A stretch of DNA of 64,000 nt from an uncultured Rhodopila sp. (GTDB taxonomy: Bacteria; Pseudomonadota; Alphaproteobacteria; Acetobacterales; Acetobacteraceae): the NCBI GenBank assembly GCA_903851415.1, contig CAINOE010000124.1, positions 1 through 64,000 on the forward strand, given 5' to 3'. Positions 1-64,000 of the stretch are shown here, piece by piece; within the stretch, counting starts at the first letter, position 1, and each line of letters begins with the position of its first letter. Under the pieces are notes generated by a model. The model was not told where the DNA came from. It saw nothing but the letters and a program-made list of their open reading frames with translations, and did no database searches. Both the position numbers and the translations under genes were made by a program.

Positions 1-92
1 ACGGGCTTGTTGGGGGGCTTCTTGTCGCCGTCGCCGCCTGAAGAACCTGGCGGGTTGCCCCATGGACCGGAGCCGCCGTTATTCCAAGGCAT
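1..92 (-). CDS. hflK: HflK N-terminus (partial, runs off the window)
   Basis: The reverse strand opens with ATG at 92 and reads MPWNNGGSGPWGNPPGSSGG, followed by a charged, Lys/Pro-rich stretch up to the window edge. This Gly/Pro/Asn-rich cytoplasmic leader is typical of HflK, the SPFH-family membrane protein that with HflC forms a complex controlling the FtsH protease. Only 30 codons are present; the membrane segment and SPFH domain lie outside. A CAGGAG ribosome site lies about 12 bases upstream on the reverse strand. The gene is divergent from mrp, with about 150 bp between them that must hold both promoters. Identity rests on the N-terminal signature alone. Confidence 0.8.
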   Translation of the reverse strand, partial: MPWNNGGSGPWGNPPGSSGGDGDKKPPNKP

Positions 93-239
93 GTTCGAGG
101 GTGGCTCCTGTAAGACCGCCCGGTGCGCGAGCCGTTGGCGGGAGCGGGTTTATGCGCCATATCGTAAAGACAGGCGCTCGCGGCGCGGCTGCTTTATCCG
201 CCGGGCGTGGCGGCTTTGCAAGATGAGGGTTTATTGAAC

Positions 240-1352
240 ATGGCGGATGTTTCCCCGGATTCCCTGCGGACGGCATTACAGGCGATCAAAGAACCGGAGT
301 CCGGACGGGACATCGTCTCCGCCGGCCTGGTGGAGGGCATCGAGGTGCGCGGCGGCCTGGTGCAGGTCGCACTGCTGACCGACCGCGCCCGGGCGGCGGC
401 GATGGAGCCGGTGCGGCGGGAGGCCGAGGCGCTGCTGATGCGCCAGCCGGGCGTGACCAATGCCGCGGTGGTGCTGACTGCGCACAAGGCCCCGGCCGCA
501 CCGGCTGGCGGGCATGGTCATGGGCATGGGCACGGTGCGCCGAAGCCGCCATTGCTGCCGGATGTGAAGGCGATCGTGGCGGTGGCGTCCGGCAAGGGCG
601 GCGTCGGCAAGTCCACCGTCGCGGTCAACCTGGCGGTGTCGCTGGCCCGCCAGGGCCACAAGGTCGGCTTGCTCGACGCCGACATTTACGGGCCGAGCCT
701 GCCGCGCATGCTCGGGCTGAACCGCCGGCCGGAGGTGCGCAACGACAAGATGATCCCGCTGCCGGCCTGGGGCCTGTCCGCCATGTCCATCGGGTTCCTG
801 GTGGAGGAGGAAACCCCGATGATCTGGCGCGGCCCAATGGTGATGGGCGCGCTGGAGCAGATGATGGGGCAGGTCGAGTGGGGCGCTTTGGACATCCTGG
901 TGGTGGACATGCCGCCCGGCACCGGAGACGCCCAGTTGACCATGGCGCAGCGCGTGGCTTTGACCGGGGCGGTCATCGTATCCACGCCGCAGGACATCGC
1001 GCTGATTGACGCGCGGCGCGGGGTGCGGATGTTCGAGAAGACGAACGTGCCGGTGCTCGGGCTGGTGGAGAACATGAGCTTCTACTGCTGTCCGAACTGC
1101 GGCCATCGCGCCGACATCTTCGGGCACGGCGGCGCGAGGGCCGAGGCGGCGCGGCTGGGCACGGAGTTCCTGGGGGAGATCCCGCTGCTGCTGGACATCC
1201 GGCATGCGGCGGATGCCGGGACGCCGATAGCGGCGTCGGCGCCCGAGAGCGATGCGGCGAAGGCGTATGACGCGCTGGCGCGGCGGGTATGGGAGAAGGT
1301 GTCGGGCGCGGTGGCGGGGGCGCGGAGCGGGCCGCGCATCGTCATCGAGTGA
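240..1352 (+). CDS. mrp: Mrp/ApbC family P-loop iron-sulfur carrier ATPase
   Basis: A 370-residue protein of the Mrp/NBP35 family, cytosolic ATPases that carry or transfer Fe-S clusters. An N-terminal MIP18/DUF59-like domain spans residues 1-80. After a linker with four alternating His residues (92-98) comes the P-loop domain with the deviant Walker A motif SGKGGVGKST at 117-126, a DMPPGTGD segment, and the cluster-binding CxxC in FYCCPNCGHR. I chose ATG 240, preceded by GAGGG, over an upstream in-frame GTG at 207. Divergent from hflK. The role as a cluster carrier is family knowledge; no client can be read from the sequence. Confidence 0.93.
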   Translation: MADVSPDSLRTALQAIKEPESGRDIVSAGLVEGIEVRGGLVQVALLTDRARAAAMEPVRREAEALLMRQPGVTNAAVVLTAHKAPAAPAGGHGHGHGHGAPKPPLLPDVKAIVAVASGKGGVGKSTVAVNLAVSLARQGHKVGLLDADIYGPSLPRMLGLNRRPEVRNDKMIPLPAWGLSAMSIGFLVEEETPMIWRGPMVMGALEQMMGQVEWGALDILVVDMPPGTGDAQLTMAQRVALTGAVIVSTPQDIALIDARRGVRMFEKTNVPVLGLVENMSFYCCPNCGHRADIFGHGGARAEAARLGTEFLGEIPLLLDIRHAADAGTPIAASAPESDAAKAYDALARRVWEKVSGAVAGARSGPRIVIE

Positions 1353-1384
1353 AGTTTCGCGCGGGTTGTGGTTGGTGGCAGGCC

Positions 1385-1903
1385 ATGCCGGACGATCGGA
1401 TACCAGTCAGTCTGTATGAGCAGGACTTTGACACCTGGGCTTTCGGCCAGGCTGCAGCCCTGCGCGCGGTCCGCGACGCCATCCTGCAGGGCGCCGGCGG
1501 GCCGGCGGAGTTGCTGCGCGCGATCGACTGGGAGAACCTGGCCGAGGAGATCGAAGGATTGGGCCGGAGAGATCGGCGCGAGCTGGCAAGCCGCCTCGCC
1601 TTGATTGTCGAACATCTTGCCAAGCTGGAGTTCAGTTCCGCAGTGGAGCCACGGGCCGGATGGATCGCTTCGGTCGAGCGGGAACGCAGCGACCTGGACG
1701 ACATCCTTGAGGATAGCCCGTCGTTGCGGCGGGAAGTACCGAACTTCCTGGCTCGGCGCGCGGGCAAAGCCGCCAAGGGTGCGGCCCGGTCGCTCGAACT
1801 GCACGGCGAAACGGATGCGGCGAAGGCCTGTCTGCGCCGCGTCGGCACGGGATATACGGTGGACGAGGTCCTGGGCGACTGGATTCCCGACCCGGTGAGC
1901 TGA
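1385..1903 (+). CDS. DUF29 family protein
   Basis: A 172-residue, mostly helical, charged protein. It matches the DUF29 pattern: an N-terminal YEQDFDTWAFGQAAALR segment, then DWENLAEEIEGLGRRDRREL, then helices with Trp and Arg, ending in a WIPD motif. No signal peptide or membrane segment. DUF29 proteins occur in many copies in alphaproteobacteria and cyanobacteria, and their function is unknown. The frame is open further upstream into the end of mrp, but ATG 1385 begins the conserved domain directly. It lies 32 bp after mrp and may be cotranscribed with it. Confidence 0.85.
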   Translation: MPDDRIPVSLYEQDFDTWAFGQAAALRAVRDAILQGAGGPAELLRAIDWENLAEEIEGLGRRDRRELASRLALIVEHLAKLEFSSAVEPRAGWIASVERERSDLDDILEDSPSLRREVPNFLARRAGKAAKGAARSLELHGETDAAKACLRRVGTGYTVDEVLGDWIPDPVS

Positions 1904-1904
1904 C

Positions 1905-2567
1905 TTATCGGTCTTGCCGGTCGCGCAACCCGCATCGCTCCAGCGCCGCCAGCATATGCGGCGGCGGCGGGGCGGTGGCATCCACGGGGGGGGCCAGCGG
2001 CAGGTGGATCGCGCGCGCGAGCAGATGAAGCCTGCCGCCGCCCGTGCCGTATCGTTCATCCCCCAGTATCGGCGTGCCGAGCATCGCGCAATGCACGCGG
2101 ATCTGGTGGGTGCGGCCGGTCCTCGGGCGAAGCTCCAGCCATGTCAGCCCGCCGCCGGTTCCGAGCACCCGCCAATCCGTTATGGCCGGCTGAGCAAATC
2201 CGGGATCGGCGACCATCCGCCACCCCGTGCGGTCGCTCACCCGGCGCAGCGGCGCGGAGACCATTCCATCCGTGCCTCGCACATCGCCCTCAACCACCGC
2301 CCAATAGGTCTTGCGGACCGCCCCGGAGGCGAACAGCGCCTGGGCGGCGATCAAAGCGGCTCGGCGCAACGCGATAATCAGGCAGCCGGAGGTGTCGGCG
2401 TCGAGGCGGTGGACCAGCCATGGGCCGTCCTTGCGGCGGGACAATTGGGGGAAAACATCCTCGACGCTGGGGCCGCCGGAGGGGCCTGCATGCACGGCCA
2501 GTCCAGGAGGCTTGTCGAGGACGACGAATCGCCGGTCATGGAACAGAAATGCGGCGGCGGGTGGCAT
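1905..2567 (-). CDS. RluA-family RNA pseudouridine synthase
   Basis: A 220-residue protein that should isomerise specific uridines to pseudouridine in rRNA or tRNA. It has the family catalytic motif HRLDADTSG at residues 53-61 with Asp56 as the expected nucleophile, an early VVLDKPPGLAVH segment, and the C-terminal RTGRTHQIRVH and GDERYG motifs. There is no S4 domain, so this is the short RluA-like type. Substrate site cannot be assigned. It ends two bases from the end of the DUF29 gene on the opposite strand, so the two genes are convergent with almost no spacer. Confidence 0.92.
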   Translation of the reverse strand: MPPAAAFLFHDRRFVVLDKPPGLAVHAGPSGGPSVEDVFPQLSRRKDGPWLVHRLDADTSGCLIIALRRAALIAAQALFASGAVRKTYWAVVEGDVRGTDGMVSAPLRRVSDRTGWRMVADPGFAQPAITDWRVLGTGGGLTWLELRPRTGRTHQIRVHCAMLGTPILGDERYGTGGGRLHLLARAIHLPLAPPVDATAPPPPHMLAALERCGLRDRQDR

Positions 2568-2680
2568 TCCCGGGAGTTACGGGGATTTACAGGACCGGCG
2601 CAAGAGAAGCGGCGCAGCCCCGATGTTCCCGATCCATTCTGTAAGCGGGTCCGCGTCAGTGAGCGCCGCAGCCTTCCTTA

Positions 2681-4006
2681 TCAACTTCGCTTTGCCCGCA
2701 AAGCCGTCCAGTGCTCCAGACGCCGGCTGATCTCCCGTTCGAAACCGCGATCCCGCGGCTGGTAGAATTGGACTCGCTCCATGCCATCCGGAAAGTAGTT
2801 CTGCCCGGAAAATGCCTCCTCGCTGCCGTGGTCGTATTCATACCCGGCACCATAGCCGAGCTGCTTCATCAGCTTCGTCGGCGCGTTCAGGATGTGCGCC
2901 GGAGGCATCAGGCTGCCGGTCGCCTTCGCCGCGGCCCGCGCCTGACCGAAGGCGGTGTACACAGCATTCGATTTCGGCGCCGTGCCCAAATAGACAACCA
3001 CCTGCGCGATTGCCAGTTCGCCTTCGGGCGAGCCGAGCCGCTCATACGTCTCCCACCCCGCCAACGCCTGCGGCAGTGCGTTCGGATCGGCCATGCCGAT
3101 GTCCTCGGCAGCGAAGCGGACAAGCCTGCGGGCAATGTAGCGCGGATCCTCCCCGCCGTTGATCATGCGGGCGAACCAGTACAGCGCCGCATCGGGATCC
3201 GACCCGCGCAGCGCCTTGTGCAGGGCCGAGATCAGGTTGTAATGCTCTTCCCGATCCTTGTCGTACAGCGCGGCACGCCGCGACAGCAAATCCGACAATG
3301 CGGCAGTGTCCAGCGCTGGCGTGGCCGCGGGCAAGGCGGCAATCTGCTCGACCATGTTCAGCAGGTAGCGGCCGTCGCCATCGGCCATGGCGCGCAGCGT
3401 GGCGCGCGCCTCCGAGGTCAGTGGCAGCGTGCGGCCAAGCTCGGCTTCGGCGCGGACCAGCAGACGCTCCAGCGCTGCATCGTCAAGCCGCCGCAGCACC
3501 ATCACCTGGCAGCGCGAAAGCAGGGCGCCGTTCAGCGCGAACGACGGATTTTCCGTGGTGGCGCCCACCAGCGTGACGGTGCCGTTCTCGACATAAGGCA
3601 GGAACCCGTCCTGTTGGGCACGGTTGAAACGATGGATCTCGTCAACGAAAAGCAAGGTCCCCTGACCCCCGCGGCGCCTTTTTGCCGCGTCGTCGAACGC
3701 GCGCTTCAGGTCTGCCACACCGGAGAACACGGCGGAAAGCTGAACGAACGCCAACTTCGCCTGACTGGCCAGCAGCCGTGCGATCGTGGTCTTTCCCACG
3801 CCCGGCGGTCCCCACAGGATCAACGACGCGAGCGACCCGCGCTCCAGCATCCGCGTCAGCGCGCCATCCGCCCCAAGCAGATGATCCTGCCCCACGACAT
3901 CCGCCAGCGTCGCGGGCCGCAGCCGATCGGCCAGCGGCCGGCCGCGGTCGGACCGGGGCGCCGCCGCGGCTTCAGGCACGCCGAAAAGGTCATCGGTTTC
4001 TGACAC
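2681..4006 (-). CDS. rarA: Replication-associated recombination protein A (RarA/MgsA), AAA+ ATPase
   Basis: A 441-residue AAA+ ATPase acting on stalled replication forks and single-strand gaps, homologous to eukaryotic WRNIP1. Residues 24-45 carry the ADRLRPATLADVVGQDHLLG lead-in, Walker A GPPGVGKTT is at 66-74 and Walker B with VDEIH at 121-125. A sensor-1 region GATTENPSFALN follows, and the C-terminal tetramerisation domain ends with QNYFPDGMERVQFYQPRDRG. Length is usual for the family. It lies upstream of the pseudouridine synthase on the same strand, with a 113 bp gap, so cotranscription is possible. Confidence 0.96.
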   Translation of the reverse strand: MSETDDLFGVPEAAAAPRSDRGRPLADRLRPATLADVVGQDHLLGADGALTRMLERGSLASLILWGPPGVGKTTIARLLASQAKLAFVQLSAVFSGVADLKRAFDDAAKRRRGGQGTLLFVDEIHRFNRAQQDGFLPYVENGTVTLVGATTENPSFALNGALLSRCQVMVLRRLDDAALERLLVRAEAELGRTLPLTSEARATLRAMADGDGRYLLNMVEQIAALPAATPALDTAALSDLLSRRAALYDKDREEHYNLISALHKALRGSDPDAALYWFARMINGGEDPRYIARRLVRFAAEDIGMADPNALPQALAGWETYERLGSPEGELAIAQVVVYLGTAPKSNAVYTAFGQARAAAKATGSLMPPAHILNAPTKLMKQLGYGAGYEYDHGSEEAFSGQNYFPDGMERVQFYQPRDRGFEREISRRLEHWTALRAKRS

Positions 4007-4203
4007 GCCCGCAAGGTAGCCCGAACGGGGGCATCAGGTGAATGGCGCCCTCCGCCACGCCGCCAGGATTGGGCTGGACAACCCGTCAAGGCGGGGCGGG
4101 TGAAGCCGTTGTAATCGGCCGCCACGAAACGGCCACCCGCCGCACCGATTCCCGCCTTGCAGCCAACCGACGGTCCAGCCGTTCATAACGAACGGAGGCT
4201 TCG

Positions 4204-4473
4204 ATGGTCCCGGCACTCGATTGGCAAGCGGCCAAAGAAATCGCGCGGTCGCAGCTTGACATGTTTCATGACCTCAGCGAGCGGATCAATCTGACCCCGG
4301 ACGACCGGCGACGCGCGCTGAATCTGAACGAACGCGACTGGTGGGCATGGCAGGCGTTCCTGTCGAATGGTCCGGTGCCGGCCCAGCCGCCCTTACCGGA
4401 GATGGTGCGGCGCCTCGGCCATGTGGCCTTCAACCTGACATTGGTCGGGAAGGGTGTGCATAGGTTCACGTGA
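4204..4473 (+). CDS. Small hypothetical protein, possibly an Xre/MbcA-type antitoxin N-terminal remnant
   Basis: An 89-residue ORF with a good GGAGG ribosome site seven bases upstream of ATG 4204, so it is probably translated. The middle (LSERINLTPDDRRRALNLNERDWWAWQ) is helical and resembles the helix-turn-helix lead-in of Xre/MbcA/ParS-type antitoxins, but the usual C-terminal toxin-binding segment is not recognisable and the last 15 residues look unrelated. No toxin gene lies next to it. It could be a degraded antitoxin or an unrelated orphan. I do not assign a function. Confidence 0.4.
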   Translation: MVPALDWQAAKEIARSQLDMFHDLSERINLTPDDRRRALNLNERDWWAWQAFLSNGPVPAQPPLPEMVRRLGHVAFNLTLVGKGVHRFT

Positions 4474-4551
4474 TCAGGCGCAGGCATTGAAACCCCTTGC
4501 CGGGAGACACGGTCCGCACGTACAAAGCGGCAATACCGTTCGAGGTATCCA

Positions 4552-4710
4552 ATGGAAAGCGGAAACAGTGCGCGCTCCACCGAACCCGAACCGATCGAGG
4601 CCCTGACTCGGGAACGGGCCAAGATGTGGACCAGCTTCACCACCGCTATCGTCGGCGCAGTCGGCGTTGTCGTCGTGGTGCTAATCGGTTTGGCTGTCTT
4701 TCTGCTTTAG
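4552..4710 (+). CDS. aa3-type cytochrome c oxidase subunit IV-like small membrane protein
   Basis: A 52-residue ORF, ATG 4552 to TAG 4710. After a polar, acidic N-terminus comes LTRERAKMWTSFTTAIVGAV and a hydrophobic helix to the end. The pattern of a charged segment, a conserved Met-Trp-x-x-Phe, then one transmembrane helix is that of the bacterial aa3-type cytochrome c oxidase subunit IV family, a small subunit of the heme-copper oxidase in alphaproteobacteria. No other oxidase subunit lies in the window, but this peptide is often encoded alone. The nearby 89-residue ORF is in the same orientation but probably unrelated. Confidence 0.7.
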   Translation: MESGNSARSTEPEPIEALTRERAKMWTSFTTAIVGAVGVVVVVLIGLAVFLL

Positions 4711-4874
4711 TCCTGCGCCGGTTGCCCGCGCGTTCAGCACACGCGCCAGGACGCCGGACGTTGCGCTGATCGACAGCATCGTCCGGCACAAACCGATCCA
4801 GGCCGCGTGTCGCGCGGCGACGTTCCAACCGCTGGTGAAATCAATATAGCCGGCGAACACGCCTGGAGCGGCAT

Positions 4875-4886
4875 GTACTATAGTAC
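4875..4886. repeat. Perfect 12-bp palindrome
   Basis: GTACTATAGTAC is perfectly self-complementary and stands out as AT-rich in GC-rich surroundings. It lies in the 200 bp between two convergent genes, 25 bp beyond the stop of the TPR protein gene. No protein that would bind it can be named. Confidence 0.4.
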
Positions 4887-4911
4887 CTTCGAAATGTTCT
4901 GCGTCCGCGGC

Positions 4912-6282
4912 TCAGACGATGAGCAATTCCGTCGCTCCATAGGTTCGCAGCGCCCGGCTCAGCGCCTCCGTCTCGGTCGCCGTCAGCCGCTCCAAAGCCA
5001 CCTTCAAGACAAAGATTCTCTCGCAACTCTCCAGATCGGCGATCAGCTTTTCCCGCAAGAACCGCATCCGCTTGCCCGCGAGAATGACCATCCTGTCAGC
5101 CGGCACTTCTTCCCACGAAACAAAACTATGCATCGAAGTGCCGTAGCCCGAGTCGCGGATTTCCCACTGGTCCTCATGCGGACACACGCTTGTTGTGCTT
5201 GCATCGCCGATGGTGCGGAAGCGGTCTTCGAGACAGGCAATCAGGCTCGCCGGCCTGACAGTGGCCCAACGAAAAAGCCCGAGCGGTTCGACGCCAAGCG
5301 TGCGCTGCAATCCGCCGAACTCGCACCCGCCGGCCGGACCGGTTCCGCCCAGGCTTTCGAAACGCAGCATAAGCGCCTGCAGTTCGTCCCCGGCGGACGT
5401 CATCCCAAGCTCCCGGTGCGCCGCCACGGCCGCGGCCGGATCGTGCTCGGCCAGTCGCAGCAATGCCTCGTGCAGCCTCAGCGCCACTTGCTCGTCTCTT
5501 GGGAAGCGGCGCCGTGCTTCGGCCCAGCGGGCGACCGCCCCGGTCCAGTCCTGGCGCTTCCAGGCCAGCCGGGCGGGATAGACATAGAGCGTGATCTCGT
5601 CGGTTTCGTCGCTCCGCTCAAGGGCGTCCGCGAGAACCGCTTCGGCATCCTCGAACCGGCCCTGCCGCTCAAGCGCGGCAGCCAGCTCCGTGTAGATCCA
5701 CCATGTGCGGCCATCGAGTAGCAGCGCCGCGCGCCAGTGCATCTCCGCCGTCGGCCAATCCGCATGGCTTACCGCCAAACGGCCCAATTCGACGGGGAAT
5801 GCGCGCTCGTAGGGGAAAAGGACGGCCCCCTCGGACAGCAATTGGCGCGCCTCGTCATGCCGGCCCAGTCCGGCCAGGGAGATTCCACCGCCGATATAGG
5901 ATTGCCAAAGCGGGAGCTCTTGCCGTATCGCGCGCCAAACCAGTTCGGCTTCCGGCCATTCCCCGCGCGCCTGAGCCTGCTCAGCCCGTTCTATCAACAT
6001 CTCGCAGGTGAGAGGCGGCTCTTTGGAACGGCCTTCGGGAAGACGGGCCTCGACCGGAACGGGGTCTTGCGTGCAACCATCCGGCTCGCGGGCGCCCGCC
6101 TCCGGCGCGTCCGGCTCATATCGGGTGCCGTGCAAACCCGCACGAGCCCGCAGGTAGTCCATGCCGGCCGGAGCCGGACGATCACGTTCTGGATCGGCAA
6201 CGGTAATTGATGCACGTTGCGCGCGCAACGAGAAAGCGGGCCATCTCATGGCGTGCCAGATAGGCGCTCTTGTAGCGGGCAA
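4912..6282 (-). CDS. TPR-repeat protein with a C-terminal FESLG/CEFG domain
   Basis: Up to 456 residues; the first 40-90 are low-complexity and the true start may be an internal Met (6249 or about 6160). Residues from about 95 to 300 form tetratricopeptide-like helical pairs (AQARGEWPEAELVWRAIRQE, then GRHDEARQLLSEGA and similar). After about residue 305 comes a separate domain beginning FESLGG, CEFGGLQRTLG, EPLGLFRW, which resembles a domain of unknown function found after TPR repeats in acetic-acid-bacteria relatives and distantly recalls DUF1796. No signal peptide. The role is unknown; the TPR part suggests protein binding, perhaps in glycan or surface biology. It is the last gene of the minus-strand run that begins with purM. 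Confidence 0.7.
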   Translation of the reverse strand: MPATRAPIWHAMRWPAFSLRAQRASITVADPERDRPAPAGMDYLRARAGLHGTRYEPDAPEAGAREPDGCTQDPVPVEARLPEGRSKEPPLTCEMLIERAEQAQARGEWPEAELVWRAIRQELPLWQSYIGGGISLAGLGRHDEARQLLSEGAVLFPYERAFPVELGRLAVSHADWPTAEMHWRAALLLDGRTWWIYTELAAALERQGRFEDAEAVLADALERSDETDEITLYVYPARLAWKRQDWTGAVARWAEARRRFPRDEQVALRLHEALLRLAEHDPAAAVAAHRELGMTSAGDELQALMLRFESLGGTGPAGGCEFGGLQRTLGVEPLGLFRWATVRPASLIACLEDRFRTIGDASTTSVCPHEDQWEIRDSGYGTSMHSFVSWEEVPADRMVILAGKRMRFLREKLIADLESCERIFVLKVALERLTATETEALSRALRTYGATELLIV

Positions 6283-6332
6283 GCAATGTTTCGCTGCGCG
6301 TGGGGCGAGGATTCTGCAAGGCGCAGATGCAA

Positions 6333-6599
6333 TCAGTCCCCCGGCCGCGCCGTCCCGCCGCCGAACGCATTGAACGTGATAATCGTATGGGTATCCCTGA
6401 CGCCAGGCAGGGTCTGGATCTTGTCCGTTACGAACAGCCCGATATCCTGGCTGGCGTCGAGATAGAACTTTCCCAGCAGGTCATACTGTCCGGATGTCGA
6501 AAACAGTTCCGACATCTCAGGGATGGAATCCGCCGCCTCGCGCGCTACGCGGTACGCCTGCCCCAGTTCACATTTGATTTGCACGAATATCGCACGCAT
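6333..6599 (-). CDS. Stand-alone Lrp/AsnC ligand-binding (RAM) domain protein
   Basis: An 88-residue protein equal to the C-terminal ligand-binding domain of Lrp/AsnC regulators: MRAIFVQIKCELGQAYRVAR opens the first beta strand and helix, and the end reads LPGVRDTHTIITFNAF. It has no helix-turn-helix. Such single-domain proteins (SIAC type) form oligomers and bind amino acids or other small effectors, possibly modulating partners instead of DNA. It sits 45 bp downstream of purN on the same strand. Ligand and partner cannot be inferred. Confidence 0.88.
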   Translation of the reverse strand: MRAIFVQIKCELGQAYRVAREAADSIPEMSELFSTSGQYDLLGKFYLDASQDIGLFVTDKIQTLPGVRDTHTIITFNAFGGGTARPGD

Positions 6600-6644
6600 C
6601 GCCGGCCTCCTTGCGCATCGCGCGACACTAGGCCGCGGCGCCTG

Positions 6645-7286
6645 CTATGGCGAGTGCCCCGCCCATGCCAACGGGTTGGCGAGGCACGCAGCCGCCCCCG
6701 GGGAAGCTGCCGGCGACCCGGCCGCCACCGCCGCCAGAGCCGCCGGATAGATCGCATGCTCCTGCCGCAGCACGCGGGCCGCCAGATCGTCATCCGTATC
6801 GCCCGCCAGCACCGGCACCGCCGCCTGCGCCAGGATCGGCCCCGAATCCATCTCCGCCGTCACCAGATGGACCGTGCAGCCGTGCAGCTTCACCCCGGCC
6901 TCCAGCGCCCGGGCATGCGTGTGCAATCCCGGGAAGGACGGCAGCAGGCTGGGATGGATATTCAGCATCCGTCCCTGCCAAGCGCCGACAAGAAACGGAG
7001 TCAGCAGCCGCATGTAGCCCGCCAGGCAGACGATCTCGACATCCGCGGCGCGCAGGGCGGAATCGATTGCCGCTTCATGCGCCGGACGATCGCGGCCGAA
7101 GCTTCGGTGATCGATCGCTTCGGCAGCGATGCCGGCGGCGCGGGCGGTGAGCAGGCCGCGTGCATCCGGCTGGTTCGACAGCACAAGAACGATTTCGGCC
7201 GGATAGGCAGGGTCCCGAGCCGCCGCGATCAGCGCTTCCATATTCGAGCCGCGTCCGCTGATCAGGATGGCGGTCCGGCGTTTCAT
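6645..7286 (-). CDS. purN: Phosphoribosylglycinamide formyltransferase (GART)
   Basis: A 213-residue folate-dependent enzyme that formylates GAR to FGAR, the third step of de novo purine synthesis. Seen: [17 protein letters not shown] at the phosphate-binding N-terminus, LAGYMRLL, the catalytic loop [14 protein letters not shown] (with the family Asn and His), and [13 protein letters not shown] containing the conserved Asp. The Ala-rich C-terminal tail is somewhat longer than usual. The start overlaps the purM stop by four bases (ATGA), so purM and purN are translationally coupled, an arrangement known from many bacteria. Confidence 0.96.
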
Positions 7287-8374
7287 GCAAGCCAGCCGGA
7301 CGGCGGGTCGATCCGGACGGAGGCGGGGCCATCACCGGCCTCGATCATCCCTATGCGGCTGACGGTCTCGCCCTCCGCCTGCAACAGCGCGATCGCCGCG
7401 TCGGGATCGGACACGACCAGGGCCATGCCGATGCCGCAGTTGAATACCCGCAGCATCTCCGCCACCGAGACGCCGCCGGTCCGGGCGAGCCAATGGAACA
7501 CCGGCGGCACCGGCCATTTCGCGTTCAGCGCCGCCACCGTGCCGTCCGGCAGCACACGAGGCAGGTTCCCGGGCAGCCCGCCGCCGGTGATATGCGCCGC
7601 CGCCTTCAGCAGTCCGGCCCGGTGCAGCGCCAGCGCCGACTGTACATAGATGCGGGTCGGGGTCATCAGCGTCTCGCCCACGGTCTCTCTCGGCGAGAAC
7701 GGAGCAGGGTCCGACCACGCCAGGCCGCTCGCCTTGACGATCTGCCGCACCAGGGAGAAGCCGTTGGAGTGCACCCCGGCACTGGCCAGGCCGAGCACGT
7801 GGTCTCCGGCGGCGACCCCCTTCGGCAGCACCGCACCCCGCTCCGCCGCGCCGACGGCAAAGCCGGCAAGGTCATAGTCATTGTCGGCATACATGCCGGG
7901 CATTTCCGCGGTTTCGCCGCCGACAAGGGCGCATCCGGCTTCATGGCAGCCGCTGGCGACTCCGGCGATCACCGCATGGGCCTGGATCACCGAAAGCCGG
8001 CCGGTGGCAAAGTAATCGAGGAAAAACAACGGCTCGGCGCCGTGCACCACGAGGTCATTGACGCACATCGCCACCAGGTCGATCCCGACGGTGTCGTGCA
8101 GGCCGGTCTCGATGGCGACCTTCAGCTTGGTGCCGACTCCGTCGGTGGAGGACACCAGCACCGGATCGGCGAACCCGGCGGCTTTGAGGTCGAACAGCGC
8201 GGCGAAGCCGCCCAGGCCGCCGAGGACTCCCGGGCGGTGCGTGGCCTTGGTCAGCGGCTTGATCATCCCCACCAGCGCCTCGCCGGCGCCGATGTCGACG
8301 CCGGCATCGCGGTAGTTCAGTCCGGCCGCGCCTGTTGGCACGGCGCGCGCGCCTTGGTTATCCGCACTTGTCAT
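7283..8374 (-). CDS. purM: Phosphoribosylformylglycinamidine cyclo-ligase (AIR synthetase)
   Basis: A 363-residue enzyme that closes the imidazole ring of AIR using ATP. I take ATG 8374 ([20 protein letters not shown]) because the conserved region ([20 protein letters not shown]) begins about 19 residues in; the frame is open further upstream, but that part lies under the divergent gene. Visible motifs are [51 protein letters not shown], and the late [13 protein letters not shown]. First gene of the purM-purN unit, divergent from the phosphatidyltransferase gene across about 120 bp. Confidence 0.96.
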
Positions 8375-8494
8375 GGCAATCTCTATATCCGGGGCGCTGG
8401 TGGAAGGAGACCGACAGAACCATGGGCAGCCCGTCCAATGCAATGCGGTACATGCACCGTCTGCGGCGGCGACCACGAATTGGAACCAAACTGA

Positions 8495-9073
8495 ATGCCT
8501 GACGGGCCGCCGGCCGATCGCGGCGCCCCCGTCACAGGCACGGGTTCGCTGATCAATCCGGCGAACATCATAACCTTTGCCCGCCTCTGCGCCGTGCCTC
8601 TGGCGTTCTGGCTCATGCTCGCCCACCGGATCGACCAGGCCTTCTTCCTGTTCGTTGCTGCCGGATTGTCGGACGCGCTGGACGGATGGCTCGCCCGCCG
8701 CTACGGCGGCAATTCCATCGGCGCGATGATGGACCCGGTTGCGGACAAGGCCCTGTTGGTAACCATGTACATCACCCTGGCCGCGGTGAACGTCCTGCCC
8801 GACTGGCTGGCGATCCTGGTCGTCTTTCGCGACCTCGTCATTGTGGGCGGAGTCGTCATATTGTTCGTCATGGGGAATGCGGTGGCGATCAAGCCGCTCT
8901 ATATCTCCAAGCTGAACACCGTGATGCAAATCCTGCTGGTCGCGGTCAGCCTGCTGGAGGGCGGCTTCGGCCTCGGCCTTCCCATCGTGCGAACGCTGTT
9001 GATCTGGAGCGTGGCGGCGACGACACTGGCCTCGGGCGCGGCCTATGTCTGGAACACAGCCCGCGGAGACTGA
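8495..9073 (+). CDS. CDP-alcohol phosphatidyltransferase
   Basis: A 192-residue integral membrane enzyme of the CDP-OH_P_transf family, which joins a CDP-diacylglycerol phosphatidyl group to an alcohol. The signature D-x-x-D-G-x-x-A-R-(8x)-G-x-x-x-D-x-x-x-D is complete: [11 protein letters not shown], then [10 protein letters not shown]. Four to five hydrophobic helices follow. PgsA-type synthases (phosphatidylglycerophosphate) start similarly ([12 protein letters not shown]), but substrate cannot be settled from sequence alone. It heads a plus-strand run with the permease gene, which starts inside its 3' end (29-base overlap). Confidence 0.88.
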
Positions 9074-10226
9074 TGTGGCGCCAGCGGATCATGATCAGAT
9101 GCTTGCGGAGCAAGGCAATCGGCCGGTAGCGGCGCCACCGCGACAGGCCCCCACGCAATCGACCCGAACCCAGCGCTTCGCGCTGATCATCGGTTTGCTG
9201 GCTGCGTTCTGGCTGGCGCTCCAGCTTTTCACCTCGGTTCTCGCCCCGTTCGTGGCCGCGGCGGTGATCGCCTATGCGCTCGATCCGCCGACAAGCAGGC
9301 TGTGCCGGCTCGGGCTGCCGCGCAGCGTGGCGGCGATGCTGATGATCCTGGGTTTGCTGCTGGCGGTGCTGTTGTTCGCGCTGCTGCTCTATCCGCTCGT
9401 CATCGTCCAGGTCGGCCTGCTGGTGAACCGGATACCGCAATACGCCCATCTGCTGCAGGGCTGGGCGCGTACCGTGCTGACCCATTTGCAGGAAAATTTC
9501 GGCCCGGACGTGGTCAACGACAAGCTGAGCGACGTGGTCAGCGGCCAGGCCGGATCCATGCTGAGCATCCTGCTATCGACGGTTACCGCCCTGTTCGGCA
9601 GCGGCTTCGCCATCTTCAATGTGCTGTCGGTGGCGGTCGTTACGCCGGTCGTCGGCTTTTACCTGTTGCGCGACTGGCCAACCGTCGTCCGCATGATCGA
9701 TTCATGGCTGCCGTACCGCTACCGGGATGTGATCAGGGCCCAGGCGCGGGAGGTGGATCGCATCCTGTCCGCCTGGGTGCGCGGGCAGGCGATGTGCTGC
9801 ATGATCCTGGCGCTGTACTATGCCGGCGCCCTGACCGTGGCGGGGCTCGACCTTGGACTGATCGTCGGGCTGACCGCCGGGCTGCTGTCGTTCATACCTT
9901 ATGTCGGCTCCATCACCGGTGGCGTGACCGCCCTCGGCCTCGCGCTGGCGCAGTTCCCTTTATGGCGCGGCGTCATGGTTGTCGGTGCGGTGCTGGTGAT
10001 TGGCCAGGTGCTGGAAGGCTACATCATCTATCCCCGGTTTCTGGGCGACCGGGTGGAGCTTCCGGCGGTTTGGGTAATCTTCGCTCTGTTCGCCGGCGGC
10101 GCGGCGTTCGGCTTTCTCGGCGTGATGCTGGCGGTGCCGGTGGCCGCGACCATCGGCGTACTGTGCCGGTTCTGGCTGCGCCGCTACCTGAACAGCCCGC
10201 TGTACCTCGATCCGCCCGCCGCCTGA
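9045..10226 (+). CDS. AI-2E family transporter (PerM-like)
   Basis: A 393-residue membrane protein with a polar N-terminal tail of about 45 residues and then seven to eight predicted transmembrane segments. Family features: paired N-terminal helices, a central soluble stretch (about 130-210), then [11 protein letters not shown], and [22 protein letters not shown] near the C-terminus. The family includes exporters of small signal molecules and Na+/H+ antiporters, so the cargo is unknown. Its start overlaps the preceding phosphatidyltransferase gene, and its stop overlaps the next start (TGATG), which suggests translational coupling with the HdaA-like gene. An AI-2E permease directly before a DnaA homolog is common in alphaproteobacteria. 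Confidence 0.88.
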
Positions 10227-10963
10227 TGCCGTATGAGCGCCTGCAACTGCCGCTGCCGTTTCCGCACCGGCCCGGCTACGCGGCGCTGGACTTCCTGTCC
10301 GACGACTCCAATCAAGATGCCCTCGCCTGGCTATCCCGCCCGGCCGACTGGCCGGATCGGCGGCTGGCGGTCTGGGGCCAGGGCGGCTGCGGCAAGTCGC
10401 ATCTGCTGAACATTTGGGCGCAGCGCTACCCGGCGGTTCTTCTCCCCGGTCAGACGCTGCGCGAGCTGGATGGCGTGCCCGAAGCCGGAGCGATTGCTTT
10501 GGACGATGCCGATACCGTCGCGGATGAGCACACCTTGCTGCACCTGCTGAATACGGCGCGCGACCGCGGCTTGTTCGTGCTGCTGTCCGGCCGCACCTCG
10601 CCCGCGCGCTGGCCGGTGCATCTGCCGGACCTGTCGAGCCGGCTGAAAGCGATTACGGCGGTGGAAGTTCAGCCCCCCGGGGACGCGCTTCTCCGCGCCC
10701 TCCTCCTGCGGATGGCAGCCGATCGGCAGCTTCGGATGGGGGAGACTGTGCAGGAATGGCTGCTGCGGCGGCTGCCGCGTTCGCCGGGCGCGCTGCGTGA
10801 GGCAGTCGCGCGGCTGGACCGAATGAGCCTGGCCTGTCAACAGCCGATAACCCGGGCGCTGGCGGCGCGGGTGCTGGAAATGCCCGAAATTCCGGTTGCC
10901 GATGCGGATGAATTTTTCATTTCAGCAGAAGCCCCCTCGCCGCGGCTCGCCGGCTTCCTGTAG
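10226..10963 (+). CDS. hdaA: HdaA-like DnaA-homologous replication regulator
   Basis: A 245-residue protein equivalent to the AAA+ core of DnaA without the DNA-binding domain IV, as in Hda/HdaA, which with the sliding clamp promotes DnaA-ATP hydrolysis. It begins [14 protein letters not shown], a clamp-binding-like QLPLPF motif typical of Hda, then has Walker A in VWGQGGCGKSHLL (about residues 49-61), a Walker B-like AIALDDADTV, and a sensor segment LSSRLKAI. The ATG shares one base with the stop of the upstream permease. In Caulobacter the homolog is HdaA; the clamp-dependent role here is inferred. Confidence 0.87.
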   Translation: MPYERLQLPLPFPHRPGYAALDFLSDDSNQDALAWLSRPADWPDRRLAVWGQGGCGKSHLLNIWAQRYPAVLLPGQTLRELDGVPEAGAIALDDADTVADEHTLLHLLNTARDRGLFVLLSGRTSPARWPVHLPDLSSRLKAITAVEVQPPGDALLRALLLRMAADRQLRMGETVQEWLLRRLPRSPGALREAVARLDRMSLACQQPITRALAARVLEMPEIPVADADEFFISAEAPSPRLAGFL

Positions 10964-10996
10964 GGTCGGGATTCGCAAAGCAGAGGATGGCGAACC

Positions 10997-13324
10997 ATGG
11001 CGCTCAAAGGCGAAGTCACTGACCTGAGCGAGCGCTCCAGGCCCGCCCCGGCCAAGCCCCGTTCCGGCAAGACTCCGCTGGCCGCCGGCTTCTCACCGAA
11101 GCTGGTCAAGGTGGATGCCGAGCGTGACGCGGCCGCTCGCCCCGGCGGCCCGGACCGGTTTATCAACCGGGAACTCTCCTGGCTCGACTTCAACCACCGG
11201 GTCCTGGAGGAGGCTGAGAACGTTCGGCATCCGCTGCTCGAACGGCTGCGCTTCCTGTCGATCAGCGCGTCCAACCTGGACGAATTCTACTCGGTCCGTG
11301 TCGCCGCGCTGATTGGCCAGATGAAGGCGGGGACGACGCATATCTCGGCCGATGGGCGCACCGCGCTGCGGCAGCTTGCCGACATCAAGGTCCGGGCGGA
11401 GAGCCTGCTGGCGGATCAGCAGCGGATCCTGCGCGAGCTTTTGGGCCTGCTGCGTGCGGCGGGGCTGGAACTGTGCAGCCGGGACAACCTGTCGGAGGCG
11501 GACAAGACCTGGCTTGAGGCATGGTTCATGGAGCGGGTGTTCCCCGTGGTCACGCCGCTGGCGATCGATCCGGCGCATCCGTTCCCGTTCATCCCGAACA
11601 TGGGCCTCGTGCTGGCCCTGCTGCTGGTGCGTGAGGAAGACGGCCAGGGCATGCGCGCCTTGCTGCCGCTGCCCAGCCAGATCGAGCGGTTCGTCCGGCT
11701 GCCAACCCCCGAGCCCGGCGGGCCGATCCGCTTTATCCTGCTGGAAGACCTCGCCATCCTGTTCCTGGACCGGGTGTTCCCCGGCTTCCTACTCGCCGGC
11801 AGCGGGATGTTCCGGCTGATCCGCGACACCGACGTGGAGTTCGAGGAAGAGGCCGAGGATCTGGTCCGCTCCTACGAATCCGCGCTCAAGCGCCGCCGCC
11901 GCGGTGTCGCGATCCATGTCGAGATCAGCGAAGCGATGCCGGCCGAACTACAGGCGCTGGTGATCGACGAACTCGACGCCGAACCGGACGAGGTGCACGA
12001 CGACCAGCGCCTGCTCGGCCTGACCGACCTCAGCCAGTTGATCGTCGATGATCGGCATGACCTGCTGTTCGCGCCGTATACGCCGCGGTTTCCCGAGCGA
12101 ATCCGCGATTTCGGCGGCGATTGCTTCGCTGCGATCCGCGCCAAGGACATCATCGTCCATCACCCGTACGAAAGCTTCGACGTCGTCGTGCAGTTCCTGC
12201 GGCAGGCGGCGCAGGACCCGGCGGTGATCGCGATCAAGCAGACGCTGTACCGCACCAGCCGCGACAGCACGATCGTCAATGCGCTGATCGAAGCGTCGGA
12301 AGCCGGCAAGTCGGTCACCGCGATGGTCGAACTGCGCGCCCGCTTCGACGAGGAAGCGAACATCCGCCTCGCCCGTCGCATGGAGGCGGCCGGGGTGCAG
12401 GTGGTGTTCGGCTTCACCGGCCTGAAGACCCACGCGAAACTGTCGCTGGTGGTGCGGCGCGAAGCCGGGGCGATCCGGTCCTACGCCCATTTCGGCACCG
12501 GCAACTACCATCCGATCACCGCGCGCATCTACACCGACCTCAGCTTCTTCACGACCGATCCGGCGCTGACCCGCGATTCGGCGCGGCTGTTCAATTACAT
12601 GACCGGCTACGCCAAGCCGGAGCGGATGGAGGAACTCGGCTTCAGTCCGCTCACTACGCGCAAGATACTGCTGGAGCTGATCCATGCGGAAATTGCGTTC
12701 GCGCGGGAGGGCAAGCCGGCCGGGATCTGGCTGAAGATGAACAGCCTGACCGACGTGGAGCTGATCGACGCGCTGTACGAAGCATCCGGCGCCGGGGTGA
12801 AGGTTATGGCGGTGATCCGCGGCATCTGCTGCCTGCGGCCCGGCGTCCCCGGCCTGTCGGACAATATCCGCGTCAAGTCGATCGTCGGGCGCTTCCTGGA
12901 GCATGGCCGGATCATCGTCTTCGGCAACGGCCACCTGCTGCCAAGCCGCCATGCCCGGGTCTACATCAGCTCGGCCGACTGGATGGAGCGCAACATGGAC
13001 TGGCGGGTCGAGACGCTGGTGCCGATCCATAATCCGACGGTGCATGCTCAGGTGCTGGACCAGATCATGGTGATCAACCTGAAGGACTCGCTGCAATCCT
13101 GGGAGCTGAACGCCGAGGGCGCCTGGACCCGTGTGGACCCGGGGCGCAAGGAGATGTCGGCGCACGACTACTTCATGACCAATCCGTCCTTGTCCGGCCG
13201 CGGTTCGGCTCTGCACGGCCCGTCCGTTGCGGCGCCTGTTGCCGGGGTGCCGTCGCCGGTCGCCGGTATCGGCGCCGCGGGGCTGCCGGGCATCCGCAAG
13301 CAGGACCGCTTTAACCAGGATTGA
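10997..13324 (+). CDS. ppk: Polyphosphate kinase 1
   Basis: A 775-residue PPK1, which reversibly makes inorganic polyphosphate from ATP. After about 45 low-complexity residues the N domain starts with [20 protein letters not shown]. The middle and C-terminal domains contain the phospholipase D-like catalytic histidine motifs, with the autophosphorylated His in [16 protein letters not shown] and the second in HFGTGNYHP. Late segments [20 protein letters not shown] and [18 protein letters not shown] are typical. The C-terminal 45 residues are Pro/Gly/Ala-rich and variable. The ppx homolog follows after 3 bp. Confidence 0.97.
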
Positions 13325-13327
13325 TGC

Positions 13328-14839
13328 ATGCCGTTTGCACCTCCTCCCAGCCTGCCGCGATGCGGTGTCGTCGATCTCGGATCCAATTCGGTCCGGCTGG
13401 TGGTTTACGAGGGCCACACCCGCAACCCGATGCCGATTTTCAACGAAAAGGCGGTGCTCCGGCTGGGCAGCGGATTGCAGACGACCGGGCGGCTGAATGA
13501 AGAAGGGGTCGGGTTGGCTTTGACGGTGCTGCACCGCTATTACGCGGTCGCCCGCGCCATGGGGTGCGACCCGTTCGAGGTGCTGGCCACCGCCGCCGTG
13601 CGCGACGCGGCCAACGGAGCGGCATTTGTGGAGGCACTGCAGCGGCGGATGCCTGGCGTGACGATCCGCATACTTTCGGGGGTCGAGGAGGCTGCGTTCT
13701 CGGCCGATGGCATGGTCTGCGGCATTCCCAGCGCGGACGGGATTCTTGCCGATATCGGCGGCGGCTCGCTGGAGGTTATCCGGCTGGTTGGGGGCACTCA
13801 GGGGCCGTCGCAGACCTTGCCGTTAGGCGTGATCCGGTTGGCGGAGCGATCTGCTGGCGATCTGATCAGGGCGCGGGCGATTGCCGAGACGGATATGCAG
13901 ACGGTTCCCTGGCTGTCGCATGCGCCGGGCAGCGACCTGTATCTGGTGGGAGGCGCGTGGCGGGCGCTGGCGCGAATCCATATCGCGCAAACCAATTATC
14001 CGCTGGCCATGGTGCATCACTACACCATCGGCCGGGAGGAGGCCCGGGATCTTGCCGGGCTGCTGTCAACCGCCGGCCGAAAGGTGCTGGAACGTCTCCC
14101 GGGCGCGCCGCGCCGCCGGGTGGACGATCTGCCGTTTGCCGCCGTCGTGCTGCGCCGGCTGCTGCGGCTGACGTCGGTGCGGCGGGTGGTATTCAGCGCC
14201 AGCGGTCTGCGGGAAGGCTGGTTCATGCGCCGCATGCCGAAAGAGATCCGCCAGCAGGATCCGCTGCTGAGCGCGGCCTGGGAGATGGCGGCCCGGCACG
14301 GCCGCGACCCCTCTTTGCCGCCCGCGCTGGTAGAGTGGACCCAGCCGCTGTTCCGGGGGGAGCCTGCCAACGCCGCCCGCTTGCGCGAGACGATGTGCTG
14401 GATGTCCGATATCGGCAGCCATGATCACCCGGAATTCCGCGCCGAACAGGCGTTCCTGCGGGTGCTGCGCCAGCCGGGCATCGGGCTGGATCATCATGCG
14501 CGGGCGTTCCTGGCTTTGAGCGTCGCGCTGCGGTACGAGGCCGATTCGGCTGCTGCATTCCTGCGGCCCGCCCGGCTCCTGCTGGATATCGAGACCGCGA
14601 CTCACGCGGAGGTGCTGGGGATCGCGCTGCGGCTGGCCTACACGCTGTCGGCCGGCACCAAAGATTTGCTGGCAGCCACGCAGTTGCGTATCGATGGACC
14701 GCGGCTTGTGCTGCACCTCAAGCCGAACAGCGGTGTTTTTGCCGGGGAGAGCGTCATCCGGCGGCTTGAGCGTCTGGCCCAGGCGCTGGGACTGCTGGCG
14801 GACGCCCGGGAGGGACTCGCGGATGTCTCGGCCGAGTGA
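13328..14839 (+). CDS. ppx: Ppx/GppA family phosphatase (exopolyphosphatase)
   Basis: A 503-residue protein of the ASKHA superfamily that hydrolyses polyphosphate or pppGpp. The N-terminal phosphate-binding motif GVVDLGSNSVRLVVYEG is at residues 12-28. ATAAVRDAANG, ILSGVEEAAF and DIGGGSLEVI mark the two ATPase-like subdomains. The C-terminal half is helical and resembles the HD-like part of bacterial Ppx enzymes. The gene starts 3 bp after the ppk stop, so the pair probably forms one polyphosphate operon. A strong hairpin follows at 14852-14890. Confidence 0.92.
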   Translation: MPFAPPPSLPRCGVVDLGSNSVRLVVYEGHTRNPMPIFNEKAVLRLGSGLQTTGRLNEEGVGLALTVLHRYYAVARAMGCDPFEVLATAAVRDAANGAAFVEALQRRMPGVTIRILSGVEEAAFSADGMVCGIPSADGILADIGGGSLEVIRLVGGTQGPSQTLPLGVIRLAERSAGDLIRARAIAETDMQTVPWLSHAPGSDLYLVGGAWRALARIHIAQTNYPLAMVHHYTIGREEARDLAGLLSTAGRKVLERLPGAPRRRVDDLPFAAVVLRRLLRLTSVRRVVFSASGLREGWFMRRMPKEIRQQDPLLSAAWEMAARHGRDPSLPPALVEWTQPLFRGEPANAARLRETMCWMSDIGSHDHPEFRAEQAFLRVLRQPGIGLDHHARAFLALSVALRYEADSAAAFLRPARLLLDIETATHAEVLGIALRLAYTLSAGTKDLLAATQLRIDGPRLVLHLKPNSGVFAGESVIRRLERLAQALGLLADAREGLADVSAE

Positions 14840-14851
14840 CGATACTGAACT

Positions 14852-14890
14852 GAATCGCCCCGGAGGTATCCGCTTTCTCCGAGGCGATTC
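14852..14890 (+). terminator. Hairpin after ppk-ppx
   Basis: GAATCGCC (14852-14859) pairs with GGCGATTC (14883-14890), and inside it CGGAG (14861-14865) pairs with CTCCG (14877-14881), giving 13 base pairs in all. It starts 12 bp after the ppx stop and lies between two convergent genes. Only a short T run follows, so termination may be imperfect or factor-assisted. Confidence 0.55.
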
Positions 14891-14924
14891 TTCCAGCTTG
14901 ACGATCAGCGATTGACGCCGGGGC

Positions 14925-15719
14925 TCAGGCGCTCGGGGCGTTGTGCTTTGACGAGCCTTCTCCCGACAGCACGGGAAGGCCGAGCAACGAGGACAGCGGG
15001 GTCGGGTCGTGGCTCAGCGATGCCTTCGCGGTCTGGTTGTCGGACAGCACCCGCCAGCCAAACTTCTTCGACAACGGTGCGGGTTCATCGGAAATGATGC
15101 GCCAGCCAGCCCGCGACGACAGCGGCGCGGGATCGTCGGACAGCAGCTTCCAGCCGAGCAGGTTCGACAGCGGCGCGGGGTCGTGGCTTAGAGACGTCCG
15201 CGACGTCTGGCTGTCCGACAGCGTCCGCCAGCCCAGCCAGGATGACAATGGCGTTGGATCGTCGAGCAGCACCCGCCAGCCGAACTTTGAAGACAGCGGC
15301 GTTGGATCGTGCGAAAGCACCTTCCAGCCGGCTGCGGAGGACAATGGAGCCGCCGAGTCCGTTGAGCTTGCTGAAGCTTTCGGCGCGTTCGGCCCGCGCT
15401 CGACGGTATCTGGAACGTCCGTGATATCGGTCTCGACCGGGCCGAATGTGTCGAGGATTTCGGCAGCCTTGGCAGCCTTGCCGAATGAGGGAAGAACTGT
15501 AACGACGGATTTGCCGCGGCTGACCGCTTCGGCGTAAACCTTTGCCCGGGCGGATGATATCCCGCCCCTCGTGAGAGCGCTTACGGTCGCCTCGGTGTCA
15601 TGGCCATTCGGGGTGACGATGTTGATGTGCTCGGGCGCGAAGCTGTAGCTCTTGAGCTCTCTGGCGGCGGTTTCAGCTTTCTCCGGGGAGTCGTAGATAC
15701 GGCTGACAGTCACAGGCAT
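14925..15719 (-). CDS. YflT-like stress-domain protein with 16-residue DPxPLSSxxGWxxLSD repeats (paralog A)
   Basis: A 264-residue soluble protein; ATG 15719 is where similarity to its two paralogs begins. Residues 1-100 (MPVTVSRIYDSPEKAETAAR, later KVYAEAVSRGKSVVTV and AAEILDTFGPVETD) resemble the YflT/general stress protein 17M domain. Residues 122-252 hold seven copies of a repeat with core PLSSxxGWxxL, starting at 125, 141, 157, 183, 199, 215 and 241. Spacings are 16, 16, 26, 16, 16, 26, so a 58-residue unit made of three repeats plus a ten-residue DSQTSRTSLS-like insert is itself duplicated. No signal peptide or membrane helix. Function unknown; a stress role is only inferred. It is monocistronic and convergent with ppx. 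Confidence 0.82.
   Translation of the reverse strand: MPVTVSRIYDSPEKAETAARELKSYSFAPEHINIVTPNGHDTEATVSALTRGGISSARAKVYAEAVSRGKSVVTVLPSFGKAAKAAEILDTFGPVETDITDVPDTVERGPNAPKASASSTDSAAPLSSAAGWKVLSHDPTPLSSKFGWRVLLDDPTPLSSWLGWRTLSDSQTSRTSLSHDPAPLSNLLGWKLLSDDPAPLSSRAGWRIISDEPAPLSKKFGWRVLSDNQTAKASLSHDPTPLSSLLGLPVLSGEGSSKHNAPSA
14964..15356 (-). repeat. Coding tandem repeats of 48 bp inside a 174-bp super-repeat
   Basis: This is the DNA encoding residues 122-252 of paralog A. Each 16-residue unit is 48 bp. Three units plus a 30-bp insert form a 174-bp block that occurs twice, followed by a third partial block. Units differ by several bases, so the duplication is not recent or has been diversified, but the 58-codon register is exact. 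Confidence 0.8.
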
Positions 15720-16123
15720 TGCACGTCTCCGTTCACGGTTGGAATTACCGACGTGATGTAAACGCGCCCCGCGATTTCGCGCCGGGTGGTGGCGAGAATG
15801 TGAAATTTGGTGGAGCTTGTATGCCTTGCGCAAGGAATAGCCGATCGCGCACGAAGCCGTATTCCTGTCGGCGCCAGGTTGTTAATGATACGGACGTCTA
15901 CAAACGGCTGGAGTCGGTTCCGCGGCCAAAGATCAAGAAGCTTCCGGGGCCAGCGGTGGCCTTCGGCGGCCGATCAATCCTTGTCCCGGGTCAGTAGGCC
16001 GAGACCGACAAGAGCGGCGTCTATGCAGTGGCGCTTTCGCAGCGGACGCAGCTTCAAGGCGGAGGGTGATTGCCACCGCTCCGCCTATTGCCCGATTCCG
16101 ATCCGCTTTCAGGCGGAAACGCT
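15720..16123. other. 404-bp spacer between paralogs A and B
   Basis: No credible gene on either strand. It must contain the promoter of paralog A (reading left). Close to the stop of paralog B, TCCGC and GCGGA arms at 16102-16117 could form a short 5-bp stem with a 6-base loop, a weak terminator candidate. I see no convincing sigma-70 or general-stress (GGAAC-N18-CGTT) promoter. Confidence 0.5.
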
Positions 16124-16429
16124 TTACGACTTGGACAGCACCGGCCAGCCGAGTTTCGACGACAGCCAGGTCGGGTCGTCGATCAGCAGCTTCCAGTTGT
16201 ATTTGCTGGAAAGCGGCGTCGGGTCGTCGGACAGCAGCTTCCAACCGAACTGCTTCGAAGCCGGGGTCGCGACGTCGGACAGCAGCTTCCAACCGAACAG
16301 CTTGGAGGCCGGGAACGAGTCGTTGGCAAGCAGCGACCAGCCGAACTTCTTCGACAGGCCTAACCGGTCTTCCGACAGCAACGGCCATTTGAAGTAGTTG
16401 GACACCGGATGGGGATCGTCCAGGAGCTT
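16124..16429 (-). repeat. Six coding tandem repeats of 48 bp
   Basis: DNA for residues 119-219 of paralog B. The unit is 48 bp without inserts or deletions across six copies, the cleanest array of the three paralogs. Confidence 0.8.
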
Positions 16430-16783
16430 CGCCTTGGGGCCGGTGGAGGTGAACGGCGACGCAGTCTCCGCATCCTCCACAACGAGCTCATCGCCGTCGG
16501 TCGGGCTGAAGCTGTTGAGTATCTGGGCGGCCTCGCCGGCCTTGCCGAACGACGGGCGAACGGCGACGAGCGATGCGCCGCGGCCAATGGTCTCAGCATA
16601 CGCCTTGGCGTTGCTGGCCGGCACGCCGAACGCCGTGATCGCGGCGACGACAGCGTCGGCGGTTTTGCCCTCGCTGCTGACGAGGGTGATCTGGTCGTCG
16701 GAGAAGTAGCTGCTTTTCAGTTTTGTTACCGCACCCTTCGCATTCTGAGGGGTGTCGTATATCCGGGTTGTGATTACGGTCAT
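16124..16783 (-). CDS. YflT-like stress-domain protein with 16-residue FGWKLLSD repeats (paralog B)
   Basis: A 219-residue protein starting at ATG 16783 (MTVITTRIYDTPQNAKGAVT). The N-terminal domain (1-100) aligns with paralogs A and C: KAYAETIGRGASLVAVRPSF and AAQILNSFSP are equivalent to the YflT-family YAExxRRGxxLVxV and AAxIL segments. Residues 119-219 are six repeats with exact 16-residue spacing, cores beginning at 125, 141, 157, 173, 189 and 205, consensus DPTPLSSKFGWKLLSD; each repeat carries one Trp. Cysteine-free, no membrane helix. The first repeat starts at the same residue number as in paralog A. Function unknown. It stands alone, with 404 and 318 bp spacers on either side. Confidence 0.82.
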   Translation of the reverse strand: MTVITTRIYDTPQNAKGAVTKLKSSYFSDDQITLVSSEGKTADAVVAAITAFGVPASNAKAYAETIGRGASLVAVRPSFGKAGEAAQILNSFSPTDGDELVVEDAETASPFTSTGPKAKLLDDPHPVSNYFKWPLLSEDRLGLSKKFGWSLLANDSFPASKLFGWKLLSDVATPASKQFGWKLLSDDPTPLSSKYNWKLLIDDPTWLSSKLGWPVLSKS

Positions 16784-17101
16784 TGATCCGCACTTCCGTG
16801 AAAGGGGGCAGAACATTGCTAACCCATTACCCGCCCGGCTTCAACCCACTATGTCCACTTTGGTTGACGTATTTGATGCGTGACACATCGGCGGAGCGGA
16901 ACCAGGGCCATCAAGCCACAAAGACCACGCAACCTCCTGCCCGGCGTCGGATCGCCCGCCTCTCGGCTCGCGCTCAAACGGCCGCCGTCAACGATCGTGC
17001 CGGACGGCACGGCTGCGGCTGGCTGCCGCGGCAACCGGAGCACTGAACAACGCGCAGGCCGGTCGCTCTGCCGAAAACGCCACTCGCCCCGTACCGCCCA
17101 C
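16784..17101. other. 318-bp spacer between paralogs B and C
   Basis: No credible gene. The half next to 16784 must hold the promoter of paralog B (reading left) and is less GC-rich than its surroundings. No clear promoter boxes or operator can be named. Confidence 0.5.
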
Positions 17102-17599
17102 CTACCACCGCAGGAATTTGCTCTTCACCAGCGTCGGGATGCCCAGCAAAGAGGACAAGAGGGTATTGCCCGTCAGCGTCGGCAGGCCGGCAAGGCCGGA
17201 AAGCGATGTGGTATCCTTCGTCAGAGTCGGGATGTGCAACGCCGAGGACAGCGGCGTGGCCTGCGGCCGCAACCAGCCCATGTCGAAGAGCGCCGACAAC
17301 GATGCCTTGTCGCTCAACAGCAGCTTGATATGCAGCACGGAGGAGAGCCGTGCCTTTGCGTCGATCAGGACCGGCAGGCCGATCAACGCCGAAAACGCCG
17401 GAGTCCCTTTGATGAGGGCCGGGATACCCAACACGTTCGACGCGTTCAGGCTCTCCGGAATGCGCAATGCAGAAAACACGGTTCTGCCCCGCTCAAACAG
17501 GATGGGTATACCCAGCACGGCGGACAGCGTTGCGGTGTCGTCCAGCAACAGCGGCAGAGCGAGAAGCGACGATGCCGGCGTGGCGTCGTCCCATTGCCG
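17102..17599 (-). repeat. About ten diverged coding repeats, 48-bp period
   Basis: DNA for residues 118-282 of paralog C. The period matches that of the two neighbours although the consensus is different, so the register is kept while sequence has drifted. Confidence 0.7.
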
Positions 17600-17950
17600 C
17601 AACGGCTTGTATTCCTTGGGAGGGACGCCGGTTTCGATTGGATCGTAATTATCAAGGATCGCAGTGGCACGGCCGGCGGTGCCGAACGGGGCGCGGACCG
17701 TGACCAACGTCGCGCCGCGGGCGATACTCAGGGCATAAATGGCAGCCTCGGCCCTGGGGATGAATCCGGCCGCCACCGCGCCCACGATCTCATTGAATTC
17801 GGCCGCCGCCGCGTTGGCCCCTGTCTTGTAGCCGCCCAAGTAGGACACGACGGTGATATCCGCGTCCTCAAAGCGATACGTTCTGAGTTCGTTAACCGCC
17901 GCCACGGCATTTTCCTGGCTGCCGTAGACCCGCGTGATAATGTCGGCCAT
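17102..17950 (-). CDS. YflT-like stress-domain protein with 16-residue LSxxLGIPxL repeats (paralog C)
   Basis: A 282-residue protein from ATG 17950 (MADIITRVYGSQENAVAAVN). The N-terminal domain (about 1-110, with YALSIARGATLVTVRAPFG and ATAILDNYDPIETG) is the same as in A and B but has an Ala-rich insert around 45-62. Residues 118-282 carry about ten repeats whose conserved position (Pro of LGIP, or its replacement) falls at 133, 149, 165, 177, 193, 209, 225, 241, 257 and 272, so a 16-residue period with one 12 and one 15. Here the repeat is LSSxLGIPxLxxDxT, with the Trp of A and B replaced by Ile-Pro. No signal peptide. Function unknown. Confidence 0.82.
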   Translation of the reverse strand: MADIITRVYGSQENAVAAVNELRTYRFEDADITVVSYLGGYKTGANAAAAEFNEIVGAVAAGFIPRAEAAIYALSIARGATLVTVRAPFGTAGRATAILDNYDPIETGVPPKEYKPLRQWDDATPASSLLALPLLLDDTATLSAVLGIPILFERGRTVFSALRIPESLNASNVLGIPALIKGTPAFSALIGLPVLIDAKARLSSVLHIKLLLSDKASLSALFDMGWLRPQATPLSSALHIPTLTKDTTSLSGLAGLPTLTGNTLLSSLLGIPTLVKSKFLRW

Positions 17951-17977
17951 GACGTCACCCTTTCTGTTCCACGTGAA

Positions 17978-17989
17978 CACGGTGTCGTG
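17978..17989. promoter_or_regulatory. Inverted repeat GTGTC-GT-GACAC upstream of paralog C
   Basis: Two 5-bp arms around a 2-bp centre lie about 28 bp upstream of the paralog C start, in the expected promoter region. It may be an operator. No regulator can be named. Confidence 0.3.
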
Positions 17990-18043
17990 ACACGGTTTTC
18001 ACGCTGCGGTAATCTTACAGAATACAACCGGCCTGGGAAGATG

Positions 18044-18065
18044 GGTGTCATCTTCGGTGGACACC
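18044..18065 (-). terminator. Hairpin at the end of the SDR gene
   Basis: GGTGTC (18044-18049) pairs with GACACC (18060-18065) around a 10-base loop, directly after the SDR stop on the reverse strand. No T run, so it is only a weak candidate. Confidence 0.3.
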
Positions 18066-18980
18066 TTAGACCGGATCCCACCCGATCACGTCTCCGGATC
18101 GATCCAGCGGCATGAATGAGGCCTTCATCGCTGGAATGCCGTGCTCCGCGATGGTCTCCGGCGTCCAGCCCTCGGAGCGATGAACGATCCGTATGGGCCG
18201 TGGCGAGCTGAACAGGATCAATTCGTTCATCCGGGTGCCGAAGACCTGCCCGTTGACGTCCTTCGCCGCGTCCGAGGACAGGTAGACCGCCATGGGCGCG
18301 TTCTTGTCCGGCGTCATCTGCTGGATCTTCGCCAGCCGCGCCTGCTGCTCCGGCGTCGAGGCGGGGATCGAGCTGGTCATGCGGCTCCATGCGAATGGCG
18401 CGATGCAGTTCGACCGCACGTTGTAGCGCTGCATGTCCAGCGCAATCGACTTCGACAGCGCGGTGATCCCCAGCTTCGCGGCCGAGTAGTTCGCCTGGCC
18501 GAAATTGCCGATAAGCCCGGAGGTGCTGCTCATGTGCACGAAGGTGCCGCTTTCCTGCTTGCGGTAGTGTTCCGCCGCGGCACGGGAGACGAAGAACGAG
18601 CCGTTCAGGTGGACGGCGATGACGGACAGCCAGTCGTCCTCGGTCATCTTGTGGAAGATCACGTCGCGCAGGATGCCGGCGTTATTCACCACGGCGTCGA
18701 TGCGGCCGAAATGGTCGAGCGCGGCCTGGACGATCTTCTGCGCGGAACCCCAGGTGGAGACGGATTCGGTGCAGATTTCGGCGGCGCCCCCGGCCTGCTC
18801 GATCAACTGTTTGGTCTGCTGGGCCGGGCTGGCCGAACCGCCCTCACCGGTCAACGAGGCGCCGATATCGGCGACGATGACCCTGGCACCTGCCGCCGCC
18901 ATCATCAGGGCGATTTCCCGGCCGATACCGCCGCCCGCGCCGGTGACGACCGCGACTTTGCCTTCCATCATGCCTGCCAT
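18066..18980 (-). CDS. Short-chain dehydrogenase/reductase (MFE-2/HSD17B4-like)
   Basis: A 304-residue NAD(P)-dependent oxidoreductase. The Rossmann glycine motif TGAGGGIG is at residues 13-20, VNNAGILRD follows the NNAG motif, and the catalytic triad is visible as Ser in MSSTSGLIGNFGQANYSAAK with the YxxxK pair. The long loop after DIGASL and the C-terminal extension past the usual 250 residues resemble the SDR part of peroxisomal multifunctional enzyme 2, which oxidises 3-hydroxyacyl-CoA. Substrate is therefore plausibly an acyl-CoA, but unproven. It is a single gene. Confidence 0.85.
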   Translation of the reverse strand: MAGMMEGKVAVVTGAGGGIGREIALMMAAAGARVIVADIGASLTGEGGSASPAQQTKQLIEQAGGAAEICTESVSTWGSAQKIVQAALDHFGRIDAVVNNAGILRDVIFHKMTEDDWLSVIAVHLNGSFFVSRAAAEHYRKQESGTFVHMSSTSGLIGNFGQANYSAAKLGITALSKSIALDMQRYNVRSNCIAPFAWSRMTSSIPASTPEQQARLAKIQQMTPDKNAPMAVYLSSDAAKDVNGQVFGTRMNELILFSSPRPIRIVHRSEGWTPETIAEHGIPAMKASFMPLDRSGDVIGWDPV

Positions 18981-19110
18981 TGTTTCCTCCCTGCCGTGAT
19001 AGTGGCAAGGCTATGCGGGACGGCGCGGCTTGTGAACCCGCGCGGGTTTTGCTTGACCTGGCGATCGGACGTGAGTACACATCTGGTGCCCACAAAAAGG
19101 GGGTTCACCA

Positions 19111-19377
19111 ATGCCTCACGACGACTACCCGCTCCCGGAGAAGGTCGGCGTGCGGGAATTCCGGGAAAACATGACCGGGTTTCTGCGTCAGGCTCGCCAG
19201 GGGACTTCGTTCTTGATCACCTCGCACGATGAAGTGGTGGCTGAAATCCGACCGCCCGCACAGGCGCAGCGCTCGCCGCGCCGGCCCGGGGCGTTGCGCG
19301 GCAAGATCCGCATGGCGGCCGATTTCGACACTCTGCCGGCTGATGTCCTGGCCGCGATGGAGGGCGAGGGGGAGTGA
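19111..19377 (+). CDS. Phd/YefM-type antitoxin
   Basis: An 88-residue protein of the prevent-host-death family: VGVREFRENMTGFLRQARQG forms the DNA-binding N-terminal fold, followed by SFLITSHDEVVAEIRP. The C-terminal tail (about 45-88) is the part expected to wrap the toxin. It should neutralise the downstream PIN-domain toxin and repress their shared promoter. The last four bases overlap the toxin start (GTGA), the classical arrangement of a type II toxin-antitoxin operon. Confidence 0.88.
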   Translation: MPHDDYPLPEKVGVREFRENMTGFLRQARQGTSFLITSHDEVVAEIRPPAQAQRSPRRPGALRGKIRMAADFDTLPADVLAAMEGEGE

Positions 19378-19757
19378 AGCTCCTGCTCGACACCCACGCC
19401 TTGATCTGGTGGCTGTCGGACGATGACCGGATTGGCCCGCAGGCGCGGGCGCTGATCGCCGATCCGGGAAACGATGTTTTGGTCAGCGTGGTGTCGCTGT
19501 GGGAGATCGTCGTAAAGGTGCGTGTCGGCAAATTGGATTCCGACATCCGCGAGGTTATCGGTGCCTGTGACAAGGGCGGCTTCACCTCGCTGGATGTGCG
19601 CCCGCACCACTTGAAGCTGCTGGCGACGCTGCCGACGCACCACCGGGATCCATTCGATCATTTGCTGATCGCGCAAGCGATCGCCGAGGATGCCACGTTC
19701 GTGACCGACGACCGGCACGCCGGCAGGTACCCGGTGCGCGCGGTGCCTTGCGAGTGA
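19374..19757 (+). CDS. PIN-domain toxin (VapC-like ribonuclease)
   Basis: A 127-residue PIN-domain protein starting with GTG at 19374. Acidic residues expected to bind Mg2+ or Mn2+ are present: Asp6 in LLDTHALIWW, Glu44 in SLWEIVVK, Asp92 and Asp95 in HHRDPFDHLLIAQA, and Asp112 or Asp113. HRDPFDRLLIAQA-like motifs are typical of the PIN subfamily paired with Phd-type antitoxins. All residues look intact, so the toxin is probably active. The RNA target is not predictable. Coupled to the preceding antitoxin by a 4-base overlap. Confidence 0.9.
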   Translation: MKLLLDTHALIWWLSDDDRIGPQARALIADPGNDVLVSVVSLWEIVVKVRVGKLDSDIREVIGACDKGGFTSLDVRPHHLKLLATLPTHHRDPFDHLLIAQAIAEDATFVTDDRHAGRYPVRAVPCE

Positions 19758-19776
19758 CCATCGCTGCGGAAAGCGC

Positions 19777-21492
19777 CTAGCGGCGGCGCCACGCCTGGGT
19801 TGTGCGATCCACCAGCCCGCCCGCCGCTACTTGCACCAGCTTGGCGCTGCTGGTTACGCACAGGATCATCACCGCCATGGCCGCCGCGGCCGATGCCTGG
19901 CCGGCCTCATCCATGCTCACCACCGCCACCGAGGCTGGCTTCGTGTCCGGTCCGTATAGAAAGATCACAGCCGAAACCGTGGTCATGGCGTTGACGAACA
20001 CATAGACCGCGATGTCGAGAATCGCCGGCAGGCACATCGGCACCGTCACCGACAGGAAGGTCCGCCAAACCGGCACCTTCAGCGAGGCCGAAGCGGCCTC
20101 GAATTCCGGATCGAGCTGGCGTATCGCCGTCGTCGCCGTGAGATGGCACACCGTGTAGAAGTGCACGATGGAGTTCAGCACCAATATCGCCAGGGTGCCG
20201 TAGATGAAGCCGAGCGGGTTCCAGGGCTCGTTGAAGAACAGGATATAGGCGAGGCCGAGCACCAGGCCCGGCACCGCCAGCGGCAGGCCCACGACGAAGC
20301 GCAACACCGGCGTCAGCCACCAGCCCTTCGGTCCGCGCTCCATCAGATATGCCACGATGAACACCATCACCGTGCCAATCAGCGCCGCCATGCCGGCCAT
20401 TTGGAGGGAAACCAGCAGCGACCCCCAGCCGGCGAAGTCAAAGCGGCTGAATTCGTAATTCCGCAGGGTCAGGGTCAGATTGTACGGCCAGAACCGGATC
20501 AGAGACCCCCAGATCGCGATGCCGACGATCAGAATCAGCAGGAACGAGACGACCAGCACCAGCCCCAGGGCGATGCGGTCCCGCATGGCGCGCGGCCGCG
20601 GCACGTACGGCACCGCGCGCCCGGACAATGAACCGGATTGCTGCCGCCGGGCCCAGGTTTCCAGCAGAAAAGCGCCGATGGCGGGCAATAGCAGGACCAT
20701 GCCGACGACGGCGCCCATATTGAAATTCTGCAAGCCGACGACCTGCTTGTAGACATCGGTCGCCAGCACGTTGAAGTCGCCGCCGATGACCTTGGGAATG
20801 CCGAAATCGGTGATCACCAGGGTGAACACCACCACCGCCGCCGACACCAGCCCGAACCGCGCACCCGGAAGGGTCACGGTGTGCATGATCCGGCCGCGCG
20901 AGGCTCCGAGCACCTCGGCTGCCTCATAAAGCCGCGCATCGGCCGTGCTGAGCGCCACGGTCAGGATCAGCATGGCGTGCGGAAACGTGTAGAAGATCTG
21001 CGCCACGACAATGCCGACTGGCCCGTAGATCGAGCGGCCGAACAGGGGCGTGAGAATCCCCTGGTTTCCGCACAGGTAGATCAGCGCCAGGGCAGGCAGC
21101 AGCGAAGGCGCCAGCACGGGCAGCAGCGCGATGGACCGGAACAGCGGCCGCGCCGGAATGCAGGAACGGGTCAGCGCATAGGCGTAGCCGAAGGCCAGCG
21201 GCACCACCACCAACGCCGTGACCGATGCCGTCCAGACGCTGTTCCACACGGAGGACAGCAGGGCCGGCGTGGTCACATAGGCCGCGAAGTTATCCAGCCC
21301 TACGAAGTTCCCATCGCGGTCCTGGAAGCTGCGCCACAGCAGGAAGCCCAGAGGCAGCACCAGCGCCGCAGCCAGTGCGACGGTTGCCACCCACATCCCG
21401 CCGCGCATCACCCGTTCGTCGGCTGACAGCTTCGGAACGACCAGGCCTCCGGCGGGCAATTCCGCCGGGCCGGAAACGGTAAGGTCAGACAT
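19777..21492 (-). CDS. ABC transporter permease, 2-aminoethylphosphonate-type (duplicated)
   Basis: A 571-residue permease with two fused copies of the binding-protein-dependent transport domain, about 12 transmembrane helices. The coupling motifs are visible as EAAEVLGASRGRIMHTVTLPGA in the first half and EFEAASASLKVPVWRTFLSVTVP in the second. Fused permeases of this size belong to the iron(III)/2-aminoethylphosphonate importer group, and the companion binding protein suggests the phosphonate branch. The start overlaps the end of the ATPase gene by eight bases, so the two are coupled. Last gene of the transporter operon. Confidence 0.88.
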   Translation of the reverse strand: MSDLTVSGPAELPAGGLVVPKLSADERVMRGGMWVATVALAAALVLPLGFLLWRSFQDRDGNFVGLDNFAAYVTTPALLSSVWNSVWTASVTALVVVPLAFGYAYALTRSCIPARPLFRSIALLPVLAPSLLPALALIYLCGNQGILTPLFGRSIYGPVGIVVAQIFYTFPHAMLILTVALSTADARLYEAAEVLGASRGRIMHTVTLPGARFGLVSAAVVVFTLVITDFGIPKVIGGDFNVLATDVYKQVVGLQNFNMGAVVGMVLLLPAIGAFLLETWARRQQSGSLSGRAVPYVPRPRAMRDRIALGLVLVVSFLLILIVGIAIWGSLIRFWPYNLTLTLRNYEFSRFDFAGWGSLLVSLQMAGMAALIGTVMVFIVAYLMERGPKGWWLTPVLRFVVGLPLAVPGLVLGLAYILFFNEPWNPLGFIYGTLAILVLNSIVHFYTVCHLTATTAIRQLDPEFEAASASLKVPVWRTFLSVTVPMCLPAILDIAVYVFVNAMTTVSAVIFLYGPDTKPASVAVVSMDEAGQASAAAAMAVMILCVTSSAKLVQVAAGGLVDRTTQAWRRR

Positions 21493-22621
21493 AGCCCGGG
21501 AACACCAGTGCTCGGTCGGACGGGATCAATATCGAAATCGGCCGGCCGAAGTCGATGTGCAGCTCGTTCAGCCGGTCCGACCGGATATCGGCCTCGATCA
21601 CCGCATCGCCGGCCTGCAATCCCAAACGGCACACCGGCCCGAGATACTCCAGGCTCGCCAACTCCACCTGAAGCGCGCCATCCGCGGGCGTTGCGCCGGA
21701 GCTTATCAGGACATCCTCCGGGCGGATGAAGATCTTCACCTCGGTGCCCGGCGTCAATTTGTCCGCGGCATCGGCGCGCAGCGTCTGTCCTTTGGCATGC
21801 ACCGTCCCGCCGTGCTGCACCACCCCGTCAAGCTGCGTACTGCGGCCGATGAACCCTGCGACAAATCCGCTCGCCGGCCGCCGGTAGATCTCCTCCGGCG
21901 TCCCCACCTGCTCGATGCGTCCGCGGCTCATGACTACGAGACGGTCGGACACGCTCATCGCCTCCTCCTGGTCATGCGTCACCATAATGGTGGTCACGCC
22001 CAGCCGGCGCTGCAGCGCGCGGATTTCCGAACGCAGATGCAGGCGCACGATGGCGTCCAGCGCCGACAGCGGTTCATCGAGCAGCAGCAGCCCCGGCTCC
22101 GCGGCCAGCGCCCGTGCCAGCGCCACGCGCTGCTGTTGGCCGCCCGACATCTGAGCCGGATACTTCGTTTCGTGCTCGCCGAGGCCGATCAGCGCGATCA
22201 GTTCGCGGACGCGGTCTTTGGCGCGCGACCGCGGCCATTCGGGGCCGCGCAGGCCGTAGCCGATATTCTGCGCGACGGTCATGTTGGGAAACAGCGCATA
22301 GGACTGGAACACGATGCCGAAGTCGCGCTCCGACGGCGGCAGCGCCGTGATGTCCTTGCCGTCCTGTATGATCCGCCCGCTGGTCGCCGGATCAAGTCCG
22401 GCGATGGCGCGCAGCAGCGTAGTCTTGCCGCAGCCGGAAGGGCCGACGAAGCTGACCAACTCACCCGGCAGGATGTCCAGCGACACGCCTTCGAGCGCGA
22501 TGAAGGCTCCGAACTTCTTCACCACATGCTCGATGACCAGATACGGCACGGCGGGCGCTGTCACAGCCGGTCCGGCGGCAACCTGACTGGCTGGAATCGA
22601 ACTGATCGTCGTCTGCGACAT
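21485..22621 (-). CDS. ABC transporter ATP-binding protein, 2-aminoethylphosphonate-type
   Basis: A 378-residue CUT1/FbpC-like ATPase. Walker A is GPSGCGKTT, the Q-loop is in FGIVFQSYALFPNMTV, the ABC signature is MSGGQQQRVALARAL, Walker B is LLLLDEPLSALD and the H-loop is in VTHDQEEA. The C-terminal 130 residues form a TOBE-like domain (FIRPEDVLIS). I chose ATG 22621, which has a strong AAGGAGG ribosome site just upstream and gives MSQTTISSIPASQV; longer readings overlap the binding-protein gene. Middle gene of the three-gene importer. Confidence 0.93.
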   Translation of the reverse strand: MSQTTISSIPASQVAAGPAVTAPAVPYLVIEHVVKKFGAFIALEGVSLDILPGELVSFVGPSGCGKTTLLRAIAGLDPATSGRIIQDGKDITALPPSERDFGIVFQSYALFPNMTVAQNIGYGLRGPEWPRSRAKDRVRELIALIGLGEHETKYPAQMSGGQQQRVALARALAAEPGLLLLDEPLSALDAIVRLHLRSEIRALQRRLGVTTIMVTHDQEEAMSVSDRLVVMSRGRIEQVGTPEEIYRRPASGFVAGFIGRSTQLDGVVQHGGTVHAKGQTLRADAADKLTPGTEVKIFIRPEDVLISSGATPADGALQVELASLEYLGPVCRLGLQAGDAVIEADIRSDRLNELHIDFGRPISILIPSDRALVFPGYV

Positions 22622-22647
22622 CGCCCTACCTCCTTCCTGAAAGTGCG

Positions 22648-23670
22648 TTACTTCGGAGCCGACTTGCTGTCGAAGCGCCTGGCCCATTCCTGCAGGATCG
22701 CGTCCCGGTTGCGGGCGATCTCCTCGAAATCGGCCTGCACCAGCCGTTGCGCAAATTCCGGCGGATAATTCTCCACCGACGCCTTCACGCCGGGCAGCGC
22801 CAACAGGGCGTAAAACTTGCCGAACAGCTTGTTGGCGTCGGGGCTGACGGAGAAATCCGCGAGACGCCTGGCGGCGTCGAGGTTCTTCGTCCCCTTGACG
22901 ATCGCCATGCCTTCCAGGTCGTAGCCGACGCCATCCGCCGGCACGATGATGTCGATCGGCGCACCCTGGTTCTTCAGTTCAACCGCGCGCATGTCCAGGC
23001 CGATGCCGGCGGCATATTCGCCGCGTGCCGCATTGGTGCAGGGCGCAGAGCCCGAATGCACATAGGTGGCGATGTTCTTGTTCAGTTCGGTCATGAAGGC
23101 CCAGCCGGCCTCGGTTCCGTCATGCGCCAGCCAGCCGGCGACGGTCAGGAATCCGGTGCCGGACGAGTTCGGGTTGGGCATGACCACCTGCCCGGCGAAA
23201 GCCGGCTTCAGCAGATCCGACCAGGTCACGGGGGTCGGGATATTCTTCTGCCTGGCGACGATCGTGTTGAAACAGATCGCCGAGGCGAACGCATCCATGC
23301 CTGTCCAGGTGGTCGGCGACTTGCTGGACCGGAAGCTCGGGCGCAAGTTCTCCGCTCCCTTTGGGGTGTATCCTTCCAGCATGCCGAGTCCGTCCATCTG
23401 CATCAGGCTGAACGCCGACAGACCCCAGATCGCGTCGGCGCGGGGATTGGCCTTCTCGGCGATCAGCCGGGCGGTGATCACACCGGTGCTGTCGCGCACC
23501 CAGGCGATCTCCACAGTCTTCAAGGCCGCCTCGGCGGCCGCCTTGTAGGGCACGAGCTGCTCGTTTTCGAGCGCGGTGTAGACCGTCAGCCGCGTCTTTT
23601 GCGCCCGGGCGGGTGCCGAAAGGGCGACCAACGCAAGGGCGGCGGCGGCGATGGAGATAAGGCGGCGCAT
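22648..23670 (-). CDS. Periplasmic substrate-binding protein, 2-aminoethylphosphonate-type
   Basis: A 340-residue protein with a signal peptide (MRRLISIAAAALALVALSAPARAQ, cleavage after about residue 23). The mature start KTRLTVYTALENEQLVPYKA and later segments WVRDSTGVITARLIAEKANP, MPNPNSSGTGFLTV and HSGSAPCTNAARGEYAAGIG are those of the putative 2-aminoethylphosphonate binding-protein family, relatives of the iron-binding FbpA/FutA proteins. The final RFDSKS is also usual there. It comes first in the operon. The ligand assignment follows family names and has not been tested here; no phosphonate-degrading gene is adjacent. Confidence 0.88.
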   Translation of the reverse strand: MRRLISIAAAALALVALSAPARAQKTRLTVYTALENEQLVPYKAAAEAALKTVEIAWVRDSTGVITARLIAEKANPRADAIWGLSAFSLMQMDGLGMLEGYTPKGAENLRPSFRSSKSPTTWTGMDAFASAICFNTIVARQKNIPTPVTWSDLLKPAFAGQVVMPNPNSSGTGFLTVAGWLAHDGTEAGWAFMTELNKNIATYVHSGSAPCTNAARGEYAAGIGLDMRAVELKNQGAPIDIIVPADGVGYDLEGMAIVKGTKNLDAARRLADFSVSPDANKLFGKFYALLALPGVKASVENYPPEFAQRLVQADFEEIARNRDAILQEWARRFDSKSAPK

Positions 23671-23980
23671 GATGGCGGGAGTCCTTGTCTATAGACACGC
23701 GGGCCGAGCATGGCTCGCGCCGCGATGTCGCGATGGCATAAACAGACGCAATTCGTAGCAAGCGGCTTCCGCGAGGCATGTGATCGTTCTAAGACAAGTA
23801 TTGTGTTCCGCTTGCGGAAGCTTTGCCGGCATCGGCTGAGCCGCCGGCGGAACGACAGCGGACCTATGCCGGAAGCGATTATGAGTGCCGATGCAATCGT
23901 TCCGTCGTCGCGATGACGGAGCCTGGCCGCGGGCCGGGGTCACGGAGGGCGGGGATAACAGCCTCTGGACTACGGCGCGT

Positions 23981-23998
23981 AGTTCGGTTCGCCGAACT
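23981..23998 (+). other. Seven-bp stem with a UUCG tetraloop
   Basis: AGTTCGG, TTCG, CCGAACT forms a perfect stem closed by the very stable C(UUCG)G-like tetraloop class (here closed by a G-C pair). No T run follows on either strand, so it does not look like a standard terminator. It lies about 190 bp upstream of the suf regulator. Confidence 0.45.
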
Positions 23999-24136
23999 GC
24001 CGGGGGCCAATGCAATCCCGGAGTAAGTTCGGTCAGCGCAGGGCGGCGCGAGAACCCGCTAACGCGCCGGAAAATCGTTCCCGAGATGACGACCCGGCCC
24101 TTGACGCTGCCTTTCGGATGCGCCATCTCTGCATAC

Positions 24137-24153
24137 AGGACTGAACCGGTCCT
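24137..24153 (+). promoter_or_regulatory. Candidate operator of the suf regulator
   Basis: AGGAC and GTCCT arms flank a 7-bp centre, 38 bp upstream of the regulator ATG. Position and symmetry suit autoregulation by the Rrf2-type repressor encoded next, but the sequence is not a known consensus that I can confirm. Confidence 0.35.
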
Positions 24154-24191
24154 ATTACCCGCAACGGGCAAAAAGCGAGGGTTCGCACGCC

Positions 24192-24656
24192 ATGCTCCGG
24201 CTGTCGAAATTGACAGACTACGCCGTCGTTGTGCTTGTGCGCCTCTCCGACACCGAGGGCGTGCAGACCTCGCCAGGGCTTGCCGCGGCCACGGGGATAC
24301 CGGAGCCGACCGTCGCCAAGGTGCTGAAGACACTGGCCGCGAGCGATCTTGTTTCGTCGCAGCGTGGCGCGCGTGGCGGGTATCGCCTGAACCGCGACCT
24401 GTCCGCGATCCCGATTGCCGATGTCATCGCGTCGATCGACGGGCCGATCGCCTTGACCGCGTGCGTCGAGGGCTCGGGTGCAGGGTGCGAGTCGCAAGGC
24501 CTTTGTCCCATGCGGGGCCGCTGGGATCCGGTGAACGACGCTATTCATAAGGCGTTGTCGTCCATCAGCCTGGCCGACATGCAGAGGTCGTTACTCCCAG
24601 CCTTCCGCACACCCGATCGGGCGCACCCGGCCCTGTTTCAAGCTGCCGCCGAATAG
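24192..24656 (+). CDS. Rrf2-family transcriptional regulator of the SUF system
   Basis: A 154-residue regulator with an N-terminal winged helix (MLRLSKLTDYAVVVLVRLSD, recognition region IPEPTVAKVLKTLAASDLVSSQRGARGGYRL) and three cysteines at 91, 99 and 105 in the spacing of an Rrf2 Fe-S cluster site. SUF-type Rrf2 regulators (SufR/IscR relatives) sense cluster supply and repress the suf operon when clusters are plentiful. It is the first gene of the operon, 9 bp before sufB, so it probably controls its own transcription together with the assembly genes. Confidence 0.92.
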   Translation: MLRLSKLTDYAVVVLVRLSDTEGVQTSPGLAAATGIPEPTVAKVLKTLAASDLVSSQRGARGGYRLNRDLSAIPIADVIASIDGPIALTACVEGSGAGCESQGLCPMRGRWDPVNDAIHKALSSISLADMQRSLLPAFRTPDRAHPALFQAAAE

Positions 24657-24665
24657 GATTTTGCC

Positions 24666-26150
24666 ATGGCCGCTGTCACCGAAACGCTCGACACCGTTCA
24701 GTCCGTTACGCAATCGGGCTACAAGTGGGGGTTTGAAACCACTATCGAGATGGACTTCGCACCCAAGGGCCTGAGCGAGGACATCATCCGCCTGATCTCC
24801 GCCCGCAAGGAGGAGCCTGAATGGATGCTGGAATGGCGCCTGAAGGCCTACGCGGCGTGGCTGAAGATGGAAGAGCCGCATTGGGCGCGCGTTGATCATC
24901 CGCCAATTGATTATCAGGATCTGCATTATTACGCCGCACCGAAAAAGAAGGCCGGGCCAAAAAGCCTGGACGAGGTCGATCCGGAACTTCTCAAGATGTA
25001 TGAGAAGCTTGGGATTCCCCTGAAGGAGCGGGCGATCCTGGCCGGCGTCGATCCCGATACCGTCGAGGACCGTCAGGTCGCGGTGGACGCGGTGTTCGAC
25101 AGCGTCTCCGTTGCGACGACGTTCCAGGCTACGCTGCGCAAGGCCGGCGTGATCTTCTGTCCGATCAGCGAGGCGATCCGCGAGCATCCCGATCTGGTCA
25201 AGCAGTACCTCGGCACGGTTGTTCCGACTGCGGACAACTTTTTCGCCGCGCTGAACAGCGCCGTGTTTACCGATGGCAGCTTCGTCTACATCCCCAAGGG
25301 GGTGCGCTGCCCAATGGAACTGTCCACCTATTTCCGCATCAATGCGCGCAACACCGGGCAATTCGAGCGGACCCTGATTATCGCGGCCGAGGGCAGCCAT
25401 GTCAGCTACCTTGAAGGCTGCACGGCTCCGCAGCGGGACGAGAATCAGTTGCATGCTGCCGTCGTGGAACTGATCGCGATGGACGATGCGCAGATCAAAT
25501 ATTCCACCGTACAAAACTGGTATCCGGGCGATGCCAACGGCAAGGGCGGCATCTACAACTTTGTCACCAAGCGCGGCGCCTGCCGCGGTGCGCGGTCGAA
25601 GATTTCGTGGACCCAGGTGGAGACCGGCTCGGCGATCACCTGGAAATATCCGTCCTGCGTGCTGCATGGCGAGGACAGTGTGGGCGAGTTCTACTCGGTC
25701 GCGGTGACCAACAACCACCAGCAGGCCGATACCGGAACGAAGATGATCCATATCGGCAAGGGATCGCGCAGCACGATCATTTCGAAGGGCATCAGCGCCG
25801 GGCATTCCAACAACACCTACCGCGGTCTGGTGCGGATGCTGCCGAGCGCCGCCAACGCCCGCAACTTCACCCAATGCGACAGCCTTCTTATTGGCGATCA
25901 GTGCGGCGCGCATACGGTTCCTTATATAGAAAGCCGCAACCGGACGGCGAAGGTGGAACACGAGGCGACGACGTCGAAGATCGCGGACGACCAGTTGTTC
26001 TACTGCCGCCAGCGCGGTCTTTCCGAGGAAGACGCCGTCGGCCTGATCGTCAATGGCTTCTGCAAGGACGTTTTGAAGGAACTGCCGATGGAGTTCGCCG
26101 TGGAGGCGCAAAAGCTCCTGGCCGTTTCGCTCGAAGGATCAGTGGGATAA
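24666..26150 (+). CDS. sufB: Fe-S cluster assembly scaffold SufB
   Basis: A 494-residue cytosolic scaffold subunit of SufBC2D, on which new Fe-S clusters form. Typical SufB segments: [20 protein letters not shown] near the N-terminus, then [36 protein letters not shown], and the C-terminal beta-helix with [20 protein letters not shown] and NCxQCD-like [12 protein letters not shown] (residues around 400), which includes the conserved Cys. The TAATG junction overlaps the sufC start. Length and order match alphaproteobacterial SufB. Confidence 0.97.
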
Positions 26151-26905
26151 TGCCGATGCTGGAAATTCGCGGCCTCGCCGCATCGATCAACGAAAAGCCG
26201 ATCCTGAAAGGCATCGATTTGACGGTGCCGGCGGGGGAGGTGCATGCCATTATGGGGCCGAACGGTTCCGGCAAATCAACGCTCGGCTATGTGCTGTCGG
26301 GGCGGGAGGATTTTGCAGTCACCGGCGGGACTGCAACGTTCAACGGCGTCGATCTGCTGACGATGGAACCGGAGCAGCGCGCGGCGGCGGGTTTGTTCCT
26401 GGCGTTTCAGGCGCCGATTGAATTGCCCGGGGTGAACAATGCGAATTTCCTGCGGACGGCGCTGAATGCGATCCGCCGGGCGCATGGCGAGTCCGAACTC
26501 GACGCGGTGCAGTTCCTCAAGCTGGCGCGGGCCGAAACGAAGCGGCTGGCGATGCCGGATGACATGCTGAAGCGCAACGTCAATGTCGGCTTCTCCGGTG
26601 GCGAGAAGAAGCGCAACGAAGTGCTGCAGATGGCGCTGCTGCGGCCGAAGCTGGCGATTCTCGACGAGACCGACAGCGGCCTGGACATCGACGCACTGAA
26701 GATCGTTGCGGACGGCGTGAACGCGCTGCGCCGTCCGGAATTTTCCGCGCTGGTGATCACGCATCATCAGCGGCTGCTGGATTATCTCGTGCCCAACAAG
26801 GTGCATGTGCTGTTGCATGGCCGGATCGTCCGCAGCGGCGGTCCGGAGCTGGCGAAGGAACTGGAAAAGAGCGGCTACGCCGAGCTGATCGCGGAGGCGG
26901 CATGA
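26150..26905 (+). CDS. sufC: Fe-S cluster assembly ATPase SufC
   Basis: A 251-residue ABC-type ATPase powering the SufBC2D scaffold. Walker A is GPNGSGKST, then a Q-loop region FLAFQAPIELPGV, the SufC-type signature FSGGEKKRNEVLQMALL, and Walker B LAILDETDSGLDIDALK. The start ATG overlaps the sufB stop by one base; a second in-frame ATG six bases on would shorten it by two residues. It overlaps sufD by four bases. Soluble, without transmembrane partners, as expected of this family. Confidence 0.97.
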   Translation: MPMLEIRGLAASINEKPILKGIDLTVPAGEVHAIMGPNGSGKSTLGYVLSGREDFAVTGGTATFNGVDLLTMEPEQRAAAGLFLAFQAPIELPGVNNANFLRTALNAIRRAHGESELDAVQFLKLARAETKRLAMPDDMLKRNVNVGFSGGEKKRNEVLQMALLRPKLAILDETDSGLDIDALKIVADGVNALRRPEFSALVITHHQRLLDYLVPNKVHVLLHGRIVRSGGPELAKELEKSGYAELIAEAA

Positions 26906-28152
26906 GCACCGGCGCCGCGGGTTTCCTGGAGCGGTATGACAGCGTCTTTGGCAAGCTGCCCGGCGATTCCGCCTTGCGCGCCGCCGCCGCCGCCGCGTTC
27001 CGCAGCGCCGGCCTGCCGGGCGGCGGCCGGGGACGGCGGATCGAGGCGTGGAAATACACCAGCCTCCGTCCGGTCGCCGACGCCACATTCCAGCGCGAGG
27101 CGCCCCCCCGGCATGAGGCGGAGACGATCCTGGCCGGGCTGCCGCTGCCGGGTGCGCCTCGCATCGTCTTCGTCGATGGCGCGCTGCGGGACGATCTGTC
27201 CCGCCCCCCCGCATTCGGCGTCGCGCGTTTCGCGCAACAGCCCGACTTCGGCACGCTGACCTGGCCGGACCGGGAGCCGATGGTCGCGCTGAACACGATG
27301 CTGGCGGAAGACGGCGCCGTGGTGGATGTGCCCGCGGTGCACGACGGCGGTGTGGTGCAGCTTGTCAGCATCGCCTCCTCCGATGCCGATTTTCATCCGC
27401 GCCACAGCATCCGCCTTGGCAAGGGCGCGCGGCTGACGCTGGTGGAAATTTCGGTTGGCCAGGGGACGTATCTGCTCAACACCGTGGCGGAGATCCATGT
27501 CGCCGAGGGAGCGACTTTGACGCATATCCGCTTGCAGGACGAAGCGGCCAGCGCGTTCCATGTGTCTACCACCTATGCCGATGTCCAAGCAGGCGCGACT
27601 TATGACAGCTTCACCCTGAATATCGGCGCCCGGCTGTCGCGGACCGAGGTGCATGCGCAACTGACCGGGGCCGGCGGCGCCGCGCACCTGAATGCGGCGC
27701 AGCTTCTGACCGGTTCGCAGCATGCCGATTTCACATCGGTCGTTGGACATGTCGCTCCCGGCTGCCAGTCCCGCCAGACGGTGAAGAACGTGCTGGCAGG
27801 ACGGTCGCGCGGCGTGTTCCAGGGCAAGATCGAGGTCGCCCGTCAGGCGCAGAAGACCGATGGTTACCAGATGAACCAGGCGCTGCTGCTGTCGCCGGAT
27901 GCCGAGGTCGATTCCAAACCCGAACTCGAAATCTTTGCCGACGACGTGAAGTGCAGCCACGGAGCGACCGTCGGCGAACTGGACGCCGAGCAGATGTTCT
28001 ACCTCCGCAGCCGCGGCGTGCCGGAGGCGGAAGCCCGCTCGATCCTGGTGCGCGCCTTCCTGGCCGAGGCGCTGGATGCGGTTGCCGATGAAACGATCCG
28101 CGCGCGGCTGGAAGCCGCTGTCGAGGGCTGGTGGGAAAGACAGGCAGCATGA
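26902..28152 (+). CDS. sufD: Fe-S cluster assembly protein SufD
   Basis: A 416-residue partner of SufB in the scaffold complex. It has the usual N-terminal helical part with IEAWKYTSLRP, then a right-handed beta-helix core (VVGHVAPGCQSRQTVKNVLAGRSRGVFQGKIEVARQAQKTDGYQMNQ spread over residues about 280-320), and the conserved C-terminal CSHGATVGELDAEQMFYLRSRG. Low conservation in the first 100 residues is normal. ATGA overlaps link it to sufC and sufS. Confidence 0.96.
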   Translation: MSTGAAGFLERYDSVFGKLPGDSALRAAAAAAFRSAGLPGGGRGRRIEAWKYTSLRPVADATFQREAPPRHEAETILAGLPLPGAPRIVFVDGALRDDLSRPPAFGVARFAQQPDFGTLTWPDREPMVALNTMLAEDGAVVDVPAVHDGGVVQLVSIASSDADFHPRHSIRLGKGARLTLVEISVGQGTYLLNTVAEIHVAEGATLTHIRLQDEAASAFHVSTTYADVQAGATYDSFTLNIGARLSRTEVHAQLTGAGGAAHLNAAQLLTGSQHADFTSVVGHVAPGCQSRQTVKNVLAGRSRGVFQGKIEVARQAQKTDGYQMNQALLLSPDAEVDSKPELEIFADDVKCSHGATVGELDAEQMFYLRSRGVPEAEARSILVRAFLAEALDAVADETIRARLEAAVEGWWERQAA

Positions 28153-29393
28153 ACGTCGCGATCAATCCCGCTGCGCTGGACATCGACCGTATCCGCGCCG
28201 ATTTCCCGATCCTGACGCAAACCGTTCGCGGCAAGAAGCTGGTGTTCCTCGACAGCGCCGCCTCCGCGCAGAAGCCGCGCGTGGTGATCGACGCGATGGT
28301 GAACGCCATGGAGACGCAATACGCCAACGTCCATCGCGGCCTGCACTGGATGAGCGAGCGGACCACCGAAGCCTACGAAGCCGCCCGCGACGCCGCCGCC
28401 GCGCTGATGAACGCAAATGACCGGTCGGAGATCGTAATCACCGGCAACAGCACCGGCTCAATCAATCTGCTGGCGCATAGTTACGGGCGCGGCGTGATGA
28501 AACCCGGGCAGGCGGTGCTGATCTCCGCCATGGAGCATCATTCCAACATCGTGCCGTGGCAGATGCTGCGGGACGCGCACGGCATCGAGCTGCGCGTGGC
28601 GCCGATAACCGATGCCGGCGAACTCGACATGGCGGCGTTCGAGGCTTTGCTGGAAGACGGCAAAGTCGGGCTTGTCGCCATCACCCATATGTCCAACGTG
28701 CTGGGCACCGTCACGCCGGCGGAACGCATCGTCCGCCTCGCGCACGCGCACGGCGCGAAGGTGATGTTCGACGGCTCGCAGGCCATCGTGCATCGCAAGA
28801 TCGACGTGCAGGCTCTCGGAGCCGATTTTTACGTCTGGACGGGCCACAAGCTGTATGGCCCGACCGGCATTGGTGTGCTGTGGGGCCGGAAGGAACTGCT
28901 GGAGCAGATGCCGCCGTTCTTCGGCGGCGGCGACATGATCTCGTCGGTTACCTTTGAAAAATCCACCTGGGCCGCGGTGCCGCATAAATTCGAGGCGGGC
29001 ACGCCGGCGATCCTGGAAGGCATCGGCCTGAAGGCGGCGATCGATTACGTGCAGTCCATTGGTTACGACGCGATGGCCGCGCACGAGGAATCGCTGACCG
29101 GGCACGCGTTGGCCCGGCTGTCGAAAATACCCGATCTGCGCATCATCGGACAGGCGCAGGACCGCGGCGGCGTAATCTCCTTCGTCCTCGGCAAGGCGCA
29201 CGCCCATGATGTCGCGACCCTGCTCGATCGGCAGGGCATCGCCGTACGCGCCGGGCATCATTGCGCCGAACCGCTGATGCACCGGCTTGGCCTCGACAGC
29301 ACCGCCCGCGCCAGTTTCGGGGTGTACACGACGCACGGCGAGATTGATGCGTTGGCGGACGGGCTGCTTCGGGTGCGGGAATTCTTCGGATGA
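28149..29393 (+). CDS. sufS: Cysteine desulfurase SufS
   Basis: A 414-residue PLP enzyme of group II that takes sulfur from L-cysteine for cluster assembly. The Schiff-base lysine is Lys234 in WTGHKLYGPTG and the persulfide cysteine is Cys372 in RAGHHCAEPLMHRL. N-terminal IRADFPILTQTVRGKKLVFL and the PLP-contacting MEHHSNIVPW are present. I use ATG 28149, which overlaps the sufD stop by four bases. Its activating partner here is likely SufU, encoded next. Confidence 0.97.
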   Translation: MNVAINPAALDIDRIRADFPILTQTVRGKKLVFLDSAASAQKPRVVIDAMVNAMETQYANVHRGLHWMSERTTEAYEAARDAAAALMNANDRSEIVITGNSTGSINLLAHSYGRGVMKPGQAVLISAMEHHSNIVPWQMLRDAHGIELRVAPITDAGELDMAAFEALLEDGKVGLVAITHMSNVLGTVTPAERIVRLAHAHGAKVMFDGSQAIVHRKIDVQALGADFYVWTGHKLYGPTGIGVLWGRKELLEQMPPFFGGGDMISSVTFEKSTWAAVPHKFEAGTPAILEGIGLKAAIDYVQSIGYDAMAAHEESLTGHALARLSKIPDLRIIGQAQDRGGVISFVLGKAHAHDVATLLDRQGIAVRAGHHCAEPLMHRLGLDSTARASFGVYTTHGEIDALADGLLRVREFFG

Positions 29394-29866
29394 CGCAGAC
29401 AGAAGCCTTCGACGATCTGCGTGATCTGTACCAGGAGGTTATCCTTGACCATAGTCGCAGGCCACGTCACGCCCAGCGGCTGGAGGCGTTCGACGCCACC
29501 GCTAAGGGCGACAACCCGATGTGCGGGGACCGCGTGCAGGTCTGGGTGAAATACGATGGCGACGCGGTGGGCCGCATCGGCTTCGAAGCGCGGGGCTGCG
29601 CGATCAGCGTCGCCTCGGCCGATCTGATGGCGGAGACGGTGCAGGGGCGGGGCAAGGCGGATACCCGGGCGCTGTTCGAGGCGTTTCGTACCCTCGCGCG
29701 CACCGGCACCTGCCCGGACTGCGGCGGGGCTCTCATCGACCCGCTGGAACGCCTGGCCCCGCTGGCCGGAGTTCACGAATATCCATCCAGGGTGAAGTGC
29801 GCCACCCTGCCCTGGCACGCCCTGATCGCCGCGCTGGATGGCACCAAGGAGGCTAGCAGTGAATGA
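29390..29866 (+). CDS. sufU: SUF sulfur-relay protein SufU
   Basis: A 158-residue NifU/IscU-like protein. Cys45 in NPMCGD with Asp47, Cys70 in GCAIS and Cys137 in VKCATL match the Zn-binding and sulfur-accepting residues of SufU. The insert between Cys70 and Cys137 is characteristic of SufU versus IscU and here contains an additional CPDC pair (108 and 111). It should accept persulfide sulfur from SufS. The start overlaps sufS by four bases, and the end overlaps the next gene. Confidence 0.94.
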   Translation: MTQTEAFDDLRDLYQEVILDHSRRPRHAQRLEAFDATAKGDNPMCGDRVQVWVKYDGDAVGRIGFEARGCAISVASADLMAETVQGRGKADTRALFEAFRTLARTGTCPDCGGALIDPLERLAPLAGVHEYPSRVKCATLPWHALIAALDGTKEASSE

Positions 29867-30230
29867 GATAACGCCACCGACCGCGTGGACTCCGGACGGC
29901 GAAAAGCCGATGGCGGCGGCATCCAACCTGCCGTCGGAGGACGCGCTGATCGAGGCGATCGCCTCGGTCTACGATCCGGAAATCCCGGTAAACATCTATG
30001 ACCTCGGCCTGATCTACGTGGTCGAGATCGCCGACGACGGCGCGGTGAAGGTTGAGATGACGTTGACCGCGCCGGCCTGTCCAAGCGCGCAGGAACTGCC
30101 GGAGCAGGTGCATCAGGCGATCATGTCGCTGGATGGCGTGACATCCTGCCATGTGGAGACGGTGTGGGACCCGCCATGGGACCCGTCCCGCATGACCGAC
30201 GAAGCCCGGCTGCAATTGAATATGTATTAG
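29859..30230 (+). CDS. sufT: SUF-associated DUF59/MIP18 protein SufT
   Basis: A 123-residue protein with a DUF59 (MIP18) domain, involved in maturation of Fe-S proteins in several bacteria. Key segment: SVYDPEIPVNIYDLGLIYVVE, followed by TLTAPACPSAQELPEQV with the conserved Cys. GTG 29859 is the best start: an AAGGAGG ribosome site ends about five bases before it and no in-frame ATG lies near. It overlaps the sufU stop by eight bases. Role in cluster delivery is family knowledge. Confidence 0.9.
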   Translation: MNEITPPTAWTPDGEKPMAAASNLPSEDALIEAIASVYDPEIPVNIYDLGLIYVVEIADDGAVKVEMTLTAPACPSAQELPEQVHQAIMSLDGVTSCHVETVWDPPWDPSRMTDEARLQLNMY

Positions 30231-30253
30231 TCCATCGCGAATTAGGCTGGATC

Positions 30254-30622
30254 ATGAGCACAACAACGACCGCCCCTCGCAAGACCCGCGAATTGCCGCC
30301 TCTGATGACCCTGACCGACGCCGCCGCCGCACGGCTGCGCGGGCTGTATGAGAAAGGGGAGAAGGGAAAGCTGCTGCGCATCGACGTGAAGACCAAGGGC
30401 TGCTCCGGCATGTCCTACGACATGTCCTGGACCGACGCGCCCGCGCCGAGCGACGAAATCGTCAAGGACAAGGACCTGACCGTCCTGGTGGACCGCAAAG
30501 CCTCGCTATTCCTGATTGGCACCGTCATGGATTACGAGGTTAAGAATATGACGTCCGGCTTCACCTTCTCCAACCCGAACGAGAAGGGCCGCTGCGGCTG
30601 TGGGGAAAGCTTCCATGTCTGA
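30254..30622 (+). CDS. sufA: A-type Fe-S carrier (SufA/IscA family)
   Basis: A 122-residue A-type carrier that accepts clusters from the scaffold and passes them to targets. The three ligand cysteines are Cys50 in TKGCSG, and Cys114 and Cys116 in GRCGCGESF. A 17-residue polar leader precedes the domain (MTLTDAAAARLRGL). ATG 30254 is the first start after the sufT stop (23 bp). Last protein gene of the suf operon before the small ORF at 30720. Confidence 0.93.
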   Translation: MSTTTTAPRKTRELPPLMTLTDAAAARLRGLYEKGEKGKLLRIDVKTKGCSGMSYDMSWTDAPAPSDEIVKDKDLTVLVDRKASLFLIGTVMDYEVKNMTSGFTFSNPNEKGRCGCGESFHV

Positions 30623-30719
30623 CCGGTTCGATGGTAACACCGCTTCTTGAAGCAACGCAAATCGCATCCCCCGGTTTATTCCCTGTCCGGTTGGCAAATG
30701 CCATCGCAGGGAGGCGTGA

Positions 30720-30794
30720 ATGAACAATATTATCTATATCGTGGGGCTTGTGGTCGTCGTTATAGCGGTGTTGAGCTTCTTCGGTTTGCGTTGA
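30720..30794 (+). CDS. 24-residue single-helix membrane peptide
   Basis: ATG 30720 to TGA 30794 encodes MNNIIYIVGLVVVVIAVLSF then FGLR: a single transmembrane helix with a short polar start and a positive end. A GGGAGG ribosome site lies eight bases upstream. I recall very similar short peptides annotated as hypothetical in alphaproteobacteria, which supports it being real, but I cannot check. It lies 97 bp after sufA and before a terminator-like hairpin, so it may be on the suf transcript or have its own promoter. Function unknown. Confidence 0.65.
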   Translation: MNNIIYIVGLVVVVIAVLSFFGLR

Positions 30795-30818
30795 CGCTGG
30801 ATTGATCGAGCAGCACGT

Positions 30819-30839
30819 GGCCGGGCCTCTGTCCCGGCC
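30819..30839 (+). terminator. Terminator-like hairpin after the suf region
   Basis: GGCCGGG (30819-30825) pairs with CCCGGCC (30833-30839) around a 7-base loop, followed after ATTCGCG by five T. Fits the end of the suf/small-peptide transcript. Confidence 0.6.
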
Positions 30840-31262
30840 ATTCGCGTTTTTGGAGCCCTGGAAGATGTCCTGGCCGGGCCGTCCCAACCTCCCGTTAACC
30901 GACATGGACTGTCCGATGCGCGACGATGGCATCGGCCCGGGCAACCCCGGGAACATGCGGCAGCGTTCTTGCGGCGCGACCGTCATCTGCGTGCATTGCC
31001 GCGAAAGGCAGGATCGCCCGGCAGAAACTGTCGGGCTACATCAATGGACCAGGATTGCTGCGGCCACCTTGTCGATCCCTGTAGCACCGGCGCCGTTCGA
31101 TCAATTGTTGGCACCGAGGCACGACGTGGACTCGATGCGTATCAGACAACTCTCCCTCTAATAATAGTGGAACTGCCGTTCAACCGGGTTTGACTACTAC
31201 ATGGGGCCTGCCGCACGAAACTGTGCCTTGGTAGAGGCTGTGAAATCTGATCTACTTGGCGT

Positions 31263-31293
31263 TGCATTGACTGAAGCATCACATGTCAATGCA
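31263..31293. promoter_or_regulatory. Perfect 9-bp inverted repeat, 13-bp spacer
   Basis: TGCATTGAC at 31263-31271 and GTCAATGCA at 31285-31293 are exact complements, 43 bp upstream of the membrane protein ATG. A smaller repeat, ATGCC-6-GGCAT, follows at 31304-31319. The arms could be an operator, or a leader hairpin if transcription starts upstream. Confidence 0.5.
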
Positions 31294-31335
31294 GAGTAAC
31301 AACATGCCTGTACGGGCATTCCAAATGGATGGTCG

Positions 31336-33045
31336 ATGTCACACGCCGCTGCCAGGCACCTTGGGGACAGACAGGGCGTTAGCTCCCCGCTCCTGTCTAT
31401 CGATTTCGCCATTGCGATAATGTTCATTGCGATATTCGCAATGGGGGTGCAAGCTTTCCAGTACCATGGCGCGTTAGCAGAATCCGACCTGTACCGCGTT
31501 CTCGTCGGGATGATGGATGGCGCGGTCAGCGGCACGGGTCTGTCAAGCGATCTGCACTACGACCGTGAATTCGGGTTCGGCTATCTGGCCGCATTCTATG
31601 CGTTCGTCGATCCGCACGTGTTGCGAGACCCCGATCGCCTGATGGAGGTCATGAATCGCATCGGCATCTGGGCCATTCTGCCCGGGCTTTTGTTGATGTG
31701 GTGGGCAGTGCGTTTGATCCACGGCGCTCGGACCGCCACCATCGCCATCGTCGTGTTTGCGCTCGGCCCGATGGTCCCGGAGCTGGCCACATCAGGCCAT
31801 CCGGTGCTTCCCATGTTTGCCATCCTATGCGCCGGCGCGGTTTTGCTGTTCCTGCCATTGAACGGCTGGAAGGCGGTGGTCGCCGCTGCTGCCGGTGGCG
31901 CACTTCTGCTGGTGGGCATGACCGTGCGGGGCGAGCTTTTCCTCGCAATGCCGTGGATTGTGCTGTCGCGCGCCGATACGCGGTCCCTGCGCGGATTCTT
32001 CGTATCCTGCTTGCTGCGTTCAATCGCCCCGGGCCTGGCACTGATCACATTTGTTATCCTGCAGCACCAAATTGAAACCGTCATCAATAGCGCGCTGGGT
32101 ACGACGGTCAGCGGCTATTTTGTGGAATCCTATTCCTTTGCCACGATCGCACCCGGCCTCGTTTACATGGCGGTGGGATGCGGTTTCGCAACCATAGCGG
32201 CGGCGGCTGTGGCCCTCCTGTATCTGGGTTGGTCCGCACGGTCGGTAGACATCGCGCCGCGTCCACCCCTCGGGGAACTGCTCGGCCCCCTGGCGCTTAT
32301 CATCGTGCCTCTCCTGTTCTTTCTGCCGAACCCGCAACCGACGCGGCATTTCCTCATGCCTCTTGCGGGCATGGCGATTCTCATCGGCATGGCGTTGGCC
32401 GGACGACTCGCCACCGGACGGCTCGCGGCCCTGGGGATTGCCCTCGGCATCGGCGTGGCGAATCAGGTATTGGCGGAGGGTGCCCGGCCGGCGCTGCTGC
32501 GCATCAACGAAGCCCACTCGCCCTATCTTCCGGTGCCGTCCGACTACCCGACGACGACGCATGCCAACCTTGGCTGGGAATGGCGACGCCACGCGGCGCT
32601 GGTCGATAAGCGGGAGCGGTGGCAGGCGTTGGGCGAAACGCTGCGCACCAGTTGCGATACCCATCTGATCGTTCTCAGCGACGAATCCGAGCAGTTGTTT
32701 TCCCGCCTGTATGCCGGCGGAACGCCCGTCAAAGCCAACCGGTTCATCTTTGCGGTCGATACGGGTACTTCGCCGATCAATCAGGCGCTGCGCTCGGACC
32801 GGAATACCGTTGTTGTCGGCGAGGGCGACAGCAAGCTCACCGGGTTCATCGGCGTTATCGGTCCCAGGACGTTCATCATCGTGGAGAAATCGCATATCTG
32901 GCCAGGCGACGCGGTGGCGGAAATCTTGAAGAATCCCGCCTTTGCAGACTACAAGATCGTTACTGATCCGTACACCTTATCGAAATTTGATAAGACGTCT
33001 GTTCCCGACGATCGCGCCGCTCACTTCGGTTGTCCCCTCTCGTGA
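31336..33045 (+). CDS. Polytopic membrane protein of unknown function (glycan-related context)
   Basis: A 569-residue protein with about ten to eleven hydrophobic helices between residues 22 and 390 and a soluble C-terminal part of about 180 residues. The overall plan of a multi-helix membrane domain plus an extracytoplasmic tail resembles GT-C-type glycosyltransferases and O-antigen modification proteins, but I see no definite catalytic motif apart from acidic residues in the first loop (ESDLYRV). The next gene, a GtrB-like transferase, starts 7 bp later, so the two are probably coupled: the transferase would load a lipid-linked sugar which this protein could transfer. That is inference from context. 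Codon use at the 3' end is more AT-rich than its neighbours. Confidence 0.7.
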   Translation: MSHAAARHLGDRQGVSSPLLSIDFAIAIMFIAIFAMGVQAFQYHGALAESDLYRVLVGMMDGAVSGTGLSSDLHYDREFGFGYLAAFYAFVDPHVLRDPDRLMEVMNRIGIWAILPGLLLMWWAVRLIHGARTATIAIVVFALGPMVPELATSGHPVLPMFAILCAGAVLLFLPLNGWKAVVAAAAGGALLLVGMTVRGELFLAMPWIVLSRADTRSLRGFFVSCLLRSIAPGLALITFVILQHQIETVINSALGTTVSGYFVESYSFATIAPGLVYMAVGCGFATIAAAAVALLYLGWSARSVDIAPRPPLGELLGPLALIIVPLLFFLPNPQPTRHFLMPLAGMAILIGMALAGRLATGRLAALGIALGIGVANQVLAEGARPALLRINEAHSPYLPVPSDYPTTTHANLGWEWRRHAALVDKRERWQALGETLRTSCDTHLIVLSDESEQLFSRLYAGGTPVKANRFIFAVDTGTSPINQALRSDRNTVVVGEGDSKLTGFIGVIGPRTFIIVEKSHIWPGDAVAEILKNPAFADYKIVTDPYTLSKFDKTSVPDDRAAHFGCPLS

Positions 33046-33052
33046 TCAGACG

Positions 33053-34153
33053 ATGACAGAAAACGCCCTGCAGCCGTTGAAACAGCGTGCGTATCTCGGA
33101 TCGGCGAGCGCTCCGTCGATCGAGATCTCGTCGTCCGGCCCTCGCCCGCTGATTTCCGTTGTCGCGCCGGCCCATAATGAGGCGGAGAACCTGGCGGTTT
33201 TCCACGATCACCTCAAACGGGTGATGGAGGACTTGGGTTATCCGTGGGAGCTGGTGCTCGTCAACGACGGCAGTCGCGATGCGACACTTCAGGTGATGGA
33301 ATATCTCAGGGCGATCGATCCACGCATCGCGATCGTCGATCTCTCGCGCAATTTCGGCAAGGAAATAGCGACGACCGCCGGACTGGACCATGCGCGGGGA
33401 GCGGCTGTCATTCTGATCGATTCTGACCTGCAAGACCCGCCTGAGGTGATTCCGGAACTGGTCGCGGCCTGGCGGGAAGGGTACGATACAGTCTACGCGC
33501 AGCGCCGCGAACGCCGGGGCGAGACATGGCTCAAGCGCGCAACCGCATCGGCGTTCTATCGCGTCATCCGCCGTGCCACGCCGGTACCTATCCCTGCGGA
33601 TACCGGCGATTTCAGGCTGATCAGCCGGCGCGTCGTATCCGCGCTTTCGGAAATGCGTGAACATCATCGCTTCATGAAAGGCTTGTTCGCCTGGGTGGGC
33701 TTCCCGAGTCGCGCTGTGTTGTACGACCGGCATCCGCGGCACGCCGGAACCAGCGCCTGGAACTACTGGAAGCTCTGGAACTTCGCGCTGGAAGGCATCA
33801 CCAGTTTCACCACGATACCGCTGCGGATGGCGACCTATCTTGGCCTGCTGGTCGGCTTCGCGGCGGCCATTTTCATTCTGCAACTCGTTGTCCGCACCGT
33901 GCTTTTTGGCAACGAAGTCCCTGGTTACCCAAGCTTGATGGCCGTCGTCCTGTTCCTGGGCGGCGCGCAACTGATCACCTTGGGCGTTATCGGGGAATAC
34001 CTCGGCCGCGTGTTCAATGAGGTCAAGCAGCGGCCGCTGTATTTCGTGGCGCAGCACTTGCCGAGCGGCGATACCAAGACCGGCGACCCGCGCCCGCCGT
34101 TGCAGGGTGGAATTGATCTGGGACCGCCAACGTCAGGCCGAGAAGGCGGATGA
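33053..34153 (+). CDS. GtrB/DPM1-like family 2 glycosyltransferase
   Basis: A 366-residue membrane-anchored GT2 enzyme. The catalytic domain (about 37-260) contains ISVVAPAHNEAENL, LVNDGSRDAT, NFGKEIATTAGLDHA and the signature IDSDLQDPPE of the polyprenyl-phosphate glucosyl- or mannosyltransferase group. Two hydrophobic helices follow (about 265-345), as in GtrB. It should transfer a sugar from a nucleotide sugar to undecaprenyl phosphate at the inner membrane. A long polar tail ends the protein. It follows the membrane protein gene by 7 bp. No GtrA flippase gene is beside it. Confidence 0.88.
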   Translation: MTENALQPLKQRAYLGSASAPSIEISSSGPRPLISVVAPAHNEAENLAVFHDHLKRVMEDLGYPWELVLVNDGSRDATLQVMEYLRAIDPRIAIVDLSRNFGKEIATTAGLDHARGAAVILIDSDLQDPPEVIPELVAAWREGYDTVYAQRRERRGETWLKRATASAFYRVIRRATPVPIPADTGDFRLISRRVVSALSEMREHHRFMKGLFAWVGFPSRAVLYDRHPRHAGTSAWNYWKLWNFALEGITSFTTIPLRMATYLGLLVGFAAAIFILQLVVRTVLFGNEVPGYPSLMAVVLFLGGAQLITLGVIGEYLGRVFNEVKQRPLYFVAQHLPSGDTKTGDPRPPLQGGIDLGPPTSGREGG

Positions 34154-34236
34154 TGCAGCCGATAAAGCCTTCCATCCCGTGCGGAGCGCGATGAAATACC
34201 GCCCTCAGCGTAAGAGCCATCAGAGTCGCCCGGCTT

Positions 34237-34911
34237 CTATCCCACCGTATCCTCCACCAACACCACATGCAGCCGACGCGGTCCATGCGCGCCCAACTCC
34301 AGCGTCTGCTCGATGTCGGCCGAGCGGGACGGGCCGGTGATCAGCATAACATTCCGCGGCATCGCGCCGATCTCCGCGCGCAACTTGTCCCACGCTTCCT
34401 CATAAGCACCGACGATCGCCGAGGCGCGCAGCACCGCGATTTCCGTGTCCGCCAGCAGGTTCAGGGTCACGGGACGATCCGGGCCGCCGGGCAGCATCAG
34501 GGTGCCGGTTTCCGCTATCCCGGCAAACGCGTGCTGGATACTGACCGCGTCGGTGCCCTCCGCCCGGCCCTCCCGGATCTCCAGCAGCGGCCGGGTTGAC
34601 CAGGGAAGGGCCCGCAATTCCGGATGCGGCGCCATCACCAGCGATCCGGGCAGGTTTTGAGCCGCGAGGTAATCAGCCACCGCCCCCGGCACCTCGTCCA
34701 TTTTGGCAACGCGGGCGACGGACCCGAACTCCTTCTCCACGTTCCGCACGAACAGATCGACTTGCTGAGGGTGCGGCAGCCGGGACCGCGCCGGAATCAG
34801 GTGGCGCGGATGCTCCGTCATGCGCCGGCGCAGCATCACCGCCTGGTGCTCCGGCAGCGGGCCGCGCTTGAGGCCGCGGCGGATGGCGGTCAGGATCGAT
34901 TGCTTGCTCAT
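34237..34911 (-). CDS. lutC: Lactate utilization protein LutC (LUD domain)
   Basis: A 224-residue protein of the LutC/YkgG type, part of the Fe-S LutABC lactate-oxidising complex. The C-terminal half has the family segments IAETGTLML, PVTLNLLADTEIAVL, and ITGPSRSADIEQTLELGAHGPR. The start overlaps lutB by four bases (ATGA), so lutB and lutC are coupled. In standard operons LutA precedes LutB, but no lutA is present upstream here. The function in lactate or similar 2-hydroxyacid oxidation follows from the family only. Confidence 0.9.
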   Translation of the reverse strand: MSKQSILTAIRRGLKRGPLPEHQAVMLRRRMTEHPRHLIPARSRLPHPQQVDLFVRNVEKEFGSVARVAKMDEVPGAVADYLAAQNLPGSLVMAPHPELRALPWSTRPLLEIREGRAEGTDAVSIQHAFAGIAETGTLMLPGGPDRPVTLNLLADTEIAVLRASAIVGAYEEAWDKLRAEIGAMPRNVMLITGPSRSADIEQTLELGAHGPRRLHVVLVEDTVG

Positions 34912-36332
34912 CGGGCGCGCCCTGCCCGGGCGTAGCGGGCAAAGAACGTGTCGCCCTCCGGGGCCGGCAGATCGCGGCCGTCCGTCCAGCCGCCGATAAG
35001 CGGCAGGCTGGAGAAACGGCCTTTCTTGCGTCCCAGCCTCCCCAGCGCCACGGTCGACGCCCGTGTCGCCAGCCGATACAGCCACGGGCGGCGGGCGAGG
35101 AACGCCCACAGACCCATATTGGTCCGCGTCGCGCCCGGTGTCAGATGCCGCTCGAACTCCCGTTCGCGCCAATGGCGCATCAGCTTGGGCAGCGGGATCT
35201 TCACCGGGCAGACGCTCTCGCACTTGCCGCAGAAGGTGGAGGCGTTCGGCAGATGCCCCGCCTTGTCCACGCCGATGAGCCCGGGAGTCAGGACCGCCCC
35301 CATCGGCCCCGGATACACCCAGCCATAGGCATGGCCGCCGACGGCGCCGTAGACGGGACAATGATTCATGCAGGCGGCGCAGCGGATGCAGCGCAGCATC
35401 TCCTGGAATTCCGTTCCCAGCATGGCCGAACGACCGTTGTCGATGAGGACGACGTGGTATTCATCCGGCCCGTCGAGGTCGCCCGGCCGCCGCGCGCCGG
35501 TGGAGAACGTGGTGTAGACCGAGAAATCCTGACCGGTGGCGGATCGCGCCAGAACCCGCAACAAGGAGGTCGCGTCCTCCAGCGTGGGGATGCATTTTTC
35601 GATGCTGGCGAGCACGATGTGCACGCGCGGCAGGGTCTGGGTCAGGTCGCCGTTGCCCTCGTTGGTGACGATAATGCTGCTGCCGGTCTCGGCGATCAGG
35701 AAATTGGCGCCGGTGATGCCAACGTCGGCGGCGAGGAACTTCGACCGCAGTTTCGTCCGTGCCTCGATCAGCACGTCTCGCCGCTCATGGAACGTGCGGT
35801 CCGCCGGCAGGTCGGTGTGGGCTTTGCGGAAGGCGCTTTCCCAGTCCTCCATATTGAGGTGGAAGGCCGGCGCGATGATGTGGCTCGGCAGCTCGTGCCG
35901 GAGCTGGATGATGTATTCGCCGAGGTCGGTTTCTATCGGCTGGATGCCGTGCTGTTCGAGGTGCTCGTTGACGGCGATTTCCTCGCCGATCATGGATTTG
36001 CCCTTGGTGACGGTGCGGGCGTTGGCGGCCTGGCAGATCGCCAGCACGGCGGCGCGCGCCTCCCCGGCATCGGCGCACCAGTGCACCTTGCCGCCGGATT
36101 CCAGGACCTTCGTCTCGTAGGCTTCCAGGTAGAAATCCAGGTTCGCCAGCGCGTGGTTCTTGATGTCACGCGCGGTGTTGCGCAGTTCCTCGAACTCCGG
36201 CAGGGCGGCGACGGCGGCCGCCCGGCGGGCGATGAAGCTGGGGCCGCTGCGGGCCAGCGCCTTCTGCAGTCCGGCATTGCCAAGGGCTTCGTGAGCGTTT
36301 TTCTTGAAGGCCGATGAGGTGGCTATGTGCAT
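34908..36332 (-). CDS. lutB: Lactate utilization iron-sulfur protein LutB
   Basis: A 474-residue Fe-S protein. The LUD domain fills residues about 60-300 (KSMIGEEIAVNEHLEQHGI, GITGANFLIAETGSSIIVTNEGN), followed by two CxxCxxCxxxC clusters for [4Fe-4S] binding: RCAACMNHCPVYG and CGKCESVCPVKIP. A C-terminal segment of unknown role completes the usual length. I take ATG 36332 (MHIATSSAFKKNAHEALGNA); a longer frame upstream has no support. First gene of a lutB-lutC unit without lutA. Confidence 0.93.
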   Translation of the reverse strand: MHIATSSAFKKNAHEALGNAGLQKALARSGPSFIARRAAAVAALPEFEELRNTARDIKNHALANLDFYLEAYETKVLESGGKVHWCADAGEARAAVLAICQAANARTVTKGKSMIGEEIAVNEHLEQHGIQPIETDLGEYIIQLRHELPSHIIAPAFHLNMEDWESAFRKAHTDLPADRTFHERRDVLIEARTKLRSKFLAADVGITGANFLIAETGSSIIVTNEGNGDLTQTLPRVHIVLASIEKCIPTLEDATSLLRVLARSATGQDFSVYTTFSTGARRPGDLDGPDEYHVVLIDNGRSAMLGTEFQEMLRCIRCAACMNHCPVYGAVGGHAYGWVYPGPMGAVLTPGLIGVDKAGHLPNASTFCGKCESVCPVKIPLPKLMRHWREREFERHLTPGATRTNMGLWAFLARRPWLYRLATRASTVALGRLGRKKGRFSSLPLIGGWTDGRDLPAPEGDTFFARYARAGRAR

Positions 36333-36672
36333 GGCGTTTCCCGGACGAGCGTTTGACTTTTGATAGCGCCCGCGGCGGCTCTTGGCCATGGGCCTGGCAC
36401 GCGGACGAGGCTCTTATCTTCACATAAACTATCCTGGACTGACCCGGACAGCCGGACTCATGTGGCCCGGCGACGGCGACCCTCAAGACAACAAGTGTGC
36501 CGGCTGGCCCCGGTTCCAACCGCCGGTGCCGGCTCGGCACTGATACGTCCAGGGCGCCCCCAGGCTCACGGACAAATGTAGAGTTTGGTGCGGCCAACCA
36601 TGCATCCGATGACTTGCCACAGTAATCCCCGGCCTGCAACGTGAGCGGCTGATTGCCCTGAAGGCACCGACC
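36333..36672. other. 340-bp divergent spacer
   Basis: Lies between lutB (left) and the small membrane protein gene (right) and must hold both promoters. I see no coding frame with a ribosome site and no convincing symmetrical operator. Confidence 0.5.
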
Positions 36673-36876
36673 ATGCCGCTGGTAGCGTTGCTTTTGCTGA
36701 CTTGGGGGCTTTTCGGCTGTGCTGTCGTGGTCATGATGATCTACGGCGTGTTCGAGCATGTCGCGATGAATGATGCCGTGATGGCCGCGATCCTGGCAAC
36801 CGGCACGACTTTCCTCGCCAGTCTGGCCACTTTCCTGGCATGGCGCGGGCGCCGCCGCGACGGGCGGCAGCGATGA
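36673..36876 (+). CDS. Small two-helix membrane protein, coupled to the PQQ dehydrogenase
   Basis: A 67-residue protein with two hydrophobic segments (MPLVALLLLTWGLFGCAVVV, and about 38-55) and an Arg-rich cytoplasmic-type tail (WRGRRRDGRQR). A GAAGG ribosome site precedes ATG 36673. Its stop overlaps the start of the PQQ dehydrogenase by four bases (ATGA). Membrane-bound glucose dehydrogenases carry an N-terminal multi-helix anchor which the next protein lacks, so this peptide may supply anchoring or quinone access. That is inference; no known family is recognised. Confidence 0.6.
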   Translation: MPLVALLLLTWGLFGCAVVVMMIYGVFEHVAMNDAVMAAILATGTTFLASLATFLAWRGRRRDGRQR

Positions 36877-38798
36877 CAGTGCCGCGGCTGCCATGGGCGG
36901 TCTTGTTGCTTGCCGCTCCCGCGCTGTCCGGTTTCGCGGCCGAGCCTGAATCCGGCTGGCCCGTCACGGGCGGCGGTCCCGGCGGGGGCCACTTCACGCC
37001 ACTGGCTCAGATCACCGCGGCGAACCTCGGGCAACTTCAGGAAGCCTGGGTCTATCGCACCGGCGACTATTCCCGTGGCGAGCCGGGCCATCGCGCCACG
37101 ACCTTCGAGGCGACGCCGATATTGGCGCAGGATACACTGTATTTCTGCACGCCCTATAATCGGGTCATCGCCCTGGAGGCGGCGACCGGAAAGCTGCGCT
37201 GGGCGCACGAGCCCGACCCCGGGCTGGACCGTGCATACGACAAGCAGCATTCGCTGATTTGCCGCGGTGTGTCGTATTGGCAGGAAGCCGCGCCGGATCC
37301 GTCCCGGGCCTGCCAGACCCGCATCTTCCAGGGCGTGCTGGATGGGCGGCTGGAGGCGCTGGACGCCCGCACCGGAACGCTCTGCGCCGATTTCGCGTCG
37401 GGCGGCACCATCGACCTGAACAAGATGGACAACGGCGGTTCCGGAGCCGGAGTCGTCAACCTGACCTCGGCGCCGGTCGTGTTCGAGGATCTGGTGATCG
37501 TCGGCTCCGCCATCAGCGACAATCATGCCACCGCCATGCCGAGCGGGTTCGTCCGCGCCTTCGACGCCCGCAGCGGCCAGGAGCGCTGGCGCTGGAGCCC
37601 GATCCCGGAGGCGCTGCGCCAACAGACCGGGGCCGGCAATGTCTGGGCGCCCATGTCGGTCGACCCCGAACGCGGCATCCTGTATGCGCCGACAACCAGT
37701 CCCAGCCCGGACTACTGGGGGGGCCTGCGAGGCGATCCGTTGCCGGGCACCGACGCCGTGGTGGCGCTGAACGTCCGCACCGGGGCCGTGGTCTGGCAGT
37801 TCCAGACCGTGCACCATAACCTGTTCGACTACGACCTTCCGGCGCAGCCGACATTGGTCGATGTCGCGCGCGATGGGCAGGTCATCCCGGCGATAGCGCA
37901 GGCGACGAAGACCGGGTTTCTGTGGGTGCTGAACCGCGAAACCGGGGAGGCTGTTTTTCCCGTCGTCGAGCGCGCCGTGGCGCAGTCCGACGTGCCCGGG
38001 GAGCACTCGGCGCCGACGCAGCCGGAGCCCTTGATGCCGCCGCCATTGGCGCTGCAAAGCGTGTCGGATGGGGATGTCTGGGGCATCACGCCGCTCGACC
38101 GTGACGCCTGTCTTCGCCGCATCCACGGGCTGCGCAACGACGGCATCTTCACCCCGCCCAGCCTGCAGGGAAGCCTTGTGGTTCCGTATTTCGGCGGCGG
38201 GTCCAACTGGGGCGGCCCGGGGTATGATCCGAGATCGCATGTCGTCATCCTGAACGCGATGAATCTGCCCGGTTATGCGCGGCTGTTCCCCGCCGCCGAC
38301 TACGCCGCGCGGAAGCGTGCGGGCGGCCCGGACGAGGTGGCGCAGATGTCAGGTGCGCCGTACGGGATGCAGCGGGGGCTGGTGCTGTCGCCGCTCGGGG
38401 TTCCCTGCACGCGGCCCCCCTGGGGCACGATTGCCGCCGTGGATCTGGATACCGGGCGGATTCGCTGGCAGCACCCGTTCGGCACGCAGCCGACTGGGAT
38501 CCCGGGCCTGAATGCCCCGGCCAGTTGGGGCGCGCCGAACCTGGGCGGCCCTCTGGTGACAGGCGGCGGGCTGGTGTTCATCGGGGCCACGCCGGACGGG
38601 TTGTTCCATGCGCTCGATCTGGAGACAGGGGCGATCCTGTGGCAGCATGCGCTGCCGTTTCCCGGCGTGGCAACACCAATGAGCTTCCAGGCGGCCGACG
38701 GGCGGCAGTTCGTCGTTATCGCCGCCGGCGGGAGTATCCTGCTGCAATCGCCCATCGGCGACGCGCTGGTTGCCTTCGCGTTGACCGGGCCGAAGTGA
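36873..38798 (+). CDS. Secreted PQQ-dependent dehydrogenase (quinoprotein, glucose dehydrogenase-like)
   Basis: A 641-residue quinoprotein. A signal peptide (MTVPRLPWAVLLLAAPALSG, cleavage near residue 23) is followed by WPVTGGGPGGGHFTPLAQIT and an eight-bladed beta-propeller with repeated A-x-D-x-x-T-G-x-x-x-W tryptophan-docking motifs (EAATGKLRWAHE, DARSGQERWRW, DLDTGRIRWQHP, DLETGAILWQHA). It resembles the soluble domain of membrane glucose dehydrogenase more than alcohol dehydrogenases, and I do not see the adjacent vicinal Cys pair of methanol and ethanol dehydrogenases. No heme motif is present. It would oxidise a sugar or alcohol in the periplasm and pass electrons to ubiquinone. Coupled to the upstream membrane peptide. 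Confidence 0.85.
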   Translation: MTVPRLPWAVLLLAAPALSGFAAEPESGWPVTGGGPGGGHFTPLAQITAANLGQLQEAWVYRTGDYSRGEPGHRATTFEATPILAQDTLYFCTPYNRVIALEAATGKLRWAHEPDPGLDRAYDKQHSLICRGVSYWQEAAPDPSRACQTRIFQGVLDGRLEALDARTGTLCADFASGGTIDLNKMDNGGSGAGVVNLTSAPVVFEDLVIVGSAISDNHATAMPSGFVRAFDARSGQERWRWSPIPEALRQQTGAGNVWAPMSVDPERGILYAPTTSPSPDYWGGLRGDPLPGTDAVVALNVRTGAVVWQFQTVHHNLFDYDLPAQPTLVDVARDGQVIPAIAQATKTGFLWVLNRETGEAVFPVVERAVAQSDVPGEHSAPTQPEPLMPPPLALQSVSDGDVWGITPLDRDACLRRIHGLRNDGIFTPPSLQGSLVVPYFGGGSNWGGPGYDPRSHVVILNAMNLPGYARLFPAADYAARKRAGGPDEVAQMSGAPYGMQRGLVLSPLGVPCTRPPWGTIAAVDLDTGRIRWQHPFGTQPTGIPGLNAPASWGAPNLGGPLVTGGGLVFIGATPDGLFHALDLETGAILWQHALPFPGVATPMSFQAADGRQFVVIAAGGSILLQSPIGDALVAFALTGPK

Positions 38799-38914
38799 GG
38801 CGCCCGAGGCGAAACAGGCCCGAGGCCCGCTTGAACAGCCGGCCACTTCTGTAGCATGAGTCGCGCGACGGCGCTGTTGTTTGTTGCAAATCGATCTACC
38901 GAGGGAACAAGGCC

Positions 38915-39985
38915 ATGGCGCGCACCCACCGTATCGCGGTTCTCCCGGGCGACGGCATCGGCAAGGAAACCGTGCCGGAATCGCTGAAGGTGCTGGATGC
39001 GGCGGCGCGGCGCTTCGGCTTCGACCTGAACCTGACGCATTACGACTGGTCGTGCGAAACCTATAAGGACACCGGCCAGATGATGCCGGCTGACGGGCTG
39101 GACCAGTTGGCGAAGTCCGACTCCATCCTGTTGGGCGCGGTGGGGTGGCCGGGCGTGCCGGATCACGTCTCGCTGTGGGGGCTGCTGATCCCGATCCGGC
39201 GCGGCTTCGACCAATACGCGAATGTGCGGCCGTGCAAGCTGATGCCGGGGGTGCGGACGCCTCTGGCCGGGCGCACGGAGGCGGACATCGATTTCTACGT
39301 GGTGCGGGAAAACACCGAGGGCGAGTATTCCTCCGTCGGCGGCCGCATGTTCCAGGGCACCGACCGGGAGTTCGTCTCGCAGCAATCGGTGTTCAGCCGC
39401 ACGGGCGTGGACCGCATCCTGAAATACGCCTTCGAACTGGCGATGACCCGGCCGAAGAAGCACGTGACCTCGGCGACGAAGTCGAACGGCATCATCCACA
39501 CGATGCCCTACTGGGACGAGCGGTTCGCCGAGATGGCGGCCCAGTATCCCGAGGTCCGCACGGACCAGTACCACATCGATATCCTGTGCGCGCAGTTCGT
39601 GCAGCACCCGGATTGGTTCGATGTGGTCGTCGGGTCGAACCTGTTCGGCGATATCCTGTCCGACCTCGGCCCCGCGGTGGCGGGATCGATCGGCATTGCG
39701 CCATCGGCCAATATCAATCCGGAGCGGCTGTTTCCCTCGATGTTCGAGCCGGTGCACGGCTCCGCGCCCGACATCGCCGGCAAGTTCATCTGCAATCCCA
39801 TAGGCCAGATCTGGTCAGCCGCGCTGATGCTGGAGCATCTGGGCGAGGCGGAGGCGGCGGCCGCGATCATCGCGGCAATCGAAACCTTGCTGCGGGAAAG
39901 CGGCCCGAAGACGCGCGATATGGGCGGCCAGGCCGGGACGGCGGATGTCGGCAGCGCGATTGCCGATCTGGTTGCGATCGGCTGA
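38915..39985 (+). CDS. Tartrate dehydrogenase/D-malate dehydrogenase-type enzyme (isopropylmalate dehydrogenase family)
   Basis: A 356-residue NAD-dependent beta-decarboxylating dehydrogenase. IAVLPGDGIGKETVPESLKVL opens the fold, RPCKLMPGVRTPL and VVRENTEGEYSSVGGRMFQG form the substrate loop, and NLFGDILSDLGPAVAGSIG plus EPVHGSAPDIAGK hold the metal- and NAD-binding residues. The loop sequences match the tartrate/D-malate dehydrogenase branch (TtuC-like) better than leucine-pathway LeuB. It probably oxidises tartrate, D-malate or a similar 2-hydroxyacid. It starts about 115 bp after the PQQ dehydrogenase and may have its own promoter. Confidence 0.85.
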   Translation: MARTHRIAVLPGDGIGKETVPESLKVLDAAARRFGFDLNLTHYDWSCETYKDTGQMMPADGLDQLAKSDSILLGAVGWPGVPDHVSLWGLLIPIRRGFDQYANVRPCKLMPGVRTPLAGRTEADIDFYVVRENTEGEYSSVGGRMFQGTDREFVSQQSVFSRTGVDRILKYAFELAMTRPKKHVTSATKSNGIIHTMPYWDERFAEMAAQYPEVRTDQYHIDILCAQFVQHPDWFDVVVGSNLFGDILSDLGPAVAGSIGIAPSANINPERLFPSMFEPVHGSAPDIAGKFICNPIGQIWSAALMLEHLGEAEAAAAIIAAIETLLRESGPKTRDMGGQAGTADVGSAIADLVAIG

Positions 39986-40040
39986 AACCTGCCGATCGCT
40001 TGACGGTCGAGGCACCGGGGTACGAGCCCGAGATCAGCCC

Positions 40041-40075
40041 TTGGGATCGCGGCAGGCTTATGCCGCTAACCCCAA
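40041..40075. terminator. Two-tier hairpin between converging genes
   Basis: GCGGCA and TGCCGC (40049-40054 and 40061-40066) form a 6-bp stem, extended after small internal bulges by TTGGG and CCCAA (40041-40045 and 40071-40075). Symmetrical, so it could serve both directions. No T run follows. Confidence 0.35.
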
Positions 40076-40101
40076 GCAGCCTCATGCAGTTGCGCTGCGA
40101 G

Positions 40102-40176
40102 TTACGGCAGCTTGAGCAGGTATGCCACGGCGCCCGCAGTTCCGAACAAGATCCAAGCCCAAACAAAGAACGACAT
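40102..40176 (-). CDS. Possible 24-residue membrane peptide
   Basis: ATG 40176 to TAA 40102 on the reverse strand encodes MSFFVWAWILFGTAGAVAYL then LKLP, a single hydrophobic helix with an aromatic start and a Lys near the end. A GGGGGAAAGG ribosome-site stretch lies just upstream. The size and layout are those of small membrane subunits, but no specific family is recognised. It stands alone. Confidence 0.4.
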   Translation of the reverse strand: MSFFVWAWILFGTAGAVAYLLKLP

Positions 40177-40404
40177 CGCCTTTCCCCCAACTTCGAGTAT
40201 CATAAACTTGACTGGCGTAACCGCGCCGAAACGCAGACCGCGCAGAAACAATGGCACAAAGCTGGATTTTCGGCTATGGTTTTAAGGCAACCCCTCTATG
40301 CCGTAACACGACGGCGATGGCCGGGGCGGGACGCTGGATGTCCCAACCAGCCGTCGCTACTGCACAGTAGACCCCATAGTTCCCGTGCAGAGGATGAGGT
40401 AGGC

Positions 40405-41361
40405 ATGAGGTTCGGCCTGATCTACGAGTTGCAATTGCCGCGTCCGTGGGACGAGGGGTCCGAGCACAGGCTCGTACATGACGCGCTCGCCGAGGTCGAA
40501 GCCGCCGATCGGCTTGGATTCGACTATGTCTGGGCCCATGAGCACCACTTTCTGGAGGAGTATTCGCATAACTCCGCCCCTGAGGTGTTCCTCGCCGCGG
40601 CAGCCGGACGCACCAGTCAGCGTCGGCGCGCTCGCCTTCGCCTTCGTCGATCCCGCCGAGGCGGCGAAATGGGCCGGCGAATACTACGCGATCATAAAAT
40701 CCACGGAATGCGTGCCGATCGGCCATGCGGTGAATGCGAATATCGCGATGGCGACGGGATTTTCGGTGCATCACGACGAGGCGGAGGCGGTCAGGCGCGG
40801 CGGCGACGGCTTCCAGTTCTTCGGCTTCGCGCTTGGCCACCACTACGTCTATGTCGAGCACATCCCCGGCGTGACGAATGCATGGGAGCGGTTCGAGCGC
40901 GGGCGCGACGCGATGCCGCCCGCCTCAACGGCATCGGCACCCCCGCGCAACTCATCGATCGTCTTACACAATATCAGGATGCCGGGGTCGATCAGGTGAT
41001 CTTCGTCCAGCAGGCCGGCCGCAACACGCATGCGGACATTATCGCCTCGCTGGAGTTGTTCGCAGCCGAGGTGATGCCGGTGCTGAAAGCCGATCAGGCG
41101 GCGCGCGACGCCCGCAGGCAGGCGGAACTGGCGCTGCATATCGGGGCGGCTTTGAAACGGAAGACGTGGATGCGCCCGCTCGCGCCGGACGCGGTTCCGC
41201 CGATACCCGCCTACGGCTGTTCGGTTGTGGCGGGCGAAGGGACACCCAACGGGCTTTCAGCGCGACGTGGCGGCGGCATCAACATCCCGAGCGAGGATCC
41301 GTCCGAGCGGGTGCGTGCGGCCGGGGATGATCAGCCCCGGCGCGGGATCAGAACGGTGTAA
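40405..41361 (+). pseudogene. Decayed LLM-class flavin-dependent oxidoreductase
   Basis: Three pieces of one luciferase-like monooxygenase remain. Piece 1 (40405 to about 40610) reads MRFGLIYELQLPRPWDEGSE to PEVFLAAAAGRTS. Piece 2 (about 40615-40920) is in another frame: VSVGALAFAFVDPAEAAKWA through GFQFFGFALGHHYVYVEHIPG. Piece 3 (about 40915-41361) returns to the first frame: LNGIGTPAQLIDRLTQYQDA through DQVIFVQQAGRNTHADIIAS. About 100 residues expected between pieces 1 and 2 are missing, so there is at least one deletion and two frame shifts. The end runs into the mch gene on the other strand. Ribosome site and start survive, so decay may be fairly recent. Confidence 0.85.
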
Positions 41362-42386
41362 TCCAGATCAAGCAGCACCGCCGGATGCGCTTTGCCATCC
41401 GCCCCCTGGTCCGGAAAATCGGCACAGGAATGATCCTTCGCCGCAACCGTCCGAATCCGAAGTGCCCCCAGATCCGCCCGCAGTGGCAGCTTCGTAACGA
41501 TTTCCGACCAGGCGTAGATCGTATCGCCCGCGAAAGCCGGCGCAACATGCCGCCCGCCGTTAAGCGCCACCACCTTGAACGCGTTGGCGAGGCCATTGAA
41601 CGACAGCGCCCGGGCGATGCTGATGATGTGGCCGCCATAAATCAGACGCCGCCCAAAGCGCCCGTCCTTCGCTGCATGCTGGTTGAAATGCACCCGGGCG
41701 GTATTTTGCCAGAGGCGCGTGGCGAGCATGTGCTCGGCTTCCTCGATCGTCACGCCATCGATGTGATCGAGCCGCTCTCCCGTTTCGTAATCGTCCCACA
41801 GAGCCTCGCTGCCGGCCAACGCCGTGTCGTAAGCCGCCAGGTCGAGGCCGGACGGCACGGCAATATCCTCCACCCGCACCGCCTCCGGCAGCACCGGCAC
41901 GACCGGCGCGGGCGTCGGAGCGGCGCGATTCCGTTTCGGAACCAGAACCCAGCGGATATAGGACAGTACCACCTCGCCGCGCTGGTTGCTGCCCGTTGAC
42001 CGCACGTAGACCACGCCGGAGTCGCCCTTGGCGGTCTCACGCACGCCAATCACCTCGGAGACGGTGCTCAGCGTGTCGCCGGGATAGACCGGCACGCCGA
42101 AACGGCCATCGGCGTAGCCAAGATTTGCGATCGCATTCAGCGAAATGTCCGGCACCGTCTTGCCGAAAACGATGTGGAACACGGCCCAATCGTCAATCGG
42201 TGCCGCGGGCAATCCGATGGCCTGCGCCAGAGCGCGGCTCGACTGGACAGCGAAGCGCGAACCGTAAAGCGCGGTGTGCAAAGACACGTCGCCCTCGGTG
42301 ACCGTGCGCGGGGTGGCATGCACGATGGTCTGGCCGGGACGAAAATCTTCGAAGAAGTTGCCGGTTTTGGTTTTGGTGCTCGGCAT
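41331..42386 (-). CDS. mch: Mesaconyl-CoA hydratase (beta-methylmalyl-CoA dehydratase), MaoC family
   Basis: A 351-residue double-hotdog hydratase. It matches Mch of the ethylmalonyl-CoA pathway and the 3-hydroxypropionate bi-cycle: FFEDFRPGQTIVHATPRTVT, HIVFGKTVPDISLNAIANLG, LSYIRWVLVPKRN, TRLWQNTARVHFNQHAAKDG and RLIYGGHIISIARALSFNGL are all characteristic. It interconverts mesaconyl-C1-CoA and beta-methylmalyl-CoA. It lies 33 bp after mct on the same strand, and beyond its stop overlaps the decayed oxidoreductase by 31 bp. With mcl, on the other side of the divergent promoter, it can form a two-step route to glyoxylate and propionyl-CoA or the reverse. Confidence 0.93.
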   Translation of the reverse strand: MPSTKTKTGNFFEDFRPGQTIVHATPRTVTEGDVSLHTALYGSRFAVQSSRALAQAIGLPAAPIDDWAVFHIVFGKTVPDISLNAIANLGYADGRFGVPVYPGDTLSTVSEVIGVRETAKGDSGVVYVRSTGSNQRGEVVLSYIRWVLVPKRNRAAPTPAPVVPVLPEAVRVEDIAVPSGLDLAAYDTALAGSEALWDDYETGERLDHIDGVTIEEAEHMLATRLWQNTARVHFNQHAAKDGRFGRRLIYGGHIISIARALSFNGLANAFKVVALNGGRHVAPAFAGDTIYAWSEIVTKLPLRADLGALRIRTVAAKDHSCADFPDQGADGKAHPAVLLDLDYTVLIPRRG

Positions 42387-42419
42387 GGCGGCTCCTCTGC
42401 GAGGCGACGGGCAGCGGTC

Positions 42420-43661
42420 TCAGGTGATTTCCAGCGGCCCCGCGACCACCTTGGCGTCGCGCAGCCGGCCAATTTCGCTGTCGCTCAGACCCAGGTCGTG
42501 GCTGAGAATTTCATCGGTGTGCTCGCCCAGCAGCGGCGCCCTCCGCGGCGCCTCCCGCCCCGGGGCGGCAAAGCCGATCGGCGAGCCGGGCACCAGATAC
42601 CGGCCGATGCCGGGCTGGTCGAGTTCGGCAAACAGCGGGTTGGCCAGCGAGCAGCGCGGATCGTCCTCTACCATCTGGCGAAACGTCTGGTACGGCCCCC
42701 AGCACACCCCGGTGCCGTCGAACGCTGACCGCACCTCGGCGAGAGTCCGCGCCAGGCACCAGGGGCGGATCAGGCAGGAAATCGCCTCCCGCGCCTTGAA
42801 CCGGTCGCCTTCGCGGTGGGCGAAGTCGAGCTCCAGCAGGCCACCCAGGGCTTCGAACTTCACCGCAAGACCCGTCGCGGTGCCAAGTTCCTTCCACATC
42901 CGGTCGGTCACCACCGCGATATAGATTAGCCGCCCATCGCGCGTCTCGAAGTGCGAGCCATAGGCGCCGAACAGGTCGTTGCCATAGGCGCGGCGATCAT
43001 CGCCCGCGACCTGCACCTCGGCGATGTAGCCGAGATTCCCGGCCATGGCGAAAGCAATGTCGGCCAGGCTGACGCGCACCGCCTGCCCCTCGCCCGTCAG
43101 CCGGCGGTGCCGTTCGGCGGAAACCAGTCCGAGTGCCAGATTGATCCCCGCCAGCGCGTCCCACACCGGCATGACATGATTGACCGGGTTCGCCGCGGCG
43201 CCACCCCTGTCCGGGCCGGTGACAAACGGAAACCCGACCGCACAGTTTACCGTGTAATCGACGGCCGAGGTGCCGTCCGGATTGCCGATCAGCGTGGTCA
43301 TGATCAGGTCGGGGCGCCGCTGGCGCAGTGAGTCGTAACTCATCCAGCCTTTGGTGGCCGGGAAATTGGTCAGGAACAGCCCGTTCCCCGGCCCCGACTC
43401 CGTGATCAGCGCCGCCACCAGCTCCTGACCCTCGGGCTTGGCGGTATCGACCGCCAGGGACCGCTTCCCCTTGTTCAACCCGGCCCAATACAGGCTGCGG
43501 CCTTCCGCGGTGACGGGCCAGCGCCGCGCGTCGAGGCCGCCGCGGACGGGGTCGAAGCGGATCACGTCGGCGCCCATCTGGGCCAGCGTCATGCCGGCCA
43601 GCGGCGCCGCCACGAAGGCCGAGCCTTCCACAACCCTCAGTCCGTTCAGGATGCCCGTCAT
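42420..43661 (-). CDS. mct: Class III CoA transferase, mesaconyl-CoA C1-C4 CoA transferase-like
   Basis: A 413-residue CaiB-BaiF (class III) CoA transferase. From MTGILNGLRVVEGSAFVAAP through GADVIRFDPVRGGLDARRWP, NKGKRSLAVD and DYTVNCAVGFPFVTGP it resembles the mesaconyl-CoA C1-C4 transferase of Chloroflexus, which shifts CoA between the two carboxyls within one molecule. The catalytic Asp of this class is expected in the HVMPVWDALAG region (Asp of WD). I take ATG 43661, where the similarity begins. It precedes mch on the same strand. The matching C4-hydratase (Meh) is not in the window. Confidence 0.87.
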   Translation of the reverse strand: MTGILNGLRVVEGSAFVAAPLAGMTLAQMGADVIRFDPVRGGLDARRWPVTAEGRSLYWAGLNKGKRSLAVDTAKPEGQELVAALITESGPGNGLFLTNFPATKGWMSYDSLRQRRPDLIMTTLIGNPDGTSAVDYTVNCAVGFPFVTGPDRGGAAANPVNHVMPVWDALAGINLALGLVSAERHRRLTGEGQAVRVSLADIAFAMAGNLGYIAEVQVAGDDRRAYGNDLFGAYGSHFETRDGRLIYIAVVTDRMWKELGTATGLAVKFEALGGLLELDFAHREGDRFKAREAISCLIRPWCLARTLAEVRSAFDGTGVCWGPYQTFRQMVEDDPRCSLANPLFAELDQPGIGRYLVPGSPIGFAAPGREAPRRAPLLGEHTDEILSHDLGLSDSEIGRLRDAKVVAGPLEIT

Positions 43662-43854
43662 AGGCCAACTCCCCTTGATGCAGGCACGAGGCAATCAACC
43701 ATGCTTGATGAATTGCCGGGGAAACCGTACACTGACCCGGCCAAACAAGGAATACCCGTCGAAGACGGGACGCTGGCCGGGAAAGGATGCCGCCCACCGA
43801 ACCGGTGCCGGCCGAGACTGATCGACCCGGAGGCCAAGGAGGAAGGCAGATCCC

Positions 43855-45828
43855 ATGCGCAGCAAAATCGTAACGGCCGACGAGGCGATTGCCCTGATCC
43901 ATGACGGCGACACGCTCTCGAGCACCGGCTTCGTCCAGACAGGCTTTCCCGAGGCCCTGCTGTCGGCGCTCGAACGCCGCTTCCTGGCCACCGGGACGCC
44001 GCGCAACCTCACGGTGTTCGCCGCGGCCGGCCAGGGGGACGGCAAGGATCTGGGACTCAATCACCTGGGACATGAGGGCTTGCTGCGCCGCGTGGTGGCC
44101 GGCAACTGGGGGCGGATGCCGAAGGTCCGGCGCCTTGCGCTGGACAACAAGATTCAGGGCTACAATCTGCCGCAAGGCACCATCTGCCAGCTTTTCCGCG
44201 ATCTTGCCGGCGGCAAACCCGGCACGTTTTCGAAAGTCGGCCTGCACACCTTCGTGGACCCACGTTACGGTGGCGGGCGGATCAATCCGATCACCACCAA
44301 GGACATCGTGGACCTCGTCACGGTGGAGGGTGAAGAGTGGCTGTTCTACAAAGTCGGCAAGGTCAATGTGGCGTTCATCCGCGGCAGCACCGCGGACACG
44401 TTCGGCAACATCACCATGGAGCGGGAAGCGCTCACGCTCAACAACCTTGCAATGGCGATGGCCGCGAAGAACAGCAACGGCATCGTCATCGCCCAGGTGG
44501 AGCGCATCGCCGAGCGCGGCTCCCTGCCGCCGCGGCAGGTGAAGATTCCGGGCATACTCGTCGATTGCATCGTGGTGGCCGAACCGCATCAGCACAGGCA
44601 GACGCTCAACACCCAATACAATGGCGCCTATGCCGGCGAATACCGTGTCCCGCGCCCGGCCGTGCCGGCGGGTGCGGTTGACGAACGCAAGATCATTGCC
44701 CGCCGCGCCGCTTTCGAGCTGCCGCCGAACGGGATCATCAACCTCGGTGTCGGCATGCCGGAGGGCGTGGCCGCGGTCGCCAATGAGGAGCGTATCCTGC
44801 ATCTGCTGACGCTCTCGGTCGAATCCGGGGTGGTTGGCGGCATCCCATCCAGCGGCGGCGATTTCGGCACCGGCGTCAACATGGACGCGGTGCTCGACGA
44901 GAACCAGCAGTTCGATTTCTACGACGGCGGCGGCCTCGACATGGCCTGCCTGGGCATGGCCGAATGCGATGCGGCCGGCAACGTCAATGTCAGCCGCTTC
45001 GGCGATCGTCTGAACGGTGCGGGCGGCTTCATCAACATCAGCCAGAACGCCCGGCTTGTGGTGTTTGTCGGGTCTTTCACCGGCGGCGGGCTGAAAGTGG
45101 CGGTGGAGGATGGGGAGCTTCGCATCCTGGAGGAGGGGAAGCAACGGAAGTTCCTCCAGCAGGTCGGCCAGATCACCTTCAACGGGCAATACGCCTATGA
45201 TCGCGGCAAGCCGGTGTATTACGTCACCGAACGTTGCGTGTTCCGCCGGGCCCGGCGGGGCCTGGCGCTGATCGAGGTCGCCCCCGGCATCGATGTCGAG
45301 CGGGATATACTGGCGCACATGGAGTTCAAGCCGATCATCGGCGAGTACGGTATTATGGATCCGCGAATCTTCAGCCCGGAACCGATGGAACTGGCGGCGG
45401 AGCTGCTGAACATGTCGCTGCCGGAACGCGTCACCTACGATGCCGAGCGGAACATTCTGTTCCTGAATTTCGAGGGCATGTATATCCGGGTCGCCGAAGA
45501 CGTCAAAGCAATCTGGGACATCTGCGAACAACGCTGCAAGGCCGCCGGTAAATGGGTCGGCGTCGTTATCAATTATGACCGATTCCGGATCGCCCAGGAC
45601 ATGATCGACGCGTATGCCGAAATGGACAGGTACTTCCTGGCACATTATTTTACCAAAATAACGCGCTACGCGACCAGCGCCTTCCTGCGCGCCAAGCTCG
45701 GTGAGGCATTCTCGCAGCGCAACATCGCCCCCCACGTGTTCGAGCGCAAGGAGGAGGCCCAGGCCTTCCTGGCCGCCAGCCGCGCCGGTGGGGCCGATGC
45801 GTCCGAAGCCAAAGGAGACCACGCATGA
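43855..45828 (+). CDS. Family I acyl-CoA:carboxylate CoA-transferase (propionate CoA-transferase-like)
   Basis: A 657-residue fused alpha-beta family I CoA transferase. The first half starts [20 protein letters not shown] and the second half contains [18 protein letters not shown] and the active-site glutamate Glu323 in [16 protein letters not shown]. After about residue 525 there is an extra C-terminal domain of about 130 residues ([20 protein letters not shown], then [20 protein letters not shown]), found in some acetate/propionate CoA-transferases. A GGAGG ribosome site precedes ATG. Donor and acceptor are unknown; given the neighbours, a C4-C5 dicarboxylate or propionate is plausible. It overlaps mcl by four bases. 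Confidence 0.88.
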
Positions 45829-46871
45829 AGCTCCCCGCCGATTTCTACCGCCCGCTCGCCATCGGGGCGCCGGAGCCGATACGCCAACTGCCGGTCGTGC
45901 CCGAGCGCATGATCCATTTCTTCCCGCCGCATTTGCCGAAGGTGCGCGACAAGGTGCCGGAGCTTGTCGGCCAGGTGGACGTGCTGCTCGGCAACCTGGA
46001 AGACGCCATCCCGGCCGAGGCGAAGGATGCCGCGCGGGCCGGCTTCATCGAGGTGGCGCGCGCGGTCGACTTCAAGGACACCGGCTTGTGGACCCGCATC
46101 AACGCGCTCAACAGCCCCTGGGTGCTGGATGACCTGTTCCAGATCGTCGCGGCCATCGGCGGCAAGCTGGATGTGGTGATGCTGCCGAAGGTCGAAGGTC
46201 CGTGGGATATCCACTACCTCGACCAGCTGCTGGCCCAGTTGGAGGCGCGGCATCAGGTGCGCAAGCCGATCCTGATCCACGCGATTCTGGAGACGGCGCA
46301 GGGGGTGAAGAACGTCAACGAAATCGCCTCCGCCAGCCCGCGGATGCACGGCATGAGCCTGGGTCCGGCGGACCTTGCCGCCTCACGCGGGATGAAGACC
46401 ACACGTGTCGGTGGCGGGCATCCGTCCTATGGCGTGCTGGAGGATGCGCGTGCGGACGGGGCGCCGCGCACGCTGTTCCAGCAGGATTTGTGGCACTATA
46501 CGGTGGCGCGCATGGTTGATGCCTGCCTCGCCAGCGGCATCCGTGCGTTCTACGGCCCGTTCGGCGACTTCAAGGACGAACCGGCCTGCGAGGCGCAGTT
46601 CCGCAACGCCTTCCTGCTCGGCTGCGTCGGCGCCTGGAGCCTGCACCCGACGCAGATCACGATCGCCAAGCGGGTGTTCAGCCCGGAGGTGAAGGACGTG
46701 CTGTTTGCGAAGCGGATACTGGAGGCGATGCCCGATGGCAGCGGCGCGGTGATGCTGGACGGCAAGATGCAGGACGACGCGACCTGGAAGCAGGCGAAGG
46801 TGATCGTCGATCTTGCGCGGCTCGTGGCCAAACGCGATCCTGACCTGGCGGCTGCGTATGGGTTCGCGTAA
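45825..46871 (+). CDS. mcl: L-malyl-CoA/beta-methylmalyl-CoA lyase
   Basis: A 348-residue CitE/HpcH-family lyase that cleaves beta-methylmalyl-CoA to glyoxylate and propionyl-CoA, or malyl-CoA to glyoxylate and acetyl-CoA. The barrel has [20 protein letters not shown] (acidic metal region), [42 protein letters not shown] with the metal-ligand Glu, and [17 protein letters not shown]. The length and C-terminal [17 protein letters not shown] fit the Mcl1 type. Its start overlaps the CoA-transferase stop (ATGA), so they are coupled. Divergent from mct-mch. Confidence 0.94.
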
Positions 46872-47075
46872 CGGCGCGGCGAGCCGCATGATGATGGTTT
46901 CCGGACAGATCGGCGGCAGCAGGCTGTAGTCGCGTCGCGGCAATTGCCGCTCCGGCCCCGGGGCGACGCATGTTTGGCCCCCTCGGCCCGCCCTGAGAAC
47001 AGCCGATCGGCCTTGATGAATGGCCGTGTTGATATCGCCGCGTTCAACGTCCGAACGGCAAAACCTCGCGATCAA

Positions 47076-47097
47076 CGGGACTGTCAGACAGTTCCCG
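47076..47097 (+). promoter_or_regulatory. Hairpin in the pyrE leader
   Basis: CGGGACTGT (47076-47084) pairs with ACAGTTCCCG (47088-47097) with a single bulged T and a 3-base loop. It lies 49 bp upstream of the pyrE start. It could be an attenuator, an operator or a processing element. No T run follows. Confidence 0.4.
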
Positions 47098-47146
47098 GAT
47101 GGGTTATCACACTCACAGGACCGAGGAACAGAGGACCCAGCCAACG

Positions 47147-47890
47147 ATGGCCAAACCCGCTCATACGTCTCGCGCCCCGACCGAGTGGGACCGCGATGCC
47201 GCGCTGACCGCCGCGCGGATACTGCTGGAGATCAAGGCCGTCAATTTCCGGCCGGAGGAGCCTTACACCTTCACCTCCGGCTGGAAGTCGCCAGTTTATA
47301 TCGACTGCCGGCGGATCATTTACTTCCCTCATGCGCGTGCCAAAATCTGCGATCTGGCGGTGGGCAAAATCCATCGCCATGTCGGCTACGAGACGATCGA
47401 GGTGCTGGCCGGCGGTGAGACCGCAGGCATACCCTTCGCCGCATGGATGGCGGATCGGATGTCGGCCCCGATGTCTTATGTGAGGAAAAAGCCGAAGGGG
47501 TTCGGCCAGAACGCCCTGATCGAGGGCGATGTGCCCGTTGGCAAGCGCACCTTGCTGGTTGAAGACCTGACCACTGACGGACAGTCGAAGGTTCGTTTTG
47601 CCAACGCCCTGCGTGATGCCGGCGCGATCGTGAACCACGCCTTCGTGATATTCTTTTATGGTGTGTTCCCCGGCGCGTTCGAGACGCTATCGAAAATGGA
47701 TATTACCTTGCACAGCCTGTGCACCTGGTGGGACGTCCTGGACGCCTGCAAGGATCGGCCGTATTTCTCCGAGGCGGCGATGTCGGACGTGCGCAAATTC
47801 CTTGAAAACCCGGTCGCCTGGTCGGCTGCCCATGGCGGGATTTCGTCAGCCGAGGAAGCGATTGCGCGGAAAGCGGCGGCGGACGAATGA
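47147..47890 (+). CDS. pyrE: Orotate phosphoribosyltransferase
   Basis: A 247-residue cytosolic enzyme that makes OMP from orotate and PRPP in pyrimidine synthesis. PYTFTSGWKSPVYIDCRRII forms the orotate-binding part, YVRKKPKGFGQNALIEG is the mobile loop with catalytic Lys, and LLVEDLTTDGQSK is the PRPP-binding motif. I use ATG 47147 (MAKPAHTSRAPTEWDRDAAL); the open frame before it has no support. The C-terminal 60 residues are longer than in enterobacterial PyrE, as in other alphaproteobacteria. It stands alone, with a hairpin in its leader. Confidence 0.95.
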   Translation: MAKPAHTSRAPTEWDRDAALTAARILLEIKAVNFRPEEPYTFTSGWKSPVYIDCRRIIYFPHARAKICDLAVGKIHRHVGYETIEVLAGGETAGIPFAAWMADRMSAPMSYVRKKPKGFGQNALIEGDVPVGKRTLLVEDLTTDGQSKVRFANALRDAGAIVNHAFVIFFYGVFPGAFETLSKMDITLHSLCTWWDVLDACKDRPYFSEAAMSDVRKFLENPVAWSAAHGGISSAEEAIARKAAADE

Positions 47891-48044
47891 TGCGGCCAAC
47901 TGATCAACTTTCGATTCAAAGGACCGGTTGCTAACCTTACGCGTTGATGTATTCCAGGGCCGGACCCTACGTTGTTTCAGCGGCTGGCCGGCTAAGCGTC
48001 GGCATCAGGCTGAGGGTGGAAGATATCGGTTGGGATGTCTCTGA

Positions 48045-49088
48045 ATGTCATTGACCTCGGTGCCGGCCAAGCGGCCAACGAGCCGGATCCTATGGCTGGA
48101 CGGTCTGCGAGGGATTGCTGCCACCGCTGTTGTGCTTGGCCATTATTTTGAATCGATGGTGCACTTCCCGGGGTCGGACGTCGTCGATCCGGGCATCTTC
48201 GGAGTCGGAATGTTCTTTTTTATCAGCGGATATATCATTCCGGCGTCAGTGCGACCGCGGGATCGCCATCCGTTGGTGCGCTTTCTCAGTGCGAGATTTT
48301 TCAGGCTCTATCCGCTTTACTGGCTGTCTCTGGCCATCGGCACGGTTGTGTATGGCGTTGGGGCAGTTCCGGCGCTTGTGAACATGACCATGGCTCAGCG
48401 GTTTGTCGGTGTCCCCGACGTCATCGGCGCATATTGGACGCTTCAGGTGGAGCTGCTGTTCTATGGTTTCGTTTCCATAACAGTCTTGCTTGGCAGGTTC
48501 AACAGCCCGAGAGTCGTGGCGGCGGCGACGCTGGCAAGCGCGGGACTGGCTGTGACTTTCGGAGCCATCCGGTTCTTTCTGGACAGGAAATCTCCGATTG
48601 CGGTGCCGATCGGACTGTCGATGATACTGGTTGGAAACGTGTTTTATATGCTGCGGGAAGGATTGATTACGCCAAATTTGTTTGGCAAATTGTGTGCTAT
48701 CGTTAGCGCGTGCCTGCTGATTTCGTTCTGTCTCGGATACAGCCGCGATTGGGGTTATAACGAAAATCCAACGCGGTTCGCGATGAGCTATAGCGTTTCG
48801 GCCGCCCTGTTCTTTGTCGTAGCGTACCGAGGTCGTTGCGGCCCACCGATTCTGAGCGGTCTCGGGCTGATCAGCTATCCGATATACCTTTTGCATCAGC
48901 CGATTCAAACCATCGCCGAATCTGTGCTTCATGGTCAGGCAGATTGGGTGGCGGGGGTGGGGGCATTCATCGCCGTCCTTCTGCTGGCCGTTCTGTCGCA
49001 TCTGGCAATCGAAACGCCTGGCGTCCGTCTGGGGCGATGGTTGATGGGTGGGACCGGACAGCCTCTGACCTTATGGCGCCGGCAGTAG
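48045..49088 (+). CDS. Acyltransferase 3 family membrane protein
   Basis: A 347-residue integral membrane O-acyltransferase of the OafA/NodX type, which acetylates or otherwise acylates surface polysaccharides. LWLDGLRGIAATAVVLGHYF with the catalytic His in the first helix, RFFRLYPLYWLSLAIG, and about ten hydrophobic helices support this. No C-terminal SGNH domain. It starts a run of surface-glycan genes on the plus strand, with the secreted glycosidase-like gene 27 bp downstream. The target sugar is unknown. Confidence 0.9.
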   Translation: MSLTSVPAKRPTSRILWLDGLRGIAATAVVLGHYFESMVHFPGSDVVDPGIFGVGMFFFISGYIIPASVRPRDRHPLVRFLSARFFRLYPLYWLSLAIGTVVYGVGAVPALVNMTMAQRFVGVPDVIGAYWTLQVELLFYGFVSITVLLGRFNSPRVVAAATLASAGLAVTFGAIRFFLDRKSPIAVPIGLSMILVGNVFYMLREGLITPNLFGKLCAIVSACLLISFCLGYSRDWGYNENPTRFAMSYSVSAALFFVVAYRGRCGPPILSGLGLISYPIYLLHQPIQTIAESVLHGQADWVAGVGAFIAVLLLAVLSHLAIETPGVRLGRWLMGGTGQPLTLWRRQ

Positions 49089-49115
49089 CGAATGCCTGGC
49101 TCAGGGAAACCCGAC

Positions 49116-50426
49116 ATGACCTATAGGCTGGCCGCACTGGCCGGGATCCTGATATGCGTCGCGTCCGGCAATGCCTCACCCGCATTCTCGGCCGAGGCGC
49201 AAAGCGCATCCGGGGTTCTGGATTCCATCGGCATGAACACGCATCTAGGTGCGGCGGATACCGGTCCTGGTGGCAACAGCTATGGCAACACTGAAAGGAT
49301 CATCCGCGAACTGTCGTATGTCCGTGTGAAGCATGCGCGGGATTCGCTGTTCATCGGGCCGGATGTCAGCAAGCTCGATCTGGTACATCAACGTCTCGGC
49401 GTCAGGTTCGATTTGGCCTACGACTATTACGCCAAGGACGGGGGCGCGCCGAAGCTGGAGGCGGCAATCTCCAACATCCAGGACCACGCCGATCTTATAG
49501 AAGCCGTCGAGGGGCCGAACGAGCCCGACTGGTTCGGAATCCGTTACGATCGGGCCAAGGGCGCGGCCGCTGTCGTTGCCGCTCAGCGGGGGCTGTACGC
49601 GGCGGTCAGGAACAACCCAAAGCTCTCGGGCATCCCTGTCTATTGCCCCGCACTCAGCTACCCGGCCAGTGGCGGCATGGCCGACGGTCTGGGCAATCTG
49701 GCGTCCGTCTGCAACGCCTCGAGCTCGCACGCCTATGTCGAAAACATCACGTTGGGCACGTTCCTGCCATACGAATACCTGGAGCGCTGGACCAAATTCC
49801 CGCTTGCCTTCGCGCCGGGTCTGCCCCGGGTCATCACAGAGGGCGGTTGGCCGACGAATCCCGCCGATGTGCAGGGGGTCGATGAACCGACCCAGGCGAA
49901 GAATCTGCTTTTCTATGAGCTGGATGCATTCAGCCAGGGAATCCGGCGCATCTATTTCTACGAACTGTCCGACGACCAGCCGGACCCGGCCAACACCAAA
50001 ACGGAATCTCATTTCGGGGTCTTCCGGCCGGATGGCTCCCCCAAGCCTGCGGCCATCATGCTGGCGAATCTGCATGAAATCCTTGGGGAGGGCAGCCCCC
50101 AACCGGGCAGCCTCGCCTACACGGTAGACGGTTTGCCGGAAACGGCCCACCAACTGCTGCTGCGCAGAGGCGACGGAACCTTCGTCCTGGCGCTGTGGAA
50201 CGAGGCGAAGCTGTGGGACCGCAGCGGGCATCGCGCGCTTCCCCAACCGGGCACGAGCGCCACTCTGACGTTCGAAGCGCCTGTCCGCCGGGTTGAGGTC
50301 ATGGATGCTTTGAACGGCGCGGCGATGACGCCTCCGGCCGAAGCGGCCCGAAAGGTTACTGTAACGATCCCGGACCGTGCGATCTTCGTGCTGATCAAGG
50401 CTGCCGCGCCGGGGCAGGGGCGCTAA
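49116..50426 (+). CDS. Secreted glycoside hydrolase-like protein (clan A type)
   Basis: A 436-residue protein with a signal peptide (MTYRLAALAGILICVASGNA, cleavage near residue 26). The barrel-like middle has the two glutamates expected of retaining clan-A glycosidases: an acid/base Asn-Glu in EAVEGPNEPDW (Glu136) and a nucleophile in RVITEGGWPTN (Glu242). A C-terminal beta domain follows after about 330. This fits a GH5/GH39-like secreted glycosidase. ATG 49116 has a better ribosome site (CAGGGAAA) than ATG 49092. Next to an acyltransferase and glycosyltransferases, it probably trims or modifies an exported polysaccharide. Confidence 0.75.
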   Translation: MTYRLAALAGILICVASGNASPAFSAEAQSASGVLDSIGMNTHLGAADTGPGGNSYGNTERIIRELSYVRVKHARDSLFIGPDVSKLDLVHQRLGVRFDLAYDYYAKDGGAPKLEAAISNIQDHADLIEAVEGPNEPDWFGIRYDRAKGAAAVVAAQRGLYAAVRNNPKLSGIPVYCPALSYPASGGMADGLGNLASVCNASSSHAYVENITLGTFLPYEYLERWTKFPLAFAPGLPRVITEGGWPTNPADVQGVDEPTQAKNLLFYELDAFSQGIRRIYFYELSDDQPDPANTKTESHFGVFRPDGSPKPAAIMLANLHEILGEGSPQPGSLAYTVDGLPETAHQLLLRRGDGTFVLALWNEAKLWDRSGHRALPQPGTSATLTFEAPVRRVEVMDALNGAAMTPPAEAARKVTVTIPDRAIFVLIKAAAPGQGR

Positions 50427-50581
50427 GGCCGGGAAGGACGCTATCCCGGCGCACCGGGACCGGGGGCTGATGGCTCATCGGGCGGCCGAAGTGGCGCGGA
50501 CCCTGCCGGTCTCTTGACGCGCCTGCCGGATTCGCGAAGCCTGTCCTGATGAACCGCTGGAATTTTAGCCGGAGCCTTCAA

Positions 50582-51034
50582 ATGGCTGAGTTGCCCATCG
50601 GCCTTGCCGGAAGCGATAATGTGGTGGCGCCGCGCGGGGGCCGGATGAGGCTCGCACCCTCGACGCTTCGCATGCTGCTGGCCGGGGGCGCTGCCGTGTC
50701 AGTCTTGCTGGCCTGGTTCGTCACGCGAGGCGGCGCCCCGACCCCGGATGCGGAATTGACGCGCGTCCTGCAGTTTATGACGCTGGCCAAGGGCCTGATT
50801 GGCGCGGGCGCGCTCTGGCTGGTGTCGATCCGGTTTCGCTACCCGATCGCGCCGCATCTGGCCTTTTGCTACATCGCCGGTGGCGCGATCATGGCGGCCG
50901 GACCCGGCGCGATGTGGACAACGGCGCATATAATCTTAGGGTCATTGCTGTTCTATGCCGGCCTCGCGGCCATGGCAGTGCTCGGCTCGATCGACGGGGG
51001 CGCCCGGTCCAGCCTCGTCAGGCGCCGAAGCTGA
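50582..51034 (+). CDS. Hypothetical membrane protein, four hydrophobic segments
   Basis: A 150-residue protein (from ATG 50582, preceded by GGAG; an upstream in-frame ATG at 50549 lacks a site). Four hydrophobic helices are visible after an N-terminal polar tail: around SVLLAWFVTRGG, LAKGLIGAGALWLVSI, APHLAFCYIAGGAIMAAGPG, and HIILGSLLFYAGLAAMAVLG. No known family or catalytic motif recognised. It is the last plus-strand gene before the convergent glycosyltransferase, 15 bp away. Confidence 0.65.
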   Translation: MAELPIGLAGSDNVVAPRGGRMRLAPSTLRMLLAGGAAVSVLLAWFVTRGGAPTPDAELTRVLQFMTLAKGLIGAGALWLVSIRFRYPIAPHLAFCYIAGGAIMAAGPGAMWTTAHIILGSLLFYAGLAAMAVLGSIDGGARSSLVRRRS

Positions 51035-51049
51035 AAGCCCGCGGCGGGA

Positions 51050-54000
51050 TCAGATCACGGCTCGCAACACTGAAACCAGCGGATTGCGGTAGCGAACAAT
51101 CAGCCGCCTGAGCAATGAAAACCGAAGCGCCGGCAGCACGAGAATCTGCAATGGAATGCGCCTGCGCAGCGGCAGATGCCGGGTGATGAATCGGAGATTC
51201 CGATACGCTCCGTCCTGATCCGCTTTCGTGCCCGTCTCGACCGCCTTGCGCAGCTCCGAGGCGGTGGAGCGAAAGAACCGTGGTGCGATCATGTTCCTGA
51301 TATAGTAGCGGTCCCGATCGGGATCGTCCGGAAACTGAAGGATCAGCTTGCGGGCATAGGCGGCACGGCTGACGCCCATGCGCGGCGAGTAGGAACTGCT
51401 GCCCTGATGGATTCGCCACGCCGACAAAGGCTGGGTCAGGTAGATATTATCGTAGCCTGCCAGGAACAGGCGCAGAAACAGATCGTCGTCCTCGTAGCCG
51501 GATAGACCTTCGTCAAATCCACCGACGGCTCGGAATGCCTTGCGCGAGATCATGCAGGCGGAGGGCAGGACATACATGTCGTTCGCCAGACAGGCGAAGA
51601 CATCGAGCTTTGGATGCTGCGTTTTCAGCCGGTCGAGGAATCTCCGGCAGACAATTTTGCCGTCGTCGCTGATCTCATCGAGGTTGCTGTATGTCCAGCC
51701 GACTTCGATCGATCGCGTCTCCGTAAACGGCTTGACCAGCTCCGCCAGGTGGTCCGGATACCAGAGGTCGTCCTGATCCAGGAACGCGATCAGGTCGCCA
51801 TGGGCATGCTCGACGCCCAGGTTTCGCGCCGCCGACTGGCCGGCATTCTCCTGCCGCAGCAGTCGGATCGGACAGGTTTCAGCCAGGCGTTCGACGACCG
51901 CCGCACCCTCATCCGTCGAACCGTCATCCACGACGATGATCTCGTCGGGTGGCAGCGTCTGTCCCAGCACGCTGCGCAGCGCCTCCGCGATATACCGCTC
52001 GCCGTTGTAAAGCGGAATCACCACCGTCGTCAGCAGGTTGGTCCGGAGCACGCGCCGGCGATCCTGCTCCGGAACGGAGTTTTCCAGCAGGCCGAGATCG
52101 CGGACACAGGCATCGACCAGCGCCGTGTCTCCAAACCGCAGCGCGCCGCGCAGCGCTTCGGCGACGTGATCCAGAAATCGCGGGACGATAAGGTCGCGCA
52201 CATAAAAACGGTTCATTGCCGGATCATCGGGAAACGCCGCGATCAGTTTCTGCGCGAAGATCATGCGGCTGACCGCCATGCGCGGCGAGAACGAGGCGCT
52301 TTCCGGGTAGATGCGCCAGCGCGACAGCGCTTTGTCGATATAGACGTTGTCGTATCCGGCCTGGAGCAGGCGGATGAACAAGTCGTCGTCTTCGTAGCCG
52401 GAAAGGCGCTCGTCGAACCCGCCCACGGCCTCCAGCGCCTGGCGTGAAATCACCGATGCGGATGGCAGGACGAACATGTCCTGGCGAAGGCAGTCGACAA
52501 CGTTGGTCTTGGGATGCTCCGGCGCGGCCCGCGCAATCACCGACTGCGCAGCCATCGCTCCGTCGCGGTCAATCTTGTCCAGGTTGCTGTATGTCCAGCC
52601 CAGCTTGCGTGACCGCGGCTCCCGGAACGGCTGCGTCAATTCCGCCAGATGCTGCGGATACCAGGTGTCATCCTGGTCCAACAAGGCGATCAGATCGCCA
52701 TGCGCGTGCCGGATGCCGAGATTGCGCGCGGAGGACTGGCCGCCATTCGGCTGCGACAGGATCGTGATGCGATGCCGCTCCGCCATGCGTGCCACGATCG
52801 CCGGACCGTCATCGCGGGATCCGTCGTCGACAACGATAATTTCGTCCGGCGGCAAGGTCTGTTGCAGCGCGCTGTGAATCGCCTCCTCGACAGTCCGGGC
52901 GCCATTATACAGCGGGATCACGACGGTGGTCAGCAGGTTGGTTCGCGACGGTGGGAGGAGGTCCGTCTCGCCGGCCAGGCGCTGCAATGCGTCGATATTG
53001 GCCTTGCTGACATCCGCCAGCGCAGTGTTGCCCGTGCGCAGCGCCTTTCGCAGTGTGTCGGCCGCGCGGTCCAGGAAGCGCGGGATGATCAGGTCGCGGG
53101 CATACGATGTGCCGCGAAAATCATCGTCAGGATAGGCCGCCACCAGCTTGCGGGCAAAGTTCATCAGCCCCGCCGCGACGTCCGGCGAAGACCAGGCGTG
53201 TTGCGGATCAAGCCTCCACCGCGCCACCGGCCGATCGATGAAGACGTTGTCATATCCGGCATCCAGCAGCCTGATGAACAGGTCGTCCGTCGCGTAGCCC
53301 GACAGAGTCTCGTCAAAGCAGCCGGCTTCTTCGATCGCTCTGCGAGCGATCACTGACGCTGACGCAGGAACATGAACCTCATGCTTCAGGCACTCGGCGA
53401 TGCTCGTCTTCGGGTGCGGCACCCCGGGCGTGGTCAGCAACGACCTCGTCAGGCAATGGCCGGCCGCGTCGATCTCATCGACGTTTCCATACGCCCAGCC
53501 CAGCGGCCGCGTCGTCGGTTGGCGGAACGGTTCGGTCAGTTCGGCGAGATGGCACGGGTACCAAACGTCGCCGGGATCAAGCAGCGCGATCAGGTCGCCG
53601 TGCGCGCGGCGGATGCCGAGGTTGCGGGCTGCCACCACGCCGGTTCCGTCAGCCCTCACAACCGTAACCGCCAGCCGATGGGCGAGAGTTCGGAGGATGC
53701 CGGGGTCAATGTCCGTGCAGCCGGCGACGACGATGACCTCATCCGGCTGCAACGTCTGGCTCAGCACGCTGCGCAGCGCTTCGTCGAGATGACGGGGAAC
53801 CTCGGGCAGCGGAATCACCACGGAGACCAGCAGATCGCTGCGCCCGGGGTCGCGCGGGCCGGGTTGTCCGGCGATATCCTGCATCGGCGCACTGTCCCTG
53901 CCGCCAGCATCGGGCAAAGCCGGGCCACCACAGCGCAAGGCGTACTTCATCGTCTCGGTTTCGGTATAAACAAACCGCGGCTGGACCAGGTCGCGGGTGA

Positions 54001-54763
54001 AATGCAAGCCGTCGGCCGCGTCAACGGGATATGGGCCGGCGAGCTCGCGCACAGCGGTCATGCGGTCGCCAGTCATCGCCGTAAGAGCCGTACCAACAAC
54101 AGGTGTAAGCAAGCGTGTCAGAGGCTTGTCGATGTAGACGTTGTCGAAGCCGGCCTGATACAGCCGGATGAACAGATCGTCGCTCTCGTATCGGGCGGGG
54201 CGCTCGTCAAATCCACCGACGGCATCGAAGGCTTCCCGCGAAATGAGGGATGCCGAGGGCAAAATGAACAAATCCCGCCGCAGGCAATCCAGCAGCGCCC
54301 GCCCGGCGTGCGACGAGGTGGTCTTGCGGAGCGTGCCACGTGAAACGAGATTGCCTGTCTCGTCGATTTCATCCAAATCCCCGTAGGTCCATCCCAAAGC
54401 GGCTGGCTGTGGGAGACTGAAAGGTTCCGATAGCGCGCTGAGGTGATCCGGGTACCACAGGTGATCCTGATCGAGAAACGCGATCAGCTGTCCGGCTGCG
54501 TGCGCGGCGCCGAAATTGCGCGGCGAGGATTGGCCGCCGCCCGGCATATGCAGCAGCGTAACGGACAGCCCGGCGGCCGAGGCGAGCCGTTCGACAACAG
54601 CGGCGCCCACGCCGGCGGACCCGTCGTCAACCACGAGCACTTCCGCCGGCTGAAGTGTCTGGACCGCGATGCTGTCCAGCGCCTGCCGGATAACTCGCTC
54701 ACCGTTACAGAACGGGATGATCGCGGAAATCGTCGGAATTGTTCGTGTTGCAGACGGCTTCAT
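51050..54763 (-). CDS. Four-domain tandem family 2 glycosyltransferase
   Basis: A 1237-residue cytosolic protein made of four GT2 domains with a near-exact 300-residue period: domains begin around residues 12, 312, 611 and 911. In domains 1, 3 and 4 the nucleotide-sugar motif is VVDDGS (45-49, 645-649, 945-949) and the DxD-like metal motif is LDQDH or LDQDD (97-101, 695-699, 995-999). In domain 2 these are VAGCT (346-350) and LDPGD (395-399), so it has probably lost activity. Each domain ends with ExDDLFxRLxxAGYDNVYID-like acceptor-side residues. After domain 4, about 100 residues with a basic helix follow. Two or three sugar additions to one glycan are plausible. AGGA ribosome site before ATG 54763. 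Confidence 0.93.
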   Translation of the reverse strand: MKPSATRTIPTISAIIPFCNGERVIRQALDSIAVQTLQPAEVLVVDDGSAGVGAAVVERLASAAGLSVTLLHMPGGGQSSPRNFGAAHAAGQLIAFLDQDHLWYPDHLSALSEPFSLPQPAALGWTYGDLDEIDETGNLVSRGTLRKTTSSHAGRALLDCLRRDLFILPSASLISREAFDAVGGFDERPARYESDDLFIRLYQAGFDNVYIDKPLTRLLTPVVGTALTAMTGDRMTAVRELAGPYPVDAADGLHFTRDLVQPRFVYTETETMKYALRCGGPALPDAGGRDSAPMQDIAGQPGPRDPGRSDLLVSVVIPLPEVPRHLDEALRSVLSQTLQPDEVIVVAGCTDIDPGILRTLAHRLAVTVVRADGTGVVAARNLGIRRAHGDLIALLDPGDVWYPCHLAELTEPFRQPTTRPLGWAYGNVDEIDAAGHCLTRSLLTTPGVPHPKTSIAECLKHEVHVPASASVIARRAIEEAGCFDETLSGYATDDLFIRLLDAGYDNVFIDRPVARWRLDPQHAWSSPDVAAGLMNFARKLVAAYPDDDFRGTSYARDLIIPRFLDRAADTLRKALRTGNTALADVSKANIDALQRLAGETDLLPPSRTNLLTTVVIPLYNGARTVEEAIHSALQQTLPPDEIIVVDDGSRDDGPAIVARMAERHRITILSQPNGGQSSARNLGIRHAHGDLIALLDQDDTWYPQHLAELTQPFREPRSRKLGWTYSNLDKIDRDGAMAAQSVIARAAPEHPKTNVVDCLRQDMFVLPSASVISRQALEAVGGFDERLSGYEDDDLFIRLLQAGYDNVYIDKALSRWRIYPESASFSPRMAVSRMIFAQKLIAAFPDDPAMNRFYVRDLIVPRFLDHVAEALRGALRFGDTALVDACVRDLGLLENSVPEQDRRRVLRTNLLTTVVIPLYNGERYIAEALRSVLGQTLPPDEIIVVDDGSTDEGAAVVERLAETCPIRLLRQENAGQSAARNLGVEHAHGDLIAFLDQDDLWYPDHLAELVKPFTETRSIEVGWTYSNLDEISDDGKIVCRRFLDRLKTQHPKLDVFACLANDMYVLPSACMISRKAFRAVGGFDEGLSGYEDDDLFLRLFLAGYDNIYLTQPLSAWRIHQGSSSYSPRMGVSRAAYARKLILQFPDDPDRDRYYIRNMIAPRFFRSTASELRKAVETGTKADQDGAYRNLRFITRHLPLRRRIPLQILVLPALRFSLLRRLIVRYRNPLVSVLRAVI

Positions 54764-55068
54764 AACATCCTATGCGCCGTTTTCCGGCGATGTGATATGA
54801 GCGGGTATGACTGGCATCACGTCCCACCATAGCATCAGCCGACCCGATGTCGAAGATTTTGAATGTTCCGTGGATATGATTTTTGGGCCGAAGCGACCAT
54901 TGCGGCCAATTGAAGGTTTCGCTACGATCGACCCGGCATAGATGGCGTGTGCCCGGAGTCGCACCACAACCGTTCGTCCGAGCTGAACAGCCAGCCCTTT
55001 TCGTTGACGAGACGCTTCGTTTTCCGGTCGTAATCAGAGCCAAATCCTGCGAAACAGGAGTCCCCGCA
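54764..55068. other. 305-bp divergent spacer, relatively AT-rich
   Basis: Separates the four-domain glycosyltransferase from the methyltransferase and must hold both promoters. An open frame extends the methyltransferase upstream to a TTG at 54883, but there is no ribosome site for it. Confidence 0.5.
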
Positions 55069-56073
55069 GTGGACCGCGTCTCAAGGCTTCTCGGAACCGC
55101 CACTCGTTCCTCTCGGATCATTGAGATCGGCGCTGGGTATTCCCCGGCCGCCCCAAAATCGCACGGCTGGAACACGCATGTTGTGGATCACACGACGCAG
55201 GAGGCATTGCGGGCGAAATACGCGGATGCCGCTGTCGACGTCCGGGCCATCGAGCCGGTCGACACCGTATGGCAACAAGGCCCCCTGCATGAAGCGGTGC
55301 CCGCTGCTCTCGTCGGTCAGGTCGACCTGATCATCGCCAGCCATGTGCTGGAGCATCTGCCGGACCTGATCGGGTTCTTCGCTTCCGCCGCCCGCCTCGC
55401 TGCCCCGAGCGGAATTTTGTCGATCGCGCTGCCGGACCGGCGCTATTGTTTCGACTGCTTCAGGCCGTGGACGACCACCGGCGGCTTGCTTGAAGCCCAT
55501 CATCGCCGCGCAATCCGGCACGATCTTAAGACCGCATTCGATCATATGGCCTACTCCGCCGTGGTCGATGGGCGGCTCGGCTGGGGCGCCGAACCGATTG
55601 CCAGGCCGACACTCCTGGATTCGTTCGCCGCCGCCGCCGCCACGGCCGCATCGTTCAGCGACGGGATGCCCCGCCACTACCAGGATTACCATGCGTGGCA
55701 ATTCACGCCGGCCGGTTTCGAACTGATCACCCTGGAACTGGGCGAACTCGGTTTGCTGGACTGGCGCATGGAAGAGCTCAACGGCCCGGAAAATTTTGAG
55801 TTCTTCGTATCGTTGCGGCGCGGCGCCGGACATCGGATGCCCGCCGCGGCGCTCCAGGCGGTGCGGCGAGACCTGTTGCTCCGCCAACTCGCCGAAACGC
55901 GCGAGCAGATCGATTTCATACTGGCGACGCCGGGTGGTCCGGTGCCGGCAGCCGGACAGGCGGAGGCGAGCCACCATGGTCTGGCAGCCAGACTGGCTGG
56001 GCAGGAGGTTCGCTTGAGCAAGATGGAAGAGGTCCTGGCCTCCGTCCAGGCGAGACTCAAGCCGGCGACTTAG
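55069..56073 (+). CDS. SAM-dependent methyltransferase (class I)
   Basis: A 334-residue protein, GTG start at 55069 with AGGAG eight bases upstream. Motif I is IIEIGAGYSP and the post-motif DLIIASHVLEHLPDLIGFF marks a class I methyltransferase. The middle (YSAVVDGRLGW, RHYQDYHAWQFTPAGFELIT) resembles methyltransferases found in polysaccharide and surface clusters. After about residue 270 a helical, possibly coiled-coil tail follows (VRRDLLLRQLAETREQIDFI, then KMEEVLASVQARL). Substrate unknown; probably a sugar or glycan precursor. Divergent from the large glycosyltransferase. Confidence 0.85.
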   Translation: MDRVSRLLGTATRSSRIIEIGAGYSPAAPKSHGWNTHVVDHTTQEALRAKYADAAVDVRAIEPVDTVWQQGPLHEAVPAALVGQVDLIIASHVLEHLPDLIGFFASAARLAAPSGILSIALPDRRYCFDCFRPWTTTGGLLEAHHRRAIRHDLKTAFDHMAYSAVVDGRLGWGAEPIARPTLLDSFAAAAATAASFSDGMPRHYQDYHAWQFTPAGFELITLELGELGLLDWRMEELNGPENFEFFVSLRRGAGHRMPAAALQAVRRDLLLRQLAETREQIDFILATPGGPVPAAGQAEASHHGLAARLAGQEVRLSKMEEVLASVQARLKPAT

Positions 56074-56124
56074 ATCTGCGCCTTCTCTCCGAGGCTGCCG
56101 GCCGCGCCGGCTTGCCATAAAAAA

Positions 56125-56145
56125 GGCCCCGGACGAACCGGGGCC
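56125..56145 (-). terminator. Rho-independent terminator for the repeat protein gene
   Basis: GGCCCCGG, ACGAA, CCGGGGCC forms an 8-bp GC stem with a 5-base loop. Read on the reverse strand it is followed by six T, the classical layout, 28 bp after the stop of the 56173-57618 gene. On the plus strand only three T follow, so it may serve the methyltransferase more weakly. Confidence 0.9.
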
Positions 56146-56172
56146 CTTTCGACGAAACCCGACTGACCGGTC

Positions 56173-57618
56173 TTAGACCGGGGTGGTTGGGTTAGGGCCG
56201 TACAGGATGCTGTTTTTCAGCAAATCCGTGCTGCTCAGGTCAGTGAACGTTATCTTCGTGTTGTCGGAAAGCGCCAGAGTCACGCCCGCCCCGCTGACCG
56301 TGGCATTGCCCAGCACGCTTGCCGCCGATTGTGTCGTGTCGTAACCAACCAGCGCCAGTTTATCGCCAGCGTGGTAGTCGGTAATGATGTCCGCCGCACC
56401 GCCGGTCAAGGTGGCATTGAAATCGAACCAGTTGTCGCCCGAGCCGCCCGTAATCGTCTCAGACCCGGTTCCCGCAAAGAAGTTGTTGTTTGTCGAGGAG
56501 CCGCCGGCATCCAGGGTCTCATTGCCGGCTCCGGCGTTGAAGAGCGCAGCGCCGGCGGCGGTGCTGCTTGTAGTATAGGTCACGTCGCTGTCGGCACCGC
56601 CGAAGATCGTGCTGCCGCCGCTGCCGCTGCCGGCCGTTATCGTGCTGGCGTTGTCGGTGAGGTAGGCGGAGAACACCAGGCCACCGGAGCCGACGGTCAC
56701 CGCTTCGGTGCCTGTGGGCGCACCGACAATGGTCGCCATGCCGGCGCCGCCGACGAAGCTCAGCGGGCCGGTGCCGCCGAAATAATAAGAACGCGAGCTT
56801 CCGCCGGACGCGTCCACGGTCTCCGCGCCGGAGCCGCCAGCCAGCGTGTCCGCGGCGGCCAGTGTGCCGTTGGAGCCGGTGAGATCCAGGGTTGTTGTGC
56901 CCGAGCCGCCAAAGATCACGGCGTTGTCGCCGGATACGGTGGCGGCCAGGTCGGTGCCAGCCGAGGAAATCGTCACCGCGTTGGCGGTTACGTCGGCAGT
57001 GATCGAACCGGACGCTCCGCCGAGGATGCCCGAACCGTCGCCCGAAGCGTTGATCGTCGTTGCGCCGCTTGCGGCGACGATAAGATCGGTGCCGGACGAA
57101 TAGATCACGTTGCCGCCGGCCGTCGGATTGCTGACAACGATATTGCTGCCTGCGGTGCTGACCACGCCGGAGCCGTTGGCGAAAACGACGCTGTTGCCGT
57201 CACCGGTCTGGATCAGATAGCCGTTGGTGCCAACGACGGTGTTGTTCCCGGTCGTCCCGGCGACCGTGCTGTTTGATACATTGAATTGGCCGCCGCCGTC
57301 GCCGACCAAAATCGCGACGCCGCTTCCGGTCACGGTGGTGGCCTGGCCGCCGGTGTCATAGATATATTCGTAACCCGCCGTCTGGACGTCAATGTCGGCG
57401 GACGATGTCAACTGCAATATCTGGGTCGCCCCAGCGGGCGTTGTCGGCGCCCCGGACACCGCTCCGGCAGTGGTCGTCAAATTGGTCCCGCCCGGGAGTG
57501 TCGCCAGCAACGCCCCGATCGCTTGCGCGAGATCCGAATTTGCGCCGGCTGAGGAGCTCAGCGTGATGGGGGGCTGAGTGCCCGGAGCTCCAGAGCCGGG
57601 TACTGTTACTACGGTCAT
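56173..57618 (-). CDS. Ser/Thr/Gly-rich beta-repeat surface or secreted protein
   Basis: A 481-residue acidic, Cys-free, low-complexity protein (MTVVTVPGSGAPGTQPPITL at the start) made of short beta-strand repeats such as GGSGAETVDASGGSS, GAGNETLDAGGSSTNNNFFAGTGSETITGG and GGSGDNWFDF. The last two resemble RTX-like GGxGxDxxx turns, but classical calcium nonapeptides are few. No N-terminal signal peptide is evident, so export by a type I system, as for RTX proteins, or another route is possible. The C-terminus (ITFTDLSSTDLLKNSILYGP) is hydrophobic and acidic, like type I secretion tails. It lies in the glycan region and has its own terminator. Confidence 0.7.
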   Translation of the reverse strand: MTVVTVPGSGAPGTQPPITLSSSAGANSDLAQAIGALLATLPGGTNLTTTAGAVSGAPTTPAGATQILQLTSSADIDVQTAGYEYIYDTGGQATTVTGSGVAILVGDGGGQFNVSNSTVAGTTGNNTVVGTNGYLIQTGDGNSVVFANGSGVVSTAGSNIVVSNPTAGGNVIYSSGTDLIVAASGATTINASGDGSGILGGASGSITADVTANAVTISSAGTDLAATVSGDNAVIFGGSGTTTLDLTGSNGTLAAADTLAGGSGAETVDASGGSSRSYYFGGTGPLSFVGGAGMATIVGAPTGTEAVTVGSGGLVFSAYLTDNASTITAGSGSGGSTIFGGADSDVTYTTSSTAAGAALFNAGAGNETLDAGGSSTNNNFFAGTGSETITGGSGDNWFDFNATLTGGAADIITDYHAGDKLALVGYDTTQSAASVLGNATVSGAGVTLALSDNTKITFTDLSSTDLLKNSILYGPNPTTPV

Positions 57619-58276
57619 CGTCCACTCCGTGTATGCGCTTTGGCGGCGGGCCAAAGGCGGGGTCAAGTCATTGGTCGAATGGGTGGCATAAGACCGCCGA
57701 TTGCGCAGACCGCCCTCCGGTGGCGGGCTGCGCCGTTAGCTTCCGATATGCACCGACTGGCACCAACATACGGGAATTTGAACCATTGGCAAGCTAAAAT
57801 ATTGCGTAATCAGCCTTGTTTCACAATGTCTTGATTTGCAGCGATGGCTGCTGAAAAGCTTCCCACCTTACCCATTCTTACCCATTCTTACCCATTCTTA
57901 CCCACCTGCTCAGCCCGCCCAACATGGACCTGGCGGGTTATTATCATCGATACAACAACCTTGGGATGTATAACCCGTATGACAGACCCGCGTCGCGGGA
58001 TTTTTCGCGGAGCGCGGGTGCCAGCTCTCCGAAACCTGCTGGCTGGGCCCGTCAAACCGCAACTTCATCGTGCAAACAATGCTCTTGACGAGCGCGCCGC
58101 CGTCCGGGCGGCAGCTGATCTCCGGACCAAGTGTTCAAGCCGATCTTCCGCATTTTCGTTGCGTCACGATTCTTGTTGGCCCTAAACCTGACGCGCGGGA
58201 CGGATTGGCCCGGGTGGATTGGTGTGGACGGTTGCCCCTTGGGATGTCATGACGCTGCCAACACGGAGAGTACCGG
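57619..58276. other. 658-bp intergenic region with short tandem repeats
   Basis: No credible gene; open frames here are not supported by ribosome sites or known domains. The left part is AT-rich and should hold the promoter of the beta-repeat protein, the right part that of the methyltransferase-like gene at 58277. It includes the 10-bp tandem repeat at 57871-57900. Confidence 0.5.
57871..57900. repeat. Three tandem copies of a 10-bp unit
   Basis: CCCATTCTTA occurs three times head to tail, flanked by two diverged copies (CCCACCTTA before and CCCACCTGCT after). The 10-bp spacing equals one helical turn, so bound proteins would sit on the same face. Not inside a gene. Confidence 0.75.
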
Positions 58277-59029
58277 ATGTCTACGACAGTTGACAGCGAC
58301 ATTGTTTCCTTGCTTCGCGGGCCGAGGCACGATGTTGTCCTTGCCGCGTTGCACCGTATCCTCAAGCCGCGCACCTATCTGGAGATCGGGATCGAAAAGG
58401 GCGAGACCTTGCGCCTGGCGCATTGTTCGACAATTGCAATCGACCCGGCCTTCGCCATCGATCAGGCTGTCCTCGGAAACAAGCCCGAATGCCTGCTCTA
58501 CCGAATGCCGAGCGACCGGTTTTTCGAAAAGCATGATCCGGTGACCTTGTTTGGGGACCGCGTCGACCTTGCGTTCCTGGATGGGCTGCACCTCTACGAA
58601 TTCCTGTTGCGCGATTTTATCAACGTCGAGCGGTGCTGCCGCAGGAATTCCCTGGTCCTGCTGCATGATTGCCTGCCAACCGACCTGTACCTGGCGCGCC
58701 GGACGCGACAGGACGAATCGCTGCGGCCGATTACCCGCATTCAGGGCGGCTGGTGCGGCGATGTGTGGAAAGTCGTGCTGATTTTGCGCAAATACCGCCC
58801 CGACCTCCGGATTGAAGTCTTCGACGCGGCGCTGACCGGTATCGTTGCGATAACCAATCTCGATCCGAAATCGGCGGTGCTGTCCGAAAAATATGTCGAG
58901 GCGGTGGACTCGTTTGCCGCGGTGGAGATGCGGGATTACGGGCTACGCCGTTACTTTGACGAGTTGAACATCCTGGATGCGCGGATTCTGACGGATCCGG
59001 TGCAACTGGCGCGTTACGCCTGGCTTTAG
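58277..59029 (+). CDS. Methyltransferase-like protein (Methyltransf_24-type Rossmann fold)
   Basis: A 250-residue protein with YLEIGIEKGETLRLA as motif I, DLAFLDGLHLYEFLLRDFIN as the post-motif with the DGxHxY typical of the Methyltransf_24 group, and SLVLLHDCLPTD. Such proteins often lie in glycan or surface clusters and some methylate sugars. The C-terminal third (IRQ... to FDELNILD) is not assigned. It lies between the beta-repeat protein and ribosomal protein L25, and is followed by a terminator-like hairpin. Confidence 0.8.
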   Translation: MSTTVDSDIVSLLRGPRHDVVLAALHRILKPRTYLEIGIEKGETLRLAHCSTIAIDPAFAIDQAVLGNKPECLLYRMPSDRFFEKHDPVTLFGDRVDLAFLDGLHLYEFLLRDFINVERCCRRNSLVLLHDCLPTDLYLARRTRQDESLRPITRIQGGWCGDVWKVVLILRKYRPDLRIEVFDAALTGIVAITNLDPKSAVLSEKYVEAVDSFAAVEMRDYGLRRYFDELNILDARILTDPVQLARYAWL

Positions 59030-59065
59030 GCGGGATTTCGGCCACGGTCCGGCTGAAGGGCGCGG

Positions 59066-59085
59066 CGGCCATGGAGGCATGGCCG
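59066..59085 (+). terminator. Terminator-like hairpin after the methyltransferase-like gene
   Basis: CGGCCATG, GAGG, CATGGCCG is a perfect 8-bp stem with a 4-base loop, 36 bp after the stop, followed a few bases on by CTTTCT. Confidence 0.6.
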
Positions 59086-59166
59086 TCCGCCTTTCTCGCG
59101 TTGTGAGGCGGTGACCACGCTATAGCCCTTGCCTCGGACAGACGCCTTACGCTACACGCGCCGTCG

Positions 59167-59190
59167 CGCCGGCACCCCTGGAGGCCGGCG
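59167..59190 (+). promoter_or_regulatory. Hairpin in the rplY leader
   Basis: CGCCGGC (59167-59173) pairs with GCCGGCG (59184-59190) around a 10-base loop and is followed by TTTGTC. It ends 21 bp before the rplY ATG, so it would lie in the mRNA leader. It might be a leader terminator or a processing site. Confidence 0.4.
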
Positions 59191-59211
59191 TTTGTCATTC
59201 AGGAGCATACT

Positions 59212-59892
59212 ATGGCCAACGTTGTTGCAATCGAGGCCGAGGTACGCGCGCGAAGCGGTAAGGGGGCGGCGCGGGCGACCCGGCGAGCAGGCAAGGTGCC
59301 TGCGGTTATCTATGGCGGCAAGCAGGAACCCAACCTGATCGCGCTCGACCCCCGGGTCGTGATCCGCGAGCTCACACGGCCCGGCTGGCAGTCCCGCCTG
59401 TATGAAATCAAATCCGGCACGGACCCCATACGCGCGCTGATCCGCGGCGTGCAGTACCACCCGGTCTCCGATGCGCCCGAGCACGTGGACTTCCAGCGCC
59501 TCGTCGCAGGTCAGCGGATCAAGGTGGCGGTTCCCGTCCACTTCGAGAACGACGGCATCAGCCCGGGCATCAAGCGCGGTGCGGTGCTGAACGTCGTGCG
59601 CCACACCGTCGAGGTGTATTGCGACGCCGAGCACATCCCCGATCAGTTCACGGCCGATCTCGGGCCGCTGGATTTCAACGACAACGTGCGTTGGCATGAT
59701 CTGAAGGGAACCGAGAACGTCAAGTCGGTGATCGACCGCGACTTCGTGGTGGCGACCGTAGTGCCGCCGACGAAGATCGAGATCGTGGCAGACCCGAACG
59801 CCGCCGCTGGCGCGCCGACGGCAGCGCCCGCCAAGGGCGGCTCCAAGGCACCCGGCAAAGCGCCCGCCAAGGCGCCGCCCAAGAAGGGCTAG
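59212..59892 (+). CDS. rplY: 50S ribosomal protein L25/general stress protein Ctc
   Basis: A 226-residue protein with the 5S rRNA-binding L25 domain ([20 protein letters not shown] to about 95) and the TL5/Ctc C-terminal beta domain (to about 190), then a Lys/Ala/Pro-rich basic tail ([15 protein letters not shown]). It belongs to the long CTC form of L25. AGGAGC lies eight bases upstream of ATG 59212. It is the first gene of the rplY-pth-ychF unit, an order common in alphaproteobacteria. Confidence 0.95.
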
Positions 59893-59897
59893 ACATC

Positions 59898-60479
59898 GTG
59901 ACCCTGCTCTGGGTCGGCCTCGGCAATCCGGAGTCCGGGATGGCGGCCAACCGCCACAATATCGGCTTCATGGCCATCGACACAATTGCGATCCGCCACG
60001 GTTTCTCGCCGTGGCGGCGCCGCTTCAAGGGCGTGACCGCGGAGGGCGTCATCGCGGGCGAGAAGATCCTCGCGCTGAAGCCGCTGACCTACATGAACAA
60101 TTCCGGCGAGTCGGTGCAGGAGGCAGCGGCGTTCTACAAGCTGCCGATCGAAGCGATCACCGCCTTCCATGATGAACTGGATCTGGCGCCGGGGAAGATG
60201 CGCGTCAAACAGGGCGGCGGCGCGGCCGGGCATAACGGGCTGCGCAGCATGGACAGGATGCTGGGCTCGCAGAACTACTGGCGCGTCCGCCTCGGCATCG
60301 GGCACCCGGGGTCGAAGGAGCGGGTGCTCGGCTACGTGCTCGGTGACTTCGCCAAGGACGAAAAACCCTGGCTGGTTGCGCTGCTGGATGCGGTGGCGGA
60401 TGCCGCCGGGCTGCTGGCGCAGGGCAAGCCGGCGGATTTCATGACCAACGTCGCATTGCACACACAGGATATACGCTGA
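59898..60479 (+). CDS. pth: Peptidyl-tRNA hydrolase
   Basis: A 193-residue enzyme that frees tRNAs from stalled peptidyl-tRNA. [22 protein letters not shown] with the catalytic His of [53 protein letters not shown] and RLGIGHPG are all in order. Only 5 bp separate it from rplY, and the final base overlaps the first base of ychF. Confidence 0.97.
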
Positions 60480-61573
60480 TGGGTTTCAACTGCGGCATCG
60501 TCGGACTTCCCAACGTGGGCAAGTCCACCCTGTTCAATGCGCTGACCGCGACCGCCGCGGCGCAGGCGGCGAACTACCCGTTCTGCACGATCGAGCCGAA
60601 TGTCGGCCGCGTCGGCGTCCCCGACCCGCGCCTGGATGTGCTGGCCGAAATCGGCAAGTCGGTCCGGGTGGTGCCGACGACCCTGGAGTTTGTCGATATC
60701 GCCGGGCTGGTGCGCGGGGCGTCGAAGGGCGAGGGCCTCGGCAACCAGTTCCTGGCGAACATCCGCGAGGTGGACGCGATCATCCACGTGCTGCGGTGCT
60801 TCGAGGACAGCGACATCACCCATGTGGAAGGCTCGATCGATCCTTTGCGCGATATCGAGGTTGTCGAGACGGAGCTGATGCTGTCCGATCTGGAAAGCCT
60901 GGAGCGGCGCCTGGTGCAGGCGCAGAAGCGGGCCCGCGGCGGCGACAAGGAAAGCATTGCCGCGGTGACGATCATGGAGCCGCTGGTGGCCGCCCTTCAG
61001 GATGGCAGACCCGCCCGGACGGCGATTCCCGCCGGCGAGGAAGAAGCCGTTCGCCGGCTGCAACTGCTGACGTCGAAGCCGGTGCTGTACGTCTGCAATG
61101 TGGAGGAAGCCAGCGCCGCGACCGGCAACGCGTTTTCCGAACGTGTGCGCGCCTGGGCGGCCACGCAGGGCGCGCCGTCGATCGTCGTTTCCGCGGCGAT
61201 CGAGGCCGAGGTTTCGCAACTTCCGGCGGCGGACCGCGCGGAGTTCCTGGAGGGGCTGGGGCTGTCGCAAAGCGGGCTGGATAAGGTGATTCGGGCCGGC
61301 TACGACCTGTTGGAACTGGTGACGTATTTCACCTGCGGTCCGAAGGAGACGCATGCCTGGACGATCACCAAGGGAACGCGCGCTCCGCAGGCCGCCGCCG
61401 TCATCCACAAGGACTTCGAACGCGGCTTCATCGCCTGCGAGACGATTGCCTACGACGATTTCGTTGCCGGGCGTGGCGAGCAGGGGGCGAAGGAAGCCGG
61501 CAAAATGCGGATCGAAGGCAAGACCTATGTCGTCAGGGACGGCGACGTGCTGCTGTTCCGTTTCAACGTGTAG
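60479..61573 (+). CDS. ychF: Ribosome-binding ATPase YchF
   Basis: A 364-residue OBG-family P-loop protein that prefers ATP and acts in translation and stress responses. G1 is GLPNVGKST, followed by NYPFCTIEPNVGRV and G3 VDIAGLVRGASKGEGLGNQF. The coiled-coil region is near 130-200 and the C-terminal TGS domain begins around FTCGPKETHAWTI. The NKxD-type specificity motif is replaced by the family form in VCNVEEAS. It is the last gene of rplY-pth-ychF. Confidence 0.97.
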   Translation: MGFNCGIVGLPNVGKSTLFNALTATAAAQAANYPFCTIEPNVGRVGVPDPRLDVLAEIGKSVRVVPTTLEFVDIAGLVRGASKGEGLGNQFLANIREVDAIIHVLRCFEDSDITHVEGSIDPLRDIEVVETELMLSDLESLERRLVQAQKRARGGDKESIAAVTIMEPLVAALQDGRPARTAIPAGEEEAVRRLQLLTSKPVLYVCNVEEASAATGNAFSERVRAWAATQGAPSIVVSAAIEAEVSQLPAADRAEFLEGLGLSQSGLDKVIRAGYDLLELVTYFTCGPKETHAWTITKGTRAPQAAAVIHKDFERGFIACETIAYDDFVAGRGEQGAKEAGKMRIEGKTYVVRDGDVLLFRFNV

Positions 61574-61601
61574 CGGCCCGAAGGAGCACGCCTTTCCGCC
61601 T

Positions 61602-62831
61602 CTACCCCGACGCCGGCAACCCCATCGCCCGGCGCATGAACACCCGCTTCACCGGGCCGAGCCGATCAACCGCCCCGATTCCCAGATCCCGCACCGCCCG
61701 CACCAGTGGACGATCCGTGCTGAACAGGCGATCGAGCTGGTCCGTCATGCCGAACATCAGCAGGTTGTCGCCTCGGCGCACCCGCTGATAGCGTGCGAGC
61801 AACTCGGGACTTCCGACATCGGCACCCGCCTGATCCGCCGCGATCACAAGATTCGCCAGATCGATCGCGTCGCGGAACCCCAGGTTCAGTCCCTGGCCGG
61901 CGATCGGATGAATCCCGTGCGCCGCATCGCCGGCCAGCGCCAGCCGCGTGTCCACATACCGGTGCACGATCATCGCCGACAGCGGATACGACCATCGCCG
62001 CCCGACCGCGCGAATCGCGCCCCAATGGCCGCCCAGCCGCCGCCCGAGTTCGCGCATGAACCGCACGTTGTCCAACGCCATGATCGCCGCAACGTCCCTG
62101 GTCCGCTCGGTCCAGACGATTGCCGAGACGTTCGGCGATCCGCCCGGCTCGGCATCCGCGCTCGGTCCCATCGGCAGCGCGGCGAACGGACCGGCGGGCA
62201 GGAAGTGCTCCAGCGCCAGGTCGTGATGCGGCCGTTCATGCGCGATTGCGCAGACGATGCCGGTCTGGTGGTACGGAATCCGGGTCACGGGAATCCCGGC
62301 CTGCTCCCGCAGCGGGGAGTTCCGTCCCTCGGCCCCGACGACCAACCGGCTCTGGATGACCGTGCCATCGTCCAGCCGGATAACGACGCCGTCGGCGGAC
62401 CGCTCGACCCGGGCCCTGGCGGGCGCGAACAGATGCAGGCCCGGCTGCACCGGAAACCGCGCGTTCAGCGCCTTGCGCAGCGACCGCGCCTCGACCATCC
62501 AGCCGAACGGGCGAGGTTCCTCGGCCGCCTCCCGGTGATCGAAATGCACATGCAGCCGCGAGGGCGGGCGGCCGACGCGGCCGTCGGTGACACGGATGTC
62601 GCGGATCGGGTTGGGCGGAACATCGAGCACGTCCCACAGTCCGGCGTCGTCGAGCAGATCGCGCGACCCCGCGGCGATGGCGTATGCGCGGCCATCGAAG
62701 GCCGGATTCTCCATTGGCGGCAGCGCGGCATAATCGATCACCGCGACACTGACTCCCGCGGCGGCCAAACGGCAGCCGAGCGTGCCGCCGACGGGACCGG
62801 CACCCATGATACAGACCTGAACGGACAGCAT
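61602..62831 (-). CDS. UbiH/COQ6-type FAD-dependent ubiquinone hydroxylase
   Basis: A 409-residue class A flavoprotein monooxygenase. The dinucleotide fold is CIMGAGPVGGTLGCRLAAAG, FDGRAYAIAAGSRDLLDDAG follows, and the second FAD motif is LALAGDAAHGIHPIAGQGLNLGFRDAIDLA, with the UbiH-family GQGLN. It would hydroxylate the ubiquinone precursor ring; which position (UbiF, UbiH, UbiI or UbiL type) cannot be decided. It starts five bases from ccmE, downstream on the same strand. Confidence 0.9.
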   Translation of the reverse strand: MLSVQVCIMGAGPVGGTLGCRLAAAGVSVAVIDYAALPPMENPAFDGRAYAIAAGSRDLLDDAGLWDVLDVPPNPIRDIRVTDGRVGRPPSRLHVHFDHREAAEEPRPFGWMVEARSLRKALNARFPVQPGLHLFAPARARVERSADGVVIRLDDGTVIQSRLVVGAEGRNSPLREQAGIPVTRIPYHQTGIVCAIAHERPHHDLALEHFLPAGPFAALPMGPSADAEPGGSPNVSAIVWTERTRDVAAIMALDNVRFMRELGRRLGGHWGAIRAVGRRWSYPLSAMIVHRYVDTRLALAGDAAHGIHPIAGQGLNLGFRDAIDLANLVIAADQAGADVGSPELLARYQRVRRGDNLLMFGMTDQLDRLFSTDRPLVRAVRDLGIGAVDRLGPVKRVFMRRAMGLPASG

Positions 62832-62836
62832 GCGAT

Positions 62837-63346
62837 TTACCCCGGCGGTTGTCCGGCGACCTGTTTGACCGGCTCATTCCAGGTGGAGGCCGGCGGCGGC
62901 GGTCCGGCGCCCGGGTTCCACCGGCCGGACTTCTTCAGGGCGTCGGCGACTTCCTTGGGCATGTAGGTCTCGTCATGCTTTGCCAAGACCTCGTTGGCGC
63001 GGAATACGCCGTCCGGTTCGCGCGTGCCCATCACGATCACGCCCTGGCCCTCACGGAACAGGTCGGGCAGGATGCCTTTGTAGACCACGGGCACATCGGC
63101 AGACCCGTCGGTGACCTTGAACCGTACGCCGGCGGAACCGGTGGCCGAGGTCCGCTCGACGGTGCCCTGTTCGACCAGGCCGCCGAGGCGAAGCTGCCGG
63201 CCGAAATGCGGTTCCTTCGCCAGGTCGGTTGGCGAGACGAAATATACCAGGTTGTCGCTGAACGCGGTCAGCGTCAGCGCCGCCGCGGACCCGAGTCCGA
63301 CGCCGCAGGCCAGGATCACCAGCATCCGCTTGTGTTTGCGGGTCAT
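62837..63346 (-). CDS. ccmE: Cytochrome c maturation heme chaperone CcmE
   Basis: A 169-residue periplasmic heme chaperone with one N-terminal signal-anchor helix (about 7-29). The heme-binding His is His124 in LAKHDETYMP with Tyr128. The OB-fold segment includes FGRQLRLGGLVEQGTVER, VVYKGILPDLFREGQGVIV. A Pro-rich tail follows. ATG 63346 overlaps the ccmD stop by four bases. Order ccmC-ccmD-ccmE is the usual one. Confidence 0.96.
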   Translation of the reverse strand: MTRKHKRMLVILACGVGLGSAAALTLTAFSDNLVYFVSPTDLAKEPHFGRQLRLGGLVEQGTVERTSATGSAGVRFKVTDGSADVPVVYKGILPDLFREGQGVIVMGTREPDGVFRANEVLAKHDETYMPKEVADALKKSGRWNPGAGPPPPASTWNEPVKQVAGQPPG

Positions 63347-63489
63347 GCGTCGCCCCTGTTCCGGCGGGGGTCGATTGCATCCAGCCGGCGCCGGGCGCGG
63401 CGCGCGCGAAACACCGCATCGGTTGCCAGGATCAAAGGCGTGCCCAGCGCGATCACATAGGCAGCCACGATGAACGGCAGGTGGGTCAA
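63343..63489 (-). CDS. ccmD: Heme exporter protein CcmD
   Basis: A 48-residue membrane peptide missed by size filters. From TTG 63489 it reads THLPFIVAAYVIALGTPLIL, a single helix, and then ARRARRRL, the basic cytoplasmic tail typical of CcmD. It helps release holo-CcmE from the CcmABC complex. The TTG start overlaps the ccmC stop (TTGA) and the stop overlaps the ccmE start (ATGA). No ATG or GTG gives a complete peptide, so TTG is the likely start. Confidence 0.88.
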   Translation of the reverse strand: MTHLPFIVAAYVIALGTPLILATDAVFRARRARRRLDAIDPRRNRGDA

Positions 63490-64000
63490 GACAGCGCCTC
63501 CTGTTCCGACGCGGACGAGGCTTTAGCCATCAGCAGCCCGCGGATTCGCCGCTCCATCACCGCCGCCCGCGTGCGGGTCACCACGATCGCGGCGAACAGC
63601 AGGGTGAACCCGATGGCGGAGAACAGCAGCGGCCACAGCATGCTGGAGGCGATCGTCGGCGCTCCGGTCAGCCCGATGGAGGCCGGCTGATGCAGCGTGT
63701 TCCACCAGTCCACGCTAAACTTGATAATCGGCAAATTGATCACCCCGACCAGCGCCAGGATCGCTCCGGCGCGATAGCCGCGCGCCGGGTCGTCGAACGC
63801 CCGCACCAGCGCAATGTGGCCGAGGTAAAGCAGCAGCAGCACGAACACCGAGGTCAGCCGCGCATCCCAAACCCACCAGGCGCCCCATGTCGGCTTGCCC
63901 CAAAGGCTGCCGGTAGCCAGGCAAACCGCGGTAAACGCCGCCCCGACCGGCCCCAGTTCCACCGCCGCCAGATCGGCCAGCGGATGGCGCCAGACAAGAG
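63486..64000 (-). CDS. ccmC: Heme exporter protein CcmC (partial, runs off the window)
   Basis: The C-terminal 170 or so residues of CcmC. The in-frame sequence at the window edge (LVWRHPLADLAA) shows the frame continues upstream, so the start lies outside. Visible are the tryptophan-rich WWD motif in GAWWVWDARLTSVFVLL and INLPIIKFSVDWWNTLHQPA, and the last helices. CcmC transfers heme to CcmE. It overlaps ccmD by four bases. Confidence 0.95.
   Translation of the reverse strand, partial: LVWRHPLADLAAVELGPVGAAFTAVCLATGSLWGKPTWGAWWVWDARLTSVFVLLLLYLGHIALVRAFDDPARGYRAGAILALVGVINLPIIKFSVDWWNTLHQPASIGLTGAPTIASSMLWPLLFSAIGFTLLFAAIVVTRTRAAVMERRIRGLLMAKASSASEQEALS

Follow-up and report, generated by a model that had tools for sequence, protein, structure and literature searches.

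Three adjacent genes in the window, the 64,000-nucleotide stretch of DNA analysed here, encode proteins whose 16-residue repeats assign them to a family without a name, associated with the light-harvesting (LH2) genes of purple bacteria. The textbook LH2 antenna consists of two small polypeptides. We suggest that the trio probably represents long, gamma-like accessory polypeptides of LH2, with one repeat per alpha/beta pair. This reading rests on the linkage of the family to LH-alpha and PucC genes, its co-occurrence with puc-type PucC and, in Rhodopseudomonas, the adjacency of family and gamma genes and the units common to both.

As the first-pass annotation had described, the three genes lie on the same (minus) strand and share one plan, an N-terminal domain of ~100 residues followed by an array of 16-residue units (Table 1). 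Autocorrelation of the C-terminal regions gave a top lag of 16 in A, B and C (1.33, 2.15 and 0.69 BLOSUM62 per residue), exceeding the maximum over lags 4-39 in 500 shuffles (0.03, 0.07 and 0.08). The period had been called strict; the lag-16 peak is present in all three, but two steps in A span 26 residues, and C has single steps of 28 and 15. By profile, units begin at residues 125, 141, 157, 183, 199, 215 and 241 in A, 126, 142, 158, 174, 190 and 206 in B, and 125, 141, 169, 185, 201, 217, 233, 249 and 264 in C. These starts are essentially those proposed earlier, and the one extra position in C (Pro 165) is a unit left uncalled by the profile. The two consensus types, GWKLL in A and B and LGIPxL in C, do keep one register. 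A DNA tandem repeat with a 48-bp period was reported for the array of B only among the three arrays. Gene A is 87% identical to its orthologue in the relative G395. dN/dS for the N-domain and the array was 0.10 and 0.15 in A (against the G395 orthologue), 0.20 and 0.15 in B, and 0.05 and 0.21 in C. The trio is under purifying selection.

Table 1. Features of the gene trio, in window coordinates.
Feature	Position	Strand	Description
Gene A	14925..15719	-	264 aa; N-domain and 7 called 16-aa units
Gene A N-terminal domain	15420..15719	-	Weak YflT likeness
Gene A repeat array	14952..15347	-	Mostly PLSSxxGW[KR]xLSxDPT; profile-called
Gene B	16124..16783	-	219 aa; N-domain and 6 units
Gene B N-terminal domain	16484..16783	-	Predicted fold beta-alpha-beta-alpha-alpha-beta-alpha
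Gene B repeat array	16127..16408	-	Profile units and DNA tandem repeat
Gene C	17102..17950	-	282 aa; N-domain and 9 called units
Gene C N-terminal domain	17621..17950	-	From structure prediction and Pfam scan
Gene C repeat array	17114..17578	-	LSSxLGIPxL type; profile-called
TGT-N12-ACA site	18046..18063		Starts 113 bases upstream of gene C

A Pfam and NCBIfam scan of 11 family members returned no model above cut-off. The scan placed the repeats in no known Pfam or NCBIfam family, and the earlier view of an unnamed repeat family under constraint stands. The resemblance of the N-terminal domain to YflT/general stress protein 17M (PF11181) held only as a weak match over ~30-50 N-terminal residues (E = 0.049, 0.0041 and 0.091 for A, B and C); at 14.6, 18 and 13.7 bits, all three fell below the gathering cut-off of 26.2. 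Unlike the family, other Acetobacteraceae loci with weak N-domain matches lacked the repeat: none of 43 scanned for 16-residue units had a called unit or an array. Those that were read contained a glycine-rich insert.

Structure prediction, carried out for B and C, gave confident folds for the N-terminal domains (block pLDDT 91-98 for residues 1-90 of B and 81-97 for residues 1-110 of C). The arrays were predicted at low confidence (block pLDDT 37-59) and without a periodic fold. This low predicted order argues against a self-standing solenoid, which we rejected on these models, and is compatible with an extended, partner-dependent ribbon like LH2 gamma. Of the solenoid or binding scaffold suggested previously, the scaffold is the part that probably survives. 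A fold search of the PDB with the B model returned nothing at E <= 1e-3; chain D of an alternative complex III (E = 0.07), PII/GlnK and NDP kinases matched weakly. Searches of the PDB with the family profile A2 gave no credible match, and LH2 gamma was not among the matches listed; the family member at locus L110 had no PDB match either. In a plasmid collection the L138 member had no match, and B had one weak match, in Microvirga (E = 6e-3).

Across the family, 44 of 56 members have 5-9 called units. The unit-to-unit step is predominantly 16 (180 counts), followed by 26 (19 counts), and some arrays have inserts between units. Among 293 family units, G occupies position -2 in 74%, P position 0 in 50%, and L positions +1 and +2 in 38% and 87%; most A and B units carry K/R rather than P at core position 0. 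Ser was found at core -6 in 22/22 called window units, for which the profile seed demanded S/T there, and at -3 in 0/22. With a core pattern that did not demand Ser at -6 but excluded it at -3, Ser stood at -6 in all 19 cores from the window and, across the family, in 82% of 222. We also considered the repeats as mimics of the LH2-alpha N-terminus, given a lookalike of its VGLPL motif, and rejected this because 172 of 300 shuffles reached the mean score.

We next assessed how the family is distributed. A single-protein search with B matched G043 (E = 3.7e-35), G154 (E = 2.7e-30) and others across both the N-domain and the array. Profile A2 includes the trio, so its match to the trio is by construction. 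Sequence profiles identified carriers in 17/397 Acetobacteraceae genomes (E <= 1e-15) and, besides the window's own genome, in 8/289 genomes of the class (E <= 1e-12). Reaction-centre genes (PF00124) were present in 23 of the 25 carriers and strong PUCC matches in all 25; PUCC also matched 9/14 control genomes, which makes its mere presence a poor indicator. In 22/25 carriers the sequence stretch with the family gene also has PucC and/or LH-alpha within ~4 kb; LH-alpha is visible in 20 of these 22, and in the remaining two the contig ends there. Outside the window's genus, the gene-neighbourhood survey suggested by the first-pass annotation led to LH-alpha/PucC genes. The three unlinked genomes belong to the window's genus and also have puc-type PucC. 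At least 3 units were called in 23 of the 25 genome members, 20 of these 23 being linked, and two have at most 2.

The association also held in samples drawn from either side. Among 200 Acetobacteraceae genomes, 9/9 carriers (the window's genome included) fell among the 13 with puc-type PucC, against 0/187 genomes without it (Fisher 6e-13); the puc-type class was set after scores were seen. In this sample A2 matched 67 genomes at E <= 0.001; for 58 of them the matches were weak only, 54 bits at best, and we did not class these as carriers. Conversely, a family gene was found in the 6-kb flanks of 29/80 PucC loci, a set from which three listed PucC rows were left out and to which one was added. 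All 29 were among the 46 loci not labelled beta (beta-labelled loci, 0/34), and 24 of the 29 members have at least 3 units, the other five at most 2. We take the alpha sequences at family loci to be LH2-type, and by similarity and gene order the alpha/PucC loci would make LH2 in each carrier.

The window trio itself is not beside puc genes. LH-alpha and puc-type PucC occur elsewhere in the same genome, whose puc region shares 91% identity over 8.1 kb with the Rhodopila-labelled locus L100. The TGT-N12-ACA sequence upstream of gene C, which we take to be a PpsR/CrtJ-like motif, is at the same place in G395 and absent in G383. The window contains 10 such sites where 5.7 would be expected, and 5 of 100 shuffles gave at least as many; the sequence is possibly a weak candidate site for a photosynthesis regulator.

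LH2 gamma, a third LH2 polypeptide, came to light in LH2 structures published in 2022. In the report by its discoverers, it is described only from Rhodopseudomonas, as a component of purified LH2, an extended ribbon without helix or sheet that rims the ring and binds six bacteriochlorophylls through serines (PMC9618040). In Rhodopseudomonas palustris it is RPA1495 (PDB 7ZCU, 7ZDI, 7ZE3, 7ZE8). Gamma chain 7zcu_S matched two family members, with E = 6.5e-21 for the one from Rhodopseudomonas rhenobacensis and E = 1.3e-28 for the one from a MAG labelled R. palustris. In both genomes the gamma gene begins 9 or 13 bases past the stop of the family gene. Gamma-type and canonical units occur in one array, at both ends in R. 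rhenobacensis and as the last unit in the MAG, with core steps of 16 and some of 13. Gamma's own unit, EYKGHSGHPLILKQEG, is 16 long with a G-x-P-L core. Searched with its whole sequence against the full PDB set, an Acetobacteraceae member, L081, matched 7zcu_S best (E = 0.013), ungapped and with cores in line; L081 was picked after the motif was seen, and its single stretches gave E = 6.3 and 24. The family profile reached gamma at E = 3.6e-5 with the two Rhodopseudomonas rows and did not reach it at E 10 without them. A canonical-unit matrix scored gamma negatively, and 961 of 5000 column-permuted controls did as well or better. As judged from these comparisons, the gamma link depends on few bridging proteins. 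We found no report of gamma kin outside Rhodopseudomonas in the titles and abstract starts of the open-access papers that our literature searches listed.

The proteins could instead act before the ring is complete. We consider it unlikely that they are cytoplasmic assembly factors that work with PucC, hold nascent alpha/beta pairs on their repeats and are absent from the mature ring. The family gene does adjoin pucC at many loci, the N-domain is predicted to fold, and one report places PucC and LhaA, as assembly factors, at sites where the membrane invaginates (PMC4949548). Against this, gamma, the sole family-linked protein with a solved structure, belongs to purified LH2 (PMC9618040). A multivalent linker that tethers LH2 rings to one another or to other complexes within the membrane, with each repeat docking a different ring, would accommodate the variable unit number, the inserts and the disorder of arrays modelled alone. 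We regard it as quite improbable, since the dominant 16-residue step equals gamma's step along one ring and flexible linkers would need none.

The first-pass annotation had raised a link to stress or polyphosphate granules. The ppk-ppx genes are indeed next to the trio, and this is kept in two congeners; a distant Ppx/GppA-type gene (31-32% identity) also lies 2-3 kb off at Elioraea loci L037, L078/L155 and L079/L172. Together with the YflT likeness, these are the points in favour of a general stress or polyphosphate-granule protein. However, a ppk relative was present in 0/51 puc-side family loci, LH-alpha/PucC neighbours were found in 22/22 carrier genomes outside the window's genus, and puc-type PucC accompanied every carrier in the 200-genome sample. 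The stress or polyphosphate link was not supported, and such a role appears very improbable indeed.

If the trio are gamma-like LH2 polypeptides, the N-terminal domain would be a separate folded module and the array an extended ribbon that follows the LH2 ring on its outer cytoplasmic rim, with one unit for each alpha/beta pair, so that ring geometry would set the 16-residue period. The three paralogues, with two unit types, would serve LH2 made from the puc genes that lie elsewhere in their genome. We infer that the window proteins would bind LH2 along this path and that the array would hold extra bacteriochlorophyll, perhaps via the conserved serine. More tentatively, and with confidence short of even, we propose that LH2 gamma could stand at the short end of an ancient purple-bacterial family of antenna ribbons with a wide distribution. 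In the long forms, the near-invariant serine of each unit would place one more bacteriochlorophyll on a single alpha/beta pair, so that added pigment would rim up to the whole ring, and the chain would also bear a folded cytoplasmic domain.

Should the family prove to be gamma's wider kin, an LH2 component would have been overlooked in many purple bacteria. It may alter how many pigments the ring carries, how large the ring is or how it assembles, and the number of repeats would tell how much of the ring is covered. The role is directly testable because the named loci include cultured carriers with arrays: R. rhenobacensis DSM 12706 (7 called units) and Roseiarcus fermentans DSM 24875 (4 called units).

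Among known systems, LH2 gamma is the closest comparison. It has a 16-residue repeat with a G-x-P-L core and one conserved serine per repeat, it is extended without helix or sheet, which the low predicted order of the B and C arrays would fit, and its gene directly follows a family member in two Rhodopseudomonas genomes. It differs in having 97 residues and no N-domain (264, 219 and 282 residues with a ~100-residue N-domain in the trio), in a ligand serine at core -3, three residues after the position (-6) at which serine is conserved in the family, and in a profile similarity that vanishes without the Rhodopseudomonas bridges. The LH1 gamma-like polypeptide of Rhodopila globiformis (PDB 7XXF) is likewise an accessory polypeptide of an antenna ring, from a genus near the window's genome. 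It is reported to be membrane-integral, with 22 residues (PMC9640540). This is too short for such an array, unlike the trio. PucD/PucE of the Rhodobacter pucBACDE operon resemble the family in their site downstream of pucC, where profile matches occur at L110 and L138; the comparison is by gene position, with 2 called units in L110 and 0 in L138. PucE of Rhodobacter capsulatus is presumably a possible relative, which we treat as a lead only.

The first-pass annotation had described a trio of stress-domain proteins with 16-residue repeats, and its repeat observation was borne out. Proteins A, B and C have a common N-terminal domain of ~100 residues (identity to A: 43% for B, 41% for C), and each ends in a C-terminal array of 16-residue units. 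The lag-16 autocorrelation exceeded the maximum of 500 shuffles in each protein. We observed the same trio in two congeners (G395 and G383), flanked by ppx on one side and a short-chain dehydrogenase gene on the other, and dN/dS between the window and G395 was 0.05-0.21 in N-domains and arrays alike. These data show that A, B and C are real, constrained genes. The window also contains a PIN-domain gene, which may code for the toxin in a small toxin-antitoxin pair.

Coordinates of the trio and of other features in the window and in fetched loci (L numbers)
Feature	Position	Strand	Length
Gene A	window 14925-15719	minus	264 residues
Gene B	window 16124-16783	minus	219 residues
Gene C	window 17102-17950	minus	282 residues
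TGT-N12-ACA site upstream of gene C	window 18046-18063		
PIN-domain gene (PF01850)	window 19374-19757		
TGT-N12-ACA sites, puc region of the same genome	L092:6341 and 7066		
Four N-domain-plus-array units, genome G043	L036:6945-9960		
Family member with one gamma-type unit	L081:7899-8507		
Stand-alone array	L156:4742-5056	minus	105 residues
Elioraea distant Ppx/GppA-type gene	L037:5162-5665		
Elioraea distant Ppx/GppA-type gene	L078/L155:4296-4829		
Elioraea distant Ppx/GppA-type gene	L079:4040-4573		

Our first search, with protein B alone against 200 Acetobacteraceae, recovered array-bearing relatives in eight other genomes. At these eight loci the family gene adjoins a PucC-type gene, and an LH-alpha gene precedes PucC wherever the contig extends that far. 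Using a family profile built from 13 sequences including the trio (A2), we identified carriers in 17 of 397 Acetobacteraceae genomes (E ≤ 1e-15) and in 8 of 289 class genomes besides the window's own (E ≤ 1e-12), in seven other families. This distribution was not found in print in our searches of open-access literature, made mostly at title and abstract level. In one genome (G043), four N-domain-plus-array units follow pucC, two of them fused into one 434-residue protein.

Strong PUCC matches were present in 25/25 carrier genomes, and PUCC also matched 9 of 14 control genomes; the strength and place of the match count, not its presence. Reaction-centre genes were found in 23 of 25 carriers and in 67 of 200 sampled Acetobacteraceae. 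Both carriers lacking a reaction-centre match (G004, G494) are fragmented assemblies with PucC present. The family gene lay at most about 4 kb from LH-alpha and/or PucC in 22 of 25 carriers, the three unlinked ones being the window genome and two congeners. Gene order was alpha-PucC-repeat in 14 linked Acetobacteraceae (alpha not seen in two, where contigs are cut) and alpha-repeat-PucC in 6 of the 8 other linked genomes, with the repeat gene divergent in the remaining two. From similarity and gene order, we judged the linked loci to be LH2 (puc) operons. Three genomes (G043, G128 and G383) had four PF00124 matches each and so seem to carry reaction-centre L/M genes in two sets. LH-alpha/PucC genes were also seen on contigs L157, L143 and L166, whose labels, Rickettsia typhi or Asaia bogorensis, look wrong. 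The TGT-N12-ACA site upstream of gene C was also found in G395, and such sites occur in the genome's puc region. A conserved block precedes gene B, with near-matches in the three congeners. Shared photosynthesis regulation of the trio and puc is possible, with a weak window-wide count of such sites.

We classed a genome as having puc-type PucC if it gave at least two matches to the puc-type PucC of the window's own genome, or a single match of ≥70% identity, a cut set after scores were seen; 13 of 200 Acetobacteraceae qualified, including 9/9 family carriers (Fisher, 6e-13; 9e-12 without the window genome). The equivalent test with reaction-centre genes gave 8e-4 (8/9 carriers). In the reverse test, 29 of 80 PucC loci fetched regardless of a repeat gene contained a family gene (profile E ≤ 1e-10); contig ends shorten some loci, so absence counts are upper bounds. 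Family genes occurred in 0/34 betaproteobacteria-labelled loci compared to 29/46 others, these being record labels of which some look odd. The positive loci included Roseiarcus, Rhodopseudomonas, Hoeflea, Elioraea and Rhodophyticola, and others labelled Granulosicoccus, Chromatiaceae, Halieaceae and Lysobacteraceae. At least three units were called in 24 of the 29 members, and at most two in L109, L110, L115, L117 and L138. The link to stress or polyphosphate that the first-pass annotation had called conceivable gives way to an LH2 accessory role, which has strong genomic support. The family gene of Elioraea does have a distant Ppx/GppA-type gene 2-3 kb away, with 31-32% identity to the window's PPX.

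Pfam returned nothing on the trio but a sub-threshold YflT resemblance, no NCBIfam model came near cut-off, and eight diverse relatives gave nothing above cut-off in either, in agreement with the claim of an unnamed repeat family. The YflT resemblance of the N-domain was present, but below the Pfam threshold. The protein B search of 200 Acetobacteraceae also weakly matched YflT-like proteins in the N-domain; those read had a glycine-rich insert there, and a unit scan of 43 loci with such matches found no array. Acetobacteraceae YflT-like proteins at L006, L014-L016 and L020 have a glycine-rich (zipper-like) insert splitting the N-domain halves and no 16-residue arrays, and many similar N-domain matches appeared in the A2 search of 200 Acetobacteraceae.

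Predicted structures of B and C had confident N-domains. This module may keep the chain in the cytoplasm or serve as an anchor for a partner, for example PucC. The arrays of B and C, modelled alone, had low confidence (block pLDDT 45-59 in B, 37-54 in C) and showed no periodic fold. In the simplest reading, the array would bind LH2 and lie along its ring with one unit per alpha/beta pair, so that ring geometry would hold the period at 16 while other consensus positions drift (GWKLL versus LGIPxL). The conserved serine would be a natural candidate for a magnesium ligand, if the arrays bind pigment, or for a ring contact.

In the published account (PMC9618040), LH2 gamma of Rhodopseudomonas palustris (PDB chain 7zcu_S) is an extended ribbon without helix or sheet, seen outside the LH2 ring near the cytoplasmic side. 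It spans six of nine alpha/beta pairs, and serines of its six repeats ligate six extra bacteriochlorophylls; its authors reported it, from BLASTp, only in Rhodopseudomonas (PMC9618040). In R. rhenobacensis and in an R. palustris-labelled MAG, the family gene that follows pucC encodes a protein matching 7zcu_S (6.5e-21 and 1.3e-28, respectively). A gamma gene (61% and 84% identical, respectively) starts 9 and 13 bases past the family gene's stop codon. From this match and the direct adjacency, gamma appears to be a short paralogue in tandem with the long family protein. Another short form is a stand-alone array in a Rhodobacteraceae-labelled MAG (L156), divergent from puc, which has three called units of the canonical type and no N-domain.

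A profile of 29 members without Rhodopseudomonas did not find gamma at E 10, and one of 31 members with Rhodopseudomonas did (E = 3.6e-5). A canonical-unit matrix picked the expected register on gamma with a negative score, equalled by 961/5000 column-permuted controls. The ligand serine of gamma is at core -3 (6/6), whereas the family's conserved serine is at core -6, in 19/19 cores of the window proteins and 82% of 222 cores overall (79% of 170 with the window's genus excluded). These three results disagree with membership in LH2 gamma proper; the kinship that we propose runs through bridging proteins. Long Rhodopseudomonas proteins combine gamma-type and canonical units in one array (core steps of 16, some 13). 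Outside Rhodopseudomonas, an Acetobacteraceae member (L081), picked after its motif was noticed and 1 of 56 members, has one gamma-type unit (KGVSGAPLL) among canonical units. Its best match among 177,635 PDB sequences was 7zcu_S, ungapped and with cores aligned (full-sequence E = 0.013; single stretches, E = 6.3 and 24), which makes this member a natural bridge. A gamma-like mechanism has moderate support, and the gamma unit, with its G-x-P-L core, is 16 residues long like that of the family.
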